Source of the DNA: a virus
DNA length: 64,000 bases
Reading direction: 5' to 3' (one strand)
IMG/VR virus record: IMGVR_UViG_3300027541_000695
Coordinates: 1-64,000 of that record
Positions 1-64,000 of the stretch are shown piece by piece. The translations under genes were made by a program, and so were the position numbers. Each line of letters starts with the position of its first letter. The first letter of the stretch is position 1. The notes under the pieces were generated by a model, which searched no databases, was not told the DNA's origin, and was given only the letters and a program-made list of their open reading frames with translations.

Positions 1-10
1 AAGATCGGGG
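1..10 (-). promoter_or_regulatory. Edge of a minus-strand promoter box (partial)
   Basis: The first bases read, on the minus strand, CCCCGATCTT. This matches the upstream half of the box found before the other minus-strand genes; the ATAAATA half would lie outside the window. Confidence 0.35.
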
Positions 11-43
11 TAAGTCGCCCCACGCAGTAAGATAATGTGAACT

Positions 44-73
44 GGGGCCAAGAACAAGCAGCTCTTGACCCCA
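44..73 (-). other. 3' hairpin of the 91-528 gene
   Basis: A long imperfect inverted repeat lies 17 bases after the stop of the neighbouring gene: GGGG.CAAGA pairs with TCTTG.CCCC. Unlike the other hairpins of this block its loop has no GGA. It has no U-tract, so it may end or protect the mRNA rather than act as a classical terminator. Confidence 0.45.
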
Positions 74-90
74 CTCACGCACTCTATAAC

Positions 91-528
91 TTAGTCTTCG
101 TTGATAGCCTTATCAAGGGCGATATTAAAGTCGACGAACTTAGCAATCTCCTTGTCTTTGTCAAGAAGGTCCATAGCTACGCCGAGCTCCCACTCAAGAA
201 ACCCGTCGATCGCTGTATCCGGGTCATTGTTCTGGCTCGCCGCGTCGCGCCCGATGAACTCCATCATAGTGTAGTTGTCTGTACTGTGTCCAGCGTTCTC
301 TTGAAGGCTCTCAATAAACTCCTCTTCGGAGTCACCCCACATGATGTCTTTCGGGATACAAGTGTTCTTGACAACCGAGCACATCTGATGAGAGTCATTG
401 TAGCCATTTTTATAAAGCTGTTCATAGTCAACCTCTGGCAGCCTAACAAGGCTAATACAGCCATTTTTCCACACATCAACCCTGAACTCAAGCCTACTGG
501 ACTTCAACTTCTTACTAAAAACAACCAT
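91..528 (-). CDS. Hypothetical protein, 145 aa
   Basis: I do not recognise this protein. It is a soluble, acidic-to-neutral protein without membrane segments; the N-terminal part is basic (MVVFSKKLKSSR) and the C-terminal half is rich in Asp and Glu. A good Shine-Dalgarno site (AAAGGGAG) precedes the ATG, and a CGATCTTATAAA promoter-like box lies about 35 bases upstream. A hairpin follows the stop. It is the most downstream complete cassette of the minus-strand block in this window. Its reality is supported by the start site and cassette layout; its function is unknown. Confidence 0.7.
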   Translation of the reverse strand: MVVFSKKLKSSRLEFRVDVWKNGCISLVRLPEVDYEQLYKNGYNDSHQMCSVVKNTCIPKDIMWGDSEEEFIESLQENAGHSTDNYTMMEFIGRDAASQNNDPDTAIDGFLEWELGVAMDLLDKDKEIAKFVDFNIALDKAINED

Positions 529-560
529 ATGTTACTCCCTTTGTTACTAACAATCTATAA

Positions 561-576
561 GTTTATAAGATCGGAA
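561..576 (-). promoter_or_regulatory. Minus-strand late-type promoter box
   Basis: On the minus strand this reads TTCCGATCTTATAAAC, a copy of the recurring TTCYGATCYYATAAATA box. It lies about 33 bases before the start of the 91-528 gene. The ATAAATA part resembles T4 late promoters. Confidence 0.55.
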
Positions 577-594
577 TACGTTACTTTGATCCCA

Positions 595-616
595 GCCGGA
601 ACCTCCATGTCCCGGC
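595..616 (-). other. 3' hairpin with ANGGAN loop (CsrA/RsmA-site-like)
   Basis: Minus-strand RNA folds as an 8-bp stem (GCCGGGAC / GTTCCGGC, one G-U) closed by C-G around the six-base loop AUGGAG. It starts 15 bases after the stop of the 632-955 gene. No U-tract follows. Confidence 0.6.
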
Positions 617-631
617 CAGAACCAACCTTAA

Positions 632-955
632 TTACTCTTCATCTTCGTCTTCTTCACCTTCTTGATCTTCTTCATAAGCTTTGCTGTTCTTGTACTCCTC
701 GTACTCTTCTTCAACCTCGCTCTTCAAAGACTCGAACTCATCTCTACTCATAGCTTTAACAAGCCGCTCGGTCGCTGCATCGTTATAGCCTTCGCTTGAG
801 TTATAGATCTCGTCGATCTCGTCGTCGCTCAAGATCCTGTTCTCCGCAGTGGCCTTGACAAAACAATGAGCCCCTGGCGCACTGTCAGTAGTCCAAAGTT
901 TATTCAATACTTCTTGAACTTCACTATCATCAACCTGTGAATTATTGTGACTCAT
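632..955 (-). CDS. Acidic hypothetical protein, 107 aa
   Basis: Unrecognised protein. The last third is almost all Glu, Asp and Lys, ending in a run of acidic residues (EGEEDEDEE), so it is strongly negatively charged. The ATG is preceded by CAAGGAG at a short distance, and a TATTTATTATCGG-type box (read on the plus strand) lies about 60 bases upstream. Very acidic small phage proteins sometimes mimic DNA or bind basic host proteins, but nothing here proves that. It is one cassette of the minus-strand array and is followed by an ANGGAN hairpin. Confidence 0.7.
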   Translation of the reverse strand: MSHNNSQVDDSEVQEVLNKLWTTDSAPGAHCFVKATAENRILSDDEIDEIYNSSEGYNDAATERLVKAMSRDEFESLKSEVEEEYEEYKNSKAYEEDQEGEEDEDEE

Positions 956-1013
956 GCTACTCTATACTCCTTGTTTTAGGGTTAATGACTTGCAATATAT
1001 CAAGTCATATAAT

Positions 1014-1030
1014 GTATTTATTATCGGATA
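1014..1030 (-). promoter_or_regulatory. Minus-strand late-type promoter box
   Basis: Minus strand reads TATCCGATAATAAATAC, a variant of the recurring box with CCGAT and ATAAATA preserved. It lies about 58 bases ahead of the 632-955 start. Confidence 0.5.
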
Positions 1031-1405
1031 GGGTGACCCCACCTACAGTAAAAACAAGCCACCGAAGTACCTCTAGCATACTCACCGTCTAGTCCCCACA
1101 GCCGCACCCGTAAACTATACCTATCGGGTTACCCATATATCGCACTTAATAGCTAGTATATCTAGTCTAATGGAGAACCTAGAGGATACTAGGATACAGG
1201 ACTTGTCTGGTCTAGAAGCGGACGTAAGCTGCTGATTATTATAGGTAGGGCAGTTGGATAGGTGGGGATGGGTCGCTCCCCACTATGAGTTCACTTAGTT
1301 CCACTATGTTATGGCTGCGCCCTGTCACCTGTCGACGTCCGTGGCTCCCCGCGCGAGACCCACCCGAGATCTGGCCGAGACCCGGACGCGAGCCGACTGC
1401 GCCCG
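1031..1405. other. Non-coding gap, rich in CTAG
   Basis: No convincing gene is seen on either strand between the promoter box of one cassette and the 13-base box of the next. The stretch 1070-1215 contains seven CTAG tetranucleotides, one forming a hairpin (CCTAG-AGGATA-CTAGG near 1178). A second small inverted repeat (GGGGA / TCCCC) lies near 1264-1281. An unannotated small RNA is possible. No tRNA signature was found. Confidence 0.4.
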
Positions 1406-1418
1406 GCGTAGCGGTGTC
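1406..1418 (-). repeat. 13-base intercassette box, copy 1
   Basis: Plus-strand GCGTAGCGGTGTC, one of six near-identical copies that lie between a 3' hairpin and the next upstream promoter in the minus-strand block. Confidence 0.7.
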
Positions 1419-1447
1419 ACCCGGCGGGTTCACCGACTTTAAGCGCT

Positions 1448-1473
1448 GGGCCGGAGCTTCCCTGCTCCGACCC
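1448..1473 (-). other. 3' hairpin with ANGGAN loop (CsrA/RsmA-site-like)
   Basis: Minus RNA: CGGAGC / GCTCCG stem, extended by three more GC pairs beyond one mismatch, with six-base loop AGGGAA closed by C-G. Located 21 bases after the stop of the 1495-1950 gene. No U-tract. Confidence 0.6.
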
Positions 1474-1494
1474 TTTGCTTACCGACCTGCTAGA

Positions 1495-1950
1495 TTAGAG
1501 GCCGAACTTGGCGCGAAGCTCGGCTGGGATGGCGTTAACATCGATCGGCTCGGGCTTAGGAGCGATCTCGGCGAGCCGCCGGTCGATGTATACTTGGATC
1601 TCGGCCACCTTTGCGGGGTCGGTCTGGATGGACTGCAACTTCCGGAGAGCAGAGACTTGAGGGTCGGTCGAGCCTCGGCGAGAACCCGGGTTCTTGGCTT
1701 CGTACTTGGTGCCACCGTTAAGTCTAGTGTCCTTGCGCAGCCAGTTGTTGAGCAGGCCGGAGCAGTAGTTTCGCAGCTCCTTGCCGGTTGGGACTTCGCC
1801 CGCGTAGCTGATCTTGCGGTTCTCGAAGCCCGACATCAAGACCTCGATCACCGAGTGCTTCTGGTCTCGAGTGAGCTCGACCGGACCTTCGCCCGACAAC
1901 TCAAACATCCCGGTAATTGCCTGATAGACTGCTTCCTTTTGGTTCAACAT
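1495..1950 (-). CDS. Conserved phage protein, paralogue A of a three-copy family, 151 aa
   Basis: This is the GC-rich member of a three-gene family (others at 4024-4470 and 4691-5143). The conserved order is an N-terminal MNQKEAVYQAITGMF helix, RDQKH, an AGE(V/L)P turn, LRNYCSGLLNNWLRKD, RLNGGTKY, AKNPGSRRG, and a C-terminal IQVYIDRRLAEI helix. From memory, proteins with the LRNY-SGL-NWLRKD-RLNGG pattern are common in marine and other phages and have no assigned function. The Shine-Dalgarno CAAGGAGCAAG precedes ATG. Expression probably starts at the box at 2011. No catalytic motif is visible. Confidence 0.85.
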   Translation of the reverse strand: MLNQKEAVYQAITGMFELSGEGPVELTRDQKHSVIEVLMSGFENRKISYAGEVPTGKELRNYCSGLLNNWLRKDTRLNGGTKYEAKNPGSRRGSTDPQVSALRKLQSIQTDPAKVAEIQVYIDRRLAEIAPKPEPIDVNAIPAELRAKFGL

Positions 1951-2010
1951 GCGACTTGCTCCTTGGTTTTGGGTTAAAGTTAATTTAATTATTAACTTTT
2001 TGCTTACATA

Positions 2011-2027
2011 TATTTATAGGATCGGAA
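2011..2027 (-). promoter_or_regulatory. Minus-strand late-type promoter box
   Basis: Minus strand reads TTCCGATCCTATAAATA, a full match to the recurring box, about 60 bases before paralogue A. Confidence 0.65.
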
Positions 2028-2062
2028 ACTTAAGTGCGTATCGGTCAGACAGTCGGGCTAGT

Positions 2063-2075
2063 GCGTAGCGGTGTC
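2063..2075 (-). repeat. 13-base intercassette box, copy 2
   Basis: Plus-strand GCGTAGCGGTGTC, identical to copy 1, between the 2083-2108 hairpin and the promoter at 2011. Confidence 0.7.
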
Positions 2076-2082
2076 AGCTTCT

Positions 2083-2108
2083 GCCGGAGAGCGTCCTTAC
2101 TCTCCGGC
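2083..2108 (-). other. 3' hairpin with ANGGAN loop (CsrA/RsmA-site-like)
   Basis: Perfect 9-bp stem (GCCGGAGAG / CTCTCCGGC). In the minus RNA the loop is AAGGAC with a U-G closing pair. It lies about 100 bases after the stop of the 2209-2430 gene; a second small hairpin (GGTCC / GGACC) sits at 2175-2188 in between. Confidence 0.55.
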
Positions 2109-2208
2109 ATAGCCTTCGGGGGTGGTAGATGGCCGGCGCTAGATCCACATTCGCGCCAGCTGCATGCTTCTATGGGTCCGTTAGGACCGGTAGTGGATAG
2201 CAGATAAC

Positions 2209-2430
2209 TTAAGCTTCTTGGTAGGAGAACTCGCCGTCGGAGTCGCCTCGCACCGAGCTGAGCATGGTGATCGCTCGCTCGATGTCCTCTCTGGTACCGT
2301 AGAGCGTGAGCACCACGGTGGCATTTACGGACGGGTCATGGGAGTAGAGCACGTCGTAGAAGTTGCAGCTGTTCGCTGGATTTACCTCGGCCGAGTGCAC
2401 TGCATTTTCTACAGGAAAGAATTTACTCAT
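2209..2430 (-). CDS. Hypothetical protein, 73 aa
   Basis: Unrecognised small protein beginning MSKFFPVENAVHS. A start further upstream (2481) is possible by frame but falls within the promoter box, while the ATG at 2430 has a strong AAAGGAG just before it, so I chose 2430. The middle (DPSVNATVVLTLYGTREDIERAI) reads like a small alpha/beta domain. Its promoter box is only about 20 bases upstream. GC-rich codon use, like its neighbours at 1.3-2.8 kb. Confidence 0.65.
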   Translation of the reverse strand: MSKFFPVENAVHSAEVNPANSCNFYDVLYSHDPSVNATVVLTLYGTREDIERAITMLSSVRGDSDGEFSYQEA

Positions 2431-2450
2431 CAAAGCTTCTCCTTTATAGG

Positions 2451-2466
2451 TATTTATGGGATCGGA
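2451..2466 (-). promoter_or_regulatory. Minus-strand late-type promoter box
   Basis: Minus strand reads TCCGATCCCATAAATA, a full match to the recurring box, just upstream of the 73-aa gene. Confidence 0.6.
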
Positions 2467-2474
2467 TAAGAGGT

Positions 2475-2490
2475 GACCCATCCGTGGGTC
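2475..2490 (-). other. 3' hairpin with ANGGAN loop (CsrA/RsmA-site-like)
   Basis: Minus RNA GACCC-ACGGAU-GGGUC: 5-bp stem, C-G closing pair and loop ACGGAU, 11 bases after the stop of the 2502-2699 gene. Nearly the same hairpin recurs at 3241-3260. Confidence 0.55.
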
Positions 2491-2501
2491 GAGGGGTAGG
2501 A

Positions 2502-2699
2502 TTACTTGGTCAGCATGTTGAGCAGCTCTTTAGGCAAGTTCTTGAAGTCGGCTTCAGTGAACTTGGTCCGCTCGGGCTTCTTGCCTCTAGTTCCCTGGTC
2601 GACCCGGTCGATCTTGCCGCCAGCTGCAAGGAAAGCCTCGCGCTCGGCTTTGATGATCTCGGCTCGCTCCACCTTAGTTTTACTCGGTCTCACCATCAT
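2502..2699 (-). CDS. Basic hypothetical protein, 65 aa
   Basis: Unrecognised small, highly charged protein rich in Lys, Arg and Glu (MMVRPSKTKVERAEIIKAER). Most of it should be helical, with a Gly/Lys/Arg hinge (DQGTRGKKPERTK). A GTG start three codons earlier is possible, but AGGAG lies eight bases before the ATG at 2699, which I prefer. Possibly nucleic-acid-binding judged by charge alone; this is a guess. Confidence 0.6.
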   Translation of the reverse strand: MMVRPSKTKVERAEIIKAEREAFLAAGGKIDRVDQGTRGKKPERTKFTEADFKNLPKELLNMLTK

Positions 2700-2762
2700 A
2701 CGTTCCACTCCTCACTCAGTAGGTTAATATAACTTAATTATTATATTTCCCCTACTCATGTA

Positions 2763-2779
2763 TATTTATGGGATCGGAA
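2763..2779 (-). promoter_or_regulatory. Minus-strand late-type promoter box
   Basis: Minus strand reads TTCCGATCCCATAAATA, a full match, about 65 bases upstream of the 65-aa gene. Confidence 0.65.
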
Positions 2780-2802
2780 CGAGGTTGGGGGATACCAGTC
2801 GG

Positions 2803-2815
2803 GCGTAGCAGTGTC
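2803..2815 (-). repeat. 13-base intercassette box, copy 3
   Basis: Plus-strand GCGTAGCAGTGTC. The flank on its left (GGGGGATACCAGTCGG) is also shared with copy 4. Confidence 0.7.
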
Positions 2816-2830
2816 AGGCGCATGGTGGGT

Positions 2831-2850
2831 GCGGAGCATCCTTGCTCCGC
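2831..2850 (-). other. 3' hairpin with ANGGAN loop (CsrA/RsmA-site-like)
   Basis: Perfect 7-bp stem GCGGAGC / GCTCCGC with minus-RNA loop AAGGAU closed by C-G, 18 bases after the stop of the 2869-3051 gene. No U-tract follows. Confidence 0.65.
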
Positions 2851-2868
2851 AGTGTGTGCACAGCGTGG

Positions 2869-3051
2869 TTAGAAGTTAAAGCGAACTACGATGCAGTCAC
2901 CACCGACATCAGGGATATGCTCGATATCGTGGAGTTGACACAGCTCACTCGCGTCTTCGTTCCAGGAGGCGATTGGTGCATCAAGCTGCTCATCGGTAAG
3001 AGATTGAAGATATTGCAGCAGCTCTCTAGCAGACTTTGGTTCAGCTCTCAT
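2869..3051 (-). CDS. Hypothetical protein, 60 aa
   Basis: Unrecognised small protein (MRAEPKSARELLQYLQSL...). The N-terminal half looks helical and the C-terminal part (GGDCIVVRFNF) looks like a beta strand. It is the second gene of a two-gene unit: its Shine-Dalgarno AAGGAGG overlaps the stop codon of the 46-aa gene upstream, implying coupled translation. Confidence 0.65.
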   Translation of the reverse strand: MRAEPKSARELLQYLQSLTDEQLDAPIASWNEDASELCQLHDIEHIPDVGGDCIVVRFNF

Positions 3052-3060
3052 GTTTCCTCC

Positions 3061-3201
3061 TTAGATTGTGTTGACTTGATTCACAATATCCTTTAACCAC
3101 TCTACATAAGTATCTCCTTCATCCAGTTCAACCATTGACTCCACATATGTGATCAACTTATCCACCTGTTCCTCAGAGAACTCAATCTTATACTTACTCA
3201 T
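3061..3201 (-). CDS. Hypothetical protein, 46 aa
   Basis: A short open frame starting MSKYKIEFSEEQVDKL and ending IVNQVNTI. GGAGG lies eight bases before the ATG, and the stop overlaps the Shine-Dalgarno site of the next gene, so both are probably co-translated. The charged, helical sequence has no recognisable family. A degenerate promoter box lies just upstream (3214-3233). Confidence 0.65.
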   Translation of the reverse strand: MSKYKIEFSEEQVDKLITYVESMVELDEGDTYVEWLKDIVNQVNTI

Positions 3202-3213
3202 CCACTTACCTCC

Positions 3214-3233
3214 CATTTATATATATATTCAGA
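3214..3233 (-). promoter_or_regulatory. Degenerate minus-strand promoter box
   Basis: Minus strand reads TTCTGAATATATATATAAAT: the TTCTGA start and an ATATAAAT end are kept but the centre is changed. It sits 13 bases upstream of the 46-aa gene, where a promoter is expected. Confidence 0.35.
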
Positions 3234-3240
3234 AACATGT

Positions 3241-3260
3241 GTGACCCATCCATGGGTCAC
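3241..3260 (-). other. 3' hairpin with ANGGAN loop (CsrA/RsmA-site-like)
   Basis: Perfect 7-bp stem GTGACCC / GGGTCAC; the minus-RNA loop is AUGGAU closed by C-G. It lies seven bases after the stop of the 3268-3465 gene. Confidence 0.65.
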
Positions 3261-3267
3261 AGGATAT

Positions 3268-3465
3268 TCACTCATGAGACTTGTTGATGATCAACTCCAT
3301 TATCCACTCATAATCAGAGTATTCAAGTGGAAGTTCCTTGTCCACACATGTGATCAAGTGGTTGAGACCCTCAAGTTCAGGTGTCATGTCATAGTCCACT
3401 TCCCTTGATTGGGTTGTTCTGTCATCCAGTTCATTCATGATTATGTTGATGATGATTTCCTTCAC
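3268..3465 (-). CDS. Hypothetical protein, 65 aa
   Basis: Unrecognised small acidic protein (MKEIIINIIMNELDDR...). It resembles a short helical protein with a hydrophobic N-terminus that is too short and interrupted to be a membrane span. Shine-Dalgarno TAAGGGAG precedes the start. It is AT-rich, unlike the GC-rich genes at 1.3-2.8 kb, although it uses the same promoter box and the same hairpin type. Confidence 0.65.
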   Translation of the reverse strand: MKEIIINIIMNELDDRTTQSREVDYDMTPELEGLNHLITCVDKELPLEYSDYEWIMELIINKSHE

Positions 3466-3527
3466 TCACTCACTCCCTTATATAAATAAGTTTAATTAAA
3501 TTAATTTTTAATTATCTTATTTACAAG

Positions 3528-3544
3528 TATTTATAAGATCAGAA
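3528..3544 (-). promoter_or_regulatory. Minus-strand late-type promoter box
   Basis: Minus strand reads TTCTGATCTTATAAATA. The AT-rich leader downstream of it closely resembles that after the box at 4570, so the two control regions look duplicated. Confidence 0.65.
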
Positions 3545-3567
3545 TATAGTTGGGGGATACCAGTCGG

Positions 3568-3580
3568 GCGTAGCAGTGTC
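3568..3580 (-). repeat. 13-base intercassette box, copy 4
   Basis: Plus-strand GCGTAGCAGTGTC with the same left flank as copy 3. Confidence 0.7.
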
Positions 3581-3581
3581 A

Positions 3582-3600
3582 AGTGAACTTCATGTTCACT
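3582..3600 (-). other. 3' hairpin without ANGGAN loop
   Basis: 7-bp stem AGTGAAC / GTTCACT with a five-base loop (AUGAA in the minus RNA). Same position relative to gene and 13-base box as the other hairpins, but the GGA is missing. Its gene, 3623-3898, is also atypical. Confidence 0.5.
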
Positions 3601-3622
3601 CAACACTTGATTTATTTAGTTA

Positions 3623-3898
3623 TTAGTTTGATTTGATTGTTAAGGTGATTAGGCCTAACTCAATTGTGATTTGATAAGTTAAACCCATTTCATAAAGAGT
3701 TATTGAGCCAAGAAGTAAGGGATTTTGTTGTGGGTGGTATTTTTGTAGTTCTAAGTATAGTTTGTTGTGGTTGATATAAAGATATGAGTTAATTTTTTGA
3801 AAGTATATTGAGTTGAATTTGTTTAGTATTGATTTTAAGTTGTATATGTTTTTAATTTGGTAGATATTTAGTGTAAGAGTAAGAGTTTTATTATTCAT
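3623..3898 (-). CDS. AT-rich hypothetical protein, 91 aa
   Basis: Unrecognised protein very rich in Asn, Ile, Leu, Tyr and Lys (MNNKTLTLTLNIYQIKNIYNL), with alternating hydrophobic patterns that suggest beta strands. It is much more AT-rich than its neighbours. There is no Shine-Dalgarno site; instead TATAAT ends five bases before the ATG, so its mRNA should be leaderless. The composition and divergent hairpin suggest a later arrival in the array. Confidence 0.6.
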   Translation of the reverse strand: MNNKTLTLTLNIYQIKNIYNLKSILNKFNSIYFQKINSYLYINHNKLYLELQKYHPQQNPLLLGSITLYEMGLTYQITIELGLITLTIKSN

Positions 3899-3919
3899 AT
3901 TTAATTATAAGATCAGAAT
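3899..3919 (-). promoter_or_regulatory. Minus-strand promoter box merged with the start codon
   Basis: Minus strand reads ATTCTGATCTTATAATTAAAT immediately before the ATG. It keeps TTCTGATCTTATAA of the cassette box, but TATAAT is five bases from the ATG. Confidence 0.55.
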
Positions 3920-3940
3920 AGAAAGCAAGATACCAGCTCG

Positions 3941-3953
3941 GCGTAGCAGTGTC
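3941..3953 (-). repeat. 13-base intercassette box, copy 5
   Basis: Plus-strand GCGTAGCAGTGTC between the hairpin at 3983 and the promoter at 3899. Confidence 0.7.
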
Positions 3954-3982
3954 AGCCTACTGCTTAAGGATTAAAGCCTTTT

Positions 3983-4006
3983 GGCTGGAGCTTCCGTGCT
4001 CCAGCC
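3983..4006 (-). other. 3' hairpin with ANGGAN loop (CsrA/RsmA-site-like)
   Basis: Perfect 9-bp stem GGCTGGAGC / GCTCCAGCC with minus-RNA loop ACGGAA closed by C-G, 17 bases after the stop of paralogue B. Confidence 0.65.
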
Positions 4007-4023
4007 GTTGGGCTACTTATCGA

Positions 4024-4470
4024 TCAGAAGCCGAACTTCTTGAGAAGGTCTTGAGGTAAGGCGGAGAGGTCAACCTTAGGCTCAAGTTCGGCGCGTCGCT
4101 TATCGATATAGACTTGGATCTCAGCAATCTTGGCAGGATCGGTTTGCATCGACTGCAGCTTCATGAGAGCTTGAAGTTGGGGATCAGTCGCACCGCGTCG
4201 TGCACCAGGATTTTTGGGTTGATACTTAGTTCCACCATTCAACCTCGGATCCTTGCGAAGCCAGTTATTGAGTAGTCCAGAACAGTAGTTTCGGAGGTCC
4301 TTGTCGTTGGGAAGTTCACCAGCATAACTGATTCGCTTCGCCTTAAACCCGGTCATCAGCACATTGATCACATCATGCTTTTGGTCTCGGGTCAGTTCGA
4401 CTGGACCATCACCACTCAGTTCGAACATCTCGGTGATTGCCAAGTACACAGCTTCCTTTTGATTCATCAT
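4024..4470 (-). CDS. Conserved phage protein, paralogue B of a three-copy family, 148 aa
   Basis: Second copy of the family described for 1495-1950, with the same landmarks in the same order: MNQKEAVYLAIT, RDQKHDVINVL, ISYAGELP, LRNYCSGLLNNWLRKD, RLNGGTKY, NPGARRG, IQVYIDKRRAEL. It is closest to paralogue C; both carry FKAKRISYAGELP, where A has FENRKISYAGEVP. GGGAG precedes the start; either of two adjacent ATGs may be used. Tandem duplication of the entire cassette is the simplest explanation. Function unknown. Confidence 0.85.
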   Translation of the reverse strand: MMNQKEAVYLAITEMFELSGDGPVELTRDQKHDVINVLMTGFKAKRISYAGELPNDKDLRNYCSGLLNNWLRKDPRLNGGTKYQPKNPGARRGATDPQLQALMKLQSMQTDPAKIAEIQVYIDKRRAELEPKVDLSALPQDLLKKFGF

Positions 4471-4569
4471 TCATTCACTCCCTGGTTTGTTTGATTATGA
4501 GTTGATGTTAGTATCAGCTCATTTGTAAGTAATTTAATTAAATTTTAATTTAATTATTTTATTTACAAG

Positions 4570-4586
4570 TATTTATAAGATCAGAA
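4570..4586 (-). promoter_or_regulatory. Minus-strand late-type promoter box
   Basis: Minus strand reads TTCTGATCTTATAAATA, identical to the box at 3528, about 100 bases before paralogue B, with an AT-rich leader. Confidence 0.65.
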
Positions 4587-4608
4587 TAGAAAACTAGATA
4601 TCAGCCCG

Positions 4609-4621
4609 GCGTAGCGGTGTC
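4609..4621 (-). repeat. 13-base intercassette box, copy 6
   Basis: Plus-strand GCGTAGCGGTGTC between the hairpin at 4644 and the promoter at 4570. Confidence 0.7.
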
Positions 4622-4643
4622 ACCCGACTAAAGCTTTAGCCGA

Positions 4644-4669
4644 GCCGCAGAGCATCCTTGCTCCGCAGC
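4644..4669 (-). other. 3' hairpin with ANGGAN loop (CsrA/RsmA-site-like)
   Basis: 4-bp core GAGC / GCTC around minus-RNA loop AAGGAU with C-G closure. The stem is extended by further GC pairs with two mismatches. It begins 21 bases after the stop of paralogue C. Confidence 0.55.
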
Positions 4670-4690
4670 CCGACCGTTGCTTCGCTAACC

Positions 4691-5143
4691 TTAGAAGCCG
4701 AACTTAGCTTTAAGGTCAGCAGGGAGTGCACTGGTATCGATCTCAACCTTAGGAGTGATCTCCTCGAGTCGCTTATCGATGTAGACTTGGATCTCAGCAA
4801 CCTTATCAGGATCAGTTTGGATGCTCTGCAACTTGCGGAGAGCGGAGATTTGAGGATCAGTCGCGCCGCGCCGTGAGCCAGGATTCTTGGCCTGATACTT
4901 AGTTCCTCCGTTCAGGCGAGTATCCTTGCGAAGCCAGTTATTGAGCAACCCAGAACAGTAGTTCCTAAGTGATTTCTCATCGGGAAGTTCACCAGCATAA
5001 CTGATTCGCTTCGCCTTAAACCCTTCGACCAGAACACTGATCACATCATGTTTTTGATCTCTACTCAGTTCAACCGCACCATCACCAGATACATCGAACA
5101 TTCCAGTGATCGCCTGATACACAGCTTCCTTTTGATTCATCAT
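4691..5143 (-). CDS. Conserved phage protein, paralogue C of a three-copy family, 150 aa
   Basis: Third copy of the family, beginning MMNQKEAVYQAITGMF and sharing all landmarks with copies A and B. Its C-terminus (DTSALPADLKAKFGF) shares a conserved LP-DL-KFGF ending with B. The Shine-Dalgarno CAAGGGAGCAAG matches the leader of copy A, which suggests that leader and gene were duplicated together. It is the first gene of the minus-strand block, facing the divergent region at 5.15-5.45 kb. Confidence 0.85.
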   Translation of the reverse strand: MMNQKEAVYQAITGMFDVSGDGAVELSRDQKHDVISVLVEGFKAKRISYAGELPDEKSLRNYCSGLLNNWLRKDTRLNGGTKYQAKNPGSRRGATDPQISALRKLQSIQTDPDKVAEIQVYIDKRLEEITPKVEIDTSALPADLKAKFGF

Positions 5144-5436
5144 ACCGACTTGCTCCCTTGTTTGTTATGATGACCGACATGATCATCATGCTTATCTATA
5201 TGATCGGTGCATTCAAAATCCCTCTCAGAATTCACCTCTCATAATATCCCTTAGATCGGGGAGGAAAACGGTGCTCCCGAAAACAGGGCCCGGTAACCTC
5301 ACCTTTCAAGGGATCCCTTGGATCGGGACGGGTACACGCCGCGCCATTTTCGCGTACGCGAGCTTTTTCCTATAAAACAAGGCCCGCTACCCTCTCCCCT
5401 AATAGGCAAACACAGGTACCGGTACATTTTTACGGG
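5144..5436. promoter_or_regulatory. Divergent control region with duplicated TTRGATCGGG element
   Basis: No gene is seen. The minus strand at about 5206-5193 carries a variant of the cassette promoter (CGATCATATAGATA) for paralogue C. Two related units occur, at about 5249 and 5307: each has TCCCTT(A/G)GATCGGG and, further on, a GGCCCG(G/C)TA(A/C)CCTC stretch. An AAGGGATCCCTT palindrome and a CGCGTACGCG palindrome are also present. The layout suits a two-way switch between the flanking gene blocks, or an origin; neither is shown. Confidence 0.45.
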
Positions 5437-5442
5437 TATAAT
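5437..5442 (+). promoter_or_regulatory. TATAAT box, leaderless type
   Basis: TATAAT ending seven bases before the ATG at 5450, with no room for a Shine-Dalgarno site. Confidence 0.6.
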
Positions 5443-5449
5443 ATAAAAT

Positions 5450-5677
5450 ATGAAAGATATCCGCTCAAGGCTCAACACAGAAATAAGCGTTTTCAACTTC
5501 ATCGAAAAACAATCCTCAATCCAGTTTGACCGCACCCGCGCCGCCAAATTCAAAAGCCGGTACGCCCTTCTCCGCTCTCTTCTAGATCTAAAGGTTATCA
5601 ACAAGACCCAACTATCCCTATATCTCCTAGATCATCCTAAAAATAAACTTGGAGCAAACTCTAATGCCGATCAATGA
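5450..5677 (+). CDS. Small LxxLxKLxV-core protein 1, 75 aa
   Basis: First member of a run of tiny plus-strand proteins. The core is RYALLRSLLDLKVINKTQL at about residues 37-55; the first 30 residues are polar. There is no Shine-Dalgarno; a TATAAT box abuts the start. It ends inside the next gene. I know no family for it; membership of the array rests on the shared hydrophobic-helix-plus-LK-hydrophobic pattern and on position. Confidence 0.6.
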   Translation: MKDIRSRLNTEISVFNFIEKQSSIQFDRTRAAKFKSRYALLRSLLDLKVINKTQLSLYLLDHPKNKLGANSNADQ

Positions 5678-5798
5678 TTATCCATATAGAGCGCTTATAA
5701 AGCTTCTCTGCAAGCTTAATCTACATTCAGCGTATAAGCAAGCATTACCAAACCCACACGATCCCGACATCTTTGGTACTTCCTGGTTCACGGGGTGA
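5664..5798 (+). CDS. Small LxxLxKLxV-core protein 2, 44 aa
   Basis: Short frame MPINDYPYRALIKLLCKLNL..., overlapping the end of gene 1 by 14 bases. GGAG lies nine bases before the ATG. The core ALIKLLCKLNL fits the array consensus well. The tail is polar and rich in Pro, Asp and aromatic residues. Function unknown. Confidence 0.55.
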   Translation: MPINDYPYRALIKLLCKLNLHSAYKQALPNPHDPDIFGTSWFTG

Positions 5799-5801
5799 CG
5801 T

Positions 5802-5915
5802 ATGTACGAACCTAGGTTTACGCAGAAAGGCATCGATCGAGCCTGGGCCCGCCACAACCTACTCGTTTTATTGATGAAGTTCGGCATTAGAATGCCATAT
5901 TATGATATACGGTAG
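5802..5915 (+). CDS. Small LxxLxKLxV-core protein 3, 37 aa
   Basis: Short frame MYEPRFTQKGIDRAWARHNLL..., with core NLLVLLMKFGIRM. It starts three bases after the stop of gene 2 and overlaps gene 4 by 14 bases, so the genes are packed as if translated together. Function unknown. Confidence 0.5.
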   Translation: MYEPRFTQKGIDRAWARHNLLVLLMKFGIRMPYYDIR

Positions 5916-6087
5916 TCACCACTCAAGTAGGTCAAACTTGTTAAAATTAAAGGTTGCGTTAATACTGCACAAGATGGGCGTCAAACACCCGAACATACAA
6001 GAAGATGTATATAACATAATGGGTATATACGTCAGTAGTTATTATTATTACGATAATAAGCTCGGCGTTTTCTCTTACATACCGTAA
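5902..6087 (+). CDS. Small LxxLxKLxV-core protein 4, 61 aa
   Basis: Core KLKVALILHKMGVKHPN at about residues 15-31, followed by a helical segment and a Tyr-rich tail (SSYYYYDNKLG). Overlaps gene 3. Function unknown. Confidence 0.55.
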   Translation: MIYGSHHSSRSNLLKLKVALILHKMGVKHPNIQEDVYNIMGIYVSSYYYYDNKLGVFSYIP

Positions 6088-6113
6088 GCGCTAGATTACC
6101 TACCCACTTAAGA

Positions 6114-6119
6114 TATAAT
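6114..6119 (+). promoter_or_regulatory. TATAAT box, leaderless type
   Basis: TATAAT ending six bases before the ATG at 6126. Confidence 0.6.
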
Positions 6120-6125
6120 CTAGAT

Positions 6126-6290
6126 ATGACTAGGTCAAGCGATAAGGTTAAGTATATGCGCGTCCATTTTCACAAGAGGGAGTATTACTGGCTCTTGGTT
6201 AAGATGTTAAGCAAACTTAACGTTATAAGCGAGGATAAGTATTTCGCTTTCTTATTTTATATTCCATCAGATATCGAGTTTGACATATGA
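6126..6290 (+). CDS. Small LxxLxKLxV-core protein 5, 54 aa
   Basis: Starts MTRSSDKVKYMRVHFHK; core YWLLVKMLSKLNVISEDKYF at about residues 21-40, one of the clearest matches to the array consensus, then a hydrophobic FAFLFYI stretch. A TATAAT box six bases from the ATG suggests a second leaderless transcript inside the array. The stop overlaps the next start as ATGA. Confidence 0.6.
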   Translation: MTRSSDKVKYMRVHFHKREYYWLLVKMLSKLNVISEDKYFAFLFYIPSDIEFDI

Positions 6291-6481
6291 TTCCGTGTTT
6301 TCCAAAGTTCATCAAGACGATGTCTCGCGATAGGAACTTCGATATACAGTACGTGTGCGCTGTAACGCTCATGACAATGGGCGTTATCACCGATGAGCAG
6401 TTTAAGAAGTTCGTCGTAATGTATATCGCGAATTACGGCGTCGGAACAAGTATGCAAGATGACGCGCACTATGATATATGA
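6287..6481 (+). CDS. Small LxxLxKLxV-core protein 6, 64 aa
   Basis: Core YVCAVTLMTMGVITDEQFKK at about residues 22-41, followed by a hydrophobic helix (FVVMYIANYG). Coupled to gene 5 by an ATGA overlap. Function unknown. Confidence 0.55.
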   Translation: MIPCFPKFIKTMSRDRNFDIQYVCAVTLMTMGVITDEQFKKFVVMYIANYGVGTSMQDDAHYDI

Positions 6482-6665
6482 TGGCTTTCGCAAAAGTTTG
6501 CAAGGTAAACATGGGGATAACGCGCTTGGCTCTTGGCATTGGCTCACTCTTGTTCTTTGGAAACTTGGACTTATGGACAGCGATGAGAGATTAACCATAG
6601 CACTTATGTTGATTGGTAGGTTGCATCAAAGGGATACAAATGAAGACGACGATGAAGCACGGTGA
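6459..6665 (+). CDS. Small LxxLxKLxV-core protein 7, 68 aa
   Basis: Core WLTLVLWKLGLMDSDERLTI, with a Trp-rich lead-in (SWHW) and an acidic tail (TNEDDDEAR). The start could be 6459 or the in-frame ATG at 6471, nearer the previous stop. Overlaps its neighbours on both sides. Confidence 0.5.
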   Translation: MTRTMIYDGFRKSLQGKHGDNALGSWHWLTLVLWKLGLMDSDERLTIALMLIGRLHQRDTNEDDDEAR

Positions 6666-6870
6666 AGACTGTAGATGCCCATATTGTCTAAGATACTCTA
6701 TTCACTTGCTGTACCCTAACGGCGGGATGGATAGTTTATCTTATATAGCTAAGTATAACTTGTGTAGCGTTTTGATGAAGTTGCGCGTAGCATCGCATAA
6801 GAACGTTGACGCGTATATTCGCGCGGCAATATTCGACGAGGTCTTACTGATGACCTCACACTTTTATTGA
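6640..6870 (+). CDS. Small LxxLxKLxV-core protein 8 with CxC-x2-C cluster, 76 aa
   Basis: I placed the start at 6640 because AAAGGGA lies six bases before that ATG; an upstream start at 6613 is possible. An N-terminal EDCRCPYCLRY cluster may bind zinc. The core is YNLCSVLMKLRVASHKNVDAY. Overlaps gene 7. The only array member with a Cys cluster. Confidence 0.55.
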   Translation: MKTTMKHGEDCRCPYCLRYSIHLLYPNGGMDSLSYIAKYNLCSVLMKLRVASHKNVDAYIRAAIFDEVLLMTSHFY

Positions 6871-6871
6871 T

Positions 6872-7018
6872 ATGATTCCAAAAGAGTTAGTAGCATGCGA
6901 TAGGTTAGTGTGGGTACTGTTCCAGATGAGAGCAGTATCTAAGAGTAATTACATGTTGTTTAGGTTCATGTGCAAAAAGAGACTGGATATCTGGATGCAC
7001 CAGACAAATAAGGTATAA
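6872..7018 (+). CDS. Small LxxLxKLxV-core protein 9, 48 aa
   Basis: Frame MIPKELVACDRLVWVLFQMRAV... starts two bases after the previous stop. The core LVWVLFQMRAVSKSNYM keeps the hydrophobic spacing, but the Lys is replaced by Gln. Followed by a Cys and basic segment (FMCKKRLDIW). Unknown function. Confidence 0.5.
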   Translation: MIPKELVACDRLVWVLFQMRAVSKSNYMLFRFMCKKRLDIWMHQTNKV

Positions 7019-7021
7019 TAT

Positions 7022-7093
7022 ATGATGTACGTATATGCACTTAACTTAGTAACTATGCTTGACTTAAACGGGCGGGGGCTCATAGCCAAATAA
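7022..7093 (+). CDS. Possible micro-protein, 23 aa
   Basis: Very short frame MMYVYALNLVTMLDLNGRGLIAK, which keeps the ALNLVTMLDL part of the array core. A TATAAT box lies two bases before the first ATG (five before the second). It may be a truncated array member or chance. Confidence 0.3.
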   Translation: MMYVYALNLVTMLDLNGRGLIAK

Positions 7094-7098
7094 GAACT

Positions 7099-7275
7099 AT
7101 GAGAAACGTTAAGGTCTACGTTGACATGAATGACAAGAGAGATGGATGGATGGCGAGATACATAGTCATGTATGATCTTTTTAGTGTCATGGTAAAGCTT
7201 AAGATAATAAAAGACGTCACTATGGTAGACACTAATGACCACAGCTGGACGCACAGGATAAGATTTGGGCAATGA
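7099..7275 (+). CDS. Small LxxLxKLxV-core protein 10, 58 aa
   Basis: MRNVKVYVDMNDKR...; core MYDLFSVMVKLKIIKDVTM at about residues 24-42. The stop overlaps the next start as ATGA (7272-7275). Unknown function. Confidence 0.55.
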   Translation: MRNVKVYVDMNDKRDGWMARYIVMYDLFSVMVKLKIIKDVTMVDTNDHSWTHRIRFGQ

Positions 7276-7499
7276 ATAGATATATAAGCATATTAAGCTT
7301 GCTGATCGTGGGTTTAGCCGGGGGGTGCGCGAGCGTCGAAATGAACCGATCGCACCATATGTTAAAAGTTTGCTCTATTCAGGGCTGTAATATAGTAAAC
7401 GTGTTCGATAGCTTGTCTTACTGCATAGAGATGAGAGATCAGTTGAGATCTGCTCACAAAGATGTCAGCGCTATATGTGAAGGGTTTAAAGAACCATAA
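7272..7499 (+). CDS. Predicted small lipoprotein, 75 aa
   Basis: The N-terminus MNRYISILSLLIVGLAGGC is a signal peptide ending in a lipobox-like LAGGC, so cleavage and lipid attachment at Cys19 are likely. The mature part has four more Cys (CSIQGC, YC, AIC), which suggests a small disulphide-linked domain outside the inner membrane. It lacks the array core although it lies inside the array, coupled on both sides (ATGA before, TAATG after). It could be an Rz1-like or superinfection-exclusion lipoprotein; no partner spanin is beside it. Function not proven. Confidence 0.6.
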   Translation: MNRYISILSLLIVGLAGGCASVEMNRSHHMLKVCSIQGCNIVNVFDSLSYCIEMRDQLRSAHKDVSAICEGFKEP

Positions 7500-7696
7500 T
7501 GTCGAGCATATACGATCACGACGAGTCGCACAAGCACAAGATACTGATAGCAAGAAGATTAGCTAAATTAGAGGCTAAAGCAGGATTGTTCGCGATCTTG
7601 AAAGCACTCAAGATAAAAGCTGCGACAAAGACAGCTGATCGTTACTGGAACGAGTATATGGCTTTTTTAGGCGATCTGACAAGTAGAGCATACTGA
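7499..7696 (+). CDS. Small LxxLxKLxV-core protein 11, 65 aa
   Basis: Polar His/Lys-rich start, then AGLFAILKALKIKAATKTA as the core at about residues 28-46 and a Trp/Tyr segment (RYWNEYMAFL). Starts within TAATG of the lipoprotein stop. Unknown function. Confidence 0.55.
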   Translation: MSSIYDHDESHKHKILIARRLAKLEAKAGLFAILKALKIKAATKTADRYWNEYMAFLGDLTSRAY

Positions 7697-7697
7697 C

Positions 7698-7907
7698 ATG
7701 GGATTCTATGAAAACATAGACATGTTTCAGGTCATGTCTGCGCTTGATCTTATAGTGATCTTGAGAAAGCTTAATGTAGCAGATGATATATTCTTTGGAA
7801 CGGTATCTGGACGCAACTGGAACACGTATTACACAGATTCGGATAAGTTTGCGTTGATCAAGAAGAGAGCAATTAGATCATCTTCAGGTCATCTCTTTAA
7901 GGTGTAG
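7698..7907 (+). CDS. Small LxxLxKLxV-core protein 12, 69 aa
   Basis: Core ALDLIVILRKLNVADDIFF at about residues 15-33, a textbook match to the array consensus, followed by a polar basic tail. Last gene of the array; its end overlaps the end of the convergent Cys-rich gene by 19 bases. Confidence 0.55.
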   Translation: MGFYENIDMFQVMSALDLIVILRKLNVADDIFFGTVSGRNWNTYYTDSDKFALIKKRAIRSSSGHLFKV

Positions 7908-8125
7908 TTTTTTAGATCTATCTCTTCGTCTATGATGGCATTATGCATTAATACACCTAGTGCTATCTCTAATCTTTGAGGAGGAGTAGGAGGAGATGGA
8001 TTAAGGAACTCTGGTAAACACATGGCCCTAAACGGACACACTTTACACCTAGCCGCCTTAAGACATTGACCGTTAGTCTCCACTATCTCTTCAAGTATAT
8101 TTTTATCATCGCTAGACAAAAGCAT
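7889..8125 (-). CDS. Small Cys-cluster protein, 78 aa (copy 2)
   Basis: Shares with the upstream gene the pattern IL(E)xI(V/I)ExNGxC...C..CP, here EIVETNGQCLKAARCKVCPF then C at AMC: four Cys that could hold a metal or Fe-S cluster. From memory, the NG-C-C-CP pattern is frequent in small phage and bacterial proteins of unknown role. The ATG directly follows the TAA of its neighbour, so the two are one operon. Convergent with the micro-protein array. Confidence 0.65.
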   Translation of the reverse strand: MLLSSDDKNILEEIVETNGQCLKAARCKVCPFRAMCLPEFLNPSPPTPPQRLEIALGVLMHNAIIDEEIDLKNYTLKR

Positions 8126-8389
8126 TTAATTATCTATTATCTTATCTAATTCTAATTGAGCTAATTTTTCTGACGCGGCCCTTTTATATATCTCATCGGC
8201 CTCTTCTTCTGAAAGTCCATCGACCCCTAAAGATTCAACGCAGCTTATAAATCTACCGCTTTCATATCTATCTAACTTAGATAACGGACAAGTACGGCAT
8301 ATACTTATAGTGGCCCATGAAGCACAGCTGCCGTTTTCTTCTATAATTCGTTCGAGAATCTGTTTCTCTGTCATGTTGTCTTTGTCCAT
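8126..8389 (-). CDS. Small Cys-cluster protein, 87 aa (copy 1)
   Basis: Pattern ILERIIEENGSC...ICRTCPLSKL...FISC, related to the next gene. I chose ATG 8389 (MDKDNMTEK) because a start four codons earlier overlaps the TATAAT box at 8400-8405; transcription would begin about four bases from this ATG. The C-terminal half is an acidic helix. Likely metal-binding; role unknown. Diverges from the structural operon. Confidence 0.65.
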   Translation of the reverse strand: MDKDNMTEKQILERIIEENGSCASWATISICRTCPLSKLDRYESGRFISCVESLGVDGLSEEEADEIYKRAASEKLAQLELDKIIDN

Positions 8390-8399
8390 ATATATATAC

Positions 8400-8405
8400 A
8401 TTATA
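8400..8405 (-). promoter_or_regulatory. TATAAT box for the Cys-cluster pair
   Basis: Minus-strand TATAAT ten bases before ATG 8389; divergent from the box at 8435. Confidence 0.5.
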
Positions 8406-8434
8406 AGCTATTTTTTAATTAGTTAACATCGCGG

Positions 8435-8440
8435 TATAAT
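8435..8440 (+). promoter_or_regulatory. TATAAT box, leaderless type
   Basis: GGTATAAT ending six bases before ATG 8447. Heads the long tail-gene block. Confidence 0.6.
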
Positions 8441-8446
8441 TAAAAC

Positions 8447-9265
8447 ATGAGCATGGACAAACCAGGTAATGTATATCCTCCACCAGCGCAAGCGCCGACA
8501 TCTACGCCGTCGCCGATGCCACTTTACATACCAGATCCTAGTATCAAGGGAATAAATTTTGATCAGTTGTTGAACCAGAGAGGAATAAGGTTCGTTCACT
8601 CTAAGGCTGTTCCATGCCCCAATATATTAGATGTAGACAACAATGCTCACTTACCTGACTGTGAGCACTGTGATGACTCAGGCATACTTTACTACGGTGA
8701 GCAGGAAATATGGGGTATCTTTACAGGTAACTCTATAGAGAAAACGTTTGAAGCCCACGGCGTATGGGAAGTGGGAACCGCGGTAGTAACACTACCAACC
8801 GAATATCCTAATGGAGAACAGGCGGACTTTAATACTTACGATAGACTAGTAATACCAGATTTTACTGTAAGAATGTGGGAGATGAAGGAATACGAGGCGA
8901 GACCTAACGGCAGGCAATCTCTTAGATATCCGGTAAAAAAGGTAGAATTTGCTTGTTCGATATCTAACGGCGTAAAAAAGATATATCAACCAGGTGTAGA
9001 CTTTAATATAACTCCCGAAGGCGACATACAGTGGATAGAAGGACAAGAACCTTTTTATGACTCCAACATAGATAGGGGTGAGGCTATAATATGGGCGTTT
9101 TACTCTAATCCTGTATATGTAGTAGTTCAATGTTTAAGAGAACTTAGAATAACACAAGAACTTGTAAATGGGCAAAAAGTTGCAAAAAGACTCCCTCAAC
9201 AGCTTTTAGTGCGCAGAGATTTTATGGTTGGCGCAGGGGAAAAGATAGCAAATTCTCAGGGTTAA
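8447..9265 (+). CDS. Putative neck/connector structural protein with zinc motif, 272 aa
   Basis: The N-terminus is Pro-rich (PPPAQAPTSTPSPMP). Around residues 53-85 there is CPNI..DVDNNAHLPDCEHCDDSG, a pattern C..(H)..C-x2-C that resembles the small zinc module of phage head-tail connector or neck proteins. The rest looks beta-rich. It opens the tail operon, upstream of the tail-completion-like and sheath genes, where neck proteins usually sit. The start is fixed by a TATAAT box six bases upstream, giving a leaderless mRNA. Assignment to the neck is inference from place and pattern. Confidence 0.5.
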   Translation: MSMDKPGNVYPPPAQAPTSTPSPMPLYIPDPSIKGINFDQLLNQRGIRFVHSKAVPCPNILDVDNNAHLPDCEHCDDSGILYYGEQEIWGIFTGNSIEKTFEAHGVWEVGTAVVTLPTEYPNGEQADFNTYDRLVIPDFTVRMWEMKEYEARPNGRQSLRYPVKKVEFACSISNGVKKIYQPGVDFNITPEGDIQWIEGQEPFYDSNIDRGEAIIWAFYSNPVYVVVQCLRELRITQELVNGQKVAKRLPQQLLVRRDFMVGAGEKIANSQG

Positions 9266-9279
9266 CTATAAAATCGAGT

Positions 9280-9285
9280 TATAAT
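9280..9285 (+). promoter_or_regulatory. TATAAT box with leader
   Basis: TATAAT 39 bases before ATG 9325; an AGGAG lies in the leader 13 bases from the start, a long spacing. Confidence 0.5.
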
Positions 9286-9324
9286 GTATACTGTACAACG
9301 GATCACAGGAGATAATCTTTAATT

Positions 9325-10917
9325 ATGCCACATGCGGTTTCACGCAGACAGTATAGAATGATGCAAGCTATTCTTCATGGCAAGAAGGTAGATCAAGGAT
9401 CTCGTGGTCGTCCTCCTAAAGAAGTAGCGAGAAAATACATAGAAGCAACAGGCAGTGCTAAAGATCTTCCAGAGCAAAGCGGAGAAGATAGAGGCGGAAG
9501 CTGGACAGACAAGCATCACGCTAAACATCATAAGAAGGAATCTAAGAAGCACGGCGGCAAAGAATCTTCTAAGGGCAAAGAACATAGATCTAAATCTGCT
9601 CACCATCTTAAAGAGCATAGAAAAAAATTAAAGAAAGCGTTTGAAGAGTTTTATAAGGGCAGAGGAAGAGCTGTGGCAACCCTTATAATAAATTCTGAAA
9701 ATAAGGTATTATTAGGCAAACATAACTCGGGCAAACTCGCTTTTCCTGGTGGTCATTTAGAACCAAACGAAGGTTTTGAAGACGCTGCGCTTAGAGAAAT
9801 GCACGAAGAGGCCGGAGTGTTAGGCAGAATAACGTCTGAGATATACAGGGGTTCCATCGAAGGTAATGAAACCGTAGTGTATCTTGCTGAGATTGCTAAG
9901 GGTAAACCTAAAGATACTACATCTGACGACGGCAAAGAAAAGATGTCGAGCTGGAAATGGTATGACATATCTGATATACCATGGGACAAATTACGAAATT
10001 GCTGTTTAAAGCCCCTTAAACAATTTATCGATCAAAAGCTCGGCAAGTCCTTAGAAGGCTTAGTGGCGTTAGAAAAATTAGAGAAGAACATAATACGTCA
10101 AAGAGGCGATGCAGTATTCGAAGTATCACACGGCGACGCACTAAAGATAGTTGGCAACGGTGTCTTTAGAGCTCTTAAGAAAGCCGTAGAAGACATGGAA
10201 GATGAAGATTTTAAAGATCTTAAGTTTGACAGCCATGTTATATCCATAAGAAAACACATGAACGATGTGTATTCTGGTCGCGTATCTGACGGACATAAAG
10301 TTGTATATCAATTTACTAACAAATCCCTTCCTGAGCTCGCTGTAGCTCTTATGAGCATATTCGAATGGTATCTTCCTGAAGATGAAAAAGAACTAGAGCT
10401 GCTTGACGATAAATCACTTTCAGATGATGCGATAGAAGGTGGCTTAAATGAGCTTATCGATAATTACAAAAAACACAACATAGGTAACATCTACGAAGAG
10501 ATGGAAACAATACGTCAGCAGCTTAGAAATGGCGTAGCAGTAGATTTACAGCAGGTTGAAACTAAGATATTAAAGCTTTTTGATAAACTAGAAAATGTTG
10601 TACACGAAGCCGCAGGAAAACACAATAAGTTGTGTCAAGCGGTTGGAAAAGATCTTGACGAGCTTGAGAGAAAACTTAGAGCACTTCAAGAAAAAATAGA
10701 CAACGATAATAAAAAACCAGATAAAATAGAAGCCGTATCATCAAACCTATCTAATCAAGATAAGGTTCATAGCGATTTCTATTCTTATTTGACGAAACCA
10801 AGAATCGAAATAATGCCCAACGGAAAGATAACTATTTCCTTTGGCGGAGATTGGCAAGACTTAGAAAAAGAAAATTTTCTTAAGGACATGAAGGCCAAAG
10901 TAGTTAACAAAAAATAA
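9325..10917 (+). CDS. Nudix hydrolase fused to long helical virion-type protein, 530 aa
   Basis: Three parts are visible. Residues 1-45 (SRRQYRMMQAILHGKK, GRPPKEVARKYI) resemble the short RQ-x-MQAI-GK ... PKEVA motif often seen in phage structural proteins; a Lys/His-rich linker follows. Residues about 115-240 form a Nudix domain with a complete Nudix box (GHLEPNEGFEDAALREMHEE, then AGV), so hydrolysis of a nucleoside-diphosphate-linked substrate is expected. Residues 255-360 form an unassigned domain, and 370-530 are coiled coil with a beta tail. A Nudix domain inside a tail operon is unusual. It could be carried in the virion or act on capped RNA or nucleotides. Confidence 0.65.
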   Translation: MPHAVSRRQYRMMQAILHGKKVDQGSRGRPPKEVARKYIEATGSAKDLPEQSGEDRGGSWTDKHHAKHHKKESKKHGGKESSKGKEHRSKSAHHLKEHRKKLKKAFEEFYKGRGRAVATLIINSENKVLLGKHNSGKLAFPGGHLEPNEGFEDAALREMHEEAGVLGRITSEIYRGSIEGNETVVYLAEIAKGKPKDTTSDDGKEKMSSWKWYDISDIPWDKLRNCCLKPLKQFIDQKLGKSLEGLVALEKLEKNIIRQRGDAVFEVSHGDALKIVGNGVFRALKKAVEDMEDEDFKDLKFDSHVISIRKHMNDVYSGRVSDGHKVVYQFTNKSLPELAVALMSIFEWYLPEDEKELELLDDKSLSDDAIEGGLNELIDNYKKHNIGNIYEEMETIRQQLRNGVAVDLQQVETKILKLFDKLENVVHEAAGKHNKLCQAVGKDLDELERKLRALQEKIDNDNKKPDKIEAVSSNLSNQDKVHSDFYSYLTKPRIEIMPNGKITISFGGDWQDLEKENFLKDMKAKVVNKK

Positions 10918-10918
10918 A

Positions 10919-11560
10919 ATGGTTAACATTACGCTTGAACTTCAATCATTAAGGGCGATATTAGAGTCTAAGGGTTTAGATCCTGATACTGTCGATTCAA
11001 TAGTCAGTAAAGCTAAAGAAGAGATAAATGGCGCAGTCGAAGAATTAGGCATGTCTGCGCTTGAATCGGCTATTGAAGCCGGCGTAGAAAAAGGATCTGA
11101 TGAGTTTATAAATCAAGTTATGCTTGATAGAATAGGCGCACAGATCACGACTGAAACATTCAACACATCATTCACCGAGCCATCTAAACCCATGTTGCCT
11201 TATTTGCTGCAAGGAGCAAAACCGCTAAAAGACGGAAGTGGCGTTTATAAGGTAATTCCCGTTGGCTCTCCATCGACTTCTCCTAAACCAAGTATCGCTA
11301 GCAATATATATGATGCTTGGAAATATGAAAATACAAGAAGAATAGAAGCAGCTAAACAGAATTTTCAAAATATAGCGCCAAGAGGCTCAAAGGCAGAATT
11401 TAGAACAGCCACAAGCAAGCAGGACGCTAATACCCAATGGGTTATCCCATCTAAAGAGAAAGATTTTACTGAAGATCTCGGCCAAATAAATGAATCCTTT
11501 AGGGATCAATTGAGCGAAAGAATAAGAGACATAATTAAGGAATACGAGGATTCGTTCTAA
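10919..11560 (+). CDS. Putative structural protein of the neck region, 213 aa
   Basis: Unrecognised. It has a helical N-terminal part (residues 1-75), a Pro/Ser-rich middle and a charged helical C-terminus. The start follows the previous stop by one base with no Shine-Dalgarno; the last base overlaps the next ATG (TAATG). By position between connector-like genes and sheath it may be a tail-completion or adaptor protein, but I see no diagnostic motif. Confidence 0.4.
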   Translation: MVNITLELQSLRAILESKGLDPDTVDSIVSKAKEEINGAVEELGMSALESAIEAGVEKGSDEFINQVMLDRIGAQITTETFNTSFTEPSKPMLPYLLQGAKPLKDGSGVYKVIPVGSPSTSPKPSIASNIYDAWKYENTRRIEAAKQNFQNIAPRGSKAEFRTATSKQDANTQWVIPSKEKDFTEDLGQINESFRDQLSERIRDIIKEYEDSF

Positions 11561-12261
11561 TGTCTTTTGTAATGCCAGAAATAGTAATAAGAAAGATAAT
11601 AGATCAAGGTATCAAGAATCTTAGAAAAAATAAAGATGCTTTTGATGATTTGTTTGCCATGTTAACTGAGCAAGACTTTAGTTCTGACTATGGCGATGAC
11701 TATAGAAACAAAATATGGAAATGGTTCTCGGAAACAAAGATACCAGTAATTCAAGCTTGGTCATTTAACGCACAAAAAATACCCTGTATAAGTGTGCATC
11801 TAGCTAATGAAACCGAAGATGAGAGTAAGGCCGCTATGAGCGACATAGCGGCGCTTTTTGATAATGAAGAGGGTGAAACTGGAACAGGTGTATTTACCGT
11901 GATGGTTGATATAGGTATACATGCTAATAGAGGTGGCGACCATGTTTTGTGGATGTACTATATCGTATCCTACATACTTTTTAAGAACAAGCTCACAGCG
12001 GAAAGATTGGGCCTAAAGCTCCACACTTATAGTGCCACAGATTACAGCAAAGATACCATGCACATGGCAGAAAACACGTGGACAAGATGGATAAGATTCA
12101 GGTGTACTACCCAGAATTATTGGATGGGTGACAAGTATACTGATATAGGCGAGATAAACGTAGAGCATACTGTAGACGGATCTGACTTAAATAGTTCAGA
12201 GGCTGGCATAGTTGCAAGTAAAATAAATGACGAAGATGATAGCGAAGGGGTTAATATTTAA
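11560..12261 (+). CDS. Putative tail terminator/completion protein, 233 aa
   Basis: Mixed alpha/beta protein with a central beta-rich part (IPCISVHLANE, GVFTVMVDIGIHAN) and many Trp residues; acidic C-terminus. Size and place, just before the sheath gene, fit a tail terminator or sheath-joining protein of myoviruses. No exact family recognised. Translationally coupled to the preceding gene by TAATG. Confidence 0.4.
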   Translation: MSFVMPEIVIRKIIDQGIKNLRKNKDAFDDLFAMLTEQDFSSDYGDDYRNKIWKWFSETKIPVIQAWSFNAQKIPCISVHLANETEDESKAAMSDIAALFDNEEGETGTGVFTVMVDIGIHANRGGDHVLWMYYIVSYILFKNKLTAERLGLKLHTYSATDYSKDTMHMAENTWTRWIRFRCTTQNYWMGDKYTDIGEINVEHTVDGSDLNSSEAGIVASKINDEDDSEGVNI

Positions 12262-12275
12262 CCACTTTTTGAGTG

Positions 12276-12281
12276 TATAAT
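12276..12281 (+). promoter_or_regulatory. TATAAT box with very short leader
   Basis: TATAAT 15 bases before ATG 12297, with GAGG in between at 12288-12291. Confidence 0.5.
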
Positions 12282-12296
12282 AAATGTGAGGCTTAC

Positions 12297-12521
12297 ATGA
12301 AAAAGAAAAAAGAAAAGAATAGAAATCTTTTGAGCTTAGAACAAGAAGGCGTAGAAAAGGTAGACTTTGACACCTGGTATGCACTTAGAAAAGAATCTAT
12401 ACCTAAGCATCATCACAAGGAAGTATTAAAAGCTGATTTTAAAGGCAGAGGATTAAGCGGGGATTGCTCTATGGAAACCTTCGATAGAGCCCTAGCCGCA
12501 TATGGCATAGTTTTAGGTTAA
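12297..12521 (+). CDS. Hypothetical protein, 74 aa
   Basis: Very basic start (MKKKKEKNRN), then a segment with DFKGRGLSGDCSMETFDRAL, which may form a small helical domain. The start at 12297 is supported by GAGG five bases upstream; an earlier GTG would overlap the TATAAT box. Lies alone between two promoters before the sheath gene. Unknown function. Confidence 0.55.
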   Translation: MKKKKEKNRNLLSLEQEGVEKVDFDTWYALRKESIPKHHHKEVLKADFKGRGLSGDCSMETFDRALAAYGIVLG

Positions 12522-12541
12522 CATTAGCTTATTAAGCATGT

Positions 12542-12547
12542 TATAAT
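12542..12547 (+). promoter_or_regulatory. Extended -10 promoter for tail sheath
   Basis: TGTTATAAT (TGN plus TATAAT) 30 bases before ATG, followed by a good AGGAG. Confidence 0.55.
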
Positions 12548-12577
12548 TTATTTACAGAATCTTAGGAGAAAAAGAAA

Positions 12578-14380
12578 ATGGCAATAAACGTAAGTTTTAA
12601 CGGAGCTACAATATACAAACCAGGCGCTTATTCGAAGGTCTCTATTGATCTCAGCGGTGGTTTTCCTCTTAGCCCGACTGGCCTTGTAGCGATACTTGGG
12701 GAAGCAGATGCTGGTGCACCTGGGGCTTCTGAAGTAAACATCGCAAATAATGTATTTAGTCCAGAACAGCTTCCAGAGATAAAGGCAAAATATGGCAGAG
12801 GTCCAATAGTTGACGCGTGCAACCTTTTGTTTGCTCCTGGCTCTGATGGTGCAATACCAGGCGGAGCTCAAGCTATATACATTTATAAAACTAACGCATC
12901 TGTTAGAGCTTCTCTTGCTCTCGCTGGTTCTTATGGTACAGTTCAAGCAAGAGAATGGGGTGTAGGCGGAAACAGAATAACTCTTAAGATAACTGGCTCC
13001 GGTGCTACTAGAAATTTAACGCTCTCTCAAAAAAGAGATTTGCTTGTAGAAACTGCAACCGTTGGTGGTAATGTACTTGTTACTGTAACAAATGCTACTG
13101 CTGGTTCTACTGTTTCTATAGACGATAACAACGTTGTTCTTTTTAACGGAACAAGCTCTGTTTCTCTTCCTAAGGCAAGTTTTGGCAGTGTTGCCGATCT
13201 TGCAGAAGCAATTAATTTGATCCCTTCTTGGAGCGCAGTTTTAACCGCAGGACAAGATTCAAGACAATCGGTCAATGTTCTTGACCACGTATCTTCTCTT
13301 GACGCCGTTTCTGGTGCAGCTCTTAAAAAAGATGCAGCAGAAGTTGCAGCCTTCTTTGAGGCATCTAGCATAGCATCTCTTGAATCTGGCGCTAAGGTAG
13401 GTTTGCCTGCTGCTCTTGCGGAAGCCGCATTGTCTGGCGGCGCAAAGGGCGCAACTAGCACTTCTGAGATAGTTAACGCTCTTAGTAAGTTTGAAAAAGT
13501 AAGAGTTAACTCTGTTGTGCCTCTTATGTCTCGCGATGCGTCAGACGATGCAGCAGACGGACTCACTGAATCTGGGTCTAATTACACTATAGAAGGAATA
13601 CATCAAGCTGTTAAGACACATCTTAGCTTGATGGCTACTACTAAGAAGAAATCCGAAAGACAAGGATATCTTTCGTTGAAGGCCGATTACGCTGATTGTA
13701 AACAAAGAGCGCAAGATCTTGCCGCGGCAAGAGTTCAGCTTGCAATTCAAGATGTTCGTCAGGCTGATAGTGATGGCGTCATAAGATGGTTTCAACCTTG
13801 GGCCGCAGCTTGCTTGCTCGCAGGCGCAAGAGGCGGATCGCCAATCGGTCTTCCTATGACCAATAAATATTTCAATATGAGCGGCATACGCCAAACAGGG
13901 CAATCTATGTCAACCGCAGAAGCGGATATAGTTCTCGACTTTGATCCTGATACTCAATATGATGATGCTATATCCAGCGGTATAAGTTTCTGGGAAAGAC
14001 CGCAGTCTGGCGGATTTCGCCTTGTAGTCGATAACACTACTTACGGAAAAGACGGAAACTGGGTATATAACAGAGCTAACGTTCTTTACGCTGCCGATGT
14101 TCTTGCATATGATTTCAGAAATCAGCTTGAAAATCTTTATGTCGGTGTTAAAAACACCGTTAGTGCTGCAGAAGTTAAATCTACTTGTGAATCTATACTT
14201 ACAACGTATTTAACTCAAGGTATTACTGTAAGTACTGCAGATGCTAAAAATGGCTTTAAACAACTCGTAGTGCAGATAAATGGCAACACGATAAACGTTT
14301 CTGTTGTTGTTAAGTTAGTAGAAGGAATTGATTTTGTTCTCGCAGATATAACCCTGCAGAGAGCACAGCAATCCGCTTAA
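12578..14380 (+). CDS. Tail sheath protein, 600 aa
   Basis: This protein forms the contractile outer tube. The N-terminus (YKPGAYSKVSID ... GLVAILGEADAG) and the tail (FRNQLENLYVG ... INVSVVVKLVEGIDFVLADI) have the form of contractile-tail sheath proteins: a start that binds the neighbour, then repeated domains, then the conserved C-terminal domain that contacts the tube. It has its own promoter, a strong AGGAG site and a strong terminator, which suits a very highly expressed gene. The family is clear by pattern although I cannot run a search. Confidence 0.85.
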   Translation: MAINVSFNGATIYKPGAYSKVSIDLSGGFPLSPTGLVAILGEADAGAPGASEVNIANNVFSPEQLPEIKAKYGRGPIVDACNLLFAPGSDGAIPGGAQAIYIYKTNASVRASLALAGSYGTVQAREWGVGGNRITLKITGSGATRNLTLSQKRDLLVETATVGGNVLVTVTNATAGSTVSIDDNNVVLFNGTSSVSLPKASFGSVADLAEAINLIPSWSAVLTAGQDSRQSVNVLDHVSSLDAVSGAALKKDAAEVAAFFEASSIASLESGAKVGLPAALAEAALSGGAKGATSTSEIVNALSKFEKVRVNSVVPLMSRDASDDAADGLTESGSNYTIEGIHQAVKTHLSLMATTKKKSERQGYLSLKADYADCKQRAQDLAAARVQLAIQDVRQADSDGVIRWFQPWAAACLLAGARGGSPIGLPMTNKYFNMSGIRQTGQSMSTAEADIVLDFDPDTQYDDAISSGISFWERPQSGGFRLVVDNTTYGKDGNWVYNRANVLYAADVLAYDFRNQLENLYVGVKNTVSAAEVKSTCESILTTYLTQGITVSTADAKNGFKQLVVQINGNTINVSVVVKLVEGIDFVLADITLQRAQQSA

Positions 14381-14386
14381 GATATT

Positions 14387-14415
14387 AAGGCCGGGCGTTA
14401 TGCCCGGCCTTTTTT
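14387..14415 (+). terminator. Rho-independent terminator after the sheath gene
   Basis: AAGGCCGGGC / GCCCGGCCTT stem with GTTAT loop followed by six Ts. Confidence 0.9.
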
Positions 14416-14430
14416 CATGAAGGTGTAAAC

Positions 14431-15096
14431 ATGTCAAATCGCCCAGACTGGTCTCAGTGGATATTGCAAAAGAACAACGAAGCTAAGCAAGAAGAGCTTA
14501 GAAAGAGCGATTCTGTTTGTAAAAAATGCAATAAAGCTAAATGTAAATGCCTTAAAAAATCTAAAGACATGGCAGGCGATAAAGTAGACTCAAGTATGTT
14601 AATGTCTGAACTTGAATCTCTTGAGCATCATATAAAAGAAATAAGAGAGCACATAGATCAAGCAGAAATTGCTCCTGATTGGGTTAAAGCTAAGGTTTCA
14701 AAGGCTGCGTCGGGATTGTCTGATATCGCCCATTATATAATGGGACTAAAGGAAATTAAAAAGGGTGAATCTGCTGAATTAGAAAAAGCCTTAGAAGGAG
14801 CAAGAAATCCTAAAAGAGGCGATCCGATGTTCGAACCTACTCATCTTCGCGAATGCGCTACCTTAAGTCATGAAGATGCTAAGAAGAGAGCTCATCAAGT
14901 AGTTAATGGTGCCAACGCTAGACCAATTACCAAAAATAGAGCTAGACTAATGATAGATAGAAGCAAAAATGTACCTCATCTTCTTCAGGGGATGACTAAC
15001 TACATGCTCGCACACCCTAGCGAAAACTTAAAGGTCGGCAGAGGTGTTGGGCCTAGCTTACCAGACGAAAGAGACGGCGGTTCAGAAGCAGCTTAA
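14431..15096 (+). CDS. Putative virion-associated protein, 221 aa
   Basis: Contains a Lys/Cys cluster (CKKCNKAKCKC, residues 30-40), a helical segment EIAPDWVKAKVSKAASGLSD typical of small phage virion-region proteins, and a C-terminal domain with RPITKNRARLMIDRS. AAGG precedes the start. The gene lies between sheath and tube genes but is expressed through or after the sheath terminator, presumably at a lower level. No enzymatic motif. Confidence 0.45.
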   Translation: MSNRPDWSQWILQKNNEAKQEELRKSDSVCKKCNKAKCKCLKKSKDMAGDKVDSSMLMSELESLEHHIKEIREHIDQAEIAPDWVKAKVSKAASGLSDIAHYIMGLKEIKKGESAELEKALEGARNPKRGDPMFEPTHLRECATLSHEDAKKRAHQVVNGANARPITKNRARLMIDRSKNVPHLLQGMTNYMLAHPSENLKVGRGVGPSLPDERDGGSEAA

Positions 15097-15137
15097 ATTT
15101 ATTTTAGGTTAGTTTCGAAGTTTAACTCTTTTTGTGT

Positions 15138-15143
15138 TATAAT
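15138..15143 (+). promoter_or_regulatory. Extended -10 promoter for tail tube
   Basis: TGTTATAAT, 65 bases before ATG 15209, then a leader with AAAGGA. Confidence 0.55.
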
Positions 15144-15208
15144 TATAAAGTTACAATTAAGTAACAAAATAGCAAGGTAAAGGGAACCGCAACCCTAAAG
15201 GAAACAAA

Positions 15209-15775
15209 ATGGCAGACATAAAACCATCTTTTATAACAGGCGCGTCAGCAAAGATAACCGTAGGTGGTAAAACTTTCGCATACGCAGCTGACGTATCTTA
15301 CTCTGTGGCAGTTGACACGATCCCCATAGAAACAATGGGTCGCTATGAAGCTGTGACCAACGAACCAGTTAACTACTCTGTAGCAGGCGAACTTAGCATA
15401 GTTAGATATACTAACGTAGCATCTGGTTCAACTGGAAACAATCCCTTTGGAACCGCAGATGGAACTGGAAACGGCGTTAAAGCATCTGGCCTTCAAGGAT
15501 TCTTTGATCCTGCAAGTATATTAGCTTCAAAGAGCGTAGATATAGTTATATATCAGAAAAAAGCAACAAATACGACTACTGGCAGCGGAGCAGCTAGTAG
15601 TTCTGCAGTTGAGACTGTTAGAATAGGAAGAATCATAGACGCAAGAATGAACCGCTTGAGCGGCGGTATCAACAAAAGAGGCATATTGGTTGAGCGCATG
15701 AGCTTCGTAGGCATCCTGTTTGACGGCGATGATTTTGACGCAGGTAAGTCTGCAGATAAAGATCTTTCAACCTAA
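15209..15775 (+). CDS. Tail tube protein 1, 188 aa
   Basis: Begins MADIKPSFITGASAKITVGGKTFAYAADVSY and ends with GILVERMSFVGILFDGDDF. The beta-rich pattern with a GRYEAVTNEPVNYSVAGELS hairpin is that of the inner tube of contractile tails. It follows the sheath as usual in myoviruses. The second and third downstream genes share the same layout, so this is one of three paralogues. Its own promoter and terminator suggest it is the major, highly expressed copy. Confidence 0.75.
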   Translation: MADIKPSFITGASAKITVGGKTFAYAADVSYSVAVDTIPIETMGRYEAVTNEPVNYSVAGELSIVRYTNVASGSTGNNPFGTADGTGNGVKASGLQGFFDPASILASKSVDIVIYQKKATNTTTGSGAASSSAVETVRIGRIIDARMNRLSGGINKRGILVERMSFVGILFDGDDFDAGKSADKDLST

Positions 15776-15793
15776 TAATTAATGCACAATATT

Positions 15794-15824
15794 AAAGCCC
15801 TGCCAGTAATGGTGGGGCTTTTTT
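15794..15824 (+). terminator. Rho-independent terminator after tube 1
   Basis: AAAGCCC.GCCA / TGG.GGGGCTTT imperfect stem followed by a run of Ts. Confidence 0.8.
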
Positions 15825-15854
15825 ATTTACAGTAATGCGCGACAGTTTTTATGG

Positions 15855-15860
15855 TATTAT
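15855..15860 (+). promoter_or_regulatory. TATTAT box before tube paralogue 2
   Basis: GGTATTAT, 17 bases before a GTG start, with GAGAGG in between. Confidence 0.45.
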
Positions 15861-15876
15861 TTAGTGAGAGGTCATC

Positions 15877-16578
15877 GTGGCAGGTGTAAAACCATTTTTT
15901 ATAACGGGCGCAAATGCAAAGATAAAGATAAACGGTAAAACGTTAGCTTTTTGCACTGACCTTTCTTACTCAATACAGATAGCGCATCAAACGCCTAAGG
16001 TTCTCGGCATGTACGAAGGCTCTTCTGTTGAACCGCTTGGATATACTGTATCTGGCTCGTTCAGCGTAATTAGATACACTAAAGATGCCGCAATGGCGAC
16101 TGGCGCTGATTCTACGCCGTATGGTATATCCGAGAACGACGCGGGTAACGGAGTAGGCAACATGGGTTCTGCATGGGGTGGCAAGTTCGGCGATTTTCTT
16201 AATAGGAACGGCATAGGTAACGACGGCAGGACTAACGAAGCACTAAATCCAGGTTTGCTGTCTAACGGTACGACGTTTGACATACAAGTGTATCAAAAGG
16301 TTCCTGGGCAAGGTGGCGAGGCTGGAGGTTTCTTTGGCGCTACTCAAAGAACCATAAATGCTGTAAGTGATATATTGACAGGCGGAACCGGCGTAAACGG
16401 TTCTGTTCCTGGATTAGTAGGCGTAGCTAACATAAGAAACTGCAGAATAACTCAAGCTGACTTTAGTATATCAAAAAGAGGGGCTGCCATGCAACGCTTT
16501 AACTTCGTTGCGCTGTACGCAGACGAAGATAGTTTTGTAGCCGACTTCAGCGGAGTCGGGCAGCAGTTCGAGGGATAA
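15877..16578 (+). CDS. Tail tube paralogue 2, 233 aa
   Basis: GTG start with GAGAGG ahead. The N-terminus VKPFFITGANAKIKINGKTLAFCTDLSYSI is a clear relative of tube protein 1, and the C-terminus (SISKRGAAMQRFNFVALYADED) matches its NKRGILVERMSFVG. A Gly/Asn-rich insertion of about 45 residues sits in the middle. It could form a minor ring, for example at one end of the tube, or decorate the tube. Inference from homology within the window. Confidence 0.65.
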   Translation: MAGVKPFFITGANAKIKINGKTLAFCTDLSYSIQIAHQTPKVLGMYEGSSVEPLGYTVSGSFSVIRYTKDAAMATGADSTPYGISENDAGNGVGNMGSAWGGKFGDFLNRNGIGNDGRTNEALNPGLLSNGTTFDIQVYQKVPGQGGEAGGFFGATQRTINAVSDILTGGTGVNGSVPGLVGVANIRNCRITQADFSISKRGAAMQRFNFVALYADEDSFVADFSGVGQQFEG

Positions 16579-16581
16579 TAC

Positions 16582-17220
16582 ATGCCAAAGGGTTTTAACA
16601 ACGTACCGCCTCCAGGTCAAGGTTTACTAGATAACGTAGTTGGCGGAAATATAGGTGGCATATTCTCTACTAGACCTACTGCCAAATACGCAAGCGGCGC
16701 TAGGTGCATACTTAAGATAAACGGCGTCATAGTAGGCTTTGCATTTGGCATCTCATGGAGAATAACTACAGCCGTGACAGAGATCAACGCCATAGATGAT
16801 CCTTTCACCAATGAGTTAGTTCCAACAAGATGCAGAGTAGAGGGATCTATATCCGCTCTTCACATACCTGGAGTTAGTGCCGGTACTAAAGGCTGGCAAG
16901 CCAATGCTTTATCCTTCTTGTTTCAAAAATATATACAAATAGAAGTTAGAGATTCAAAGACAGACGAAGTTTTATTTTTAGCTTCTAAAGCCATGATAGT
17001 CTCAAGGCAGGAAGAGATAAGAGTGGATCAGCTAGCCAACGTGACTTTGACTTTTCAAGCCATAGGTTGGCAGGATGAAAAGGTCCCGACTATACCTGAA
17101 GGATATACTTCGGACGGTAACTCAAACAATTCTCAAATCGGACAACCTAAAAAGACGCCAGCTGCAAATTTCAACGATATCACTCTCATGCCTACTATGG
17201 GTGGCACGATGAAAGGTTAA
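16582..17220 (+). CDS. Tail tube paralogue 3, 212 aa
   Basis: After a 30-residue Gly/Pro-rich lead it has ASGARCILKINGVIVGFAFGISWRI, matching the start of the two tube proteins, and an equivalent VRVEG/VEGSISALHI strand. The C-terminus is extended and polar. Starts four bases after paralogue 2, with AGGGA just ahead. A third tube-fold protein is unusual; a role in tube-baseplate or tube-terminator contacts is possible. Confidence 0.6.
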   Translation: MPKGFNNVPPPGQGLLDNVVGGNIGGIFSTRPTAKYASGARCILKINGVIVGFAFGISWRITTAVTEINAIDDPFTNELVPTRCRVEGSISALHIPGVSAGTKGWQANALSFLFQKYIQIEVRDSKTDEVLFLASKAMIVSRQEEIRVDQLANVTLTFQAIGWQDEKVPTIPEGYTSDGNSNNSQIGQPKKTPAANFNDITLMPTMGGTMKG

Positions 17221-17233
17221 TTTTATACACTTT

Positions 17234-17262
17234 TTGATATCTTTACCATATTAAGGTATAAT
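17234..17262 (+). promoter_or_regulatory. Sigma-70-type promoter of the tail-assembly genes
   Basis: TTGATA, 17-base spacer, TATAAT. The best host-type promoter in the window. The start of transcription would fall right at the GAGG site before ATG 17279. Confidence 0.75.
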
Positions 17263-17278
17263 TAAAAAGAGGTTTATT

Positions 17279-17659
17279 ATGGATTTACCGAACAAGGAAC
17301 ATGTTTTTGATTTTCAGCACACTGGTATAGACACCGGTAAAAAATACGAAGGCAGATTTACTGTCTTATGCGTACTCAACATGGGACAAAAGCATAAACT
17401 AGAGCTTGAAAAAACAAGACTTCTTGGTAATTATCAAAATCCAACAGACGGTCTTCTTGGTATGGCTATAATTTTAGCAACTCTTAGAACCAAGATAGTT
17501 GATGCACCTGAATGGTGGAAACAAAGCGTAGGCGGTACTTTAATAGAAGACGAAGACGCACTAGTAGCACTTTTTGATAAAGTAGCTGCAGCCGAGGAAG
17601 AATGGCGCCAGAAGATGAAAGAGAAAAGTCAGAAAGCGCAAGAGACTTTACAAGCTTAA
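17279..17659 (+). CDS. Tail assembly chaperone, first frame, 126 aa
   Basis: Small acidic/helical protein (NKEHVFDFQHTGIDTGKKYEGRF...) between tail tube and tape measure genes, the fixed place of tail-assembly chaperones that coat the tape measure during tail growth. It ends in a charged helix (EEEWRQKMKEKSQKAQ). The following gene overlaps it by 58 bases in the -1 frame, as in lambda G/GT-like pairs. Confidence 0.6.
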   Translation: MDLPNKEHVFDFQHTGIDTGKKYEGRFTVLCVLNMGQKHKLELEKTRLLGNYQNPTDGLLGMAIILATLRTKIVDAPEWWKQSVGGTLIEDEDALVALFDKVAAAEEEWRQKMKEKSQKAQETLQA

Positions 17660-18099
17660 TAGATCAGATAAGAACCGTAGCAGCAGCTAACGCACGTTCT
17701 GATCTCTCTGACGAAAAACAATTAATACTTTTTCTTCAAAGTTGGTGGTCTAAAACTTATAATAGGCCACTCAAAGATCCTTTATTGCTTTCTTATACAT
17801 TAGAAGAACTTCTTTATGAATTTTACGACAAAATAGAGCGTAAAAAGGCAGAACAAGAACGAGTAAACTCAGAAAATGATAAGATAGAGGCAGACAAGGA
17901 AAAAGAGGTTCTTGATTGGGCTGAAGAGGAAGAAAGAAAAGAACTCGAAGCTTTAAAAAAAGAAGCTGGTAATAAGCAAGAAATAGATCCAACCAAAGAT
18001 CCTGATAACGTCGCATGGATGGAAAAACAGTTACAGCAAGGTAAAGCTATTTTTGGTGAATCATTTGGCGAAGATATAGAAGAAAGTTTTAATGAGTAA
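17602..18099 (+). CDS. Tail assembly chaperone, second frame, 165 aa
   Basis: Lies in the -1 frame relative to the upstream chaperone. It could be made by -1 frameshifting as a fusion, or on its own from ATG 17602, which has GAGGA five bases ahead. I find no canonical X-XXY-YYZ heptamer in the 17582-17657 window, so independent initiation is the safer reading. The protein is helical with a Lys/Glu-rich coiled coil (residues 60-140) and an acidic tail. Confidence 0.55.
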   Translation: MAPEDEREKSESARDFTSLIDQIRTVAAANARSDLSDEKQLILFLQSWWSKTYNRPLKDPLLLSYTLEELLYEFYDKIERKKAEQERVNSENDKIEADKEKEVLDWAEEEERKELEALKKEAGNKQEIDPTKDPDNVAWMEKQLQQGKAIFGESFGEDIEESFNE

Positions 18100-18104
18100 T
18101 TTTT

Positions 18105-21020
18105 ATGGCCGATAATGACGACGTCAATAAATCAAAAAACATAAAACCAGTCAACGGTAATCCTGACGATTATGCGACTAGAGGAATTAGCGACGTTGAC
18201 AGGATACTAGAAAAAAGCCAAAGAAGTACTGGCCAAGAAGTCATTAAAAGTAAAAAATTAGCCGAGCACGAAAGAAACATTGAAAATATTAATACGGCTA
18301 TAGAATCCGGTTTCTATCCTTCGTGGGCACTTAAAGATTTTCAAAAAGAAAAAGTAAAATCAACAATACAAATAGCTAAAATTAAAGATCAGCTGTCAAC
18401 ACAAGATACTTTAAGGCAAGAAAGAAGCATAAATGAATTAGGATCTTCCGTGCGCGAGTATTTTTCTTCTTCTTCGGTGAATGGTTATCGTCAAGAAATC
18501 GCAAGAACAACGTTTGCTCAAGACTTTGGACGCCAAATGATGAATTTGTCGCCTAATGAATTAGAACAAAAAAAGGCAAGATCTGCTGTAGCTAGAACTC
18601 AATTAGAAAAGCAAGCAACGAATCTTGCAGAGAGAGTCGCATCTGGAGATATTGGGGCTAAACAAGAATTAGAGGCGGTATATAAAAAGCACGAAAGACA
18701 GATAAAATTTGAAGCAGCGATAGACGTAGCAGAAAGAAGACAAAGGGCCGCAGGTTTAGACGTTGAATCGCAAGAAGAAAAATTTTATAAAATTGGTGCT
18801 AAAATTAGAGCCGAAAAAAGACAAAGTACGATAAAAGAAGGTATAGCATCTGGGGAAATAAAAACAGATGATCAAACATTGGCAGACCTTAATAAAAAAC
18901 AAAAGGAATTAAAGGATAAATATTTAGAAGAACAAGATAAGCTTAATAATGCAGTTGGTAAATCAGCGGAAGAAATAAGAACTAATTTAAGTAAATTAAG
19001 CACGGCCTTAGAAGAAAATGCTGAAAAAATAAGCGAAATTGAAGACGTAAAACAAAGAGAGCCACAGCGATTTTCTAATGCAGCCAATTATTTAAATTTA
19101 TTAAGCTCAGGCTTTGGGGCGTTTGGCGGAGCAGCTCAACAACTTCTAGTAGGTCAAAGATTAACGTCGATGCAAAATAATGCGGGTTTTGCTCAATGGG
19201 AAAATTTAAAATATCAAACGTATAAGTCTGCTAATGCTGGGGATGTTATGTCTCAGTTGTTACTAGCAGGCTTTAAATCGGATGAAGATTTTGGGGCTGA
19301 AGTTAGAGCAGGTCAAATAGGCGCGAATGCGGCTAATGCATTGGGTGGTATTTTTCAAGTAACATCTGGCGCTATTAGAGCCAAACATGCCGCGCTTGAA
19401 GAAGTAAACCCACTTGCTCAAAGTTTTGGAACTGCTATAAATGCTACCCAGAATTTACAAGCAGGCGCGATGGATGTGGTTGGCGGCACGGCGTCTTTAG
19501 CAGTTCAAGCTGGCGATGTAATTAGAGGCAATTCAACTGGGCAGGCAGATTTGAGCGCAAGACATTTAAGTCTTGAAGCAAGAAAGGCTCTTTACGCTAT
19601 AGGAGCAGAGCAGCTTCAAGGTTTAAGAGATTTTGGTGTTGGCATGGGGAGCGCCGCCGCATCAATGGGTGGTGCAGCCGGAAGCGCATTCTTGCAAAGA
19701 AATTTATCTAAAACAAATATGGTTCAACTGTCTGGGTTAGAAAGAATGAGGGACGCTAGAATATCTCCAGAGCAGATGGCTCAGATGAGTGCTTTTGGTG
19801 CACAAGAAATAGGAAGCGCATTTAACGAAGAACAGATTTATGCTGCAAGAGGTTTAGAGAGATCTGGTTTTGGCAATATGCAGACAAACATGCAAAGAAT
19901 GGCATCATTAGCTGCAGCTGGAGCCAATAATCCTGACAGCAGCCTGAAGTCTGTTTTAGAGGCCGCATTTTCAAAATCTCTTGAAGGCTCTAAGGTCCTA
20001 AATGAGATGGTTGAATATACAGGGGCGATGGCATCTCAATCGGTCGGTAGACAAATGGGACTTGATGTTACGGCGGAAGCTGCGCAATTATTAAGCGCTG
20101 GAGTCGACCCTAACGCTAAAAATAAAGAGGTTGCTCTTTCTTTAGCTGCAACCTCCGCAGAAAAAATGCGCCAAATAAGTACAGATACCGGCGTTAATTA
20201 TTCTGCTATGGCTGCCACAGCAAGAATAAGTAAAATGACCAAATTATCTGGCGTAGAAGCGATAATTGCTCAAAAAATGACTGACGAAGATCTTATAAAA
20301 CTTCAAAATACTAAAGACCCTGAAGAAATAGGAAAAATGCTCTTTGAACAAGGCATAGATGTAAAAAAAGGCGAGGAAACGGGATTAGTAAAAAAATTAG
20401 TAAAGGCTAGACTTATAACAAATCTTCAGATGGGTTCTGGTGGAATAGGGTTGGGAGTAGACGCTGAGGCACTGGCAGATAAAATCATGAGTGGTAAAGA
20501 AATATCACGCGAAGAGGAGCTGTTATTTAATCAGGCCGCAAGGATTTCCGGCGTCGGAATTGGGTCACAGGCACGTAGAGCTTCGACTGCCATAATCAAT
20601 AAAGAGCCAAACGCAATAGGCAAAGAAAGAGCAGACAAAGCTTTAAGAGGAGAAGCGGGCGACGAGCTAATGAAAACCCTTGACGACATGCGAACTCAAG
20701 GCTTTAAGCAATTAAGCGCTGCAGCCTTAGAAGCTACAGCCGGTTTCAAAAATGCGACTGAGGCACTTAAGGCATTAGGGCTTTTAGCAAAAGAGAGTGA
20801 AAAAGCCGTAGATGGAACAGAGCGTAAAGCTAAAGAAGCTGCAGCAAAATCGGTTGGAGAGTCAGGAAAAGAAACACTATTATTTAATGAATCCGTTAAC
20901 GATTTCTCAAAAGCAGTAGATAAACTAGTAAAAATGTCGGGCATGAGTAGAGGCGAAAATGCAGACTATGTAAACTGGTTGATGGCTAGAAAAAGCACCA
21001 AAATAGGTACAACAGATTAA
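18105..21020 (+). CDS. Tape measure protein, 971 aa
   Basis: Long helical protein: a charged coiled-coil N-terminal third (residues about 60-320), then an Ala/Gly-rich region with hydrophobic helices (residues 330-560, for example LLSSGFGAFGGAAQQLLVG and VGMGSAAASMGGAAGSAF), then more helices. It sets tail length in this family and sits where expected, after the chaperones and before the hub. At 971 residues it predicts a tail of roughly 145 nm, using the usual rule of about 0.15 nm per residue. No lysozyme or peptidase motif noticed. Confidence 0.75.
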   Translation: MADNDDVNKSKNIKPVNGNPDDYATRGISDVDRILEKSQRSTGQEVIKSKKLAEHERNIENINTAIESGFYPSWALKDFQKEKVKSTIQIAKIKDQLSTQDTLRQERSINELGSSVREYFSSSSVNGYRQEIARTTFAQDFGRQMMNLSPNELEQKKARSAVARTQLEKQATNLAERVASGDIGAKQELEAVYKKHERQIKFEAAIDVAERRQRAAGLDVESQEEKFYKIGAKIRAEKRQSTIKEGIASGEIKTDDQTLADLNKKQKELKDKYLEEQDKLNNAVGKSAEEIRTNLSKLSTALEENAEKISEIEDVKQREPQRFSNAANYLNLLSSGFGAFGGAAQQLLVGQRLTSMQNNAGFAQWENLKYQTYKSANAGDVMSQLLLAGFKSDEDFGAEVRAGQIGANAANALGGIFQVTSGAIRAKHAALEEVNPLAQSFGTAINATQNLQAGAMDVVGGTASLAVQAGDVIRGNSTGQADLSARHLSLEARKALYAIGAEQLQGLRDFGVGMGSAAASMGGAAGSAFLQRNLSKTNMVQLSGLERMRDARISPEQMAQMSAFGAQEIGSAFNEEQIYAARGLERSGFGNMQTNMQRMASLAAAGANNPDSSLKSVLEAAFSKSLEGSKVLNEMVEYTGAMASQSVGRQMGLDVTAEAAQLLSAGVDPNAKNKEVALSLAATSAEKMRQISTDTGVNYSAMAATARISKMTKLSGVEAIIAQKMTDEDLIKLQNTKDPEEIGKMLFEQGIDVKKGEETGLVKKLVKARLITNLQMGSGGIGLGVDAEALADKIMSGKEISREEELLFNQAARISGVGIGSQARRASTAIINKEPNAIGKERADKALRGEAGDELMKTLDDMRTQGFKQLSAAALEATAGFKNATEALKALGLLAKESEKAVDGTERKAKEAAAKSVGESGKETLLFNESVNDFSKAVDKLVKMSGMSRGENADYVNWLMARKSTKIGTTD

Positions 21021-21026
21021 AGCAAT

Positions 21027-22697
21027 ATGGCTAACTTTAAAATTAAAACTCCTCATGCTGCTATAATAGTATGGAACTATGTAGATAGAATATCTGCAGA
21101 TGGAGTAACTAATTTAAATAAGATAGAACCTAAAATAATAAGCACTATTTCATGTATTTCTATTCAAATTGCAAAAAGCAAATCTAATCCAGTTGGGACC
21201 TTTGAGATAGTATTAGCTCCATCCAAAAATTGGCTTTCTACCTTAACTGCAGGTAGCTGGTGCTGCATATTAATGTCAAATAGAAAAATAACAGAAGATG
21301 ACATAAAAAAGGCTAAACCAGATACGCTTAAAATGATAGGCAAGATAGAAAGCGTAAGGCTAGAAACTAGGCAGAACAATGACACAAGGCAAACTAGATA
21401 TGTGGTAACTGGCGTCGATTGGGGTTATATTTTTAATAACAATATATATATAGATAATTTAATAGGCGCCGGCCAGGACCAAAATCAACAAAACGCTTTA
21501 GCTATAGCAATAACAAACGCAAGCACTGGAAACGGTAATTCACCCAAAAGCTTTTCAATAGATAGCAACCTTAAACAAGTAATAAGCATATTTGGGCAAT
21601 CCTGGAAAGGCACAAAGGCAGTTGGAGATGATATAGGTAGATTGGATAAATCTGTTTATAATTTTTCCATACCTGCCGACATGGCTAATTTTTTAGGTTT
21701 AGTAAACGCTCAAGATGAAAAACCTAAAGACGTTAATATAAACAACATACTTAAATTAGTGTCTGGTAAACTTATTGATAAAGATAAGTATGATGGTAAA
21801 CCTAGAGCTGAAGGTTTTTTAGATCCATTTGGAATGCAGGGAACAAATACTTTTTGGCAAATACTACAAGACAATAGTAACCCAGTCATTAATGAAATGT
21901 TTAATGATATGACTTGGACATCAAAAGGGCTTTCTTTAACGTTATTCAATAGAATTAAACCGTTTTCTTACAAAAACAAATATAGCACAAAAATATCTCT
22001 TAGGTCTGATTTTAAGAAAATTAAAACACATAAAATAGACTCTGTTAACGTAATATCCATATCCGCGGCAACCAATTGGCGAGATAAATACAACTTTATA
22101 GAAATACGACCCGCGTTTCCTGATTTCTTTATGTTAAACAACATGATAAAACAAAAAACCCAAGAATTTGATTCTAAGGCCTTTAAAAGAGAAGGTTTTA
22201 GACCCTTAATAGTGAGCACCAAACAGTTTCCTGTTGGAAAAAAAAATGACAAAACGCCAGTAAAGCTAGATCTAGAAAAACTTAAAATTTGGGCAATGTT
22301 ATTAAGAGAGTGGTATTTTGATAATCACAGGCTGTTAAATGGATCTATTTCAATGACCGGAACAACAGAATACATTGGCGTCGGAAATAACATAATGGTA
22401 GAAGCGCACCTAATTAACCCTAATTTAAATTTTACTAAGAACGTATATGAAAGCAAAAATAAGGTGTTTCTACTTGCTCATGTAGAAAACATTAGTCATT
22501 CATTTAGCGTTGATGAAAACGGCGGCAGAGAATACATAACCAATATTCAATTTGTTAGGGGAATTTTTGTAAACGAAAATAACGAACTCATAGGAGATGC
22601 TTCCCTGGATAAACTGTCGGATAGTTTAACTAACGAAGAAGACATTAATTCAAAAAATATTGTAAACGTGCTTAAAGAGGAAGATTTAGAGAATTAG
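21027..22697 (+). CDS. Baseplate hub protein, gpD/gp27-like, 556 aa
   Basis: Beta-rich protein starting with IKTPHAAIIVWNYVDRIS and SISCISIQIAKSKSN...TFEIVLAPS, followed by GKIESVRLETRQ..RYVVTGVDW, the signature order of gpD-family hub proteins (two tandem beta-barrel domains). C-terminal VGNNIMVEAHL and AHVENISHSFSV fit the hub's later domains. It follows the tape measure and precedes the spike gene, as in Mu and P2. It joins tube and spike. Confidence 0.65.
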   Translation: MANFKIKTPHAAIIVWNYVDRISADGVTNLNKIEPKIISTISCISIQIAKSKSNPVGTFEIVLAPSKNWLSTLTAGSWCCILMSNRKITEDDIKKAKPDTLKMIGKIESVRLETRQNNDTRQTRYVVTGVDWGYIFNNNIYIDNLIGAGQDQNQQNALAIAITNASTGNGNSPKSFSIDSNLKQVISIFGQSWKGTKAVGDDIGRLDKSVYNFSIPADMANFLGLVNAQDEKPKDVNINNILKLVSGKLIDKDKYDGKPRAEGFLDPFGMQGTNTFWQILQDNSNPVINEMFNDMTWTSKGLSLTLFNRIKPFSYKNKYSTKISLRSDFKKIKTHKIDSVNVISISAATNWRDKYNFIEIRPAFPDFFMLNNMIKQKTQEFDSKAFKREGFRPLIVSTKQFPVGKKNDKTPVKLDLEKLKIWAMLLREWYFDNHRLLNGSISMTGTTEYIGVGNNIMVEAHLINPNLNFTKNVYESKNKVFLLAHVENISHSFSVDENGGREYITNIQFVRGIFVNENNELIGDASLDKLSDSLTNEEDINSKNIVNVLKEEDLEN

Positions 22698-22698
22698 T

Positions 22699-23700
22699 AT
22701 GTTTTCTCGCATAATAAAAGACAGTTCAATATGGAGAGATGATACCAGTTTTTCTCTACATAATCATTCAGATACCCAAATAAGAATTGGTGTGATTATA
22801 AGACCACTAAATGAAGAAGACACGAACGAATTAAGGTATTTAGTTGAAGTATATAGATTAAACAGCAAGCTATTAGTAAATTGTAAAATGCTAAGAAGAT
22901 TTGGCGGAATTTACAACTATGAAGATTTTGTATCAAGAGGATACAATATAGATGACAATAAACTAGAAGACAGTGCTTTTGAAACCAAGGCTGGAGATGT
23001 AGTAGTAGTAGCTTTTTTGAATGGACAGGCTAGAGATGGAATTATTTTAGGTGGCTTAAATCATGCTGCAAGAAAAACTAGTATACTAGCTAAGGACGGT
23101 CCACAATATAAAAGCGAATTTAACGGAATAGAAAAATCTATAAACAAAGATGGTGAATACAAGGTAACATTTAAAGGACAGCCTACCAATTTAAATAAAT
23201 TAAATGACCATCCATCTTCTCAAATACAGCCGCCAACGTACGACGAGGAAAAAGGAACTAGTTATTACAAGTTTTCAAAGGATGGAAGCTTTGAGGTAAG
23301 TGATAATGCCAAGAAAGATACACAAAGTTTTAAAATAGACAAGACTAACGGAACAATAGAAATACTGGGTGGAAAAATATCGTTAAAATTAACAAAATCC
23401 ACTGAATCAGTGATTCTTAAAAACAAAGAAACATTAGTAAACACAGAAAACAAAATAACAGTAAACACAAAAATTACTCAGGTAAATTCTTCGGAAAAAG
23501 CATCTATAAAGTCGCCTAAAATTGCTATAGGCAAAGAGGGTGTAGAGTTATTAGATCAATTAGCTAAATTAATCGATGCCTTAGGCAAGGTAATGCCCAT
23601 ATCTCCTGTTGGACCATGCACTCCACTCATGAGCACCGGTCAGTGGTCTCAAGTTGAACAAATAAAGGCGAAGATCAAAGAAATAACTGGCACTTTTTAA
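22699..23700 (+). CDS. Baseplate spike protein, gpV/gp5-like, 333 aa
   Basis: Residues about 95-125 (AGDVVVVAFLNGQARDGIIL, then GGLNHAARK) form the OB-fold signature of gp5/gpV spikes. A stretch rich in short repeats (SVILKNKETLVNTENKITVN) should form the intertwined beta-helix. The end (GVELLDQLAKLIDALGKVMPIS) is like the C-termini of gpV-type proteins. No lysozyme domain is inserted, unlike T4 gp5. It pierces the outer membrane in related phages. Confidence 0.7.
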   Translation: MFSRIIKDSSIWRDDTSFSLHNHSDTQIRIGVIIRPLNEEDTNELRYLVEVYRLNSKLLVNCKMLRRFGGIYNYEDFVSRGYNIDDNKLEDSAFETKAGDVVVVAFLNGQARDGIILGGLNHAARKTSILAKDGPQYKSEFNGIEKSINKDGEYKVTFKGQPTNLNKLNDHPSSQIQPPTYDEEKGTSYYKFSKDGSFEVSDNAKKDTQSFKIDKTNGTIEILGGKISLKLTKSTESVILKNKETLVNTENKITVNTKITQVNSSEKASIKSPKIAIGKEGVELLDQLAKLIDALGKVMPISPVGPCTPLMSTGQWSQVEQIKAKIKEITGTF

Positions 23701-23712
23701 GTTATTTGGCGT

Positions 23713-23718
23713 TATAAT
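23713..23718 (+). promoter_or_regulatory. TATAAT box, leaderless type
   Basis: GTTATAAT ending six bases before ATG 23725, inside the tail operon. Confidence 0.6.
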
Positions 23719-23724
23719 TAAGTT

Positions 23725-24678
23725 ATGGCTAATTTTTATACATTAAGCGATATATTTGGAAAAGGTAAAGAAAAACCTATTTCGCAAAATAACGGCGCAA
23801 CCAGCGGAATAGGGGTTAAAAAGCAGACGGCTCTTGATCTTTATGGCTATGATGTCATAAAAGAGAATTGGTTTACTTCAAAGCCATATGCTTTTAGATT
23901 TACGCCCAAGGATGAAAAAGAGGGAGCAATAACAATATATTTACCCATATCTCCTAGTAATTTGACCATAACGACAAATTTTGCCACTAATATAATAACT
24001 ACACTCTATGGAACCGTCGAAGAACATTCGCCCGTAAGATATTACGACATATCTATAGAAGGAACAACGGGTATGGCCCCAAAATATGTAGAGCCAGCAT
24101 TAAAAAATGGCGTTCCAATTAAAAAAGACGGTAGACAAAGTGCAACTGTAGATATCGGAATAGGGACAAAATTAGGCGGTTTTTTTCAGAACACATTAAG
24201 GATAATAAATAAAATTAAAAATCAAGCTAGTGAGTTAACTAAAGATAATACTGAAGAAACCGGCGTGTACCTTAATAATACTGGTTATTTAGCCTTTCAT
24301 AATCTCTATAGATTTTTTTTAAAATATAAGAAAGAAGTGTCCAGTGATGTAAATTCAACGCAAGCGTGGCACCATCACCCCTTGACATTTTTAAATTATA
24401 AAGATAACAATCAGTATGATGTTGTTGTAAGAAGCTTTACGTTAAGAAGAAGTGCAGAAAATCCCATGCTTTATTATTATAATATAACCTTGAGAGCATA
24501 CAACTTAAAGACCATAGATGAAAAAAATATGGGTCTTGATACTCAAGATAGACTTAAAGAATTAGGTTTAAGTGGCGTTGATTCGTCGACTTTTTTAAGC
24601 AAGGCCAAAAACACGGCCAATAAAGTCAAGGGAATATTGGGGCCATTAGGAGCAGGGATTAACACACTTGGAAGATAA
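23725..24678 (+). CDS. Baseplate/tail tube initiator-like protein, 317 aa
   Basis: Contains LPISPSNLTITTNFATNIIT, a turn GTVEEHSPVRYYDISIEGTTG, and ENPMLYYYNITLRAYN near the end. The ISPS...T-G-V-E...IxGTTG pattern is the one I associate with baseplate proteins that start tube growth in myoviruses (LysM-less relatives of XkdP). The position between spike and gp25-like genes agrees. Leaderless start. Its last base pair overlaps the next ATG (TAATGA). Confidence 0.5.
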   Translation: MANFYTLSDIFGKGKEKPISQNNGATSGIGVKKQTALDLYGYDVIKENWFTSKPYAFRFTPKDEKEGAITIYLPISPSNLTITTNFATNIITTLYGTVEEHSPVRYYDISIEGTTGMAPKYVEPALKNGVPIKKDGRQSATVDIGIGTKLGGFFQNTLRIINKIKNQASELTKDNTEETGVYLNNTGYLAFHNLYRFFLKYKKEVSSDVNSTQAWHHHPLTFLNYKDNNQYDVVVRSFTLRRSAENPMLYYYNITLRAYNLKTIDEKNMGLDTQDRLKELGLSGVDSSTFLSKAKNTANKVKGILGPLGAGINTLGR

Positions 24679-26276
24679 TGACACAGAGCACAGAAGCGCT
24701 TTTAGCGTCATCAGAATTAAATCTTTGGTACAAGGTAAGAGGCGGAGACGATCTCAAGCTGTCTGATATACCAGAGATAATTCCGTTAAGATGGACTTAT
24801 TTTAAACAAAATTGGGAATTTATTAAAAAGTCTATCATCGATGACGCCAGCTCTTATGGCGATCCAGATTTTCTTAATGAACAAGTCAAGCAGTTTTCTG
24901 ATTTTATAGCGAGTCAGAGAAACTCACCGTCTAAGATAAATCCTTTTTCAGATGGTTCTATACTGCATAGATATTATGCTGTTTTTGACTCTATAAATAT
25001 TACTAGCATACCGTTAACAATAGAAGAAGAAAACATAATTGAGGCAAGAACAAGAGAAGTTCAAGCTTTTTCAAAAAATGATTTTCTAAGAATTAAAAAA
25101 AGATTAATAGACTATAGAGACAGTATAGCTGACATATCGAATCTAAAAGACGATACATATAATTCTGTATACAACAGAAGTTCAATATCTTCTCAATTTA
25201 ATGCGACAACTGTTGACTTGAACTTAATGTTATCTATGCAAGAAAATATAGCATCGGTTGATTTTTTGCTCGCTAATCTTTTTAACGTCGACTCTGTTCT
25301 TGATCCTTTTGCCCTTGCTAGAGCTAACGCAAACAACCCAGAAATTAACATAGGGCAATATAACTCTGGTAGATTAGTTAAACTGAATTATGGTGAAGAT
25401 CTTCAAAGTCTAGCGTATAGATATCTAGGATCGGCAGACAGCTGGATAGATATAGCTATAGCAAATGGCTTAAAAGCGCCATACATAGATGAAGTGGGCG
25501 AAAAGATACCTCTATTGTCTAATGGCCAGTCAAATCAATTAAACATAGCGGCTACAGACATAAATGGAAACTTAAATATAGATAAGTTTTACATAAATCA
25601 GGTTGTAATATTGCAGTCTAATCTTGAAAATTTTCCTGAACAAAGATCTATAGTTAATATAAGACAGATACCTATCTCCAATGAGATAATACTAGAACTT
25701 GATGGCGAGCCAGATTTAAATAGATACAAGATATTCGATCAGGCACATATAAGGGTCTTTAAACCCAACACAACAAACAGTTCGTTTTATATACTTATCC
25801 CTTCTAATGAACCGTTAGAGGACACAAGACAAAATGAAGTTCCATGGTTTTTAGCTAAAAGTCAAGCTGATGAAAAGAAAGCTGGCATAGATCTTCTTAT
25901 AGATGGAAACGGCGATATAAACTTTAATAATAGCGGCGACTTAGAATTAAGTTACGGTCTAGAAAATGCGGTTCAGGCCATAAAATTAAAATTAGTAACA
26001 GAATTAGGGTCGCTCAGATATCATCCCCAATATGGACTAATTAATGTCTCCGGTAAAGATAACAGCGACATAGATACAGTAAAAGCTCAAATAATAGAGT
26101 CATTGACCCAGCAAGTAGAAGCAGATTCAAGATTTAGCAACATAGAGACCTTAGATGTTAGATACTTAACCCAGCAAAACGATCCTAATATGGCAACCTC
26201 ATTTGGGATAAGTATGTCTGTAAAGATGGCCGGAAGCGATACGGTAATTCCTATAACTTTTAGCATATATAAGTGA
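24678..26276 (+). CDS. LysM-like domain fused to gp25-like baseplate wedge protein, 532 aa
   Basis: Residues 1-220 are helical and unassigned. Residues about 230-275 (LNYGEDLQSLAYRYLGSADS, then WIDIAIANGL) look like the LysM-type module of baseplate proteins. The last 130 residues (GNGDINFNNSGDLELSYGLE ... LKLVTELGSLRYHPQYG ... FGISMSVKMAGSD) match the gp25/gpW fold that polymerises the sheath on the baseplate. A single chain thus carries modules that are usually separate. Confidence 0.65.
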   Translation: MTQSTEALLASSELNLWYKVRGGDDLKLSDIPEIIPLRWTYFKQNWEFIKKSIIDDASSYGDPDFLNEQVKQFSDFIASQRNSPSKINPFSDGSILHRYYAVFDSINITSIPLTIEEENIIEARTREVQAFSKNDFLRIKKRLIDYRDSIADISNLKDDTYNSVYNRSSISSQFNATTVDLNLMLSMQENIASVDFLLANLFNVDSVLDPFALARANANNPEINIGQYNSGRLVKLNYGEDLQSLAYRYLGSADSWIDIAIANGLKAPYIDEVGEKIPLLSNGQSNQLNIAATDINGNLNIDKFYINQVVILQSNLENFPEQRSIVNIRQIPISNEIILELDGEPDLNRYKIFDQAHIRVFKPNTTNSSFYILIPSNEPLEDTRQNEVPWFLAKSQADEKKAGIDLLIDGNGDINFNNSGDLELSYGLENAVQAIKLKLVTELGSLRYHPQYGLINVSGKDNSDIDTVKAQIIESLTQQVEADSRFSNIETLDVRYLTQQNDPNMATSFGISMSVKMAGSDTVIPITFSIYK

Positions 26277-26301
26277 ATGCATTGCTATTAATGTAGTAGA
26301 A

Positions 26302-26324
26302 TATAAATAAGACTTGTCTTATTT
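26302..26324 (+). promoter_or_regulatory. TATAAATA box overlapped by a palindrome
   Basis: TATAAATA lies within a 9-bp inverted repeat (AAATAAGAC-TT-GTCTTATTT, 26305-26324), 30-50 bases before the J-like gene. It could be a late-type promoter with an operator, or a hairpin in the leader. Confidence 0.45.
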
Positions 26325-26358
26325 AGGACTTAACTGCAATAGCGTGTAGGAAGTATGT

Positions 26359-29300
26359 ATGGCTGTAGAAATTAAATCGTTTAACCAGATACTTGGTTCG
26401 ATGGTTAGAAAAATAATGAGCGAAACCCCCGTAAACGATATAAACACGGGATCGGTACTTCTTTCGCTTTTAGAGGCATGTGCTTCCAATGACTTTGAAA
26501 ATAATACAGCTATATTAAACGTATTAGAGCTTCTTAACGTAGATGCGATCAAGAATAACGATCTAGATGCAAAAGCCGCTGACTATGGTTTAACTAGAAG
26601 AACCGCAGTAAGAGCATTTGGGCAAGTTACTATAACTAATTCAAATATAACTAAAAGAAGCACAAGTCTTTATGTAATTAAACCAGCACCCATATCTGGT
26701 CAAACATCTCTTTATGTTACCAGTGCTGCTGGATGGGCATCAAGTGGAAATCTTTACATAGGAAGAGGAACAGAATCGTTTGAAGGTCCAATAGCGTATA
26801 CGTCCATAGATATTTATCCTACGTACGCAAAGATAAATCTTGCTTCTGCTCTGCAAAAAGATCATTTGATATCTGATATTATTGTAGATTCTCAAGGACA
26901 GCCGGATAGACTTATATCAGCTGGAACAGTGATAAAAATTCCTGCAAACAGTCAATCTCCAGAGGTTGCCTTTTCTACGTTAAGAGACGCCGTAATTCCT
27001 GCCGGAGAGGATTCTGTTGCGGGCGTAGATATAATTGCAACAAATGCGGGATCTCAGGGCAATGCTCAGATAAACACTATAACTCAATTTCAAGCAGCAC
27101 CGTTTCCAGGTGCTACAGTTACAAATCCTTCTTCTCTTTCAAGCGGCAGAGACATAGAGACAGATACAGAGCTTAGAAATAGAATTAAATCATATACTAT
27201 AACACTTGCGCGCGGAACTGCACCATCTATAATTTCATCTGTTGTAGGTGTATCTGATTCTGATGACAATAAGCAAGTCGCATCAGCTGTCATGACAGAG
27301 CCAGTCAAGATTGGAGATCCTTCTATACTTTATATAGATGACGGTTCGGGTTTTCAACCCTCGTACGAAGGTCAATCTGTTGATATATTATTGAATAACG
27401 CAAACGGATCTGAAGAATTCTTGCAACTTGCAAATTTCCCTGTTACTAGACCTCAGCTCGTAAACAGTGGAGAAAGCCCATACACATTACTTGACTCTAT
27501 GCAGCTAAAAGTAATAGTTGACGGTGAAGAAGAAATAATAACTTTTACTGCTTCTAAATTTGAGAACATATCGTCTGCGACTATATCTGAAGTAATAATA
27601 GCCATAAACGATCAATCTGTCAATTTTAAGGCTAGACTTGCAAATAGTTCTAAAAACATATTATTGTATCCTGTTGCGCACGACGCCGAAACTATACAGG
27701 TCAGCGCTCTTAAAGAAGGCGACGTTGAACTTCTTTACGCTAACAGCATACTTAAGTTTCCAACAAATGAGATATCTTATATCTCTTTGTATCAAAACAG
27801 CACTAGATTGAAGGAAAAAACTAAAACGGCTTCTATAGAATCTGTGCCATATGGACAGTGGAATATAGATACTGTCGGTAACTTAATAATAAGCGTTGAT
27901 GGAACTCCTGCACAAGATAGATATTTTACAATAAATGATTTTATTGGCGCTTCTTCTTTTTCTTCTTTAACTTTAGAGCAATGGGTTCAAGCCATTAACT
28001 TAAAATTTGCTGGCTTAACAGCGAGCTCAACGCCAGCACAAACATTAAAAATACTTTCTAATAAATCTGGATCAAAATCAAGCTTAACAATACAGGGCGG
28101 ATCTTATGTAAATAAATTATTTGCAGGCAAGGATCTAGATGTTCAGGGACAAGATTCTCAGTTTGAACTTAATAGACAAACCGGAAACATAAGAATATTG
28201 ACGGATATAGCTAGCGGTGATGTTATAACTGCTGGTGTAGAAGATGCTAAGGGTTTTATTGTTTCCACGGCCACTAATTCCGGCACTTACAATGTTGCAT
28301 CAGATGATCTTGGAAGACCGGCAGATGTAGTTTTTGTAGTTGATTCTACTTATTGCGATGTTAAGGCATTACCCATCACGGTTGGCACAGAGATCACGAT
28401 AAATGACATGGGATCTAACGTAATGAGAGTAAAATCATCTTCGTTAAATTCCTTTGCTAAACTTTTGCCAGGCGATTTTTTATACATAGTTAAAAGAACT
28501 GACTGGATAGACGAAGATAACTGCGGTCTATATAAGATAGTTTCTAAGGGCGATCATACAGCCGCTGGAGTAGACTCATATGTTGAGGTTCTTAATTCTA
28601 GCATATTAGATAACGATACTGTAACGATATTAGACTCTAACGACATTAAGGCCTTTAGAACAGATGGATATCCTCAAATATGGAGAGGAGCTCTTGTAAC
28701 TACACCTGCAGCAGAGCCGCTGTTAGGAATAGTTAATTCCCTCAACAATAATCTATTGGGCGTTAAAGCTAAAATCTTTAGATCTAATTCAATAAAAATA
28801 ACATCTTCAGCTGAAGAAGGTGGCAGTATAGCTATACCTGTAAGTGTTGGCAGCGCAGCGAACTTGTTCTCCGAGACACTCACTAATAGAACTGGAAATC
28901 CTTCTCATATAGCCAATAAGGTGTCTAACAAAGAATTAACAGGCCCATTTAAAAGAGATACATCGGTTGATACATGGTTAGGTAGGCACGCTTATAGCGA
29001 AATTAAGGCAAATATTTCTCTTAATTCGTCGCCTTCAACCCCGCCGTATTCATCCACCTATTCAGAAATTTTAAATTCTCCTTCTTTCTCTAATTCAAAT
29101 ATAAGTAGTGCTGACGTAATTAACTTTATAAATGGAAACAACGACGGTCAAACAAGATCGATAAAAAGCAAAATAAACGCGTCTTCCATAGGAACTCAGC
29201 AAGGCGTAATGAGAACCGAGCTAGATCACATAGTGGGCGATGAAGTATTGCTTACAGATTCTTTGAAATTTGCAGCAGACGACAGCATAGTTTATATAAT

Positions 29301-32300
29301 AGACAATGATGCGACTAATAAAACTGTGGATATTAAGATTTCAAGAACCGCGCAAGTTAATTCTGGATCAGGTTTAACTTCTTTTATTCCAACTAGTACA
29401 GAATTCTCGGCTAACGATGTCGACAATGAGCCAGGTATAGACTTCTCAAACTTGAACGTTTGGGGACAAACATTAAACAACACCGACTTTAGTGATTACG
29501 CAGTATTAATGCGCGCAAGAAACTGGTATTCAACCGGAGGAGTAAGCGGTGCTGGCGGAAAGATGGTAATCAGGGCTAATGATTATGGTTCAAACGGAAA
29601 CAAACTAAGATTCAATATAAAATACCCTAGTTTTGCTGATCAAGCCAGCTCTGTGGCATTGAAGAATACTCCTTCCTGGAGTTCACTCTCTTACTATTTT
29701 GGATCTGGGCCAAATGTTATTACAGGCCTATCAACAAATGATACCTTATCTGTGTCTGGTCCTTATCCAGACGTGTCTACAAATTTTCCAAATGGTGCAA
29801 CTTCAAGCGGCAATTATTATGACTATACGTTCTCTGCGGGAAGTTTAGTTGGTGCTCAAGTAGGCAATATATTAAGCTTGTTAGATTCTTCTGGTGTTTC
29901 CACATTTAATCGGGGTCAATTTAGGATAGGAGCAATAAGCGGAAACACGGTGAGGGTTTTTAATTCAAGTGCTTCAACAACTTCCGCTGGATCACCAGAG
30001 ACTATAACCATTACTACAATTAATGATATAGTTGGAACTAAAACAGCTGTCACAATAGACGTTATTGCTAGTTCTGTTGCACAGTTAGATGGCAAGAGCA
30101 TACAAATATATGATAATAAGGGAATGGTAAATCTGTGGTTCGATGTAGATAACAACAACATCACTGAGCCTTTGTTTTTGCCGCCGCCAACTAGATCTAT
30201 AAAAATAGCGACTATTTTAAGCACAGACACAATTGATCAGGCTTGTGCAAAAATAGCTGATTATCTAAAAAATGATCCAGCGTTTGAAACAGTTTATGCT
30301 GCTGGACCAAGTGTTGTATATAGTCTAGCTCAAAATGGGCCGGCTCCAGCACCAACACACGGCACATTTCCTCCTTTGTTTTCAATAACTAATTACCCTG
30401 GTTTGCCAGACATATCGATAGACAAAAAATATTTTTTGCTGTACGACGATGAAGGCTCTGTTGCGATATGGTATGACGTAGGTAACGATGGTACTTTAGA
30501 GCCATTTCACGGCGCAAACAGATCTATAAGAGTAGAAACTGTAAGCTATGGAGATACCGCTACTGTAATCGCTGCAGCGACAGCAGCAGCCATAAATGCG
30601 GACTCTAAGTTTAATGCAGTAGCTTCAGGGGACGTTTTAACCATAACAACTGCCTTTAACGCTAATACTCAAAACGCTTCTGCTGGAACATCTGGCTTTG
30701 CAGTATCAAGTGTATCTGGTAGTTCTTCTGGCGCAGAGGTAATAACAAATCCAAGTCAAGTGCAAATATTTGCAATAAATAAAAACTCTGTAAAAGACAT
30801 AGCTGAAAAGGTAAATGAGGGTTCTATCCTAAAGATATCAGCGATTGGTTCTAATACATTAACCATAGACAAATCAACAGAAGAAGAAGACTATAGTTAC
30901 GTAAATGACTCTACGGCCTTGGGATTTGGGCACAATCCCGGCGATGAAGATGCAAGAGGCTACATAAGACTGTATGACGGTATTAATTGGATTAAAAGTT
31001 TTTCTAATTCTAATCCTAACTTTATAGTAAAAGAAACTTTTACATTAAACGGTGTTGCCCCATCCGTATATGCAATGAATTCATGCCCCAATGAAGATGG
31101 TTCTACTGGCGAACTATTGAAATTAGTTCCAACAACTGTTAGAAATGTTCAGCATCATTTAACCCAGAAAGCTCTTTCTCAATTACCTATAGTAACAAAC
31201 GTCGATATATCCAATGATGGTAAAAGAGTACAGATCAAATCCAAACAATTAGGTTCTGATGGCGCAATTGAGGTAGTTGGAGGAAGAGCAAATAAGGCAG
31301 AATCTTATATAATAGGAGAATCTGGTGTATCGAGCGATACAACTGGAAACTATCTTACTGTTGCGATACCGGCATATCCAAATACTTTTTCTGCCGGCGA
31401 CATAATAACATTAAGCAATGATAAAGGCGTAAAAAGAAAATCAAGACTAAAAGAAACAGATAGTTTAGATGTAAATGTTTCTTCCTCTAATGCAAGGTAC
31501 CTATATAAGGCCAAAAATATAAATTTTAATCCTACGACACAGATAAAGATAGAAGACGTTTCTTCATCTTACTTAAGACCAGCAGGGACTATATGGAGAT
31601 GGACGCATGATGGCACCGGAGGATCTTTAGCCAGTGTATCTCCAGGAGATTTAGTTTGCGCTTATGGAGCGCTTCCAAATTGGAGTCAAGGAAATAAAAC
31701 GCGATTGGGCGGAGAAGCCATAGTATCTGGCTTGCCTATCATAAATGTTAATGATTCTGCTAATTGGATGGACATAGTAAACCCTAATGGAAAAAGCATG
31801 ACATTTTCTCCAATAGGCTTAGGTTCAATAGCTGTGTTCCCAACTCCAATAATTAAATGGAATGTTACTCATGCAGCAAGAATTAAAGTCACAAGCATAT
31901 CAAGATCCTCTAACACTATAACTATAAACACTGGATCTCCACACAATTTAAATTCTGGAGATAACATATCTATAATTGATAGCACAACGCTTACTGACAA
32001 TACGTATGGTCCAATAGTAGCTACGGGAGAAGCTAGCTTTACTTTTAGTAATGCTGGAGTAGATGTGCTTGAATTATCTAGTAAGGCGACTGTGCTTAAA
32101 TCAACTTTTTCTGTCACGAAGTATAAAATAGAAAAAATAAGCAAAAATGGATTAACTAGAATTTCTAGAGCCTCCGGTAATTCACCTAGATTTGTGGACA
32201 TGGGTGTCGCAGTAGATGACTATGTGATTATAAGCGGAAATACTTTTGACTCCAACAATAACGGTAGATTTAGAGTTTTAGCTCTTGACAATGATTCTTT

Positions 32301-33447
32301 TATAATAGAAAACGCTCAATCTAAGGCTCAATTACACACATTAGATAAATTAAACAACAAGGGATTGCAACCCACGTGGACAAGCAACGCCACTTTAATT
32401 ACGGGAGCGGCTGGAACATTTAAAAATGTTAATGTCGGTAGCTGGATAAAGAAAAAAGAAGATTCCGATGATTACTATAGACAGATAGTATCTATGAATT
32501 CTTCTTCTGACACCGCTACAGAGATAACACTAGGTTCCGCATATCCCGGTTTATCTGGCGTAGCAGAAGGTATAGCCTATGATCAAGAGAATTCTTATCA
32601 AGGCGGGATACCATTAGATTCTATAGATGACATAACATTTTACGAAGGTGATTCTGTTGTTATTGGTGATTCTCTAAATATACAGAATATAGTTAAACTT
32701 AATTGGTTTAGTTCTCAAAATATTGGGACATTTGAGATAACGGAAGTAGGTACAGATGCCGACACAAGTGCGCCGTACATAACAATTAAAAACGAAGATG
32801 CAGTAGCTCAATCTGGCATTTTAATGTCCGTTAGTTTGTCTGGTTTCTATATAGTAGAAAGCTCATCAAGCAAAATAGAAACGCAAAGAAAGATAGAGCA
32901 TGTGGCTATTGATGAATTAAATCCAGATAAAAAGATATTATATCTTTCCCCTGCAAATAGAAGCTATAAATTTTCTGACGCAAATTTAACAAAAATTTCG
33001 CACACATCTAAATTAAATTATAGCGTTGGTACTATTTTAGGGGTGGATGGCTATCTTTACTATACAGGTTTACTTAGAAGGGTTCAGCGCATAGTAGATG
33101 GTTTTGAGCCAGATGCAGAAAATTTCCCTGGAAGAAAGGCGGTAGGTAGTTTTATAGAGACATTACCTCCGCTTTCTAAAAGTGTATCAATGTCTATAGA
33201 CATAACGACCAATGAAGGCGTTAACTTAGGAGATATATCAAACGGTATAAAGTCTACTATAATTAATTATGTTAATCAACTTGGCGTTGGTGAAGATATA
33301 ATACTGTCCGAAATAATAGCCGCAGTTATGCAGATAAAGGGCGTTGCCGCGGTTACATTCACTAATCCTACTCCTAGCACTGAAAGAATATTCGTAGCTA
33401 ACAATGAAAAAGCCACAATACTTAAGGAAAACATAGGAATAGCGTGA
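26359..33447 (+). CDS. Giant baseplate J/gp6-like wedge protein, 2362 aa
   Basis: The first 310 residues follow the baseplate J pattern (GSVLLSLLEACASND, AADYGLTRR, GEDSVAGVDIIATNAGSQGN, SSGRDIETDTELRNRI). The last 100 residues give its typical end (IKSTIINYVNQLGVGEDIIL, IIAAVMQIKGVAAVTF). Between them lies an insertion of roughly 1900 residues, rich in Ser, Thr, Asn and Asp and in beta-strand patterns, with recurring GDxI-type turns and carbohydrate-binding-like beta domains. J proteins are usually 300-700 residues, so this is an exceptional expansion. The extra part may form outer baseplate structure or bind the host surface. Confidence 0.65.
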   Translation: MAVEIKSFNQILGSMVRKIMSETPVNDINTGSVLLSLLEACASNDFENNTAILNVLELLNVDAIKNNDLDAKAADYGLTRRTAVRAFGQVTITNSNITKRSTSLYVIKPAPISGQTSLYVTSAAGWASSGNLYIGRGTESFEGPIAYTSIDIYPTYAKINLASALQKDHLISDIIVDSQGQPDRLISAGTVIKIPANSQSPEVAFSTLRDAVIPAGEDSVAGVDIIATNAGSQGNAQINTITQFQAAPFPGATVTNPSSLSSGRDIETDTELRNRIKSYTITLARGTAPSIISSVVGVSDSDDNKQVASAVMTEPVKIGDPSILYIDDGSGFQPSYEGQSVDILLNNANGSEEFLQLANFPVTRPQLVNSGESPYTLLDSMQLKVIVDGEEEIITFTASKFENISSATISEVIIAINDQSVNFKARLANSSKNILLYPVAHDAETIQVSALKEGDVELLYANSILKFPTNEISYISLYQNSTRLKEKTKTASIESVPYGQWNIDTVGNLIISVDGTPAQDRYFTINDFIGASSFSSLTLEQWVQAINLKFAGLTASSTPAQTLKILSNKSGSKSSLTIQGGSYVNKLFAGKDLDVQGQDSQFELNRQTGNIRILTDIASGDVITAGVEDAKGFIVSTATNSGTYNVASDDLGRPADVVFVVDSTYCDVKALPITVGTEITINDMGSNVMRVKSSSLNSFAKLLPGDFLYIVKRTDWIDEDNCGLYKIVSKGDHTAAGVDSYVEVLNSSILDNDTVTILDSNDIKAFRTDGYPQIWRGALVTTPAAEPLLGIVNSLNNNLLGVKAKIFRSNSIKITSSAEEGGSIAIPVSVGSAANLFSETLTNRTGNPSHIANKVSNKELTGPFKRDTSVDTWLGRHAYSEIKANISLNSSPSTPPYSSTYSEILNSPSFSNSNISSADVINFINGNNDGQTRSIKSKINASSIGTQQGVMRTELDHIVGDEVLLTDSLKFAADDSIVYIIDNDATNKTVDIKISRTAQVNSGSGLTSFIPTSTEFSANDVDNEPGIDFSNLNVWGQTLNNTDFSDYAVLMRARNWYSTGGVSGAGGKMVIRANDYGSNGNKLRFNIKYPSFADQASSVALKNTPSWSSLSYYFGSGPNVITGLSTNDTLSVSGPYPDVSTNFPNGATSSGNYYDYTFSAGSLVGAQVGNILSLLDSSGVSTFNRGQFRIGAISGNTVRVFNSSASTTSAGSPETITITTINDIVGTKTAVTIDVIASSVAQLDGKSIQIYDNKGMVNLWFDVDNNNITEPLFLPPPTRSIKIATILSTDTIDQACAKIADYLKNDPAFETVYAAGPSVVYSLAQNGPAPAPTHGTFPPLFSITNYPGLPDISIDKKYFLLYDDEGSVAIWYDVGNDGTLEPFHGANRSIRVETVSYGDTATVIAAATAAAINADSKFNAVASGDVLTITTAFNANTQNASAGTSGFAVSSVSGSSSGAEVITNPSQVQIFAINKNSVKDIAEKVNEGSILKISAIGSNTLTIDKSTEEEDYSYVNDSTALGFGHNPGDEDARGYIRLYDGINWIKSFSNSNPNFIVKETFTLNGVAPSVYAMNSCPNEDGSTGELLKLVPTTVRNVQHHLTQKALSQLPIVTNVDISNDGKRVQIKSKQLGSDGAIEVVGGRANKAESYIIGESGVSSDTTGNYLTVAIPAYPNTFSAGDIITLSNDKGVKRKSRLKETDSLDVNVSSSNARYLYKAKNINFNPTTQIKIEDVSSSYLRPAGTIWRWTHDGTGGSLASVSPGDLVCAYGALPNWSQGNKTRLGGEAIVSGLPIINVNDSANWMDIVNPNGKSMTFSPIGLGSIAVFPTPIIKWNVTHAARIKVTSISRSSNTITINTGSPHNLNSGDNISIIDSTTLTDNTYGPIVATGEASFTFSNAGVDVLELSSKATVLKSTFSVTKYKIEKISKNGLTRISRASGNSPRFVDMGVAVDDYVIISGNTFDSNNNGRFRVLALDNDSFIIENAQSKAQLHTLDKLNNKGLQPTWTSNATLITGAAGTFKNVNVGSWIKKKEDSDDYYRQIVSMNSSSDTATEITLGSAYPGLSGVAEGIAYDQENSYQGGIPLDSIDDITFYEGDSVVIGDSLNIQNIVKLNWFSSQNIGTFEITEVGTDADTSAPYITIKNEDAVAQSGILMSVSLSGFYIVESSSSKIETQRKIEHVAIDELNPDKKILYLSPANRSYKFSDANLTKISHTSKLNYSVGTILGVDGYLYYTGLLRRVQRIVDGFEPDAENFPGRKAVGSFIETLPPLSKSVSMSIDITTNEGVNLGDISNGIKSTIINYVNQLGVGEDIILSEIIAAVMQIKGVAAVTFTNPTPSTERIFVANNEKATILKENIGIA

Positions 33448-33448
33448 T

Positions 33449-35977
33449 ATGGCGAACAATAAAACAAAGACAGATAGACTTCACGACGTTCTTCCTAAGC
33501 ACCTAAATTCAAAAAACAACACTAATTGGGCAGGTTTAATTGCCGCAATAGGCGAAGCGGATCAAAATACTGCTGATCTTATAGCAGAAGTTAGAAAGCA
33601 GTTTTTTATAAAAACAGCTAATAGACCATATCTAGATAGATTAGCGGCCAACAATAAGATAGCGAGACCAAAGCTTGTTGGCATGAGCGACACTTCTTTT
33701 AGAGAATATATACCAGTATTGTCGTACAAACCCAAGCAAGTAAAGCTTATAATAGATGCTTTATTGGATGTATTCTTCTTTAAAGAGTCTACTACCGCCT
33801 TTATAATGTCCGATGCATATCAGCCGTTTATTATGGCCGATGGATGGGAGTTGTTTTATTTAGTTGATGGGCAATATCAAGAGAAGATATTTTTTCGCTC
33901 TGATGATTTTACATCTATATCTAATGCAGGTGCAGATGAAATAGTCGCATCGCTAAATAGACAGACTAAATATAGCTATGCAACAAATTATTATGACAGT
34001 ATAACAAAAAAAAATTTTATAAGAATATTTACAAAAACAGTTGGATCTAAGGGATCTATAGAAATACAAGGCGGAAGAGCCAATATAGCCTTAAGATTTA
34101 ATGGTTTTTTATTTAATGCCGGTAACGGAGAAGACACGCAGTGGAGTGTATCTAAGATAGGTGATTTAACTACCTTTCAATACGCAGCGGGTGCTTATCC
34201 CGGTATAAATCAACTACAAGAAAAAGACATTTTTATATGCGACATTCCAGGCAACGAGGGATCTTTCTATATTAAAAATATAGATATAGCAAATAACTCT
34301 ATAACCTTTAATAATCTATTTTCTACCGTTGGAAACTTTACGCAAACATCAGCGCATCAAGTAAAATTTCTAAGACCTGAAAAATATGTTGCATATAAAG
34401 TTCCTAGAAGAGCCATAACATGGGAAACCTCCCCTGGAGAAATAGTTGTTGAAAGTCCTGCTACTCCTCCAGTTGTCCAAAGATCATTAAAGGGATCTTT
34501 GCATATAAATGGATCTTTTAGTTTAATGACTGACAGAATTAGCGACACGTCATTAAAAGTTGCTGATGCAGCACTTTTTCCTAAAAGCGGTTCATTTTAC
34601 ATAGAACCTGTTCAAAATATTACAACGAAGATAGTGACAGCTGATTCTTCTAGCATTTCTAGTAAAAACATAAATGGAAGGTTGCTATCTAAACTGCAAA
34701 AATATACATATTCATCTAGAGTAGTTTTAAGTACCACTGGAAATACTACAGCAAACTCTAACCAAATAGAAGTCGCTTCAACAACTGGATTAGAGAACGG
34801 TATGTCTATTTTTATAGACGGCTTAAGGGAAGATGCTACCATAACCAACATATCTGGTTTAGTTGTAACTAGTTCAATTAATTTATCTACTACAGCGTCA
34901 GGTGTAATTATAGAATTTGGAGGAAATACATTAGAAGGCGTATCACCTGCTCTTCCTCCAGCAAGTGACCTTAATGAGTTTTCTATAGCTTCATTAGATA
35001 GAGTTTCTAATATGGTTACTGTTACAACCACGTCTTCCCATGATTATAAGGTAGGAGAAATAGCATTTATAGAAAATAGCTCTGGAATAGTTAACTTAAC
35101 TACAACTGGAAATCTAATAAACAATAGTACGATTATAACTAATATCGCTAATATGACGGGAGTTTCTCCTGGACAGTTGATAACAGGTACAGGAATACAG
35201 TCAGGAACTAAAGTCTTAAGCATAATCGGGTCGAATGCCATTAGCATAAATAAATCTGCAACCTTAACTGGTATAGCTGTTTCTATAAATTTTGGAGATG
35301 ACACTAATGGAAGCTTTGAAATAAAAGAAACAACGCTTAATACTTTTAAGTTTAATTTGATGGGAATGGACGGTGCCGCTAGTTCTCCAGGTGTATGCAG
35401 AGTCGAAAGAATAGGTTTTTCTAATTTTGGTTCTAAGATAATAATATGCACTGCACAGCAAGCTAAAAATACTAGAATAAAAGGGCCGTATGCGTGGGAC
35501 ACAAGGGCTCCATACTTATTAAGCTATAAAACTGCAAAAATAAATACAGCTATAAAATCTGGATCTATAGTTAGACTTTTAGATATATCTAACAACGAAA
35601 TACCGGCTGAATCTGGCTTCTTAATATTTGACTATGGCAAAGAAAATCAAGAAGGTCCGGTAAGATATCTATATAAACCAACAGATAACATAATCGCACT
35701 TGATCCTAGCTATATTTTTACTAAAAATCATGCTGTTGATGGCGCTATAGTGGCTCTAAATAGAAAAGGCGCCCACGTGCTTAAAGGTGACGCTGCTGAG
35801 TATAGTCCATACTTAACAGATCCAGCTGAAGCTAGAGAAATACTTAAAACTTTAATAAAATCTGTAAAAAGTGCCGGTATATTCATAAACTTCCTTATTA
35901 GGTATCCAGAGCAACTTTATGGCATGTTTGATGTATATAATCAGCAAGAAAAAGGCGCTGGGATGCCTTTTGATTAA
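33449..35977 (+). CDS. Baseplate wedge/tail protein I-like protein, 842 aa
   Basis: The N-terminus (RLHDVLPKHLNSKNNTNWAG, LIAEVRKQFFIKTA, PYLDRLAANNKI) has the look of tail protein I/gp7-like wedge proteins. The C-terminus (AEAREILKTLIKSVKSAGIF, INFLIRYPEQLYGMF) also resembles such proteins. The middle is beta-rich with repeats of the form TTGNxxxNS...I..I.GM. Translation starts two bases after the J gene stop. It likely links J to the tail fibre encoded next. Confidence 0.55.
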   Translation: MANNKTKTDRLHDVLPKHLNSKNNTNWAGLIAAIGEADQNTADLIAEVRKQFFIKTANRPYLDRLAANNKIARPKLVGMSDTSFREYIPVLSYKPKQVKLIIDALLDVFFFKESTTAFIMSDAYQPFIMADGWELFYLVDGQYQEKIFFRSDDFTSISNAGADEIVASLNRQTKYSYATNYYDSITKKNFIRIFTKTVGSKGSIEIQGGRANIALRFNGFLFNAGNGEDTQWSVSKIGDLTTFQYAAGAYPGINQLQEKDIFICDIPGNEGSFYIKNIDIANNSITFNNLFSTVGNFTQTSAHQVKFLRPEKYVAYKVPRRAITWETSPGEIVVESPATPPVVQRSLKGSLHINGSFSLMTDRISDTSLKVADAALFPKSGSFYIEPVQNITTKIVTADSSSISSKNINGRLLSKLQKYTYSSRVVLSTTGNTTANSNQIEVASTTGLENGMSIFIDGLREDATITNISGLVVTSSINLSTTASGVIIEFGGNTLEGVSPALPPASDLNEFSIASLDRVSNMVTVTTTSSHDYKVGEIAFIENSSGIVNLTTTGNLINNSTIITNIANMTGVSPGQLITGTGIQSGTKVLSIIGSNAISINKSATLTGIAVSINFGDDTNGSFEIKETTLNTFKFNLMGMDGAASSPGVCRVERIGFSNFGSKIIICTAQQAKNTRIKGPYAWDTRAPYLLSYKTAKINTAIKSGSIVRLLDISNNEIPAESGFLIFDYGKENQEGPVRYLYKPTDNIIALDPSYIFTKNHAVDGAIVALNRKGAHVLKGDAAEYSPYLTDPAEAREILKTLIKSVKSAGIFINFLIRYPEQLYGMFDVYNQQEKGAGMPFD

Positions 35978-35998
35978 AAAAATCAACATTTATCATAG

Positions 35999-36004
35999 TA
36001 TAAT
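35999..36004 (+). promoter_or_regulatory. TATAAT box of the fibre gene
   Basis: AGTATAAT, 20 bases before GTG 36024, with AGGAG between. Confidence 0.55.
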
Positions 36005-36023
36005 TTAGCTATAGGAGTTTTTA

Positions 36024-39000
36024 GTGGCAGTATTAGGCAGATTATTAGTATCGAGCGCTCAACGTGTAGATCTTCCTGACCTACTCAGTATAGATAGTTA
36101 TGCTGCAGGCGATTGGCGCTATTTTATACAAGGATTAATAGGCTCTTCTAAACCTCTTGTGCTTAAGGGTTTTGACGTAATTGATCCGCAAAATTCTATA
36201 GGAACAGAAAGCTGCTCTATAAGAGTAGCCGATTCTATAGTTCTATATCCTAGTTCTAGCGCAGGTCCTTTCTATCATGGCCTTCCAGAAGGCAACATAA
36301 ATGCCCAACCAATTGTCCCTGAACTTAGAAAAAACGCCGTTAACTATGTATATTTAACATTTAGCACGTTTAATACTTCTCTTGACTCCAGGGCTTTTTG
36401 GGACCCAGATAAAGACGGTGGTGTAGGCGGCGAGTTTACACAAGACGTTAACACTGAATCTGTTCTTAAGGTTGAGATCAACGTATCAACTGGTTCATTT
36501 CCAACTAATACTGTACCTATCGCTAAAATTACATTAACTGATAAAATTACTGCGATAGAAGATACAAGAGACATGATGTTTAGATTGGGATCAGGCGGAA
36601 TGGTACCCGATCCTATCAGTTCTTATAACTTTAGGGCACTCCCTTCTTCTAACTACGAAAGAAAAGAACCGCCAGTTTCGATAACTAATCAATCAGATCC
36701 AAATCCATTTCAAGGTGCAGATAAAAACATTCATTCATTGAAAGAGTGGATGGATGCCGTAATGACAAAATTAAAGGAAATAGGCGGATCACCTTTTTGG
36801 TATCAAGATCTATCGACCTTTAGTTTATCTAATATTTTTGCAGATGCACTTGCTGCCACCTTTAAATCTAAAGGTAGCTATGTTCATAGTTCTTCTGTCC
36901 CTGGACAATTAAGCTGGTCCGAAGACATAGTGATTAAAGATGCTGCTTCCCCTAAAGACATAATAATAAGAAGCGGTCAAAAAACTCTGGGCAATGAGCA
37001 GGTTGCGTACGTCTCATTGAATAGAGGCGCAATAATAAATGATTTTGATGAGCCAATTAGCTGGATAAACGGACAGTCATATGTAAGTACAGTTGGCGGT
37101 TCTATAGGCAGATTTGCCAATTTATCTAAAGGTGATTGGATAAAGAAAGTAACCGACGGCAATCATTTCTTAGTAAGAGTTGAAGAATTTTATTTAAATT
37201 CAACTCCGGGTGGATCCACTTGTTTACCTGCAGATGCTAAAAGCGTTAAATTAAATACTGTATATTTAGGTACAACGTCGGTTGAAAAAGCAAGATATGA
37301 CCAAGGTGTTTATCAAGCATCTGACGTAGTAGTAAGCGATAGAAACAATCCTGCTATAAATATAGCGGGTGGCAATTTTCACTGGCTGGCTCTTAGAAGC
37401 GATACTATACAAAATATAGCCAGCGTAAAAGGTTTTACTTGCACCGGCAATATAACTAAGGCAGATGGCGAAAGAGTAAAGGTAGTATCTACCGCACATG
37501 GTTTAATGGACGGCGATAGGATCTCTGTGTCATTGCCATCTGCTCATGCTGGCACTTATGTTATAGAAGTAGAAGATGCGAATACATTTTACTTTGAATC
37601 TTCAGACACAACAAAAGGGGCGCTTACTGCACACTACGCATTATTGCAAACCGCTAGTAGAGAAAATAATTACGGTCTTCAATTAGAGAGTGCGCAGCAC
37701 GGCTTTGTATCTAATGATTCCGTTATAGTAAGCAGCACTTCTAATTTTAATGGATCTCATACTGTAAACAGAAGATCATCAACGGTAGTGCAATTTGCCG
37801 CGGATGATGAATTAGCAGAAGAAACATCTGGTTTAGCGACATTAGCAAGAATAGATGTAAGAACTGAAAAAGGAATCACTAAGGTAGTTCAAGGCGCAGT
37901 TCTTAATATAGGCGAAACTGACTCTAAGAATATACAAAGTTTTGTTGGAATGCAGTCTTTATCTGAGACTCATCCAGATTACAGCATACCGTCTTCGTAC
38001 AACACACTACAAGGATTTCACAATTTTAATGGCGATGTATCAGATAATTTAACAGATAGAGTAAGTAAACTTACGGCCATGATGGCGGATAAGGCTCAAG
38101 ATAAAACCGTCAAATATAATTCAACTGCAGTAAGCGCAACTAACACGATGAACGGCGCTGCGCAAGAATTAACTTTTGAGTATGCTGGCAGTACGCTCAC
38201 TATAGTTCAACCAGGCTCTTTCGGTAATGCAACTATAGCACTACCTGATATAAGTGAAACCCCAATATCGTTATTGGTAAATCAATCTGCATATGTCAGG
38301 ATAGATAGAAATGAAGCAACGACGCCCACTATACAGGTAGTAGACACAGTTGATGTGCCAGTTGAAGAAAACGTTTTCGTAATAGCTTCAAGATTAAGCG
38401 GAAATCCTGTTTTTCTCTGGAACGGCGTTCAGGTGATTGGAACGGTATCTTTAATACCGTCTGAGGGTTCGTTAGTAAAAGTAGATCTTCACGATCCAAT
38501 AAGCTCAACTCTTCCTATTGGAAATCCTGTTACGATTGACAATGCGACTGTTGTAGCAGGAAACAAGGTTTTATTTTCTGCATTAAGTTCTGGTGCAAAT
38601 AGAATATATAAAGCAGTAGGTATTGGACAAGATATAACAAGCTGGGTTGCTCAATACTCTTTTAATGGACTTCATGATCCCACTGACGGTGACACAGTAA
38701 TAGTTAAAACAGGTGCCGGTTTCGAGGATCAGATTGGCAAGTACACAGGCACTGCTTGGGTTTTTAACGATAAGGTTCGTTACTTTAATGGAGCAGATTA
38801 TTGGGAACAATCTAACATAATATCTAGAGATATATACAATAATACTACTGATGAGGTTTTTAGTGTAAATTTCGCAGGAAGCGAAAACATGATAGTTGAT
38901 TTCTCTATAGTAAGAAATTCTAAAAGAGAAATAGGAACAATATATTTGGTGACCGACGGTGCTTCTGTTTCGGTTACAACAAGTGGCGCAACATTAGGCA

Positions 39001-40532
39001 CATGTGGTATAAGTTTTAATGGCGAGATAAGCGGATCCTTAATTAAACTTAACTATACTTCTACCGATGAAGTTTACAACGCTACCATGAAATACATGGT
39101 TAGAAGATGGTCAACGTCATCCGGAGGCCCAAGCGGACTTCCTAGTTATAGTGGAGCGACGCTTATCGCTGGGCCCGCTGGGCCCGCTGGTCCTGCTGGC
39201 TCCGCTGGTCCATCGGGCCCTCAAGGTGATATTGGTCCAATGGGCCCTGCTGGCCCTGCTGGCCCTGCTGGTGCCGATGGCATAGATGGTAAATCTGCTT
39301 ATGAAGTAGCAGTTGATAATGGCTTCGTTGGAACTGAAGCGCAATGGCTTGCTTCGCTGGTTGGCCCTACTGGCCCTGCTGGCTCTGCTGGCCCGGCTGG
39401 CCCGGCTGGCCCGGCTGGAATTATTGGTCCTGCTGGTGCTGATGGCATAGATGGAATTAACGGTGCAGACGGCAAGTCTGCTTACGAAGTAGCAGTTGAT
39501 AATGGCTTCGTTGGAACTGAAGCGCAATGGCTTGCTTCGCTGGTTGGCCCTACTGGCCCTGCTGGTGCTGCTGGCGCTGATGGCATAAATGGTGTAGATG
39601 CATCCCCGCCAAGCGATGACGCATATGGCGCATCTTGGGACGGCATAACAGATGTCGCGCCTTCCAAGAACGCAGTTTACGATATAATTCAAAGCATATT
39701 ATCAACACAGGTTTCTGCCTCTGTGGTTGCTTACGACAACACAGCATCTGGATTAACGGCCACAAACGTTCAAGATGCGTTAGATGAAATAATATCTGGA
39801 GGTTCAGTAGGCAAGTCTGCTTACGAAGTAGCAGTTGATAATGGCTTCGTTGGAACTGAAGCGCAATGGCTTGCTTCGCTGGTTGGCCCTGCTGGTGCAA
39901 CTGGCCCTGCTGGCCCTGCTGGTGCTGCTGGTGCTGCTGGTGCAGATGGCAAGTCTGCTTACGAAGTAGCAGTTGATAATGGCTTCGTTGGAACTGAAGC
40001 GCAATGGCTTGCTTCGCTGGTTGGCCCTACTGGCCCTGCTGGTGCTGCTGGCGCTGATGGTGCAACTGGCCCTGCTGGCCCTGCTGGCCCTGCTGGTGCA
40101 ACTGGCCCTGCTGGTGCTGCTGGTGCTGCTGGTGCAGATGGCAAGTCTGCTTACGAAGTAGCAGTTGATAATGGCTTCGTTGGAACTGAAGCGCAATGGC
40201 TTGCTTCGCTGGTTGGCCCTGCTGGCTCTGGAGGTGATAAATCTATACATGGAGCCATAGAGTCGCCAAAGATAAAAACTTATATATTGATGCAATCTGC
40301 CACATCAGCTGGAACAATACAGTCATTAAAGGCTCAAACTTCAAGCGGTAGCTGTATAATCGAAATACATAAAAACGGCGCTCTTATAGTTGGTGCATCT
40401 ACAGTCGTAAATAATTTGTCAGAAAGCTCATTGCTGCTATCTGCCCCATTTTTAGAAGACGACAATATAGCGCTAGTTATTACTTCTTCAACATTGGCAG
40501 AAGATTTATCTTTTAGCATAAAAATAACGTAA
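36024..40532 (+). CDS. Collagen-like tail fibre protein, 1502 aa
   Basis: GTG start with AGGAG. The N-terminal third should attach to the baseplate (LLVSSAQRVDLPDLLSIDSY). Beta-rich shaft repeats fill the middle. Residues about 1050-1405 hold collagen-like Gly-Pro-Ala/Thr triplets interrupted by five near-identical modules KSAYEVAVDNGFVGTEAQW-LASL. A globular tip of about 95 residues ends the protein. Such GXY-plus-module regions form long trimeric rods in phage fibres. The repeats make this a likely site of length variation. Confidence 0.75.
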   Translation: MAVLGRLLVSSAQRVDLPDLLSIDSYAAGDWRYFIQGLIGSSKPLVLKGFDVIDPQNSIGTESCSIRVADSIVLYPSSSAGPFYHGLPEGNINAQPIVPELRKNAVNYVYLTFSTFNTSLDSRAFWDPDKDGGVGGEFTQDVNTESVLKVEINVSTGSFPTNTVPIAKITLTDKITAIEDTRDMMFRLGSGGMVPDPISSYNFRALPSSNYERKEPPVSITNQSDPNPFQGADKNIHSLKEWMDAVMTKLKEIGGSPFWYQDLSTFSLSNIFADALAATFKSKGSYVHSSSVPGQLSWSEDIVIKDAASPKDIIIRSGQKTLGNEQVAYVSLNRGAIINDFDEPISWINGQSYVSTVGGSIGRFANLSKGDWIKKVTDGNHFLVRVEEFYLNSTPGGSTCLPADAKSVKLNTVYLGTTSVEKARYDQGVYQASDVVVSDRNNPAINIAGGNFHWLALRSDTIQNIASVKGFTCTGNITKADGERVKVVSTAHGLMDGDRISVSLPSAHAGTYVIEVEDANTFYFESSDTTKGALTAHYALLQTASRENNYGLQLESAQHGFVSNDSVIVSSTSNFNGSHTVNRRSSTVVQFAADDELAEETSGLATLARIDVRTEKGITKVVQGAVLNIGETDSKNIQSFVGMQSLSETHPDYSIPSSYNTLQGFHNFNGDVSDNLTDRVSKLTAMMADKAQDKTVKYNSTAVSATNTMNGAAQELTFEYAGSTLTIVQPGSFGNATIALPDISETPISLLVNQSAYVRIDRNEATTPTIQVVDTVDVPVEENVFVIASRLSGNPVFLWNGVQVIGTVSLIPSEGSLVKVDLHDPISSTLPIGNPVTIDNATVVAGNKVLFSALSSGANRIYKAVGIGQDITSWVAQYSFNGLHDPTDGDTVIVKTGAGFEDQIGKYTGTAWVFNDKVRYFNGADYWEQSNIISRDIYNNTTDEVFSVNFAGSENMIVDFSIVRNSKREIGTIYLVTDGASVSVTTSGATLGTCGISFNGEISGSLIKLNYTSTDEVYNATMKYMVRRWSTSSGGPSGLPSYSGATLIAGPAGPAGPAGSAGPSGPQGDIGPMGPAGPAGPAGADGIDGKSAYEVAVDNGFVGTEAQWLASLVGPTGPAGSAGPAGPAGPAGIIGPAGADGIDGINGADGKSAYEVAVDNGFVGTEAQWLASLVGPTGPAGAAGADGINGVDASPPSDDAYGASWDGITDVAPSKNAVYDIIQSILSTQVSASVVAYDNTASGLTATNVQDALDEIISGGSVGKSAYEVAVDNGFVGTEAQWLASLVGPAGATGPAGPAGAAGAAGADGKSAYEVAVDNGFVGTEAQWLASLVGPTGPAGAAGADGATGPAGPAGPAGATGPAGAAGAAGADGKSAYEVAVDNGFVGTEAQWLASLVGPAGSGGDKSIHGAIESPKIKTYILMQSATSAGTIQSLKAQTSSGSCIIEIHKNGALIVGASTVVNNLSESSLLLSAPFLEDDNIALVITSSTLAEDLSFSIKIT
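39288..40220 (+). repeat. Five direct repeats of about 80 bp in the collagen-like region
   Basis: Near-identical DNA copies begin at about 39288, 39471, 39810, 39948 and 40140, each encoding KSAYEVAVDNGFVGTEAQW followed by LASLVGP. Gly-Pro-Ala triplets of different length separate them. Confidence 0.85.
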
Positions 40533-40536
40533 TACT

Positions 40537-42606
40537 ATGATATACATATATACGCCAAAAGTATACGAATCACTAGAAGTATATAATCGTCAAAATAATT
40601 CTTTAACGGGAGTTGTGACAAACATGCTGCCATCTAAAGGAATTAGAATAACGCCAGATATACAAGGAGCTAAAAATTACTTGAGTTTAAGCTTTACTGT
40701 ATGTCCAAGGGGGGTAACAGAGCTTTTTAGATTATTTGCAAGTTCAAATACTTCTTCATTTACGCAAGAACAGCATATTATATTAAATGATTCTAGCATA
40801 GCAACAAGCGGTGGTTTTAATTTTAGTTCAGTAAGTTCAAGTTCTAGAAACGTATCGGGTAAATCAGTTGTTTCATTAAGTTCTATATTTGCTAATACTA
40901 ATGAATGGAGAACAGTTCTTTTAACAATAGATTCTGTTTCTTCCACTAAAACATGTAATCTTTATATAGATGGAATTTTATTTTGTACATTTAGTACGAC
41001 TAATACACTGCCTGATCTTAGAAATTATTTACAAACATATTTTTTAGCTGATTTCACTGGAGTAATAAGAAGCTTTCAAATATGGGGCTCTAATTTTAGT
41101 GCAGTAGAGGCAGCCACATTAAGCAATGAATGTTTTTCTGGACAAGAATCCACACTTACAAACACGTTTCCTAGCAAACAGCTGCACTATAATTTTATTT
41201 TTAAAAGTGATAAAATTTCAAAGGGTACAAATGAAACTAATGTGTTGCTAAACGACTGGACATCAATATACGATGCGTCAGTAAGCGGCGTCACTGGAAC
41301 AACTTCAACCTCAAACACAACGATAACAGGAATTTCTAGCGCCATAACGCCGTCTATTAAAGTTGGAATGAACGTGACTGGATCTGGTATACCGCTTTAT
41401 GCAAGAGTTACCAGTGTTTCAAGTACAAGTATAGTTATTTCTGCTACACCCACATTAGCAGGGGCAACGACGCTTAATTTTACACCGAGAAACGTTTGGA
41501 CCTTTGGTACTTATTTTTATAATCCAACTTCAGGCGGAACACTGTATATATCCAACGATAATGGAACTACTGCAAACTACTTAGATAGCATGATAAGCTA
41601 TATGTATAAAGATATTGCTGTGACCTCTTTGGCGTCTATTTTATCTATAAATTGTTTTTTGCCAAAAGATGTAGGAACCTTTGACAACTTAAAGCTAATT
41701 ATTGCTAATACTAGTTTTATTCCTCAAAACAACGTTGCGTATGTTACAAGTTCAACTAAAACTAGTGGTTCTTATTATGGCAACTCAAACATTTTAAGAC
41801 AAACTAACTTATTTGCCCACGGGTTAGGCGATCACGGCAACCTTAAAGATCAAAAAAAAATCAACATTGATTTGACAGAGTATGAAGGGCAAACAGTAAG
41901 ATTAATAATTTGTTTTACTGCTGATTCTTCTACCAATAGCACAACTGGAATAACTGGTAGTGTTGCGGTCACATCTATTAAACTATTAGAAAAAAGTACA
42001 ATTGAAGGTGTAAAAAATAATTACGCACAAGTTATCAGCAATGGTGATTTTGAATCCGGAATATCGGGCTGGAATACGGCAAACAACAGTAATGGTTGGT
42101 TTGTTGGTACAGCAGACAAATTCAATGGAACTAAATCATTGTACATTTCTACTGACTCAGGCGTTACTGCGGCATATAACGCAAGCGCGGCATCTGTGTC
42201 TCATGCATGGAAAGATATAGTCTTAAGTGAATCACAGCGAATAATTAGTTTTAAATTTAAGGTCGGTGGAGAGACTAATCTTGATTTTTTAAGAGTTAGA
42301 GTATTAGACGCCAACTCTGCTGGCACACCAATTGCAGGGAGTGCCAGTATTTCTGGATCTGTAGCACACGACGCAAACGTTTCCTTCGCTGACACATGGA
42401 AAACATATACTATAGATTTAACTGGCGCAATAGTTGGCCCATATTTCGCTAGGTTGGTTTTTACTTGGGTTAACGATAACTCAGCAGGGACTCAACCTGG
42501 TGCCATAATAGACAATGTATGTGTATCGAGTAATACTCTAATCTCAAGTATTCCAGTGACCATTCCAATAATTTTTGACAATATAGAATATAGTGATAAA
42601 TTTTAA
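40537..42606 (+). CDS. Putative tail fibre/adhesin with LamG- and CBM-like domains, 689 aa
   Basis: Residues about 40-210 resemble a concanavalin/LamG-type beta sandwich (SSFTQEQHIILNDS, RTVLLTIDSV, CNLYIDGILFCTF). Residues about 245-300 carry a TTSTSNTTITGIS repeat like that of I-like proteins. Residues 500-650 (VISNGDFESGISGWNTA ... SLYISTDSG ... YTIDLTGAIVGPYFARLVF) resemble a carbohydrate-binding jelly-roll domain. It probably binds host surface sugars. Lies directly after the fibre gene. Confidence 0.6.
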   Translation: MIYIYTPKVYESLEVYNRQNNSLTGVVTNMLPSKGIRITPDIQGAKNYLSLSFTVCPRGVTELFRLFASSNTSSFTQEQHIILNDSSIATSGGFNFSSVSSSSRNVSGKSVVSLSSIFANTNEWRTVLLTIDSVSSTKTCNLYIDGILFCTFSTTNTLPDLRNYLQTYFLADFTGVIRSFQIWGSNFSAVEAATLSNECFSGQESTLTNTFPSKQLHYNFIFKSDKISKGTNETNVLLNDWTSIYDASVSGVTGTTSTSNTTITGISSAITPSIKVGMNVTGSGIPLYARVTSVSSTSIVISATPTLAGATTLNFTPRNVWTFGTYFYNPTSGGTLYISNDNGTTANYLDSMISYMYKDIAVTSLASILSINCFLPKDVGTFDNLKLIIANTSFIPQNNVAYVTSSTKTSGSYYGNSNILRQTNLFAHGLGDHGNLKDQKKINIDLTEYEGQTVRLIICFTADSSTNSTTGITGSVAVTSIKLLEKSTIEGVKNNYAQVISNGDFESGISGWNTANNSNGWFVGTADKFNGTKSLYISTDSGVTAAYNASAASVSHAWKDIVLSESQRIISFKFKVGGETNLDFLRVRVLDANSAGTPIAGSASISGSVAHDANVSFADTWKTYTIDLTGAIVGPYFARLVFTWVNDNSAGTQPGAIIDNVCVSSNTLISSIPVTIPIIFDNIEYSDKF

Positions 42607-42617
42607 ATAAAATATGA

Positions 42618-42623
42618 TATAAT
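42618..42623 (+). promoter_or_regulatory. TATAAT box of the next adhesin gene
   Basis: GATATAAT, 40 bases before ATG 42663, with GAGAGG near the start. Confidence 0.55.
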
Positions 42624-42662
42624 GATCTATGTCCTTAAAGGGAAAGTGAACTGAGAGGAAAA

Positions 42663-45344
42663 ATGGCAAATAATAGTTTTAAAGTAGATAAGGGTTTAAG
42701 TCTTAAACCGCAAAGTTCATCGCCTATAGATCCAATATCTGGTGATATTTATTATAATTCTCTAAATGACACGTATTCACTAAGACAAGACGATAAGTGG
42801 TTCAATTTATCCTCTAGGGTAAATTTATCATCAAGTGCAATACTAACAAGCTCTAATTTAACGTCAGATATAGTTAAACACTCTCTTGTAGTACTGGTTG
42901 GAAGTATTTCTTCCAATATCCACGGTATGAGTCCATCTACTGAAGGAAGAGTAATTCATGTTTTTAATAAGGCCTCACAGCCACTCAACATAAAACATCA
43001 ATCTTCTACAGAAATAAACTTAGATTGCAGAATAATCACGTTAAGTGGCACGGATATTATCGTTGCACCTGGACAGTGCGTTACGCTAGTTTACGACAAA
43101 AATGAATCTAGATGGTCGTGTGTTTCTAATCCAGTTATAGTAAATTCTATATTGCCGATGATTGGAAACTCGTTAGGAGACACACTTGAATCAACTCTTT
43201 CAAAGGTAGATGCAGAATTAGCTAAATTATTTGAAGATAGAAATGCCCTGCTCACAGATGGAGGATTAATAACTTGGACTGGATCTCAAATAGAGTTCAC
43301 AGAAGATTTAAAATTAAGCATCAATTCTAAGATTGCCGGTGGCTCACCTACAATAATTAATTTAGGTAGCCTGTCGAGAACTCTAGCAAACAATGAATCT
43401 TGGTACGTAGTAATAAATAGAAATTCTGGCACTGTAGTTTCATCTATAGTGTCAACCACCTTGCCGGCAGTTACATCCGCTGACCAAGAAGTTTTTTTAA
43501 TAGCAAAACGCGTAGATGCAAACGACGGTACAGAACGCCTTTATTGGCGCAATGGAATGGCATTAAACGCCGGTCAAACAGTGAGATTAGGCGCTAGCGG
43601 CTCAGGCGATGGATCCGGTCTTGGTGATGACTTAATAACTACTCAATTTAGAGCCAGTTTTACCGATGAATTTGATCAAGGGCCGTCGGCAGCATTATCG
43701 GCCGTGAACCCCACACTGACAAAAGGCACCTATAGCGCAGCAAAAGCGATTTATCAACTAAGCTATGATGCTACAAAGTTGGGCACGGCAGTTGGAATAA
43801 ATGTAAGCGTCCCTACAGCTTGCTCTTTTACAGTTCAAGTTGGAGACATGTTCATACGCAACAATGAAGCGAAAAGAATCATTGGCGTAGTAAGTCAGAC
43901 TACTTTTCAGGTAGAGTCTGCGTTTAGTTCTGATTTTTCGGGCCAAGCTGTAACTGTATCTCAAGCGGTACATTCAAAAGATATTTACAATCTTGCGCTT
44001 GATGGTTCAGCTCTTTCTTCAGGTTTTACTGACCCCTTTTCAGAAATTTTAGTCGATTACGAAGACACCTCCATAGTTGGTGATAGTATATTTGACATCA
44101 ATACTGCTCCAGTGATCGCATTTTCTGCGTCTTCTGATAACGCTTCTTGGACTAATTTAACCACTCGTCCAACTTCTCCGTTAGATGAAATTCAGACAAC
44201 TTTTTTACCCAGTGCCGGAACTTCCTTATATTTAAGGCTTTTTGCGAATAAAACGAGTGGGTCTGGAACAGTCAACGTACTTAAATATAAAGCCTATGCC
44301 CAAAAAGTTCCTGTAGAGTCTAGCGGAGGGGCACTAAATTCTGCGTATGCTTTTACAGACGGAGTAGGAACTCCAGTAAACTGTTCTGTTTCGGTTGTTA
44401 GCGGAAAAACTAGAATAACGCTTACTTGGCAATATCCAGTAGGAATAAACGTTGGAACGCCATTTGGAAGTATAGATGTTTATCTAAATGGTCAGCTTGT
44501 GCCTAGATATATAAATGCGACGCTGACACCAAACGCGTCGTACACTGAAGTTTCTTCGACTGTTATTGATTTAGACACTAATTACAGTGCTTCAAATATT
44601 TCTGTAGAGATACTTCAAAGAGCGGCAATAGTTGATCAATCTAGTCAAAACAGTACGTATATTGCGCAAAATACAGCGGCTATATCAGCAATACAAACAT
44701 CCATATCTTTAGATCCAACTATACAAAAATTTACCTCCGGATCTGGTACTTATACCCTTCCGGCCAACGTTAAATATATTCGCGTTCGTATGGTTGGTGG
44801 CGGAGGAGGAGGCCAAGGATCACAGAATTCGCCTGGCTGGACAGCGGCGGGTGGCAATGGCTCAAGCTCCACGTTTGGAGCAATTCTTACTGCGCCTGGA
44901 GGAAACGGAGGAAATATTAACATCGCAAACGGTGCTTCCGCTCCGACTATAAGTGCACCGGCAATTGCAGTTGTTTCTTTCGCTGGTATGAACGGTTTTA
45001 GCGGGCAAGCAAAAGCCGCTGGCGTAGATTCTTCTTCGGGCGCAGGAGGATTAACTCCATTTGGAAGTGCTGGGGCTTCAGTAGTTGGTGCGATGGTTGG
45101 ATTTTCAGCTATTTCAAATTCTGGTTCTGGTGGAAGCGGAGGAGGAATGTCGGTTGGAAGTGCCGGCAGTATGGGACAAGGTGGAGGCGCTGCAGCCTAT
45201 ATAGAAGCCATAATTCAAAATCCGCTGTCAACATATTCTTATTCAGTAGGAACAGGCGGTGCTGGCGGAATTGCTGGCGCTGGCGGTAATGCTGGTGGAG
45301 CTGGAGCCTCTGGACAAATTATAGTAGAGGAATACTATGTCTAA
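42663..45344 (+). CDS. Tail fibre/adhesin with glycine-rich tip, 893 aa
   Basis: The N-terminus (SFKVDKGLSLKPQSSSPIDP, ISGDIYYNS..) is typical of phage fibre subunits that display a short repeat before a globular part. The last 190 residues are extremely Gly-, Ser- and Ala-rich (VGGGGGGQGSQNSPG, GGSGGGMSVGSAGSMGQGGG), a pattern seen in receptor-binding tips that fold as polyglycine bundles (as in phage S16 gp38). This suggests the protein, or its tip, touches the host receptor. Strong Shine-Dalgarno. Confidence 0.6.
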   Translation: MANNSFKVDKGLSLKPQSSSPIDPISGDIYYNSLNDTYSLRQDDKWFNLSSRVNLSSSAILTSSNLTSDIVKHSLVVLVGSISSNIHGMSPSTEGRVIHVFNKASQPLNIKHQSSTEINLDCRIITLSGTDIIVAPGQCVTLVYDKNESRWSCVSNPVIVNSILPMIGNSLGDTLESTLSKVDAELAKLFEDRNALLTDGGLITWTGSQIEFTEDLKLSINSKIAGGSPTIINLGSLSRTLANNESWYVVINRNSGTVVSSIVSTTLPAVTSADQEVFLIAKRVDANDGTERLYWRNGMALNAGQTVRLGASGSGDGSGLGDDLITTQFRASFTDEFDQGPSAALSAVNPTLTKGTYSAAKAIYQLSYDATKLGTAVGINVSVPTACSFTVQVGDMFIRNNEAKRIIGVVSQTTFQVESAFSSDFSGQAVTVSQAVHSKDIYNLALDGSALSSGFTDPFSEILVDYEDTSIVGDSIFDINTAPVIAFSASSDNASWTNLTTRPTSPLDEIQTTFLPSAGTSLYLRLFANKTSGSGTVNVLKYKAYAQKVPVESSGGALNSAYAFTDGVGTPVNCSVSVVSGKTRITLTWQYPVGINVGTPFGSIDVYLNGQLVPRYINATLTPNASYTEVSSTVIDLDTNYSASNISVEILQRAAIVDQSSQNSTYIAQNTAAISAIQTSISLDPTIQKFTSGSGTYTLPANVKYIRVRMVGGGGGGQGSQNSPGWTAAGGNGSSSTFGAILTAPGGNGGNINIANGASAPTISAPAIAVVSFAGMNGFSGQAKAAGVDSSSGAGGLTPFGSAGASVVGAMVGFSAISNSGSGGSGGGMSVGSAGSMGQGGGAAAYIEAIIQNPLSTYSYSVGTGGAGGIAGAGGNAGGAGASGQIIVEEYYV

Positions 45345-45615
45345 AATACTTAATATTTACAATGAAGACGGGTCTCTTTATTGGAAAGAACATTTCAATA
45401 AGCAAGAAGATTTAGACAAATGGCTAGATGAAGAAAAAACTAGGCCATATTGGAATGCTAATTTTGCAACAGAAATTATTGATGTTCCTCAGTCTGATTT
45501 CTCTGCGCAAGAAGAAGATATAAAAAAAATAGAAGAAAAAAAAGCATCAGCAAAGCAAAAACTTTTAACGCTGGGACTTGACGAAGAAGAAATACAGGCT
45601 CTATTAGGAATTTGA
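45337..45615 (+). CDS. Small tail-fibre-associated protein, 92 aa
   Basis: Overlaps the adhesin gene by eight bases, with GAGG ahead. The N-terminal half (NIYNEDGSLYWKEHFNKQED) is followed by a helix and the ending KLLTLGLDEEEIQALLG, common in small genes after phage tail fibres. A fibre chaperone or accessory role is likely by context. Not proven. Confidence 0.5.
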   Translation: MSKILNIYNEDGSLYWKEHFNKQEDLDKWLDEEKTRPYWNANFATEIIDVPQSDFSAQEEDIKKIEEKKASAKQKLLTLGLDEEEIQALLGI

Positions 45616-45616
45616 T

Positions 45617-46084
45617 ATGGCAAAAATAACAGGTATGCATACATCAGGATCTCCAGCGGGAACGATACTGCCTTGCGCCGGCGCTTCTGCGTTGCCGGGA
45701 ACACTTCTATGTCAAGGTCAGGCGGTTAGTAGAGTAACGTATGCTGCTTTATTTGCCGTAATTGGAACTACACATGGTGCGGGAGATGGATCGACCACAT
45801 TTAATTTACCCAATACTCAAGGAAGATTTCTGAGAGGCAGCGGAAATAATAATCTTGGTCTCGGAACAACAAACGGAGCTTATCAAGACGATGCGTTTCA
45901 AGGCCATACACACACATATACTGTAAGGTTTCAATTATCTGGAGGTGGTAGCGGATCGGACTGGGCGTTTGATGCGTCTACTCAAACGAGTTTACCAAAT
46001 ACTCACCCATCTTTTGGTAATATAAGATACACAAATGAAACTCGCCCTTCAAATGTTGGCGTTAATTATTGCATCGCATACTAA
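45617..46084 (+). CDS. Phage tail collar-domain protein 1, 155 aa
   Basis: Carries the collar motif: GTILPCAGAS, GTLLCQGQAVSR, YAALFAVIGTTHGAGDG, TFNLPNTQGRFLRG, and VGVNYCIAY at the end. Such domains form short fibre tips or collars that bind the host. First of three related genes in 2.6 kb. Confidence 0.75.
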   Translation: MAKITGMHTSGSPAGTILPCAGASALPGTLLCQGQAVSRVTYAALFAVIGTTHGAGDGSTTFNLPNTQGRFLRGSGNNNLGLGTTNGAYQDDAFQGHTHTYTVRFQLSGGGSGSDWAFDASTQTSLPNTHPSFGNIRYTNETRPSNVGVNYCIAY

Positions 46085-46093
46085 AAATAAATT

Positions 46094-46738
46094 ATGGCTA
46101 TACTTCAAAAAATTAATCAAAAAGCAAATATTCGAAAATCATCTGCGGGCGATATGCCTTATCAACCTCAATTTCCTGTCATATCAAAATATGAAGCTGA
46201 TTCTACGGCTTCTCAAACTGTTATTAATATGACATTCAGCGTTGACCAAAACAACAAAGAGGCGTTTCAACTTTTTGTTGACGGAAACCTTCTTAGAGAA
46301 GGCGCAGCAAACGACTACACATTTACGTCAATAGGTTTTGATAATACTTCCTCTCAGGTTACGTTGACCTTTACAATACCCGCAGGACTAAATATTGTGG
46401 CGATCAAACTTGGAACTAAAAAAGAATCCGAGTTTGGAATGGATAATCGTTTTACACAAATGCGAGATGTTCAAACTTATAGTGTAAATACTGTTCTTAC
46501 AAGCTATAATAGTATAGTTTTAGTAAATGCGTCTGGCGGGCCAAGAACGATGACTCTTCCTGCGCCAAGTTCTGTGAGAGGTGCGGTAATCAATATTAAA
46601 AAAATAGACAGCAGTTTGAATGTTGTAACTATCTCTCCTCCATCAGGAACAATTGATGGGGCGGCTTCAAAGCCTCTTAATTTTCAGTGGGACAGCTTAG
46701 CAATAACAAGCGATGGAACAAACTTCTATTTAATATAA
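46094..46738 (+). CDS. Putative fibre attachment protein, 214 aa
   Basis: The first 100 residues (VDQNNKEAFQLFVDGNLLRE, GAANDYTFTSIGFDNTSSQV, TLTFTIPAGLNIVAIKLG) resemble the phage T7-type fibre N-terminal beta sandwich used to attach fibres. The rest has TMTLPAPSSVRGAVINIKKI, as in beta-helical tips. Located between collar genes, it may be part of the same fibre complex. Confidence 0.5.
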   Translation: MAILQKINQKANIRKSSAGDMPYQPQFPVISKYEADSTASQTVINMTFSVDQNNKEAFQLFVDGNLLREGAANDYTFTSIGFDNTSSQVTLTFTIPAGLNIVAIKLGTKKESEFGMDNRFTQMRDVQTYSVNTVLTSYNSIVLVNASGGPRTMTLPAPSSVRGAVINIKKIDSSLNVVTISPPSGTIDGAASKPLNFQWDSLAITSDGTNFYLI

Positions 46739-46748
46739 CGGAGCAATT

Positions 46749-47198
46749 ATGGGTTTTCTTAGTGTACAATCAATAGTTCCGCCGGGAGTAGTTCTTCCGT
46801 TTGCCGGCTCGGTGGCGCCAGATGGGTGGCTTCTATGTCAAGGTCAGGCAGTTAGTAGAACAACATATGCTACTTTATTTGCTTCATTAGGCACCGCTTA
46901 TGGTACTGGAGATGGATCTACCACTTTTAATCTACCGAACACACAGGGATATTTTTTAAGGGGCGCTGGAACTACCGGTATATATTCTACCACTAGAGGC
47001 GCCGTGCAGGCCGATGATTTTAAAAGCCATAACCACAATATAATTGTTTATGATTCCGGAGGAAGTAGCACCAATTTACCTACAGATTATTTTCCAAATG
47101 GCACACTTCCGGGGACGAATACGACGGCAATACAGAACGCCGGTGGCAGCGAAACTCGCCCAGCAAATGTTGGTGTTAACTATATAATAAAGGTGTAA
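46749..47198 (+). CDS. Phage tail collar-domain protein 2, 149 aa
   Basis: GVVLPFAGSVAPDGWLLCQG, QAVSRTTYATLFASLGTAYG, TFNLPNTQGYFLRGAG, VGVNYIIKV: a full collar domain closely related to protein 1. The DGWLLC variant is the more usual family form. Confidence 0.75.
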   Translation: MGFLSVQSIVPPGVVLPFAGSVAPDGWLLCQGQAVSRTTYATLFASLGTAYGTGDGSTTFNLPNTQGYFLRGAGTTGIYSTTRGAVQADDFKSHNHNIIVYDSGGSSTNLPTDYFPNGTLPGTNTTAIQNAGGSETRPANVGVNYIIKV

Positions 47199-47201
47199 AT
47201 T

Positions 47202-47471
47202 ATGAAAATAAAAATAAGAAAAAATGAAGCTTTGTTCTCACAAGAAGGTTTGCATATTCTAGATGAAAAAGGAATTGCGGTTTTAGCTCAAGAAGATATA
47301 GAATGCGATATTGCAGAAGAACATTTTGAGCGCGTTAAGCAGATCGTAATTGCACAAAGACTCCGTTACGGCCTTGATGAAAACGGAGATGTACCTGTAG
47401 TAGAAGAGCCTGCAATAGAAGAATCTATTATCGAAAAACCAAACGATCAAAATAACGACACATTGAATTAA
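47202..47471 (+). CDS. Small hypothetical protein, 89 aa
   Basis: Starts with a beta-strand pattern (MKIKIRKNEALFSQEGLHIL) and ends in an acidic tail rich in Glu, Pro, Asn and Asp. AAGG precedes the start. It sits between collar genes, so a fibre-accessory role is possible. No family recognised. Confidence 0.45.
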   Translation: MKIKIRKNEALFSQEGLHILDEKGIAVLAQEDIECDIAEEHFERVKQIVIAQRLRYGLDENGDVPVVEEPAIEESIIEKPNDQNNDTLN

Positions 47472-47474
47472 AAT

Positions 47475-48188
47475 ATGCCTAGAACAAATTTAAATACGTC
47501 TAACGTGAGCGTGCCTGAATCAGGTACAGGTGCATCGACCGCTGTAATTCCTACTGGCACTATTAGCATGTATGCCGGTGATAGCGCCCCAGATGGCTGG
47601 CTACTATGCAACGGAGAACAATTACCTAATGGAGTAGGAATAGTGCAGGGCAAACAAGCTGATTTTTCTGCGTTATATGCGATACTAGGTACAGCATACG
47701 GTGTTCAAGGTGAACTACCTGACTGCAGAGGTATTTTTGTAAGAGGTGTAGGTAGTCAAAACATAAGTGGAAAAAATTTTTCTGCTCTTAGAGGTTCTAA
47801 GACAAGCGATAGAACACTGCGTCATACTCACGGAGTAACAGGAAATATCACATCTACAGCAACATCTACAGCAACATCTACAGCAGCATCAACCGTAAAT
47901 CAAAATAGCTCATACCCTTTTCCAGCTATAAGACACACTAGTTCAGCTGTAACTAAACAGGCCGTTGTAAGTATAACAAGCGGCTCGGTGTCTAAAGATT
48001 ACTTTTTAAGTGTAGGTTCATCAAGTCCTCCCGAAACTAGGATTCCAGCGGTAGCTACTTCAGTTACTACTTCAGTAGCTACTTCAGTAAACAATACGCA
48101 CAATCTTACTGCTGCTTTTCAAGCAAATGGCGACACAAATGAAACAGCCCCTGCTTCTATAGGTCTAAATTACATAATTAAAATATAA
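47475..48188 (+). CDS. Phage tail collar-domain protein 3, 237 aa
   Basis: ISMYAGDSAPDGWLLCNGEQ, SALYAILGTAYGVQGELPDC, RGIFVRGVG and the end IGLNYIIKI define the collar domain. Compared with proteins 1 and 2 it has an extra Ser/Thr/Ala-rich stretch with short repeats (ATSTATSTAAST, VATSVTTSVATS). Last structural gene; its end overlaps the convergent replication operon by 11 bases. Confidence 0.7.
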   Translation: MPRTNLNTSNVSVPESGTGASTAVIPTGTISMYAGDSAPDGWLLCNGEQLPNGVGIVQGKQADFSALYAILGTAYGVQGELPDCRGIFVRGVGSQNISGKNFSALRGSKTSDRTLRHTHGVTGNITSTATSTATSTAASTVNQNSSYPFPAIRHTSSAVTKQAVVSITSGSVSKDYFLSVGSSSPPETRIPAVATSVTTSVATSVNNTHNLTAAFQANGDTNETAPASIGLNYIIKI

Positions 48189-48561
48189 CTGCATCTATCG
48201 CGCTTATAATACTTTTTTCTTCGCACTTATTAAGTTCTTGATATTTTTTAGACCATGTTATAGTGACATGATTCACACATAACATAAAAGCATTATCATT
48301 ATATTCGTCGTTAATCCAATCTATGTCTATAGATGCTAAAGGATCAATCGTGTTTATTTGCTCTTGAAGTAGATTTTTTGCTCTTTTAACGGAGCTCATT
48401 AGAGAAAAAGAATCATTAAACTTAAGGTCATTAAGTTCTTCTATATTTTTTATGAACTGTAAAACATAACCCTTTGCAGTATTTTTTTGAAGAATCTTGT
48501 TTTTAAGCTCTTTTTTCTTGGCTATTCTTTTTTCTATTTCTTCAAGAGCAGATCTTTTCAT
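48178..48561 (-). CDS. Hypothetical protein of the replication operon, 127 aa
   Basis: Helical Lys/Glu-rich N-terminus (MKRSALEEIEKRIAKKKELK) and a C-terminal part with VNHVTITWSKKY. Start chosen at 48561, where the ATG overlaps the primase stop (ATGA); an upstream start five codons earlier is possible. Translationally coupled to the primase gene. Function unknown. Confidence 0.55.
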   Translation of the reverse strand: MKRSALEEIEKRIAKKKELKNKILQKNTAKGYVLQFIKNIEELNDLKFNDSFSLMSSVKRAKNLLQEQINTIDPLASIDIDWINDEYNDNAFMLCVNHVTITWSKKYQELNKCEEKSIISAIDAVIF

Positions 48562-49442
48562 ATAGATCTTATACAAGACAATACAAACTTTGCAAAATCC
48601 TTGTGTCCCATGGCCTTAAGGCAATCATTCCAATCTTCTGTAGTGTTAGTTAGTGCAAAATGCGTGCATGATTCTGATTCTTTAAATTTCTTAAGCATCT
48701 TTGCACCTGCTTCATCAGAATCTGGGGCAACTACAACTTTTAAACCTTGATCCTTAAGATCTTTAAATATTTGCCTATGATGTGCGGTAGCACCTGCGCC
48801 AGAGCAAGCAACTGCACGCCATGGATTATTGTGTACTCCACCGTATGCTATATTAAATGCCTGATTAATTGCTATAGCATTTAATGCACCTTCTGTTATT
48901 AATACACCCTTTATGTTACCCATGAATTTGGATTGATTCCAGCCATATATAAGATTGCCTAATCTAGTTCCTGGCATAGTATCCATCTTTTGAATTTCTC
49001 CGTCTGGATTAATTCTAGGTTCTATAAATCTGGTTTGTGCTCCGCAGAAATGATTATCGAAGTAATAAGGAAAAACTATGCCATTTCTTTCTATGTCGTA
49101 ATACATGTCACCTTGAGGCGATAAGCCTCTAGTTTTAAGATAATCTACTCCATTTTTAGCTCTTGGATCGGACATGGGGATGAATCTAGCTGGCCAGCTC
49201 ATGACATTTACTTCATCAGGCTTTGCCTCTTTAAACTCAAAATCTCCCTTTAAGAATTCTGCTAATTGTATTCCAGCGTGATAACAGTATGAACGAATTG
49301 AATAACCTCTTTGACATTTACCTACACAGTACACCCAGATATCTTGAGTATCTTGATCTATGTGCCAATGCAAGCATGCGTTTTTTCTTCCGCCCTTACA
49401 TATCAAGCAGTGTCGTGTCGATAGTGCTTTTACATTACTCAT
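48558..49442 (-). CDS. DNA primase with zinc ribbon and TOPRIM domain, 294 aa
   Basis: An N-terminal zinc-binding part is visible (CLICKGGRKNACLHW ... YCVGKC). Next comes a middle region with IVFPYYFDNHFCGAQTR. The TOPRIM core follows: GVLITEGALNAIAI holds the conserved Glu and VVVAPDSDEAGAKM the DxD pair. It synthesises RNA primers for replication. The protein is shorter than cellular DnaG and has no C-terminal helicase-binding domain, typical of phage primases. Operon partner of the helicase gene. Confidence 0.8.
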   Translation of the reverse strand: MSNVKALSTRHCLICKGGRKNACLHWHIDQDTQDIWVYCVGKCQRGYSIRSYCYHAGIQLAEFLKGDFEFKEAKPDEVNVMSWPARFIPMSDPRAKNGVDYLKTRGLSPQGDMYYDIERNGIVFPYYFDNHFCGAQTRFIEPRINPDGEIQKMDTMPGTRLGNLIYGWNQSKFMGNIKGVLITEGALNAIAINQAFNIAYGGVHNNPWRAVACSGAGATAHHRQIFKDLKDQGLKVVVAPDSDEAGAKMLKKFKESESCTHFALTNTTEDWNDCLKAMGHKDFAKFVLSCIRSI

Positions 49443-49443
49443 A

Positions 49444-50430
49444 TTATTTTTCTTGCAAATTTGCTTCTAGCTTATCAAGCTGTCTCTCTGCAACTTCTCT
49501 CTCGGAGATCTGTTTTAGGTATCTACCTTTCTCGAAAGGGCATACAATCTTATGCCCCGCAACCCCAAATCGATCTTTATGAATAACAAAGTCCGTAGTG
49601 GCATCTTCCCAGTTAGGAATAACTTCGATAATAACGGTTGCAGGTTCTACGATTGCAGAACATTCTTTTATTCTAGCATCGATATCTTTTGTTCCGCCTT
49701 TTTTACCTACAGAATAAAGCTGAACGAACAAACACACTGGTACTTCAGAGCTCTTGATATATTGACCAAGCCACGTTCTAAGGTCGTTTAGAACCTCGTA
49801 CGTAGTCTTATCTGGCTGTCGTAAGGAATATTTGATCAACTGATAATAATCGATAAGCACACAAGAGTAACCATGCCCTTTAACGGATTCTAGAGCGGCC
49901 TTAACACCTTCAACCTTAGTAGTAAGGCCTTCTCTCCACACGACATCTAGTACTTTAACATATTTGGCTATCTCTGGAAGCATAGCACAGAGCTCTCTAA
50001 GAAGCTCTGGAGGCATTTGCCCTTTTTTATACTCGTTAAAGTTGTATCCTTTATCTAAACAAGCAACCCTAAGAAGAACGTCTTGCTCAGATTCCTCGTT
50101 GGATACAACCAGTACTTTTTTGCCCTGTTTCCACAAAGGATATGATATGTTTGCAGCAACGGTTGATTTACCTGAACCAGTATATGCGCAAAACAGATAT
50201 AGATTTTCTCGCGTAAAAGGTATGGCGGCAGTAAGAGAATCATTGATCAATGTTATTCTCTCGTTTAGCATCTTGTTGTAAGATGCTATGTTTTTATACA
50301 TCTTTAGGAGAGATTCCTTGTCGCCAAAAGAATCGATCTCATCGATAGAGACAGTGATATCTGAAGATGAACTAGATATACCAGCTCTTTTTAGAAGTTG
50401 TTCTTGATGCTCTTTACTTAAAACTGCCAT
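49444..50430 (-). CDS. DnaB-like replicative helicase, 328 aa
   Basis: Walker A AYTGSGKST at about residues 83-91, Walker B VLIDYYQLI, and a NEESEQDVLLRVACL segment in the RecA-like core of DnaB/gp41 helicases. The usual N-terminal domain is absent, so the protein is essentially the motor core. It precedes primase in the same operon. It opens double-stranded DNA ahead of the DnaE polymerase encoded at the far end of the window. Confidence 0.75.
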   Translation of the reverse strand: MAVLSKEHQEQLLKRAGISSSSSDITVSIDEIDSFGDKESLLKMYKNIASYNKMLNERITLINDSLTAAIPFTRENLYLFCAYTGSGKSTVAANISYPLWKQGKKVLVVSNEESEQDVLLRVACLDKGYNFNEYKKGQMPPELLRELCAMLPEIAKYVKVLDVVWREGLTTKVEGVKAALESVKGHGYSCVLIDYYQLIKYSLRQPDKTTYEVLNDLRTWLGQYIKSSEVPVCLFVQLYSVGKKGGTKDIDARIKECSAIVEPATVIIEVIPNWEDATTDFVIHKDRFGVAGHKIVCPFEKGRYLKQISEREVAERQLDKLEANLQEK

Positions 50431-50959
50431 CTTCTGCCTCGCTTAAAACGCGTTTATAATCTTCCAAGGGATTATACGAAGTATCGCGCAAACGTTTTTC
50501 GAGCTCTTCAGTATTCAAGACCGGAAATTGATCTGCGTACTGACGCTGCAGACGATACTCTTTAGCTGACATGTTACCAAAAACTTTTGGCTCACCATCG
50601 TCGTCGTCTTTTGTTTTTGATATTTTTTGTTTTGTTCTTGGATATATAGAAAAGAAAGCAGATTTGCATTTTTCTTCTATATCTTTATGCCATTCTTTTA
50701 TAAAGAGCTTTTCACCTAATGCTTTAATTCTTGGAATAGACTTTAACCTGTTATAGGTATTGACAGCAACGGCGTGCTTAGGGTAATGAGCATTTGTGGC
50801 CTTTTCTAAGAATTCAAACGCTTCGTCAAATGTAACATTTGCATTTTTAAGATTTTCAAAAAGACATTGAAAATTCTCTTCAACGCTCTTTACTGTTCTA
50901 TCTTTCTTAGATAAAGAGGCCTTCCACTCTTCAAATATAAGATTTTTTTCTTCAAGCAT
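50414..50959 (-). CDS. Putative helicase-associated protein, 181 aa
   Basis: Mostly helical and charged, with a Asp-rich linker (TKDDDDGEPK) between two helical parts. It overlaps the helicase gene by 17 bases and the preceding gene by eight. By position it might load the helicase or bind single-stranded DNA; there is no diagnostic motif. Confidence 0.45.
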   Translation of the reverse strand: MLEEKNLIFEEWKASLSKKDRTVKSVEENFQCLFENLKNANVTFDEAFEFLEKATNAHYPKHAVAVNTYNRLKSIPRIKALGEKLFIKEWHKDIEEKCKSAFFSIYPRTKQKISKTKDDDDGEPKVFGNMSAKEYRLQRQYADQFPVLNTEELEKRLRDTSYNPLEDYKRVLSEAEDGSFK

Positions 50960-51149
50960 TGATCGACTCTTCTTTTATAGTTGAATCACCGGTTTTCAAG
51001 TTAGTAACTTGAATTTTAACGGAATTATTTTCTTTGTCTATGAAGAGAAGTTCGATTCTGTATTCGTCGTTGATTACAAACGGCCTGCGCTTACCAAGCC
51101 ACCAGTAAAGCTGAGTCTTTAATTTGTTAGCGTAAGAAATATCGCTCAT
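50952..51149 (-). CDS. Small hypothetical protein, 65 aa
   Basis: Begins MSDISYANKLKTQLYWWLGK and continues as a short beta-sheet domain (YRIELLFIDKENNSVKIQVT). AGGAGG precedes it (GGAGG about ten bases upstream). First gene of the primase-helicase operon. Function unknown. Confidence 0.55.
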   Translation of the reverse strand: MSDISYANKLKTQLYWWLGKRRPFVINDEYRIELLFIDKENNSVKIQVTNLKTGDSTIKEESINA

Positions 51150-51231
51150 AAAACCTCCAAATGGTTATTTTTATTATACAAGGATATCATTTAATTGTCG
51201 ATAAATATTGAACTTATCTTTCATTACTTGG

Positions 51232-51237
51232 TATCAT
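51232..51237 (+). promoter_or_regulatory. TATCAT box, leaderless type
   Basis: TATCAT ending six bases before ATG 51244, the same spacing as the TATAAT boxes. Confidence 0.45.
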
Positions 51238-51243
51238 ATTGAT

Positions 51244-52638
51244 ATGATAAGTAAAGTGTTAATCAACAACGATAAAATCACCGTCGTTGATCCAACTCCT
51301 CAGATGATATCTTGGGCAAATCAAAATCTATCATACACAGACAAATCAAAACAGTATCAACTTAGAAGAATGGCAAAAAGTCTGTGGCATAGAAATTCTC
51401 CAGCGTTTGCCAAGTTACAAAAAGAAGTCAATGGTAGCCTGTTCTCTATAGATGGAAACGTACTAACCATGTCTACATGTTTTTTGGACATGTTCTTAAA
51501 TATTTTTTCGGATAAAGCATCTATACAAGATGGCAGAAAAGAAACCGGTAGCAAGATATCACTTCCTTGGGCGAAGAAGCCATATGATCTAAGGCCGTAT
51601 CAAAAAGAAGCAGTAGAAGCAATGCTTTCTAATAATAGAGGCGTAATAAATTTCGCAACAGGTCTCGGAAAGACCTTGCTCGCGACACACATGATACAGC
51701 AATACAAGAAGCGTACATTAGTTGTTTGCCCAAGCGAATCAGTTGCTAAGCAATTTTATACGCTTTTTGAGTCATGCTTTGGCAAAAATAAGGTGGGTTT
51801 CTACGGTAGCGGCAAGAAAAAAATAAACGATATCACGGTTGGAATAGCCGCATCTATATGTAAGGGCGTAAACGATTTTAAAAATGCAGATCTTGGCTTA
51901 CTGATAATCGATGAAACCCATCATACGCCGGCAAACACTTTCTTCGATATAGCTGAAGGTTTATCTAACACCGGTAAGATATTTGGTCTTACAGCCACAG
52001 ATTATAGATCTGATGGTAAGGACATAATGATAACCGCTGGATGTGGCCCTGTCATAATGAGAAGAGATATAAGATGGGGCGTAGAAAATGGTTGGCTTGC
52101 GGAGCCCTATTTTATAGTTAGAAAAGTAGATACAGGCGGAAAAGACTTTAAAGACGATAAACTTAAATCTTATAAAGAGCATGTTTTAAACAACAATATA
52201 ATGAAAGATAGGATAAGAGAAGACGCTGAGAAGATGATGGAATCCGGCAAATCTGTCCTTATCCTTGTAGATGAGGTGGCGCATGGAGAAGAACTTAGCA
52301 AACAGCTCAATATTCCTTTTGCAACCGGCGTAGATTCTAAATCTCAAGATTACGTCGACGCTTTAAATAAAGGAAAAGTTAGAGGTCTAGTTGGAACAGA
52401 CGGCCGTATAGGTGAAGGAACGGACACGCAGAATGTAGATGTGTTAATACTTGCAAATTTCATGGCCTCCAAGGGGCCCGTAATCCAAGCTGTCGGTCGA
52501 GGTCTAAGAAAACAAGGTCAAAAAACTAAGTGCATCGTGTTAGACTATATTCCAACAGGATCATCGATGTTGTCAAGACATGCCAACAGCAGAATCTCTT
52601 ATTATAGAGAAATAACAGATAAGGTAAAGATCGTATGA
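51244..52638 (+). CDS. SF2 DNA helicase, UvsW-like, 464 aa
   Basis: Q-like motif LRPYQKEAVEAML, Walker A ATGLGKT, DETHH in the DEAH position, TAT motif (FGLTATDYRSDG), and motif VI QAVGRGLRKQGQ place it in superfamily 2. Its size and the N-terminal region resemble T4 UvsW, which remodels branched DNA during recombination and fork rescue. Start chosen at 51244 because the promoter-like box is six bases upstream; a start 12 codons earlier exists. Confidence 0.75.
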   Translation: MISKVLINNDKITVVDPTPQMISWANQNLSYTDKSKQYQLRRMAKSLWHRNSPAFAKLQKEVNGSLFSIDGNVLTMSTCFLDMFLNIFSDKASIQDGRKETGSKISLPWAKKPYDLRPYQKEAVEAMLSNNRGVINFATGLGKTLLATHMIQQYKKRTLVVCPSESVAKQFYTLFESCFGKNKVGFYGSGKKKINDITVGIAASICKGVNDFKNADLGLLIIDETHHTPANTFFDIAEGLSNTGKIFGLTATDYRSDGKDIMITAGCGPVIMRRDIRWGVENGWLAEPYFIVRKVDTGGKDFKDDKLKSYKEHVLNNNIMKDRIREDAEKMMESGKSVLILVDEVAHGEELSKQLNIPFATGVDSKSQDYVDALNKGKVRGLVGTDGRIGEGTDTQNVDVLILANFMASKGPVIQAVGRGLRKQGQKTKCIVLDYIPTGSSMLSRHANSRISYYREITDKVKIV

Positions 52639-52874
52639 GTTTTGTTAAAAGTAAAGAAGAAGTTATAAAAGACGCATATAGAGTGGCTTGTGAAGTTGTC
52701 TCAACTGAACTTAGCCCATTAAAGAACGAATATGGCGCCTATGTTCCTCCATATCGTCAATTTGAGCTTATAGAAAGCGCTATTACTAGAGGTATAGAAG
52801 TAGCACTAAGATCATTAGTTAATAACTACTATTCTAATAGTGATTTTGAGCAAGACATTAAACTGTTTCCATAG
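52635..52874 (+). CDS. Small hypothetical protein, 79 aa
   Basis: MSFVKSKEEVIKDAYRVACE..., helical throughout (ESAITRGIEVALRSLVNNYY). Overlaps the helicase stop by four bases (ATGA), so the two are co-translated. Function unknown. Confidence 0.55.
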   Translation: MSFVKSKEEVIKDAYRVACEVVSTELSPLKNEYGAYVPPYRQFELIESAITRGIEVALRSLVNNYYSNSDFEQDIKLFP

Positions 52875-52880
52875 TATAAT
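52875..52880 (+). promoter_or_regulatory. TATAAT box of the lysozyme gene
   Basis: AGTATAAT ending nine bases before ATG 52890; the leader would be about three bases. Confidence 0.5.
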
Positions 52881-52889
52881 TTATGTATT

Positions 52890-53414
52890 ATGGCTCGCTC
52901 TACAAATAAAGCTGGACTTAACTTAATCAAAGACTTTGAAGGTTTGCGTTTGAAGCCATATCTTTGCAGCGCTGGGGTACCTACCATAGGGTACGGAAGC
53001 ACTTACTATGAGAATGGGACAAAAGTTTCTTTAAAAGACAAAGAGATAACCGAAGAAAGAGCAGAAGAACTGCTTGCGTTTCATCTGAGAGAGCACGAAC
53101 AACACGTTAATAATCTAGTTAAAAGTTCAATAGCAGATAATCAATTTGCAGCCTTAGTATCTTTCTGCTATAACGTTGGACCCGGCTCTTTAAAGAAATC
53201 AACTCTTTTAAAGATGGTAAATGAAGGTAAACTTAATGATGCTGCGGAGCAATTTTTAAGGTGGAATAAAGCTGGTGGCAAAGAGCTTGCAGGTCTTACA
53301 AGAAGAAGACAAGCAGAACGCTCTTTATTCTTAAAAGAAGACAATACACAAGAAGATCCCTCTGAAGAAGAGATAAATCAAAAGCTTTCCGACATAGAAA
53401 AAGATCTCATATAA
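52890..53414 (+). CDS. Endolysin, GH24 (T4-type) lysozyme, 174 aa
   Basis: Cuts the glycan chains of peptidoglycan at the end of infection. The catalytic region EGLRLKPYLCSAGVPTIGYG has Glu17 and Thr32 at the spacing of T4 lysozyme (Glu11, Thr26); the position of Asp20 is Cys26 here, a change found in some family members. The LVSFCYNVG and GLTRRRQAERSLF segments fit the family. No signal peptide is seen, so a holin would be needed; none is obvious nearby. A short acidic tail follows the domain. Confidence 0.8.
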   Translation: MARSTNKAGLNLIKDFEGLRLKPYLCSAGVPTIGYGSTYYENGTKVSLKDKEITEERAEELLAFHLREHEQHVNNLVKSSIADNQFAALVSFCYNVGPGSLKKSTLLKMVNEGKLNDAAEQFLRWNKAGGKELAGLTRRRQAERSLFLKEDNTQEDPSEEEINQKLSDIEKDLI

Positions 53415-53420
53415 TTTTAT

Positions 53421-53504
53421 GGGGCTATAGCTCAGCGGTAGAGTCAATGCTTAGGGATTAACATATTTAAGCAGAATGCGATGGTTCGAATCCATCTAGC
53501 CCCG
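53421..53504 (+). tRNA. Atypical tRNA-like gene, anticodon unclear
   Basis: Perfect 7-bp acceptor stem (GGGGCTA / TAGCCCC), TA at 8-9, D-arm GCTC-AGCGGTA-GAGT, T-arm GATGG-TTCGAAT-CCATC and discriminator G; CCA is not encoded. Between D- and T-arms there are 35 bases instead of about 23. The only stem there is TGCTTA / TAAGCA with a 14-base loop (53454-53467), so the anticodon arm has an oversized loop. It may be an unusual tRNA, a degenerate one, or a tRNA mimic. Confidence 0.65.
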
Positions 53505-53543
53505 TTAAATTAACCCCTCTTTCATCCTAATTTTACAAATTCT

Positions 53544-53630
53544 CTCCACTCTATTCTTCGTTCACGTAGTGAACGAACGTGCGCGAAGCGCACGTAGCTG
53601 GTGTAAGCTATAGGGAAGAATAGAATGGAG
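53544..53630 (+). ncRNA. Predicted four-way-junction RNA structure
   Basis: A 15-base closing stem with one mismatch (53544-53558 with 53616-53630) encloses three hairpins in a row: CGTTCAC-GTA-GTGAACG, ACGTGCGC-GAA-GCGCACGT, and AGCT-GGTGTA-AGCT. This resembles a cloverleaf without tRNA consensus bases. It lies between the tRNA-like gene and dUTPase, where no gene needs the DNA. It could be a small RNA, a processing signal, or a cruciform DNA site. Confidence 0.6.
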
Positions 53631-53717
53631 TGGTGGTGTTTGCTTATCTTTAATGGTACCCGTGAGAATAGCACTTTTAAGTTAAAAAAATATTTTTTAA
53701 AAAATAATTCTTTTGAG

Positions 53718-53723
53718 TATAAA
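53718..53723 (+). promoter_or_regulatory. TATAAA box, leaderless type
   Basis: TATAAA ending six bases before ATG 53730. Confidence 0.4.
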
Positions 53724-53729
53724 GACATT

Positions 53730-54260
53730 ATGCAAAATAATGCTATCGTTAACACGGAATGGAAAAAGCAACTTAGTAAGATGACACAAGACATGTATAG
53801 GGTTGAATGTCAGGTTTTAGAGGGCGGTAAATTACCCGATAAAAAACATTCATCAGACGCTGGATTTGATCTATATGCAGTAGAAGATATTACGATATAT
53901 CCAGGCCAAACTCTTAAGGTTCCACTTAATATTAAGCTAAAATTGCCAAAAGGTACTTGGGCTAATATAACAGGAAAATCTGGTCTTGGTGCTCAAGGGT
54001 TGCTAGTTCATGCTGGTGTTATAGACGAGGAGTATAGAGGCGTTCCGCATGTAGTCATGGCAAACGTTAATCTTATAGAAAGATTGGATGAGCAGGGATA
54101 TCCAGTCATGAGAGTGCAACCGATAGTTGTTAAAAAAGGTGAAAAATTAGCTCAACTCATCATGGCACCGTATGCACCTCATTTCTTTGTACAGCAAGTT
54201 GAATTAGTAGATTCAAATACTGCTAGATCTGAAGGCGGCTTTGGAAGCACGGGAAAATAA
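53730..54260 (+). CDS. dut: dUTPase (dUTP diphosphatase), 176 aa
   Basis: Turns dUTP into dUMP, keeping uracil out of phage DNA and feeding dTMP synthesis. Motifs of trimeric dUTPases are present in order: SSDAGFDLYA, GKSGLGAQGL, HAGVIDEEYRG, and the C-terminal RSEGGFGSTGK arm that closes the active site. The start is uncertain: ATG 53730 has TATAAA six bases ahead, while ATG 53781 would give a chain of usual family length. An even earlier ATG at 53625 overlaps the RNA structure and is unlikely. Confidence 0.85.
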   Translation: MQNNAIVNTEWKKQLSKMTQDMYRVECQVLEGGKLPDKKHSSDAGFDLYAVEDITIYPGQTLKVPLNIKLKLPKGTWANITGKSGLGAQGLLVHAGVIDEEYRGVPHVVMANVNLIERLDEQGYPVMRVQPIVVKKGEKLAQLIMAPYAPHFFVQQVELVDSNTARSEGGFGSTGK

Positions 54261-54609
54261 ATCCGACATATACGATGAGCTGAAAAAGCTTTTTTATATG
54301 CGATATGGAGAAAAATTAGAAAATCTTAAGATTACTCCATGGAGTAGACATGTTCATCCGATATTGTATATCGATGAAGACGAACATGAAATAACTTTAT
54401 TTTTAACCTCTGATACACAAGAGGATACTACAGTAGGTTATTATAAACCCGTTAAAACCTATTTTTCACCTAAAAAAGGCAAAGAGAACTATGAAATAAC
54501 TTATAGAGTCTCTGATCTAGATAACTTTAAAAAACATTTAGAAAAAATAGTTTGGAACTCTTTTGAAAAAGAGTTTGACATAGATCTTGACAAGAAACTT
54601 CAAGATTAA
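54241..54609 (+). CDS. Hypothetical protein, 122 aa
   Basis: TTG start overlapping the dUTPase end by 20 bases, with AAGG ahead. Charged protein with a beta-rich middle (HPILYIDEDEHEITLFLTSD) and a helical C-terminus. No family recognised. Confidence 0.5.
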   Translation: MEARENKSDIYDELKKLFYMRYGEKLENLKITPWSRHVHPILYIDEDEHEITLFLTSDTQEDTTVGYYKPVKTYFSPKKGKENYEITYRVSDLDNFKKHLEKIVWNSFEKEFDIDLDKKLQD

Positions 54610-54610
54610 G

Positions 54611-54616
54611 TATAAT
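54611..54616 (+). promoter_or_regulatory. TATAAT box with leader
   Basis: AGTATAAT, 23 bases before TTG 54640, with AGGAG between. Confidence 0.5.
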
Positions 54617-54639
54617 TCTCTAAGCATAGGAGAAACTGC

Positions 54640-55380
54640 TTGAACAATTTATCTAGTATCTTTCAAACAAATGTAAGGATTCACAATATGGATCCGATGC
54701 ATAAAGATGCGGTTTGGCCAAAGAACGTCGAAATCTGCATCGCAAGAATCCCTATAAGAAAAAGGGATGGATACGATACAGAAAAATTTAAAGAATTTGC
54801 TAAAAAACTTAAAAACTCTGTAATACCTAACGGAGTTGTTTTCTTGGTTTGTTATGCACCAACAGAAGCAAAATGGCGTCCATTTGAAGTAGCTAAAGCC
54901 ATGGTAGATGCCGGTTTTAATCATATAGATAATATTCTTATTAAAAAGACCTGGTACCCTGGAAAAAGATCAGAAACTAATTTAGTCAATTCACACGAAT
55001 ATGTTCTTCATTTTTGTAATGGAGAGGTGTGGAAACTTGACAGATTACCAGTAAGAGAATATTTAAGCACCAACGAAGATATTTCGTGCCCAGGAAATAC
55101 GTGGGAAATAGAAACAGGGTCTCTTGACGAAGCATATCCGGTAGATCTCGCAGAACTTCTTATAAGAATGACAGATTGTCTTCCTGGATCTGTTATATTC
55201 GATCCTTATTGCGGTGGAACAGGTTCGCTTAAGGCAGCATTAAAGCTTGGTCATAGTTTTTATGGTTATGAAAATGATCCAAAACAGATTAAAAAATATG
55301 AAAAAATAGTTCAAGAGTACAATAAGCAGATGGATAACGTGGTAAAGAAAATCAAGAAAAATCATAGGAAATTAAAGTAA
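54640..55380 (+). CDS. Methyltransferase-like protein with altered catalytic motif, 246 aa
   Basis: TTG start with AGGAG seven bases ahead. The C-terminal half holds the SAM-binding motif (FDPYCGGTGSLKAALKLG) and YENDP, and the middle has PNGVVFLV and NSHEYVLHF, the layout of beta-class DNA methyltransferases. The expected DPPY catalytic motif near the N-terminus is not present; the corresponding place reads CIARIPIRKR. The protein may bind SAM or DNA without methylating, or act on another substrate. It overlaps the GroEL start (TAATGG). Confidence 0.6.
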   Translation: MNNLSSIFQTNVRIHNMDPMHKDAVWPKNVEICIARIPIRKRDGYDTEKFKEFAKKLKNSVIPNGVVFLVCYAPTEAKWRPFEVAKAMVDAGFNHIDNILIKKTWYPGKRSETNLVNSHEYVLHFCNGEVWKLDRLPVREYLSTNEDISCPGNTWEIETGSLDEAYPVDLAELLIRMTDCLPGSVIFDPYCGGTGSLKAALKLGHSFYGYENDPKQIKKYEKIVQEYNKQMDNVVKKIKKNHRKLK

Positions 55381-57113
55381 TGGTTTACGAAAAAAGCAAA
55401 GCTAAAAGCATAACTGCAGATAGAAATGATATACGAAAAATCGTTAGTAATACTATTAACGATATGGCTACCGTTGTAGGTGCAACACTTGGACCTGGCG
55501 GTAGGGCAGTTCTGATAGAGCGCGACGGTCTATCTCCTCTAGTAACCAAAGATGGTGTCACTGTCGCTAAATCTCTTGGTGTTGCCAACGCTGAAGCTAA
55601 TATAATTATAGAATCTGCAAAAGAGATATGTTTAAGAACCGCTAAGCAAGCAGGAGATGGCACGACAACTGCTATTGTATTAGCTAACGCTATAACAAAA
55701 AATGGTCTTGAATTTCTCGAGAAAAATCCTAAATACAACCCACAGAGAATGGTGAATGAGCTTAACGAGCTTTATACCAATGTTGTAGTTCCTTTTCTTA
55801 AAAAGAACGCTAAACCAGTTAAAGAAAGACATGAACTTATAAATGTTGCCACGATATCTGCAAACGGTGACACTGCTATAGCTACTGCTGCAGTAGATGC
55901 AGTAATAGCTGCAGGCGAAGACGGTCAAGTCCTTATAGAGGAAGCAGATGAATCCGGTATAAGAGTTGAAACTATAGATGGTTGCATAGTTACTACAGGC
56001 TTAAAGGATCTTGGATCTATCGGTCTTGCTTTCATAAACGATAGAGCTAATCAACAATCTAAGATGGATAACGGTCTCGTGTTTTTATACGACGGCACCA
56101 TAAATGATCTAAAGGTTCCTGGTGCTATACAACAAGCTGTAGAACAGACAGATTTTTACGGTAAACCCATAATTGTCATAGCTCATGGATTCTCTGATGT
56201 AGTGCTATCTGCTTTTGCAAAGACAACAAAAGGTGGATATACAGTAGTACCTGTTAAAACTCCACTTGGTGGAGTGGCAAACTCAAGAACCATGTTTCTT
56301 CATGATATGGCAGCTTATACCGGCGCTACTGTCCATGATCCCGGTACTTTAGATGCATGGATAACAGATGAAACTAAAGAAGATGGTGAAGGATTTGGTA
56401 CTTTTCAAAATGCAAAGGTTACGCTATATGAAACTTTTATAACTTCAGAAGTTAATTCTGCCTTAATAGAGGCTCGTATAGCTGAATTAAAGTCTATAAT
56501 GCAGATCGCGCCAAATGAGAGAGAAAAGATGTTCGCTAAGGCAGCAATAAGCAAGCTAACTGGAGGCGTTTCTACTATATGGGTAGGAGGAGGCTCTGAA
56601 TTAGAAGCTAGAGAGAAAAAAGCTCGAGTTGAAGACGCCGTTGAGGCTGTTCGCTCCGCTATTGCAGAAGGTATAATTCCTGGCGGTTGTGCAGCCCATC
56701 TAGTATTATCTGATATGGTTTCAAAAAATAGAAATGCTCCGCCTTCTTGGGAGATAATGGCAAAGGCGCTTAGAGCTCCGTTTGAGATGTTGCTGTCTAA
56801 TTGTGGCGAAGATGTTAACGATATATGGAATGCTCTTCACGTCCATGTCTCTAATATAGACATGGTTCCTCAGTATATATTTGATGCTAATGCACATAAG
56901 ATTGTAGAAGCAGAATCCGCAGGAATAATTGAACCTGTTAAGGTATGTAGAGTAAGTTTAGGTAATGCTCTTTCTGTAGCTTCTTTGTTAATAACATTAG
57001 GCGGCATAGTTGTTACTCCTAGAGATTTTACACTAGAAAATCAACTTGCTCTTAGTAGAGATGCCTTTAAATCCATGATGGACCCTAACACTGGCTTTGT
57101 AGGGCAAGAGTAA
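55380..57113 (+). CDS. groEL: GroEL-like chaperonin, 577 aa
   Basis: Group I chaperonin subunit that folds proteins in a double-ring cage. ATP-site segments are kept: ATLGPGGRAVLI, TKDGVTVAKSL, QAGDGTTTAIVLA, and EKKARVEDAVEAVRSAIAEG with the catalytic Asp of VEDA. The length is slightly above E. coli GroEL (548). The flexible Gly-Gly-Met tail is absent; the protein ends MMDPNTGFVGQE. No GroES gene is nearby, so it may use the host lid or work alone, as reported for some phage chaperonins. Likely helps fold virion proteins. Confidence 0.9.
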   Translation: MVYEKSKAKSITADRNDIRKIVSNTINDMATVVGATLGPGGRAVLIERDGLSPLVTKDGVTVAKSLGVANAEANIIIESAKEICLRTAKQAGDGTTTAIVLANAITKNGLEFLEKNPKYNPQRMVNELNELYTNVVVPFLKKNAKPVKERHELINVATISANGDTAIATAAVDAVIAAGEDGQVLIEEADESGIRVETIDGCIVTTGLKDLGSIGLAFINDRANQQSKMDNGLVFLYDGTINDLKVPGAIQQAVEQTDFYGKPIIVIAHGFSDVVLSAFAKTTKGGYTVVPVKTPLGGVANSRTMFLHDMAAYTGATVHDPGTLDAWITDETKEDGEGFGTFQNAKVTLYETFITSEVNSALIEARIAELKSIMQIAPNEREKMFAKAAISKLTGGVSTIWVGGGSELEAREKKARVEDAVEAVRSAIAEGIIPGGCAAHLVLSDMVSKNRNAPPSWEIMAKALRAPFEMLLSNCGEDVNDIWNALHVHVSNIDMVPQYIFDANAHKIVEAESAGIIEPVKVCRVSLGNALSVASLLITLGGIVVTPRDFTLENQLALSRDAFKSMMDPNTGFVGQE

Positions 57114-57817
57114 TGGATACTATAAAACGCTTTATAGCAGAAAACAAACTAGTTCAATTTTTATTAGTTGGACTTTGCGGTATTGCTATAGGTGTTATAT
57201 TTTATCCAACTAAAGAAATACAAGAAAAAGAAAAAATTAAATATGAGCAGCAAATATCAAAGTTATCTGAAGAGCATAAGATAGAGCTTAATAAGCTCAA
57301 TGAATCTTTAAAAAAAGAGAAACATAGAGTTGTAACTGTTAATAAAGACTTAAGATCAAAGCTTGATAAAATCACTATTGAAAATAAAGAACTTAAGAAC
57401 AAGCAAAAAGTTTCTTATTTTAAGCTTATAAAACCAGATGGCACAATAGAAATAAAAAAATTCTCTGAATCTGAAGTTAATGAGTCTTCTCAAGTAATAA
57501 CAAAGATTCAACAAGAATTTGAGTTTAGATTAAAGTCGGTTGAAGACAAGTGGGAAAAGATACACGAACAGCGCGTTTCCTCGATAAAAAAAGAGTTTGA
57601 TAAAAAAGAAGAAGAATATAAAAAGCAGACACAAGAACTTGAAAAAATCAAGATAACGGAAATAAATAAAAAGAAATTTGGGCTTGAAGTTGGATTGAAT
57701 TTACAGAAACAATTATATGGCCACATTACTTACGATCTTTTTGGACCTTTATTTATTGGTTTACATTCTCAAGTAGGCTCCATAAACACTGGAGCGGGCA
57801 TAGGTATACGTTTTTAG
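57113..57817 (+). CDS. Membrane-anchored coiled-coil protein, 234 aa
   Basis: One N-terminal membrane helix (VQFLLVGLCGIAIGVIFY, residues 14-31), then about 150 residues of Lys/Glu-rich coiled coil, then a C-terminal 45-residue region with alternating Gly and hydrophobic residues (FGPLFIGLHSQVGSINTGAG) like outer-membrane strands. The topology is similar to spanin-type proteins that join inner and outer membranes in lysis, but the family is not recognised. Overlaps the GroEL stop by one base. Confidence 0.5.
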   Translation: MDTIKRFIAENKLVQFLLVGLCGIAIGVIFYPTKEIQEKEKIKYEQQISKLSEEHKIELNKLNESLKKEKHRVVTVNKDLRSKLDKITIENKELKNKQKVSYFKLIKPDGTIEIKKFSESEVNESSQVITKIQQEFEFRLKSVEDKWEKIHEQRVSSIKKEFDKKEEEYKKQTQELEKIKITEINKKKFGLEVGLNLQKQLYGHITYDLFGPLFIGLHSQVGSINTGAGIGIRF

Positions 57818-57823
57818 TATAAA
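57818..57823 (+). promoter_or_regulatory. TATAAATA box, leaderless type
   Basis: AGTATAAATA; the TATAAA ends six bases before ATG 57830. Confidence 0.5.
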
Positions 57824-57829
57824 TAAAAC

Positions 57830-58177
57830 ATGCCAAAGTATAAATTTGTTTGTGATAATTGCGGCGATATAGCGTTAAAATACGTAAACGCTAGCACAGA
57901 GCACATTAAATGCCATGCTTGTCAAAAAGATATGAAAAGGCAACTTCCAAGTGCTGGAAGCCAAGCTGTAAAAGAAGTAGTTGATTCTTTTACGGGCACT
58001 AAACAATTTCAAGATCAAAAAGAAATACTTAAAGATAGGCAAGACGATTATTATTGGAATGTTGAAGTTCCTCGCCTAATACAAACCTATTCAATAGAGA
58101 CCTGCTTAGAGCAAAAATGGTTAGTATTTAACGACAAGGGCGAGCTCGTAATAAATAAACCACCTAAAAAAAGATGA
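57830..58177 (+). CDS. FmdB-like zinc-ribbon protein, 115 aa
   Basis: N-terminal zinc ribbon with two CxxC knuckles (CDNCG and CHACQ, residues 8-36), a common phage module for nucleic-acid or protein binding, followed by a helical region. It overlaps the next gene (SbcC/gp46-like) by four bases. It could be a transcription or recombination accessory factor. Confidence 0.6.
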   Translation: MPKYKFVCDNCGDIALKYVNASTEHIKCHACQKDMKRQLPSAGSQAVKEVVDSFTGTKQFQDQKEILKDRQDDYYWNVEVPRLIQTYSIETCLEQKWLVFNDKGELVINKPPKKR

Positions 58178-59904
58178 AAATCAAGAACATTAAGATATCT
58201 AATATCCTTAGCATAGAGGATGCGTCTCTTTCATTTGATGAAGATGGCCTAATGCTTGTTAAAGGTTGGGATTATGACACTAATAGATCAAATGGCGCTG
58301 GAAAAACATCAATATTTAACGCGTTATCATTCGCTTTGTTTGATAAATTGCCTAGAAAGATTACTGCATCAGAAATATTACGAAGGGGATGTAAGCAAGG
58401 AACTGTTGAGGTTACAGTCGAAGTTGGTTCTAATAAATACACTGTCGCAAGATCAAGGCCTAAAGGAGTTTCTTTCTCAGAGAATGGAAATCAGTTAACT
58501 ATAACTCAAGAAGAGTTTGAATCAAAGATAGGCTTAAACTACCATCAATTTATGATGATAGTTTATAGTTCTCAGACTAATTCTATAAGGTTTTTAGCAG
58601 CTAACGATGCAGAGAAAAAGAAGTTTATGTTGCAGCTTCTTAATATAGATAGTTTTTCAGCAGCAAAAAAGAAATCTGACGAAGTAATTAAAACGTTAGA
58701 CAATAATTTAACTTTATTTAAAAGTCAATTAAGTAATATAGAATCAAAAATTGAAGCTTATTCAGAGAGCATACACAACGAAGACGATATTAAAAGCCAA
58801 ATTTCTATTATAGAAGAGAAAAATAAGCCTCTTAAAGACAGCTTAATTAAATATTCTAGCGTTTTAAGGCCCGATCTTACTAAATATCAATCATTAGAGG
58901 ATGATATAAACACAAAAAGATTAGCCTTATCCAAAGTTAAAGCCAAGAAAGAGATACTTAATCAGGAATATAATAAACTTGCGACAAGCGTTAAGCCTTT
59001 CTCTGGCGCTTCTTCTTGCTATGCATGCGGTGGTAAATTAGATAATAAAATGGCAGCCGCCAACCATAATAAAGAAATGAGCGAAATTAAGCAGAAAATG
59101 CTTAATATAAAACAAGATATAGATCTTTGCGAAGAAAAACTTAAAAAGGATCCATCTTACGTTGATTTACTAAAAAAAATAAAGGATAAAAAGAAGAATG
59201 AATCAACCGATTATGAGTTGGCACAATCTATGTGCTCTGATTTAAGAAGCAAGATTCAACTTAATTCTCAAAAAATCGAAGCATTAGACAGTAAACTTAA
59301 AAATAATGCCACATTAAAATTAAAAATAGAAAGCTTAGCTCAAGAAGTACAAAATTTAACTAGCAAAATAACAGAAACGAGTCAAAAAATAGATCTATAT
59401 AAAACTATATCTAACATATATTCTTCTACTGGTGCTCAAGCGTACGTATTAGATTCTGTTATAGATCTTTTTAATGAATCTGTAGCCAAGCATATAGAGA
59501 AAATGTGGGATTTCGCATCTTACGAGCTTATTCCTTATAAAGAAAAGGAAGACGGTGAACTAAGTACTAAGTTCTCTGAAAAATTTACCATAAATGGTAA
59601 GGAAGTTTCTGTCGGAAGTCTTTCTGGCGGAGAATATAGAGCGCTTTCTTTATGTGTAGATATTGCTTTAATAGAGGTTCTTGAACTTAGAAATGGCATA
59701 TCTATATCTCCTGTCGTACTGGATGAGCCTTTTGATGGATTAGATGCAGACGGTAGAGAGCTTGTTGTAGATATGCTTAAAACGATGTCTAATAGTAAGC
59801 AGATAATAGTTATAGATCATATGGCTGAACTTAAATCTATGTTTTCAAAGACATTAACCGTAGAAAAAAGAAACGGAATATCTGCAATAACTATAGATAC
59901 ATGA
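58174..59904 (+). CDS. SbcC/gp46-type recombination nuclease subunit, 576 aa
   Basis: ATPase of the Mre11-Rad50 type. Walker A is GAGKTS near residue 42, followed by long coiled coils (residues about 170-260 and 290-420) with a CYACGGK zinc hook at about residue 285. LSGGEYRALSLCVDIAL is the signature motif and VVLDEPFDGLDADGRE the Walker B. It processes DNA ends for recombination and host DNA breakdown. The partner nuclease (gp47/SbcD) is not seen in the window. Confidence 0.85.
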   Translation: MKIKNIKISNILSIEDASLSFDEDGLMLVKGWDYDTNRSNGAGKTSIFNALSFALFDKLPRKITASEILRRGCKQGTVEVTVEVGSNKYTVARSRPKGVSFSENGNQLTITQEEFESKIGLNYHQFMMIVYSSQTNSIRFLAANDAEKKKFMLQLLNIDSFSAAKKKSDEVIKTLDNNLTLFKSQLSNIESKIEAYSESIHNEDDIKSQISIIEEKNKPLKDSLIKYSSVLRPDLTKYQSLEDDINTKRLALSKVKAKKEILNQEYNKLATSVKPFSGASSCYACGGKLDNKMAAANHNKEMSEIKQKMLNIKQDIDLCEEKLKKDPSYVDLLKKIKDKKKNESTDYELAQSMCSDLRSKIQLNSQKIEALDSKLKNNATLKLKIESLAQEVQNLTSKITETSQKIDLYKTISNIYSSTGAQAYVLDSVIDLFNESVAKHIEKMWDFASYELIPYKEKEDGELSTKFSEKFTINGKEVSVGSLSGGEYRALSLCVDIALIEVLELRNGISISPVVLDEPFDGLDADGRELVVDMLKTMSNSKQIIVIDHMAELKSMFSKTLTVEKRNGISAITIDT

Positions 59905-59910
59905 TATAAT
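59905..59910 (+). promoter_or_regulatory. TATAAT box, leaderless type
   Basis: GATATAAT ending six bases before ATG 59917. It lies at the end of the previous gene. Confidence 0.6.
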
Positions 59911-59916
59911 GCTTAA

Positions 59917-60600
59917 ATGGAAAAACTTTTAAAGAGCATTAAAGAACTTAATACTTTGCTAAAATTTATTAAGCAGATTAAGGATAATCCATTGGTTCCC
60001 TCTCCTAAGATGCCCGGAGTGAAAAAATTAGGCTCTATAAAGACTCAAAAAATCACAAAAATACCTGGCATAGCGCCAAATACTCTCAAGGACCCTAACA
60101 AAGTAGCTCAGCAATTCAAAAATCCCGCACCCAAAAAACCAAAGATGGAAATTTTAAAAACAACTTCTAATGGCCAATGGGATCTTATTGAAAAGGCTGT
60201 CTGGGAACATACTCCGCATATAAAGCAGCAAGATTGTAAGTGCAGTGGCGCCAGTAGAGGCGACAACATGCATCACTACAGCTGCGTTGACGCTAATCCG
60301 AAACCAGCAGCAGAAACAGCTAGACCAAATATAGACATTAAGCATGACATGTCTCCTAAATTAAAAGATGCTATAGATAAATTTAATAAGAATGTTAATG
60401 TAGGTCATATTAAGTGGGATCACGATGATGGACACGCTTATTCTTACATAGACCATGATTATGGCGACTGTGATAGTCACGATCTAGATGAAAAAGACGC
60501 CAATACGTATCAAGATGCAATCACTGAGTGGTTACATGAAAATGAGGGCCGTAACGCTATAGATTGTGCTCAAGGCGCGCCTTGCGGCTGCAATCCGTAG
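59917..60600 (+). CDS. Hypothetical protein with Cys/His/Asp-rich C-terminus, 227 aa
   Basis: Lys/Pro-rich first half with PxxPxxxKLGSIKTQKITKIP, then CKCSGASRGDNMHHYSC and a His/Asp-rich part (WDHDDGHAYSYIDHDYGDCD). It ends CAQGAPCGCNP. Metal binding is likely; no known family. Unconnected to neighbours except by proximity. Leaderless start. Confidence 0.5.
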   Translation: MEKLLKSIKELNTLLKFIKQIKDNPLVPSPKMPGVKKLGSIKTQKITKIPGIAPNTLKDPNKVAQQFKNPAPKKPKMEILKTTSNGQWDLIEKAVWEHTPHIKQQDCKCSGASRGDNMHHYSCVDANPKPAAETARPNIDIKHDMSPKLKDAIDKFNKNVNVGHIKWDHDDGHAYSYIDHDYGDCDSHDLDEKDANTYQDAITEWLHENEGRNAIDCAQGAPCGCNP

Positions 60601-60611
60601 ATTAAATCTTG

Positions 60612-60617
60612 TATAAT
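60612..60617 (+). promoter_or_regulatory. TATAAT box, leaderless type (GTG start)
   Basis: TGTATAAT ending six bases before GTG 60624. Confidence 0.55.
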
Positions 60618-60623
60618 ATATAA

Positions 60624-61151
60624 GTGAAAAAGCCCAAATATAATCAGAACTCCGTAATACGAGGAGCGCTTCGTAGGGCTTTTGCAAGATCTCCAATAGT
60701 TCAAGAGATCATGTCTCAATCTAGGCGCGAAGTACCAAGATACAAAAAAGACGGAACTAGACATAAAAAGAATTCAGTACAGCGTCAATGCCAGGTCTGC
60801 AATTCTTGGGTAAGTTCTAGCCAGATATCAGTTGATCACATATCTCCTGTTATATCCGTAGATGATGGATTTCAGGACTGGAATGAGTTTATAGCAAGAC
60901 TTTGGTGCAGTAAAGAAAACCTTCAAAGAATATGCGATGAGTGTCATAATAAAAAAACATACGAAGAAAGAATAAATAGGTTGCTTAAAAAGTACATCGA
61001 AGAATTAAACATACTTGAAAAACAGATACTTGATAAAGTGATTGACCTTAAAATAGCTAAAAAACAACTTAATAAATATATCGCTAAAAATAAAACTAAA
61101 GGATTGGAATCCGTGGTAGAAAGAGCAAGAGAATTAAAACAAAAATTATAA
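60624..61151 (+). CDS. HNH endonuclease, 175 aa
   Basis: GTG start. HNH motif: VDHISPV holds the first catalytic His, and NLQRICDECHNKKT the Asn and last His. Two CxxC pairs (CQVC, CDEC) bind a structural zinc. A coiled-coil tail follows (residues 120-175). Such small HNH proteins in phages are homing nucleases or help in DNA packaging; a free-standing homing nuclease is likely here. It has its own leaderless promoter. Confidence 0.75.
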   Translation: MKKPKYNQNSVIRGALRRAFARSPIVQEIMSQSRREVPRYKKDGTRHKKNSVQRQCQVCNSWVSSSQISVDHISPVISVDDGFQDWNEFIARLWCSKENLQRICDECHNKKTYEERINRLLKKYIEELNILEKQILDKVIDLKIAKKQLNKYIAKNKTKGLESVVERARELKQKL

Positions 61152-61160
61152 GGAATTCTT

Positions 61161-61472
61161 ATGGCGAAAATTGAATCTTTGAAAAAAGTGCTTAGTAAAT
61201 CTTTTGTAGACAACCATGAAAATATCAATGAGGATGTGGCATCTGATCTTATCGTTAGAGCAGAACAAAAAATTAAAGAATTAAAAGAAGAACGCGCTGC
61301 CGATGAAAAATTAGCCCAGGCTCGACAGATTGTTAAAGATCTTAGTTCTGCTTACAGCAGTGCGGTAAAATACGAACAAGCAAAGATCGACTTTCTTCTT
61401 CAAAAGATAGAAGAGATAAAATCCGGTGACGTTAATCCAACTTCTAGTCTTAATGGAGAACATAGAGTATGA
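61161..61472 (+). CDS. Hypothetical helical protein, 103 aa
   Basis: Charged coiled-coil-like protein (RAEQKIKELKEERAADEKLA) with AAGGA before the ATG. It overlaps the next gene by four bases (ATGA). No recognised family. Confidence 0.55.
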   Translation: MAKIESLKKVLSKSFVDNHENINEDVASDLIVRAEQKIKELKEERAADEKLAQARQIVKDLSSAYSSAVKYEQAKIDFLLQKIEEIKSGDVNPTSSLNGEHRV

Positions 61473-61831
61473 GTTTAAAAACAGATTATTTTGATGGTGC
61501 AACAGGCCTTCAATCAAAGATGAATGAGGCGTTTGATGCTGGTGCTGCATATGTTACAGCTAATATGAGTACATTAAGTAATGGCTTAGTTGAAGCTGCG
61601 GCAAAAGGTCAATCTAAATTTACTGTTAAAGTAACTGGCACAGGTACGGTGAATGCTAGCTATCTTAGAGCTAATAGCGGCAACAATATGCTGCTTAAGT
61701 CTTTCTTTGCTGGAATAAAAGATGGACTTGCTGCACAGGACGTTTATGACTATGAATGTTCATTACAGCTTGATGTGTCAGATTCCGTTAACACTAATGT
61801 TAATTTTTTGTTTAATTTTCAAATGGTTTAA
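61469..61831 (+). CDS. Conserved phage protein, possibly structural, 120 aa
   Basis: Begins MSLKTDYFDGATGLQSKMNE, with long Ala-rich helices and a beta-rich end (ECSLQLDVSDSVNTNVNFLF). From memory, proteins with the DYFDGATGLQ start occur in marine phages. No catalytic motif. A strong terminator follows, which suggests high expression, as for a virion or decoration protein. Confidence 0.5.
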   Translation: MSLKTDYFDGATGLQSKMNEAFDAGAAYVTANMSTLSNGLVEAAAKGQSKFTVKVTGTGTVNASYLRANSGNNMLLKSFFAGIKDGLAAQDVYDYECSLQLDVSDSVNTNVNFLFNFQMV

Positions 61832-61857
61832 GGTACATTAACTAAATATCTTAATTG

Positions 61858-61884
61858 GGGCACAGCGCGCGCTGTGCCCTTTTT
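61858..61884 (+). terminator. Rho-independent terminator
   Basis: GGGCACAGCGC / GCGCTGTGCCC stem, 11 bp with no extra loop bases, followed by five Ts. Confidence 0.9.
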
Positions 61885-61890
61885 ATTTTG

Positions 61891-61896
61891 TATAAC
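61891..61896 (+). promoter_or_regulatory. TATAAC box, leaderless type
   Basis: TATAAC ending seven bases before ATG 61904. Confidence 0.5.
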
Positions 61897-61903
61897 AGTA
61901 AAG

Positions 61904-64000
61904 ATGCGTAATTTTAAAGAGCCTTGTCAATTGCATAATCATAGTAAATACTCTCTCCTGGATGCTGTTCCTTCTCCAGAAGAATGGGTCGGTTGGTGCT
62001 TAGAAACTCGTACTCCAGCATTGGCTATAACTGACCACGGTACAGCTATATCGATGTTTGATGCATTAAGGACTAAAGAATTTATTAAAAATTACAACAA
62101 ACAACACGGTACTAATCATCCTCTTGATGCCGTAACTCTTATTCCTGCCGTAGAATTGTACGTTAAACTAAATTCAGATGACAAAAGCCATTATCATATA
62201 ACCGCTTGGGCTTGTTCAAATGAAGGTTATCATAACCTCATGAAGTTGTCTTCCTTGGCTTACAATGATACAGTTACCTACTTTGGATCTATAAAGGCTA
62301 GAGTGACTTTTGATCAAATTAAGCAATATAAAAAGGGCATTAAATTTGGCACCGGTTGCATAGCCGGCCCCATAGGATCAGCGTTTTGGAATAGCAATGA
62401 GAAAAGAGCAGAAGAGCTTTTTTTAATGTATAAAGATACGTTTGGTGATGATCTATATGTTGAGTTTCATTGCAACGATGTTACTCATAATTTTAATAAG
62501 GGAACTGGTGGTTTTGATAAAATTCCAGGCGATGAATGTTCATGTGATGGAAATAAGCAAAAGTGGTATAATAAGTTTCTTGCTAAGATGGTGGATAAAT
62601 ACGGTGGTAAATGCGTTCCAGTTACAGATGCGCATTTTATAATGCCGGAAGACAAGATAATTCAGGATTGTCTGCTTAAAAATGGTAATTCAAATGGTTG
62701 GTATTTCTATGAGTCTTATCATCAGCTTAGAGCTAATCAAATGTTTGATAAGCTTAAAAATCATTTAGGCGACTGGTTAACTGAAGATAAATTCGAACAA
62801 TGGATTGAAAATACTTATGAAGTTGCTAATAGCGCTAAAGATATAGAAATAAAGTTTGAATACCATTTACCTAAAATACAAATACCTCAACATATTCAGG
62901 ATAAGGTTTCAAACTACGACGAGCAAACATATTATTATATGATGGAGCTCATAAAGAAACACGGAAGATGGAAAAACGACCCTGTTTATAAAAATCGTTT
63001 TAAGCAAGAGCTTGAAGTGATAATGAAGAACGAAAAACTTAACTTTATTCCATATTTCTTAGTTTACGAAGATATAGGCACATTCGCAAGATCTCAAGGC
63101 ATCCTACAGAATATCGCGCGCGGTTCTGCAGGCGGATCTTTGCTTAGTTATTATCTAAAAATAATTCATGTCGATCCAATAAAAGCAAATCTTCCGTTTG
63201 AGCGCTTTTTATCTCATGCCAGAATAAGGGCTGGTTCTTTTCCAGATATAGATGCAGATATCGGCGATAGAGCCAGAGTCTTAATCATGAACTATCTTAG
63301 AGAAAAATATAGTTTAGGTTTTGCTCAGATAGCTACATTTCAAAAAATTAAAACTAAAAATGCCATTAAAGATGCGATGTATGCGCTCTATGGAAGAAAT
63401 AGAAATGATCCTGAAATTAAGGCTCTATGCGACACTATTCAAGATAGTCCTCAAGGCGTTGATGAGCATGATTTTCTCTATGGATATACTGACAATGAAG
63501 GCAACTATAATGCCGGTGAAGTTGAAATAAATCAACAACTTGCTAACTTTTTTGCTTCTTATCCAGAAGTTGAAAAAATGGTTAAAAAGTTAATAGGCGC
63601 AATTCGTGGCTGGTCAAGACACGCCTCTGCCTTTGTAATATCTACCTTGGACCTATCGGCAGATAGAGTTCCAACCATGATAATGAAGGATAAAGAATTA
63701 GGTGATATAACATGTACTCAGTATGATGCATCTATGGTAGAAAAATGCGGTCTAGTCAAGGCCGATATCCTAGGTATCAAAACATTAACCGCTGTTTCTG
63801 ACTGTGTTGAGCTTATAAAGAAAAACGGCGGTGTAAATTACCTTGAGGAGGAAGATGGCCTCCCTTTGATATATAGATTGCCAGAAGATAAAAACGTTTA
63901 CGGTGATTTCTATTCAAAGGACACAGATTCTTCATTTCAATTTAATACTGAGCTAATTAAGGGGTATATTCAAGAGTTTGCTCCAATCAGAAGAGCAGAT
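61904..64000 (+). CDS. dnaE: DNA polymerase III alpha subunit (DnaE-like), N-terminal 699 aa, runs off the window
   Basis: Replicative family C polymerase. The frame stays open to the window edge. An N-terminal PHP domain is visible (LHNHSKYSLLDA, AITDHGT). The polymerase core follows: ARGSAGGSLLSYYL, FERFLSHARI, and PDIDADIGDRARV with the catalytic Asp pair. Further on are QYDASMVEKCGLVKADILGI (third Asp) and KTLTAV. RHASAFVIS lies before it. The start is set by a TATAAC box seven bases upstream, after a strong terminator, so the gene is transcribed on its own. It is unusual for a phage with T4-like features to use DnaE instead of a family A or B enzyme. Confidence 0.9.
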   Translation, partial: MRNFKEPCQLHNHSKYSLLDAVPSPEEWVGWCLETRTPALAITDHGTAISMFDALRTKEFIKNYNKQHGTNHPLDAVTLIPAVELYVKLNSDDKSHYHITAWACSNEGYHNLMKLSSLAYNDTVTYFGSIKARVTFDQIKQYKKGIKFGTGCIAGPIGSAFWNSNEKRAEELFLMYKDTFGDDLYVEFHCNDVTHNFNKGTGGFDKIPGDECSCDGNKQKWYNKFLAKMVDKYGGKCVPVTDAHFIMPEDKIIQDCLLKNGNSNGWYFYESYHQLRANQMFDKLKNHLGDWLTEDKFEQWIENTYEVANSAKDIEIKFEYHLPKIQIPQHIQDKVSNYDEQTYYYMMELIKKHGRWKNDPVYKNRFKQELEVIMKNEKLNFIPYFLVYEDIGTFARSQGILQNIARGSAGGSLLSYYLKIIHVDPIKANLPFERFLSHARIRAGSFPDIDADIGDRARVLIMNYLREKYSLGFAQIATFQKIKTKNAIKDAMYALYGRNRNDPEIKALCDTIQDSPQGVDEHDFLYGYTDNEGNYNAGEVEINQQLANFFASYPEVEKMVKKLIGAIRGWSRHASAFVISTLDLSADRVPTMIMKDKELGDITCTQYDASMVEKCGLVKADILGIKTLTAVSDCVELIKKNGGVNYLEEEDGLPLIYRLPEDKNVYGDFYSKDTDSSFQFNTELIKGYIQEFAPIRRAD

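Follow-up and report, generated by a model that had tools for sequence, protein, structure and literature searches.

Gene-end hairpins of the accessory block

The analysed window is a stretch of 64,000 nucleotides from the 69,638-base viral record IMGVR_UViG_3300027541_000695. It begins with an accessory block of small genes on the minus strand (Table 1). Most block genes have a promoter-like repeat of their own, and a further conserved element, TGACACYGCTACGCC, sits between most gene-end hairpins and the next promoter. Most cassette proteins encoded here have no known family; the 68-aa product matches the SutA RNAP-binding domain above the Pfam cut-off. The family of the 151-aa protein and its two paralogues is found in 42 viral loci. 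The AlphaFold model of the 151-aa protein is all-helical (pLDDT 86.5), and no PDB structure matches it at E<=0.001. In the phage collection no protein match was found for this family and no DNA match for window positions 1-8000.

Eight hairpins with six-base ANGGAN loops were found on the minus strand of window positions 1-5300, none on the plus strand, and none on either strand in the rest of the window. By comparison, 500 dinucleotide shuffles of the block gave on average 0.014 such hairpins, with a maximum of one. The number, coordinates, strand and loops of these hairpins had been given in the initial annotation and were reproduced exactly, as were the closing pairs, seven C-G and one U-G. 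The claim that all of them directly follow stop codons holds for seven hairpins, located 7-21 nt past the stop, but not for the U-G-closed one. Seven of the eight are predicted to leave the GGA triplet unpaired with a probability of at least 0.9; in the hairpin at 2475-2490 a competing fold wins, and this probability is 0.30. ANGGAU loops may shrink to an NGGA tetraloop through pairing of the first A with the final U, for which the predicted probability is about 0.7. Different loops also occur at the gene ends of the block: besides the AUGAA pentaloop listed in Table 1, there is a UGCUU loop on the hairpin of the ORF that ends at 91.

Table 1. Candidate regulatory features and selected cassette genes of the accessory block (window coordinates)
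Feature	Coordinates	Strand	Remarks
Promoter-like repeat	562..578	-	consensus YYGATCYYATAAATA; ahead of next gene
Gene-end hairpin, loop AUGGAG	595..616	-	15 nt past stop of ORF 632-955
Conserved element TGACACYGCTACGC	1406..1419	-	
Gene-end hairpin, loop AGGGAA	1448..1473	-	21 nt past stop of ORF 1495-1950
Cassette ORF, 151 aa	1495..1950	-	first of three paralogues (others 4024-4470, 4691-5143)
Promoter-like repeat	2013..2029	-	
Conserved element TGACACYGCTACGC	2063..2076	-	
Hairpin, loop AAGGAC, U-G closed	2083..2108	-	about 100 nt past stop of ORF 2209-2481
Promoter-like repeat	2453..2469	-	
Gene-end hairpin, loop ACGGAU, 5-bp stem	2475..2490	-	11 nt past stop of ORF 2502-2708; competing fold predicted
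Cassette ORF, 68 aa	2502..2708	-	SutA domain match
Promoter-like repeat	2765..2781	-	
Conserved element TGACACYGCTACGC	2803..2816	-	
Gene-end hairpin, loop AAGGAU	2831..2850	-	18 nt past stop of ORF 2869-3051
Gene-end hairpin, loop AUGGAU	3241..3260	-	7 nt past stop of ORF 3268-3465
Promoter-like repeat	3530..3546	-	
Conserved element TGACACYGCTACGC	3568..3581	-	
Gene-end hairpin, AUGAA pentaloop, non-CsrA	3581..3612	-	cassette ORF ending at 3623
Promoter-like repeat	3904..3920	-	
Conserved element TGACACYGCTACGC	3941..3954	-	
Gene-end hairpin, loop ACGGAA	3983..4006	-	17 nt past stop of ORF 4024-4470
Promoter-like repeat	4572..4588	-	
Conserved element TGACACYGCTACGC	4609..4622	-	
Gene-end hairpin, loop AAGGAU	4644..4669	-	21 nt past stop of ORF 4691-5143

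Recurrence of the hairpins and the loop rule

ANGGAN hairpins were also found in ten other contigs of uncultured phages that have the adjacent virion genes in common. Together, the 11 contigs contain 47 sites, 41 of them distinct, with the hexaloop seated directly on the stem. The distance from the stop codon to the hairpin is nearly always 3-21 nt, with a median of 10 nt. The closing pair is C-G in 46 of the 47 hairpins; the search pattern left this pair free, and thus C-G closure was not built in. The same loop is carried by 16 different inner stems. Across 23 distinct 16-mers, every one of the 115 pair cells is paired, and both partners have changed in 45 of them, against a shuffled mean of 14.3 (none of 500 shuffles reached 45). 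Folding predictions for 31 hairpins leave GGA unpaired (P>=0.9) in 29. The loop is fixed at positions 1 and 3-5 (A1, G3, G4, A5), this being the rule by which the set was selected, and free at positions 2 and 6. The 3' part of the loop is most often GGAU (23 of the 41 distinct hairpins), followed by GGAA or GGAC (16) and GGAG (2).

The combination of varied stems, free second and sixth positions and fixed remaining positions points to selection on the loop. On the other hand, the stem GGAGC/GCTCC recurs, as do GAGCTC stems within contigs, and thus part of the similarity may stem from copying between genes. All in all, the original observation is confirmed and is stronger than first claimed. 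DNA-sequence-specific palindromes were rejected because the stems vary. Intrinsic terminators were rejected as well, in line with the reported absence of U-tracts: among 31 hairpins from six contigs, only one is followed by at least five T in the next 8 nt.

Loop switching among related phages

The ANGGAN loop is a feature of the cassette block. In the nine richest contigs it was observed at 42 of 91 gene-end hairpins of this block and at none of 43 structural gene ends; in related phage contigs it was observed at one of 113 gene-end hairpins. The initial annotation would have been contradicted by relatives retaining the stems and losing GGA, and here the relatives are split. Ten further contigs keep GGA nearly unchanged, whereas in other close relatives the gene-end hairpin is kept with UUCG, GNRA or unrelated loops, some with U-tracts. 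Thus some lineages have conserved the loop, and in others a different one has taken its place. A gene tree of the cassette protein was set aside, because such genes could be exchanged among phages, in favor of one built on a linked virion protein; on the latter, at least four to five changes of the ANGGAN state are required. The sequence GCGGAGCANGGANGCTCCGC, searched in all viral contigs, retrieved L012 and L017, which are true relatives, but also matched once-only in 11 unrelated contigs, most of them GC-rich, and therefore it is no marker on its own.

The intrinsic terminators of the related phages, with a GAAA or UUCG loop and a U-tract, occupy the same place between the stop codon and the conserved element; the ANGGAN hairpins differ from them in having no U-tract and a loop resembling a protein site. 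One could suppose that the ANGGAN hairpins, too, serve chiefly to structure the 3' end, as weak terminators or as barriers to exonucleases, and that one founding hairpin was duplicated and recombined, spreading its loop without any protein ligand. The plain terminators of the relatives, the recurrent stems within contigs and the duplication of the cassette genes themselves are all in favor of this explanation. However, it would not account for one loop on 16 inner stems with variation confined to N2 and N6, for the missing U-tract, or for the repeated gain or loss of the ANGGAN state, and we consider it improbable.

Similarity to CsrA/RsmE sites

In the high-affinity RsmE/CsrA site, an ANGGAX hexaloop with N and X looped out or free sits immediately on a stem whose closing pair is C-G (PMC4005645). 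The hexaloop form that had been proposed as a CsrA/RsmA site equals this consensus. The sites of RsmZ, CsrB and the hcnA leader have the hexaloop, the C-G-closed stem and the two free positions in common (PMC4005645). In most CsrA ligands obtained by SELEX, GGA lies within a six-nt hairpin loop and the stem has at most four contiguous pairs (PMC7652899); the stems of the phage hairpins are longer than those of most such ligands, which counts against the CsrA reading. Given this published recognition rule, we infer binding by a CsrA-family protein. The gene-end hairpins are probably 3'-UTR sites for such a protein, most likely that of the host, and would act as distributed decoys or 3'-end protectors, although this is far from certain. 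Of the original interpretation, the site form, the recurrence and the distinction from ordinary intrinsic terminators stand, and the comparison with relatives speaks on both sides.

Several further observations count against CsrA sites. CsrA is dimeric and favors RNAs that offer it two sites, and known sponge RNAs carry several; the phage block has one site per transcript. A hairpin 7-20 nt past the stop codon will meet terminating ribosomes. Finally, close relatives exist without the loop, and one of the eight window hairpins is predicted to misfold.

No csrA gene is present in the window, as already noted, or in the whole record, and no CsrA-family genes were found in 44 related phage records; thus the phages themselves present no evident CsrA partner. 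This is consistent with another RNA-binding protein, from the phage or the host, having CsrA-like specificity, for example a factor of termination, processing or mRNA protection. Such a protein could be among the cassette proteins, and the restriction of the loop to one gene block and its replacement by other loops in relatives also fit. However, we know of no other protein with the rule A-N-GGA-N plus C-G closure. This pattern, with its two free positions, is that of CsrA/RsmE (PMC4005645), and another binder seems rather unlikely, though less so than structures lacking any ligand.

The GGA loops might also be cleavage sites of a RegB-like enzyme (GGAG/GGAU) or pair with 16S rRNA in the manner of a Shine-Dalgarno box. 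T4 RegB cuts in GGAG/U (PMC3014915), and GGAU is the most frequent 3' part of the loop. On the other hand, RegB sites conform to GG*AGRAYARAA, and secondary structure blocks them (PMC3014915). The second loop position is often C or U, which breaks Shine-Dalgarno pairing; moreover, there is no close start codon downstream. This explanation is very improbable: T4 RegB sites proper (consensus GGAGRAYARAA) were rejected given the rarity of GGAG, and Shine-Dalgarno mimicry was rejected because loop position 2 varies.

The arrangement of the sites differs from known systems. RsmZ, CsrB and hcnA have either several sites per sRNA or one overlapping the ribosome-binding site, whereas the phage mRNAs have one site past the stop codon. 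The sponge sRNAs CsrB and RsmZ combine several GGA hairpins in one non-coding RNA; in the phage block there is one per gene, hundreds of nucleotides apart. TwoAYGGAY (RF01731) and Bacillaceae-1 RNAs, for which CsrA binding was predicted from the motif only (PMC4333381), have conserved loops of the ANGGAN type as well, but combine two such hairpins in one compact RNA. No match to TwoAYGGAY was found at E<=5 in window positions 1-5400 or in L012. An Rfam scan at gathering scores yielded only a tRNA, and permissive scans of the block and L012 produced nothing credible; the match to RsmV is weak (15.5 of 100 bits, far below the gathering score).

In layout, though not necessarily in early expression, the block resembles the PeSL cassettes of T4-like phages, composites in which a stem-loop is joined to an early promoter between accessory genes (Arbiol 2010 and Comeau 2014, cited in PMC4503421). 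As outlined in that citing paper, both have a stem-loop after an accessory gene, then the promoter of the next gene, in a region of fast turnover (PMC4503421). Compared with this outline, the phage block has a fixed ANGGAN loop, no U-tract, the additional TGACACYGCTACGCC box and a non-T4 lineage.

Possible role in infection

If the hairpins are CsrA-family sites, nearly every small gene of the accessory block would have one about 10 nt past its stop codon. With a separate promoter-like repeat for most of these genes, many short mRNAs would be made during infection, and each would carry a single 3'-UTR site. Together these sites may form a distributed decoy drawing CsrA off host mRNAs, one site per 3' UTR taking the place of an encoded regulator or sponge sRNA. 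A CsrA-family protein on the hairpin may also shield the 3' end of the phage mRNA. That titration of host CsrA, rather than mRNA protection, is the selected effect is conceivable and somewhat doubtful. Slightly more speculative is the broader scenario in which this phage family repeatedly gained and lost the decoy, transcription of the block reprograms host Csr/Rsm, and the loop follows the presence of CsrA in the host. Repeated changes of state are what would be expected if the loop tracks which hosts have a CsrA-family protein.

Among GTDB genomes, relatives of the cassette protein were found in one Cytophagales and one Bdellovibrionales MAG. The latter, which has a distant relative, encodes CsrA; the contig with this relative is a tentative member of the bin and need not be an ANGGAN phage. 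The 369 genomes around it yielded one isolated match to the element.

As a global regulator, CsrA/RsmA controls carbon use, motility and biofilm formation, and in Serratia also CRISPR-Cas (PMC8450108). Phages and plasmids are known to encode CsrA/RsmA proteins (PMC8450108, PMC7366521), including RsmQ (PMC9928087). Such mobile elements target the Csr/Rsm pathway of the host, as is proposed here; however, they encode the protein, whereas the ANGGAN phages would supply RNA sites. No report of phage mRNAs presenting arrays of CsrA sites was found in the literature searched. If CsrA binding is true, this would be a second phage route onto the Csr/Rsm pathway. The natural switching of loop types among close relatives provides a ready comparative test of loop function.

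Gene-end hairpins of the cassette block

The viral contig is 69,638 bases long in full, of which the window covers 64,000. Plus-strand virion genes (tail sheath, baseplate, structural protein) occupy the window from approximately 8 kb onward, and GroEL, primase and SbcC-like genes are also present. By tail sheath, the closest named relative is Myxococcus phage Mx1 (34% over half of the protein). Recognised families are nearly absent from the cassette block of short accessory genes.

Features of the window
Feature	Positions	Strand
Cassette block	91-5143	minus
ANGGAN hairpins	595-616, 1448-1473, 2083-2108, 2475-2490, 2831-2850, 3241-3260, 3983-4006, 4644-4669	minus
TGACACYGCTACGCC element	1406-1419, 2063-2076, 2803-2816, 3568-3581, 3941-3954, 4609-4622	minus
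CCGANNCTATA promoter-like repeats	562-578, 2013-2029, 2453-2469, 2765-2781, 3530-3546, 3904-3920, 4572-4588	minus
NNWLRKDxRLNGG paralogues	1495-1950, 4024-4470, 4691-5143	minus
SAPGAH-motif ORF	632-955	minus
SutA-like ORF	2502-2708	minus
tRNA-like gene	53420-53505	plus

Eight hairpins with six-base ANGGAN loops were described in the initial annotation, and all of them, loops included, were found again on re-inspection of the sequence. They are confined to the minus strand of positions 1-5300, with none on the plus strand or in the remainder of the window; 500 dinucleotide shuffles of the block gave on average 0.014 such hairpins and at most one. Seven lie just after a stop codon, as had been stated (7-21 nt), but the hairpin at 2083-2108 is approximately 100 nt away. 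For seven of the eight, the predicted probability of an unpaired GGA is at least 0.9; a competing fold is predicted for 2475-2490. In ANGGAU loops, A-U pairing is predicted as possible (probability about 0.7), leading to an NGGA tetraloop.

Recurrence and conservation

Related phages were collected by four routes: cassette protein, DNA element, stem sequence and, blind to the loop, linked virion protein. Gene-end ANGGAN hairpins were observed in 11 contigs (47 in total, 41 distinct), with 16 different inner stems and a C-G closing pair in 46 of 47. The median distance from the stop codon is 10 nt (range 3-21, hairpins with a stop inside the search reach). In the related locus L012, eight successive hairpins, each at a gene end, all have ANGGAN loops. 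The full 153-kb record of another relative contains gene-end ANGGAN hairpins only in the cassette block (n=4), and two more weak matches distant from stops.

The strongest hairpin per gene end, regardless of loop, was taken in nine ANGGAN contigs and 20 related contigs. ANGGAN loops were found at 42 of 91 cassette-block gene ends versus 0 of 43 virion-gene ends of the same nine loci (Fisher p = 3e-9), a within-contig comparison less directly tied to the grouping of contigs. The grouping was set after the loops had been seen, and thus the proportion in the 20 related contigs (1/113) is compared with 42/91 descriptively, with no test. One contig classed as "other", 3300012943 (L013), contains a single 5-bp AUGGAC hairpin before an element, so the group labels are not absolute.

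The loop is kept while the stems vary and retain pairing, in agreement with the initial annotation. Among 23 distinct 16-mers from six contigs, all 115 of 115 pair cells are paired, and 45 changes affect both sides (mean 14.3 under shuffling; none of 500 shuffles reached 45). The signal is lost when the partner is shifted by one to three columns. Positions A1, G3, G4 and A5 formed the selection rule, and their constancy alone is no proof; C-G closure and the post-stop position were outside the selection criteria in this set. All four letters occur at N2 and N6. The hairpins, with their structure, place, recurrence and loop conservation over varying stems, are real and non-random and extend beyond the window.

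Loop switching

A hairpin is also retained at this gene-end position in relatives, where its loop is of another type: GAAA with U-tracts behind it in the L176 group, UUCG in L087, and GCAA and others elsewhere. The hairpins of each phage tend toward one loop (UUCG, GAAA, UAU and AUCU in L087, L176, L067 and L042), and the loop type is thus a lineage trait. The reported lack of U-tracts after ANGGAN hairpins holds, as at least five T in the next 8 nt were found in 1 of 31. One reading is that the terminator is ancestral and its loop became a protein-type site in some lineages. On the linked-virion-protein tree the ANGGAN state requires five changes, with at least 4-5 forced by well-supported branches, a count possibly inflated by recombination between the block and the virion gene.

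Similarity to CsrA sites and possible function

According to published structures (PMC4005645), the high-affinity RsmE site is ANGGAX placed directly on a C-G-closed stem, its N and X being looped out; SELEX with E. coli CsrA yielded mostly GGA in six-nucleotide hairpin loops (PMC7652899). The window loop ACGGAU is that of the 20-nt RBS RNA bound by RsmE (PMC4005645). Given these established rules of recognition, the ANGGAN hairpins are expected to bind a CsrA-family protein, and this reading, made from form alone, is the best available. The form of the ligand was already known; its place and carrier are new. Some gene leaders of L012 (9700-11064) have GGA close to the start codon (CTCGACTCATGGACTCGAG), which might be a weaker site of the CsrA type.

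As no CsrA gene was found in 44 related phage records, some of them only fragments, the binding protein would presumably be the host's own CsrA-family member. Most cassette genes are preceded by a promoter-like repeat of their own and could thus yield numerous short mRNAs, each carrying a single site. These might titrate CsrA, a step less certain than the host origin of the protein. A dimeric protein is poorly served by one site on each RNA, and the sites could just as simply protect mRNA 3' ends. Leads to the host, neither decisive, are the SutA-like domain and a relative located in a CsrA-containing MAG of the Bdellovibrionales.

Cassette proteins and the conserved element

The 68-aa SutA-like product has a match to the SutA RNA polymerase-binding domain (30.8 bits, Pfam cut-off 29.3). 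SutA itself comes from Pseudomonas (PMC9300723); the phage product is possibly a factor acting on host RNA polymerase. The three paralogues belong to a family of approximately 150 aa, predicted to be all-helical and seen in many cassette blocks; no relatives were found in PHROG, Pfam or PDB. The acidic 107-aa SAPGAH family, with members also in L001, L018 and L176, occurs both where the block has ANGGAN hairpins and where it has GAAA ones. The anticodon of the tRNA-like gene could not be read by ARAGORN.

The 15-nt element TGACACYGCTACGCC lies between most gene-end hairpins and the next promoter. Its six window copies are in gene sense, as always in the many large uncultured phages where it is conserved (e.g. 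L006, L067, L087, L176). The reversed control pattern had zero matches in 15 records, and a search for a known name returned none. The promoter-like motif CCGANNCTATA follows downstream at distances clustering near 20-22, 28-31 and 39-42 bases, and this 10-11-base period exceeds jittered controls (p = 0.0005). Such phasing suggests a DNA-bound activator on one helix face with the promoter. In L042, L055, L070 and L168 the 3' arm of the hairpin takes in the start of the element, e.g. GTCACCCG GAAT CGGGTGAC/actgctacgc, and given this overlap a role in RNA is possible as well.
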